Positions 1-5,177 of a stretch of DNA of 5,177 nt are shown piece by piece. The notes below the pieces were generated by a model, which worked only from the letters and a program-made list of their open reading frames with translations, ran no database searches and was not told the origin of the DNA. This stretch comes from Pseudonocardiaceae bacterium. Its GTDB lineage: Bacteria; Actinomycetota; Actinomycetes; Mycobacteriales; Pseudonocardiaceae. Numbering within the stretch: position 1 is the stretch's first letter; the number at the start of each line of letters is the position of its first letter. The position numbers and the translations under genes were made by a program. The stretch is from positions 1-5,177 of the forward strand of contig JAICSB010000275.1 of assembly GCA_025937115.1 (NCBI GenBank), given 5' to 3'.

Positions 1-118
1 CGGCCCGCTCCGCACACCACACGACCACCTGGGCCTGGGCATTGGCCAGATCGGTGAACGTCTCCCCGGCCCAGAAGTTGCCGCGGACGTACTGCACGGC
101 CCGCTCCACCCGGGGCTT
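1..118 (-). pseudogene. istA: IS21-family transposase IstA, distal fragment (after insertion)
   Basis: Read on the minus strand from 118 to 1, the frame is open for 39 codons: it begins KPRVERAVQYVRGNFWAGE and continues through a DLANAQAQ segment to a VVWCAER segment at the window edge. This matches the region after the DDE core of IS21-family IstA transposases, where the Glu of KPRVE is the likely third catalytic residue. The frame is broken upstream at 116-119. The missing upstream codons, ending in QDK, are found 3.5 kb away at 3610-3762, so this is the distal half of one interrupted istA. It continues past the left window edge, so whether the 3' end and istB survive is not visible. It cannot make an active transposase, because catalytic Asp and Glu now lie on separate fragments. 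The family call rests on recognised motifs, not on a search. Confidence 0.85.
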
Positions 119-140
119 GGCCCACGTCGTCGACTACACC
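116..140 (+). repeat. Left imperfect terminal inverted repeat / attL inner arm
   Basis: The first 25 bases of the element match the reverse complement of its last 25 (3589-3613) at 14 positions. The best-conserved part is the inner end, ACTACACC here against ACTGCACC in the partner. The only mismatch within the CTTG core is the TT/AA dinucleotide at 117-118. A non-palindromic central dinucleotide between symmetric arms is what a serine recombinase crossover site looks like. The likely role is the element-side half-site bound by the recombinase. Confidence 0.55.
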
Positions 141-165
141 TGATCCCGACGATCGGTACCGCCGT

Positions 166-450
166 GTGCGGGTGACCCACCGGTTCCACCCGCTGTTCGG
201 ACAAGACTTCGAGTTCGTCGTGCACCGCCACAACTGGGGTGAGGACCGGGTCCATCTCCACGACGAGAACGGGCAGCTGTTCTCACTGCCCGCAGCGTGG
301 ACCGATGTCGCGCCGGTGGATCCGTTCGTTGGCCTCGCCGATGGCCGCTGCCCGTTCACCACTACGGACCTGGTGGCTCTGGCTGATCTGGTCGACCGGT
401 TGCGACCGGGGCTGGATCCCGACGCAACCGCCAAGCAGATTATGCCGTGA
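166..450 (+). CDS. DUF5372-family protein of unknown function
   Basis: This encodes a 94-aa acidic, His- and aromatic-rich protein. It is recognised as the DUF5372 family by its RVTHRFHPLFGQDFEFV opening, then HRHNWGEDRV, SLPAAWTD and DPF, ending in an ALADLVDRLRP helix. The length and the start of similarity fit a complete family member. The start chosen is GTG at 166. A second GTG at 172 is possible, and neither has a convincing ribosome binding site. The frame stays open back through the element end at 116, with no ATG, so the protein starts inside the element. No membrane segment or signal peptide is seen. From memory, genes of this family often sit beside recombinase genes in other bacteria, which agrees with its place as first gene here. 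Its biochemical function is unknown: it could be a recombination accessory factor, a regulator or cargo. Confidence 0.85.
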   Translation: MRVTHRFHPLFGQDFEFVVHRHNWGEDRVHLHDENGQLFSLPAAWTDVAPVDPFVGLADGRCPFTTTDLVALADLVDRLRPGLDPDATAKQIMP

Positions 451-555
451 ACGCCAAGGGAATTACGCCGCGAGCGCTCGATCACCCTGCGCACTGCCGA
501 CCGAACACCTGCTGGTGGTTCGTCATTAGGCACAGGTCAGATCGGTCTAATGGCG

Positions 556-566
556 GCGTGTCACGC
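556..566. promoter_or_regulatory. Short palindrome, possible operator ahead of the HTH gene
   Basis: GCGTG-T-CACGC is a perfect 5-bp inverted repeat around one central base, in the 175-bp gap between the DUF5372 and HTH genes. It lies 23 bp upstream of a possible -10 box and 60 bp before the HTH start. An operator bound by the HTH protein itself is a reasonable guess, but palindromes this short occur by chance in GC-rich DNA. Confidence 0.25.
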
Positions 567-588
567 ACAACTCCCTTTCATTGTGCGG

Positions 589-594
589 CATAAT
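589..594 (+). promoter_or_regulatory. Possible -10 box for the HTH-to-recombinase genes
   Basis: CATAAT matches the bacterial -10 consensus at five of six positions. It sits in a locally AT-rich patch (TAATTTGT follows) that stands out from the surrounding GC-rich sequence. It lies 32 bp before the HTH start codon. No clear -35 hexamer is visible at the expected distance, which is common in actinobacterial promoters. The assignment is tentative. Confidence 0.3.
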
Positions 595-615
595 TTGTCT
601 AACTCGGTTGTTGAT

Positions 616-620
616 GGGAG
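616..620 (+). promoter_or_regulatory. Ribosome binding site of the HTH gene
   Basis: GGGAG ends five bases before the ATG at 626. This is what selects 626 over the upstream in-frame candidates at 581 (TTG) and 614 (ATG), which have no such site. Confidence 0.6.
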
Positions 621-625
621 ACGCG

Positions 626-1102
626 ATGGCGATCCGGGAAGCGGTGGAAGACCCGAAGGTGACGGCGTTGCGGGAGACACGATGTTTGAACCCGCATCCC
701 GAGCAGGTGCGCGACGAGGCGTTCTTGCGCGAGGAGTTCTTCGATGCCCGCGACGCGGTGCAGGTCAAGTACGAGATGGTGCGCCGGGTGGTGGTCGAGG
801 GTGACTCGGTCACCGCCGCCGCGGCCGCGTTCGGGTACTCCAAGCCCTCTTACTACGCCGCCGCGGCGGCGCTGGCCGCCTCGGGGCTGGAGGGGTTGGT
901 GGCAGCCAAGCCTGGGCCCCGTGGCGGCCACAAACTCACCGAAACAATCCTGATCTGGGCACACGAGCAGCTGGTGGCCGATCCGGATCTGCGCCCCGCC
1001 AGACTGGTCAAACCCATCGCCGCCCAGTTCGGGGTGCGCGTGCACCCCCGCTCGATTGAACGCGCGCTGGCCCGCCACCAGGAGCGTCCCAAAAGCCACT
1101 GA
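626..1102 (+). CDS. Helix-turn-helix DNA-binding protein of the recombinase element
   Basis: This encodes a 158-aa protein starting at the ATG at 626. Residues 33-56 (FLREEFFDARDAVQVKYEM) form a charged helical lead-in. A transposase-type helix-turn-helix follows at about 58-92, with VTAAAAAFGYSKPSYY as the turn and recognition helix. GPRGGHKLT (97-105) then links to a second predicted HTH at about 115-150, whose core is IAAQFGVRVHPRSIERAL. Two HTH units in tandem resemble the DNA-binding half of IS630- or IS481-type transposases, but no DDE catalytic domain follows, so it should bind DNA without cutting it. It is the second gene of the element and may act as a repressor, or may help the recombinase recognise the ends. 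The next reading frame overlaps or directly follows its stop. The fold call is firm; the role is inferred. Confidence 0.85.
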   Translation: MAIREAVEDPKVTALRETRCLNPHPEQVRDEAFLREEFFDARDAVQVKYEMVRRVVVEGDSVTAAAAAFGYSKPSYYAAAAALAASGLEGLVAAKPGPRGGHKLTETILIWAHEQLVADPDLRPARLVKPIAAQFGVRVHPRSIERALARHQERPKSH

Positions 1103-1535
1103 CCAGGCCACCCCGGGTGGCATCGACGAGCAGCCGGCGCCCGCAACGACCCCGGCGCTTAGCCCGCGCGGCGGAGACGGGCTGGACGTGGGCTACGAAC
1201 ACCTGCGAGAGACCGCGCTGCACGCCCGCGCCGAGGCGTTCCCACTCGGATTCGCGGTGCTGTGCCGGGGCGGGGTGACCACATGGCGGCGCACCCTGCG
1301 CGGAGGGAGCAGCCCGCCCACCACGACACCAGCACCCATCCCGCGCACCGTCGCGGCGCCCGCCGGCCCCCGCCACATCCCGGCCGCGTTACCGACCGCG
1401 CTGGCCACCGAACTCATCCACATCTTGGCCGCGGTCGCTCTGGCCGAACCGACCCCCGACCCGCTCCCACCCCCGCTGTCAGCGATCCGAGGAGATCCCA
1501 TCGATGTTCACCGACACCGCATCGTCAAAGGTTAG
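1056..1535 (+). CDS. Uncharacterised protein between HTH and recombinase genes
   Basis: The open frame runs from a TTG at 1056 to a stop at 1535, up to 159 aa, and overlaps the recombinase start by 32 bp. Consistently G/C third codon positions from about 1095 onward, and tight packing between two genes of the same strand, argue that it is real. After a poorly ordered Ala/Pro-rich leader comes a likely helical segment, VGYEHLRETALHARAEAF, then PLGFAVLCRGGVTTWRRTL. A Pro-rich linker follows, then a second helix, LATELIHILAAVALAEP. No known domain, catalytic motif, signal peptide or clear membrane helix is recognised. The start is uncertain. TTG 1056 lies inside the HTH gene without a good ribosome site, and GTG 1188 has a distant GGAG. 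The AGGAG at 1080-1084 points at codon 1095, which is GCC. Translational coupling to the recombinase is likely. Confidence 0.65.
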   Translation: MNARWPATRSVPKATDQATPGGIDEQPAPATTPALSPRGGDGLDVGYEHLRETALHARAEAFPLGFAVLCRGGVTTWRRTLRGGSSPPTTTPAPIPRTVAAPAGPRHIPAALPTALATELIHILAAVALAEPTPDPLPPPLSAIRGDPIDVHRHRIVKG

Positions 1536-3549
1536 CGCCGCGCACCTGAGCAGGACCGCGTTGCTGTATGTCCGGCAATCCACGATCCGCCAAGTCCTGC
1601 ACAACACCGAGTCCGCGGTGCGCCAGTACAACCTGCGTGGCCGGGCGATCGCGCTGGGCTGGGCCGATGACCAAATCAGGGTGATCGACATCGACCAGGG
1701 CCAGTCCGGTGCCTCAGCCGCGGACCGGGAAGGGTTCCAGCAGTTGGTCGCCGAGGTGTCGCTGGGTCGGGCCGGGATCGTGCTCGGGCTGGAATGTTCC
1801 CGGCTGGCCCGCAACTCCGCGGACTGGCACCAACTCCTCGAGCTCTGCGGCATGAGCGGCACCCTGATCTGCGACGAAGACGGCCTCTACGATCCGCGCA
1901 CCTTCAACGACCGGCTCCTGCTCGGGATGAAAGGCCAGATGAGCGAGGCCGAGCTGCATTTCATCAAGGCCCGGCTGCGCGGCGGGGTGCTGTCCAAGGC
2001 CCGCCGCGGTGAACTGATCACCCCACTACCGGTCGGGCTGATCCACGACGGCACCGGGCACGTCGTCCTCGACCCCGACACCGCGGTCCGCGACGCCCTG
2101 ACACACCTGTTCACCACCTTCGAAGCGACCGGCTCGGCCACCGCATGCGTCAAAGCGTTCAACACCGCGGCCCTGCCCTTCCCCTGGCGACACCGCAAAG
2201 GACCACGCAAGGGCGAGCTGGACTGGAAACCGCTGGCCCACCACACCGTGCTGCGCGTGCTGCACAACCCCCGCTACGCCGGCGCGTTCACCTACGGCCG
2301 ACACAGCCACACCACACAACCCCATGGCAAGGCCACAACCCGGCTGCTGCCCCGCGAAGAGTGGATCTCCTTCATCCCCGACGTCCACCCCGGATACATC
2401 ACCCTGGACCAGTACGACGCCAACTGCGCCCGCCTGGCCGCCAACGCCGCCGCGCACGGCCTCGACCGCGCCGCCGGCCCGGCCCGCGAAGGCACCGCCC
2501 TGCTGCAAGGGATCATCATCTGCGGCCGCTGCGGGCGGCGGATGACCGTGCGCTACCACCAGCGCGCCGGCAAGGACCTGCCCACCTACCTCTGCCAGCG
2601 CGACGGGATCGACCACGCCCGCCCGATCTGCGCCACGATGCCCGGCCATGAGCTCGACCAGCGCACCGGCGAGCTGCTGCTCGACACCCTCACCCCACTG
2701 ACCGTCGAGGCCGCGTTCACCGTCACCGCCGAGCTGGAACACCGCGCCGCCGAAGCCGACGCGATGCGCGCCGCGCACGTCGAACGCGCCCGCTACCACG
2801 CCGACCTCGCCCGCCGCCGCTACCTGGCCGTCGACCCCGGAAACCGGCTGGTCGCCGAAAGCCTCGAAGCCGACTGGAACACCACGCTACGCGCCCTCAA
2901 CGACGCCCAACACACCTACGACCACGCCCGCGAGCAGCAACTCGGGAAGCTCACCGACACCCAGAAAGCCAGGATCCATCAGCTGGTCACCGACCTACCC
3001 GGCATCTGGAACGACCCCACCACCCCAGCCCGGGAGCGCAAACGCATCGCCCGACTGCTGCTCACCGACGTCACCGTGACCCGCACCCCCAACCAGATCA
3101 CCGCGCACCTCCGCCTACGCGGCGGACAACACCACACCCTCACGCTCCCGCTGCCCAAAACCGCCTGGGAACTCCGCCAAACCCCACCAGCGACCGTCAC
3201 CGAGATCGACCAGCTCCTCGATCACCACACCCACGCCGAGATCGCCGACATCCTCAACCAACGCGGCCTCACCAGCGGCGACGGCCGCCCCTTCCACGCC
3301 TTGATCGTCCGCAACATCCGCGACCACTACCAGCTGCCCAGCCGGGAGCAACGCCTGCGCGCCACCGGATTGATCCCCCTCGCCGAGATCGCCACCCGCC
3401 TCGGCGTGTCCACCGCGACCATCAAGAACTGGTACCACGCCGGACTTGTCGGTGGCCAGCGCTACAACGACAAGAATGAAGTGCTCTACAACCCACCCGG
3501 ACCCAACCCGCCAACCCCGCACCAAGGACGACGCCTCACCACCCGCTGA
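1504..3549 (+). CDS. Large serine recombinase (resolvase/invertase superfamily)
   Basis: This encodes a 681-aa protein with ATG at 1504 and AGGAG at 1490-1494. The N-terminal resolvase domain (about 18-160) has the catalytic serine in LLYVRQST (Ser26), DQGQSGAS (64-71) and the arginine motif CSRLARN (98-104). A recombinase domain follows (about 170-300, with VLRVLHNPRYAGAF). Next comes a zinc-ribbon of four cysteines (Cys340, Cys343, Cys364, Cys376), then a coiled coil of about 408-480 rich in Ala, Arg and Glu. All parts of a large serine integrase are present and intact. Beyond them are two more predicted helix-turn-helix segments, at about 577-612 (HAEIADILNQRG) and 622-655 (AEIATRLGVSTATIKNWY). 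The enzyme should cut and rejoin DNA through a 5' phosphoserine at CTTG, moving its own element. As last gene it ends 60 bp before the right end of the element. No directionality factor is identified. Confidence 0.95.
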   Translation: MFTDTASSKVSAAHLSRTALLYVRQSTIRQVLHNTESAVRQYNLRGRAIALGWADDQIRVIDIDQGQSGASAADREGFQQLVAEVSLGRAGIVLGLECSRLARNSADWHQLLELCGMSGTLICDEDGLYDPRTFNDRLLLGMKGQMSEAELHFIKARLRGGVLSKARRGELITPLPVGLIHDGTGHVVLDPDTAVRDALTHLFTTFEATGSATACVKAFNTAALPFPWRHRKGPRKGELDWKPLAHHTVLRVLHNPRYAGAFTYGRHSHTTQPHGKATTRLLPREEWISFIPDVHPGYITLDQYDANCARLAANAAAHGLDRAAGPAREGTALLQGIIICGRCGRRMTVRYHQRAGKDLPTYLCQRDGIDHARPICATMPGHELDQRTGELLLDTLTPLTVEAAFTVTAELEHRAAEADAMRAAHVERARYHADLARRRYLAVDPGNRLVAESLEADWNTTLRALNDAQHTYDHAREQQLGKLTDTQKARIHQLVTDLPGIWNDPTTPARERKRIARLLLTDVTVTRTPNQITAHLRLRGGQHHTLTLPLPKTAWELRQTPPATVTEIDQLLDHHTHAEIADILNQRGLTSGDGRPFHALIVRNIRDHYQLPSREQRLRATGLIPLAEIATRLGVSTATIKNWYHAGLVGGQRYNDKNEVLYNPPGPNPPTPHQGRRLTTR

Positions 3550-3550
3550 C

Positions 3551-3610
3551 CTGCACAAACACGACATCCTCATCCAACGAACCGAAGGGGTGCAGTATGC
3601 AACCTCATCC
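3551..3610. repeat. Small repeats at the right end of the element
   Basis: Right after the recombinase stop there are two overlapping repeat patterns. CCTCATCC occurs twice in direct orientation, at 3568-3575 and 3603-3610, 35 bp apart, with the second copy reaching into the CTTG core. CTGCAC (3551-3556) is repeated inverted as GTGCAG (3590-3595). These may be extra recombinase contacts around the attachment site. The 33-bp loop and lack of a T-run argue against a terminator. Confidence 0.4.
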
Positions 3611-3613
3611 TTG
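3589..3613 (-). repeat. Right imperfect terminal inverted repeat / attR inner arm
   Basis: Read on the minus strand, these 25 bases match the left end (116-140) at 14 positions. Shared blocks include the C and G flanking the central dinucleotide, and ACTRCACC at the inner end. It directly abuts the istA fragment, so it is both the right boundary of the element and the likely recombinase half-site. Confidence 0.55.
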
Positions 3614-3762
3614 TCCTGAGGCCGACGCACCCGGGCCGGGTCGGTACCGAACCCGGCATGCTGGGCATAGTCCAACCAACCGCTGCTCAACCGCGGGTTG
3701 ACCGCGTCCGGGTCGGTGACCACGGCCTTGAGGTTGTCCGGGATCAGGACCTTAAACACCCC
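3610..3762 (-). pseudogene. istA: IS21-family transposase IstA, proximal fragment (before insertion)
   Basis: On the minus strand, about 50 codons from 3759 down to 3610 read GVFKVLIPDNLKAVVTD, then DAVNPRLSSGWLDYAQ and TDPARVRRPQDK. This is the central DDE region of IS21-family IstA, and the Asp of IPDN is the probable second catalytic residue. It continues directly into KPRVERAV at 118, on the other side of the inserted element. Upstream similarity stops at about 3760-3766: family members normally have an FFGG-like segment before VFKV, but here the preceding codons read RDPHIRG and belong to the neighbouring recombinase operon. The first half of istA and that IS end are therefore gone, so the gene was already truncated or was damaged later by a deletion. 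The minus-strand frame running on below 3610 is antisense to the recombinase and is not part of istA. Confidence 0.85.
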
Positions 3763-3815
3763 TCTGATATGCGGGTCTCGTTGTCAAGGTTCTGATCGTG
3801 TGTCGGGCGGGTCAT
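3744..3815 (-). pseudogene. Truncated start of a TnpC-like gene after the tyrosine recombinase
   Basis: An ATG at 3815-3813 overlaps the recombinase stop as ATGA and is preceded by GAGGAGG (3820-3826), a strong ribosome binding site. The frame reads MTRPTHDQNLDNETRIS and stops at 3744, giving 23 codons. Its last few codons come from the istA fragment, so the native gene is cut after about codon 17-18. In Tn554-like systems the second tyrosine recombinase gene is followed by a small TnpC (DUF6262-type) gene, often with such an overlap, and a short polar N-terminus fits that. Too little is left to prove the family. The broken stub is probably non-functional. Confidence 0.5.
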
Positions 3816-5177
3816 GAGGCCTCCTCGTCGAGTCGGGCGAGCAGCCCGTCGAAGATCTTCTTTCGGCCGATCTGACCCTTGTTGGCGGCGTCGTCGCGCT
3901 GGTTCTGCAGGGTGGGACGGAACTCGATGGTGGTCTGGAAGAACGTGCACGACTCGCAGATCGACTCGAAGTGGCAGTCCATCCCGATCGGGCGGGCGCA
4001 GTAGCCGTTCCCGAGCATCCGTCGGTGCATTTCGGCGCGCAGCTTGCGCATCTCGGCACCCTCGGCGTCGGCGGGCAGCTGCTTGGGCGCCTCGTAGAGT
4101 GCCTCGACCTTCTCCGAGACGGTGAAGTACTCGTCGGCGACGGTCCGGTCGGCGATCTTTGCATAAACGAGAGTCATGTGAAGTGAGCGATGACCGAGCA
4201 ACGCGGCGATCGCTTCCAGCGACATGCCTCGGTTGATCGCCTGAGTTGCCAGGGTATGCCTCAGTCGGTGGGGGGAAACCTGGCTGATCCCGGCGGCCTC
4301 AGCGGCCTTGGTGACCGCGGCATCCACCCGCGAGACGGGCATCGGTCTACCCTGTTCAACGAAGATCAGCTTGCTGCGCAACCCTTCTGGTCTCCCTGCG
4401 AGCCACTGGTCGAGCAGTTCCTTCAGCTGCGGGTGCAAGGGGATGTAGCGGTCGGTGTGCAGCTTGCCGACCGGCACGTGCAACCAGTAGGCAGAGCCGA
4501 TCTGCACGACTGCATCGGTGGTCAGCCCGAGGTACTCGCCCTTGCGCATGCCGGTGCGGGCGAGAAACTCCACGGTCAGCCGAACGAATGGGTCCTCATC
4601 GGCGCGGGCGGCCTGCAGCAGCTTGGTCGCAGCGGCGTCGTCGAGGAAGCGAGGCAGGGTCTCGTCGGGGATCGGCATGTCCGAGGCCAGCACCGGAACC
4701 CGCGTCGGCGCATCGGCGGCTTCCCACTCGAGCAGCCGGGTGAAGAATCCGCGCAGCACACAGAGCCGATCCTTGATGGTGTGGCGATGCAGCGGCCCTC
4801 CCCGCAATGCCGGTCGCTCGGCCAACCAGCACTTGTAGGCCTCAACGTGTAACCGGCCAAGATCGGCGACGCACTGGGCCGCAGGGTCGCGTTCGGTGAC
4901 GAAGCCGGCGAACTCCCGCAGCGTGGCCTCGATGTTCTTCACCCGGCCAGGCCGCAACGTGGTTGCCACTTGATCCAGGTAATCCCGCATCGTCGTGCGC
5001 ATCCGCTGCGGCACCTTCGCCCACCCCGCAGCCCGCACGTCGGCCTTGGTTTGGCCGCGCTTGCGGGGCAGTTCGTCAGTGACCCCAGCGTGAAACAGCG
5101 TCGCCTCCAACCCGAAGATTGCGGTGGACAGACCATGGCGCGAGTCGTGCCCGTAGCGGTCGGCCGCAGCCAACAGC
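3812..5177 (-). CDS. Tyrosine recombinase/integrase, Tn554 TnpB-like (5' end outside window)
   Basis: The visible 454-455 codons are the C-terminal part of a longer protein, open to the right edge with no credible start (TTG at 5173 is internal). Numbering from that TTG, a SAM-like core-binding domain spans about 58-150 (LDQVATTLRPGRVKN, FFTRLLEW). The catalytic domain spans about 175-350 and has every expected residue: Arg210 in RTGMRKGEY, Lys237 in VGKLHTDRYIP, His302 and Arg305 in PHRLRHTLAT, His328 in LLGHRS and nucleophile Tyr337 in TLVYAKIA. Following it is a Cys cluster (Cys392, Cys400, Cys406, Cys409, in CARPIGMDC and ESICESCTFF) and a basic FRPTLQNQRDDAANKGQ tail, typical of the long TnpB-type recombinases of Tn554-like elements. 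It probably remains catalytically competent, but its normal partner, the next gene, is truncated. Confidence 0.9.
   Translation of the reverse strand, partial: LLAAADRYGHDSRHGLSTAIFGLEATLFHAGVTDELPRKRGQTKADVRAAGWAKVPQRMRTTMRDYLDQVATTLRPGRVKNIEATLREFAGFVTERDPAAQCVADLGRLHVEAYKCWLAERPALRGGPLHRHTIKDRLCVLRGFFTRLLEWEAADAPTRVPVLASDMPIPDETLPRFLDDAAATKLLQAARADEDPFVRLTVEFLARTGMRKGEYLGLTTDAVVQIGSAYWLHVPVGKLHTDRYIPLHPQLKELLDQWLAGRPEGLRSKLIFVEQGRPMPVSRVDAAVTKAAEAAGISQVSPHRLRHTLATQAINRGMSLEAIAALLGHRSLHMTLVYAKIADRTVADEYFTVSEKVEALYEAPKQLPADAEGAEMRKLRAEMHRRMLGNGYCARPIGMDCHFESICESCTFFQTTIEFRPTLQNQRDDAANKGQIGRKKIFDGLLARLDEEAS

Follow-up and report, generated by a model that had tools for sequence, protein, structure and literature searches.

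A serine-recombinase element inside an IS21 istA gene and relatives inserted four codons before the catalytic-glutamate position of other transposases

Two pieces of an IS21 istA gene bracket four other genes in the window (the whole 5,177-nt stretch of DNA that was analysed, from a Pseudonocardiaceae bacterium), which raises the question of what parted them and why at this position. The C-terminal piece (positions 2–118, minus strand; KPRVERAVQYVRGNF...) leaves the window edge, is open over 39 codons in the junction frame and has Lys as junction codon, with Glu four codons later (+4). The N-terminal piece (3613–3783, minus strand) ends in ...RRPQD and is itself truncated near 3783. Aligned separately, the two adjoin without a gap on an uninterrupted natural istA, L139 from Rhodococcus sp. 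RDE2: residues 1–39 of the C-terminal piece show 77% identity over 39 aa (nt 1651–1767) and residues 8–57 of the N-terminal piece 86% identity over 50 aa (nt 1501–1650). This gene supplies the uninterrupted junction by which the first-pass annotation had proposed to check its claim that a serine-recombinase element begins and ends in istA, and the split gene, the four genes and their coordinates were all recovered. Judged from its sequence, 119–3612 is confirmed as a complete serine-recombinase mobile element of 3,494 bp, with one TT counted, within istA.

The same annotation had limited the element by a shared 4-bp CTTG. The insertion in istA stands, but the 4-bp core does not: we read it as the 2-bp TT at 117–118 (left) and 3611–3612 (right), because in two NGR234 relatives the flanks, aligned separately to intact genes, have just TT in common, for L080 at nt 2553–2554 of L140 and for L081 at nt 2618–2619 of L143. 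On these DNA-level alignments the crossover overlap is the 2-bp TT and the wider CTTG identity is partly coincidence; in L003 of Mycobacterium sp. SM1, the base preceding TT is T at the left and C at the right. The left element end (119–140, plus strand) contains the arm motif ACTACACC at 133–140, 14 nt past the core, and the right end (3589–3612, plus strand) reads GGTGCAGTATG-N11-TT, the inverted counterpart of the left arm motif; both motifs were recognised by eye. No clear long terminal inverted repeat of the element was present among the 25 longest pairs listed.

Within these ends follow, all on the plus strand, genes for a DUF5372 protein, an HTH protein, orf3 and a large serine recombinase. 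The DUF5372 protein (166–450, 94 aa; PF17342, E = 1.4e-27) has 913 homologues at E ≤ 0.001, and its structure model, of moderate confidence (pLDDT 72.3), had no PDB match at E ≤ 0.001. The HTH protein (581–1102; PF13518) resembles the N-terminal DNA-binding part of IS630/IS481 transposases, with hits to NF033545 (E = 2.2e-8) and NF033577 (E = 4.5e-7) that are both below the curated cut-off; its true start codon may lie further inside the annotated ORF. The weakly conserved orf3 (1056–1535; 35–48% identity in actinobacterial relatives) matched no Pfam family. The recombinase (1504–3549, 681 aa) has resolvase, recombinase and zinc-ribbon domains (PF00239, PF07508 and PF13408, above cut-off) and a C-terminal MerR-like HTH; its PHROG matches are phrog_95 (integrase) and phrog_2474. 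Residue S26, which we take to be the catalytic Ser, and C340, C343, C364 and C376 are invariant in 11 aligned rows. The helical stretch before the C-terminal HTH (helices at 398–477 in a model of low confidence, overall pLDDT 61.5) looks like the usual coiled coil. PADLOC returned nothing on the element beyond a weak match to this HTH. The recombinase family numbers at least 7,998 proteins at E ≤ 1e-50.

Copies for comparison were chosen by similarity to the window's recombinase, came mostly from plasmids and mostly excluded recombinase fragments. The 84 oriented loci comprise 44 of class A (DUF5372 hit in range), 37 of class B, and L001, L008 and L094, which have a class A-type recombinase but did not enter the search for ends, as either the contig lacks the left end or the range used contains no DUF5372 hit. 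The left-end pattern TT-N14-ANT[AG][CTA] is present in 42 of the 44 class A rows and the right-end pattern, at its N11 spacing, in 26 of 44. The left-end pattern was broadened after its misses had been read by eye, which added 11 rows, ten with Glu at +4 and one (L016) without; the widened pattern sits within the element, outside the target. Removal of L004, L006 and L007, whose contigs end in or before the target, left 41 class A insertions with a readable left flank, the window and 40 relatives.

The position of these insertions is highly regular. In 32 of the 41, an AAx codon (Lys/Asn) is cut exactly four codons before the position of the DDE catalytic Glu; the window junction, with its TT core, reads K-P-R-V-E. 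The 32 targets belong to the IS21, Mu/TniA-type, ISNCY, IS3 and ISL3 families, and in the DDE-target rows the orientation is constant, the recombinase gene running opposite to that of the transposase. The other nine insertions are seven in IS66 tnpB, which is not a DDE gene, one slipped by two codons (L114) and one with a ruined left end. Glu at +4 in the tnpB locus L121, which would make a 33rd case, was judged a coincidence. Among 30 distinct DDE-target left flanks, a set that excludes L016, the seven tnpB loci and identical flanks, a Glu codon occupies +4 in 29, versus 0–6 of 30 at each of 11 other in-frame offsets, and chance placement is therefore rejected. Seven further copies from new plasmids fit the target rule, one of them on one side only. 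Among the copies examined we saw neither ends at other positions nor an istA naturally holding the genes without the junction, the two outcomes that the first-pass annotation had named as refuting it. It had overlooked the main point, that the DKPRVER insertion site is itself the target, reused in unrelated transposases.

We regard the Glu in IS21 targets as the catalytic one because, in the C-terminal piece of L082, Lys1 falls on K229 of IS5376 IstA and Glu5 on E233, the residue named as catalytic in the accessible part of PMC10122671. This identity was checked against a solved structure for IS21 only; a TniA-type piece (L088) found no useful relative in the PDB. At the DNA level, the targets share a motif around the core, about A-N7-YTC-N10-TT-GTC-N4-GG, in several IS families. 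An IS21 half-site weight matrix ranked the true site 1–2 in seven of 11 other DDE loci and 76–484 in the remaining four; on five tnpB loci the rank was 16–1088.

Near-identical copies, compared within one replicon or genome, sit in unrelated transposase families, so the element is mobile and not bound to one gene. L080 and L081 on pNGR234a (100% identical over 3,325 bp) lie in ISNCY and IS21, L127 and L128 (99.9%) in IS3 and IS21, L002 and L003 (99.9%) in TniA-type and IS21 genes, and L105 and L106 (98%) in IS21 and IS3. Composites were also found: IS21 with the element (6,085 bp) at two sites with target duplications of 5 and 7 bp, and an IS66-type composite (5,172 bp) at two sites with an 8-bp duplication at one. 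Alternatively, these could be separate insertions into identical IS copies; there was no clean target duplication at L102 and none was seen at L110–L112.

Very probably, then, the element belongs to a lineage of site-specific transposons whose large serine recombinase inserts them at conserved catalytic codons of transposition genes; the host transposon would be disabled and may also serve as a vehicle. The element would probably leave as a circle, with the joined ends GGTGCAGTATG-N11-TT-N14-ACTACACC as attP, and the circle would integrate by recombination over the TT overlap into an attB formed by transposase coding DNA, at an AAx codon with the DDE catalytic Glu four codons downstream; the recombinase itself would probably set this specificity. 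Motif DNA common to several IS families would offer many targets that are both conserved and dispensable, much as active-site motifs do for homing elements. The host transposase should be inactive because the insertion separates its catalytic Glu from the remaining active site; the interrupted IS may still move with transposase made elsewhere and take the element along. The open-access literature searched gave us no account of a natural transposon parasite that targets transposase active-site codons. If true, this mobile element would have its niche in the sequences that encode the active sites of other mobile elements, and would parallel homing by means of a DNA recombinase. IS activity should be measurably lowered, many annotated split transposases would be explained, and a natural series of serine recombinases with attB shifted between known motifs would offer data on how these enzymes read DNA.

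Other readings have to account for the same position. Ordinary random nesting, with the common motif due to chance or selection bias, would suit a mostly plasmid-borne sample picked by recombinase similarity, as mobile elements accumulate on plasmids. It deserves next to no credence against a codon-constant position in nearly all distinct DDE flanks, across five transposase families and in one orientation, with the seven further copies fitting as well; barring an end-mapping error, the position statistics reject it. Nor is it credible, in spite of their place inside IS21 in the window, that the four genes form no separate element and belong to an IS21-type transposon as its native cargo: they are missing from uninterrupted istA and ISNCY genes and also occur in other transposase families, on which grounds this reading was rejected.

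That the specificity is set by an accessory factor, the HTH protein or a guide RNA steering the recombinase to transposase genes, is unlikely. A homologue of the HTH protein, with its similarity to the N-terminal part of IS630/IS481 transposases, does occur in all 44 class A rows, but the 37 class B loci have no match to it, yet many of them lie in conserved motifs of mobile-element genes. Moreover, the targets have their common DNA motif around the core, as is usual for serine integrases. Even less probable is a programmed excision switch like the fdxN element and its XisF, with the element as regulator and excision restoring the transposase. XisF is the recombinase's best NCBIfam equivalog match (E = 1.5e-22), and in two relatives the flanks rejoin on natural intact genes with an overlap of exactly 2 bp; however, the score is 80.2 against a curated cut-off of 375 bits, and the element is multi-copy and mobile, with near-identical copies in unrelated transposase families.

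As a transposon that homes to catalytic codons, the element can be compared with several known systems. Inteins, group I introns and other homing elements insert at conserved active-site codons; our element does likewise but uses a DNA recombinase, and its four proteins had no Pfam match to an intein, splicing or homing endonuclease domain at E ≤ 0.1. The suggested kinship with a duplicated NGR234 gene set was borne out: on pNGR234a the set occurs twice, in the gene order of the window and with matching ends, TT core and DDE-Glu target, and its recombinase is 46% identical to that of the window. The two copies differ in lying in an ISNCY transposase and in an IS21 one. This set, presumably y4bA-D/y4pH-K, is to our knowledge known as gene names only, and we found no paper on y4bA with NGR234. 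Large serine integrases of the phiC31 and Bxb1 type share the resolvase, recombinase and zinc-ribbon domains and the 2-bp overlap (seen here in relatives); ours, in contrast, belongs to a small element that is not a phage and has a C-terminal HTH extension. Matches to the recombinase occurred in 65 of 50,697 phage records, none covering 80% of it, and six exact peptide patterns found no relative in viral_contigs. In the accessible text of PMC10083194, a multi-targeting clade of large serine recombinases including TndX-like transposases similarly combines one recombinase with many target genes, and one multi-targeting integrase also has a TT core. The targets of our element differ in being codon-precise and in transposition genes; that text does not name transposase genes as targets of the clade. 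It reports DUF4368 in 63% of the clade, and this domain had no match in our recombinase at E ≤ 0.1. In the IS607 family the domain order is inverted, with the DNA-binding domain ahead of the catalytic one (accessible part of PMC4058570), whereas our resolvase domain is N-terminal, at 20–170.

Several deeper relatives are inserted in other conserved motifs of mobile-element genes; L011, L064, L085, L135 and L136 had no placeable target, and the placement of L060 is doubtful. The Pfam rate among 20 class B pieces is biased, as they were chosen with the motif already recognised by eye. We lean slightly towards regarding the whole recombinase family as a guild of transposon hyperparasites. Its clades would have diverged in which conserved stretch of a mobile-element enzyme gene they recognise at the DNA level, be it an active-site motif or a core motif (DDE Glu, DDE Asp, IstB Walker A, group II intron RT, IS66 TnpB, Rep; some of these target types are known from one locus each), and jointly they would, in nature, both restrain bacterial transposition and travel with it. 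Target type tracks recombinase phylogeny: the 26 rows inserted at DDE-Glu or tnpB sites group together (100/99), and the target labels change 12 times on the tree, with a minimum of 11 and a shuffled mean of 27.0.

The element occupies positions 119–3612 of the window and encodes a DUF5372 protein (PF17342), an HTH protein (581–1102) similar to the DNA-binding N-terminal region of IS630/IS481 transposases, orf3, which is weakly conserved, and a large serine recombinase of 681 aa (PF00239, PF07508, PF13408). The gene set listed in the first-pass annotation was recovered, with Pfam matches for DUF5372 and the recombinase. The accessory HTH protein was perhaps captured from an IS630/IS481 transposase. 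Two istA (IS21) pieces flank the element on the minus strand, the C-terminal one on the left and the N-terminal one on the right. Searched separately, they align contiguously on the intact istA of Rhodococcus sp. RDE2, which bears out the earlier claim that the element splits a single istA. The N-terminal piece is itself truncated at about 3783, so istA seems to have undergone a second rearrangement there. A tyrosine recombinase of 453 aa (3812–5173, minus strand), with relatives on Rhodococcus plasmids, adjoins this remnant.

Relatives with the same gene order were drawn from genomes, plasmids and whole replicons; the close relatives are for the most part actinobacterial. The 44 loci with a DUF5372 hit in range are called class A below. 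End motifs were first recognised by eye and then searched as patterns. The left-end motif A-N-T-[AG]-[CTA], which follows the left core at a distance of 14 nt, was found in 42 of these loci and the right-end motif GGTG[CT]A, which precedes the right core by 22 nt, in 26; the 26 rows with both patterns give element lengths of 3,295–3,550 bp. The crossover core is TT; the left and right flanks of the two NGR234 copies overlap there on intact target genes: L080 at nt 2553–2554 of the ISNCY gene L140, and L081 at nt 2618–2619 of the ISRel16 istA L143. Of the CTTG core proposed earlier, TT thus stands, and the two further bases are shared by coincidence.

In the frame fixed by the core, the left flank of class A elements starts with an AAx codon (Lys/Asn). 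Four codons further (+4), a Glu codon follows in 33 of the 41 rows, the window among them, whose left flank could be read. The Glu of L121, which lies in IS66 tnpB, is a coincidence, leaving 32 of 41 in a DDE motif, at the position of the catalytic Glu of DDE transposases. IS66 tnpB is the target in seven rows, L121 included, and the left end of L016 is ruined. Targets of the 41 rows were assigned by motif, backed by Pfam tallies. Of the DDE flanks, 30 are distinct, and 29 of these have Glu at +4, against 0–6 at each of the other 11 in-frame offsets. L114 has Glu at +2 instead, the element being inserted two codons closer, as if in a natural off-register event at the next Lys codon of the K-A-K-V-E motif.

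In the solved structure of IS5376 IstA, K229 corresponds to the junction Lys and E233, the catalytic residue (PMC10122671), to the Glu. The 40 C pieces (C-terminal target halves, left of the element) of at least 30 aa matched Mu-transpos_C_2 (18), TnpB_IS66 (7), rve_3 (5), Mu-transpos_C (4), rve_2 (3), ISL3 (1) and IstB (1), in overlapping counts; some, such as L015 and L080 among ten scanned singly, matched no Pfam family. Of the N pieces of at least 50 aa, 13/22 matched rve. Three IS3-type pieces all have their junction residue at column 16 of rve_3. The labels TniA-type, IS3 and ISNCY derive from Pfam matches, RefSeq names or, as for L012, our own reading.

Near-identical copies of one element lie in different families: L080/L081 in ISNCY and IS21, L127/L128 in IS3 and IS21, L105/L106 in IS21 and IS3, and L002/L003 in TniA-type and IS21. 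As a hold-out, three additional plasmids were taken from the hit list already used; an automatic rule yielded five rows on them. Both sides fit in L159 (IS3), L160 and L161 (IS21) and L165 (IS66 tnpB); in L162 the left match is spurious, and the N side shows this motif, in IS3. Two copies read separately and then checked lie in ISNCY (L164) and IS66 tnpB (L163). All seven class A copies examined thus fit, one on one side only, a count that leaves out the small fragment L158 and the class B copy L166; Glu is at +4 in 4/4 DDE left flanks.

At the DNA level, left half-sites (29 distinct) share A at −21, TC at −12/−11 and often AC at −9/−8, and right half-sites (21 distinct) share GTC at +1 to +3 and GG at +8/+9. 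A weight matrix built from 16 IS21 sites and tested on left half-sites ranked the true site 1–2 in seven of 11 other DDE loci, 76–484 in the remaining four and 16–1088 in five tnpB loci. Part of the targets thus share DNA, which could reflect either a preference of the recombinase or conservation of the protein.

The 37 deeper relatives (class B) comprise L023, 48% identical and an ISL3 insertion placed in the DDE-Glu group, and 36 at 35–43%; none gave an HTH protein hit. We scanned the 20 N-side pieces whose motif had already been recognised by eye, and 16 matched mobile-element families (IstB, RVT_1, IS66, rve, DDE_3, DDE_Tnp_1_4, RepSA), the RVT_1 match of L098 lying just below the cut-off. 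L137 had HTH domains only, and L060, L086 and L119 no family match. Read by eye, the junctions fall at IstB Walker A, IstB FQLIS/RYERGS, group II RT IDADI, IS66 after ERAIR, IS3 RPHSS, IS1380 LDIDD, IS630 NPVE and Rep YIAKY. L098 is inserted in an RT and L099, 98.6% identical to it over 2,355 bp, in a transposase of IS1380 type. The target was not placed for L011, L064, L085, L135 and L136, and placement of L060 is doubtful. The recombinase frame extends long past the matched part in L011, L064, L085 and L135, and L085 has repeated GGTGCATCCCCTGG-like stretches. On a midpoint-rooted tree of 50 rows, the target label takes 12 changes, against a minimum of 11 and a mean of 27.0 after shuffling; IS66 tnpB users are nested within the DDE-Glu group.

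Recombinase matches, counted irrespective of target, occur in 522 of 72,556 plasmid records (E ≤ 1e-5; 373 cover at least 80% of the recombinase) and, at 1e-80, in 9 of 296 genomes of one class; at 1e-50, homologues number at least 7,998 proteins. For class A the sequence pattern as a whole is very strong. Judging from its enzyme family, the recombinase would directly recognise its target, and the element would form a circle and then integrate. This kind of enzyme is already known; the target niche appears to be new within the open-access literature searched.

Several loci make up a set of composites and REARRANGEMENT (L125/L126, L102/L103, L110–L112, L015), in which duplications were read by eye. 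L125 and L126, each an IS21 that contains the element, show no difference over 6,085 bp and occupy two sites, with target duplications TCTGC and GGATGTC. L102/L103 form an IS66-type composite of 5,172 bp, with the duplication GCTTGAGC at L103 and no clean one at L102. No duplication was seen for L110–L112, where one composite, about 3,900 bp long, occupies three sites. The composites fit an element carried by its host IS, though separate insertion into identical IS copies could also have given rise to them. L015 (2657 and 6119) has flanks from two families, an IS21 N half and a TniA-type C half, and L088, whose right flank is IS21-like by eye, likewise has flanks from two different transposase families; both look like products of recombination between copies of the element. 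In L091 (about 3073 and 5777), both flanks resemble, by eye, one side of istB in inverted orientation, and the left one matches L090's right flank in the opposite direction; we interpret this as an inversion between copies.
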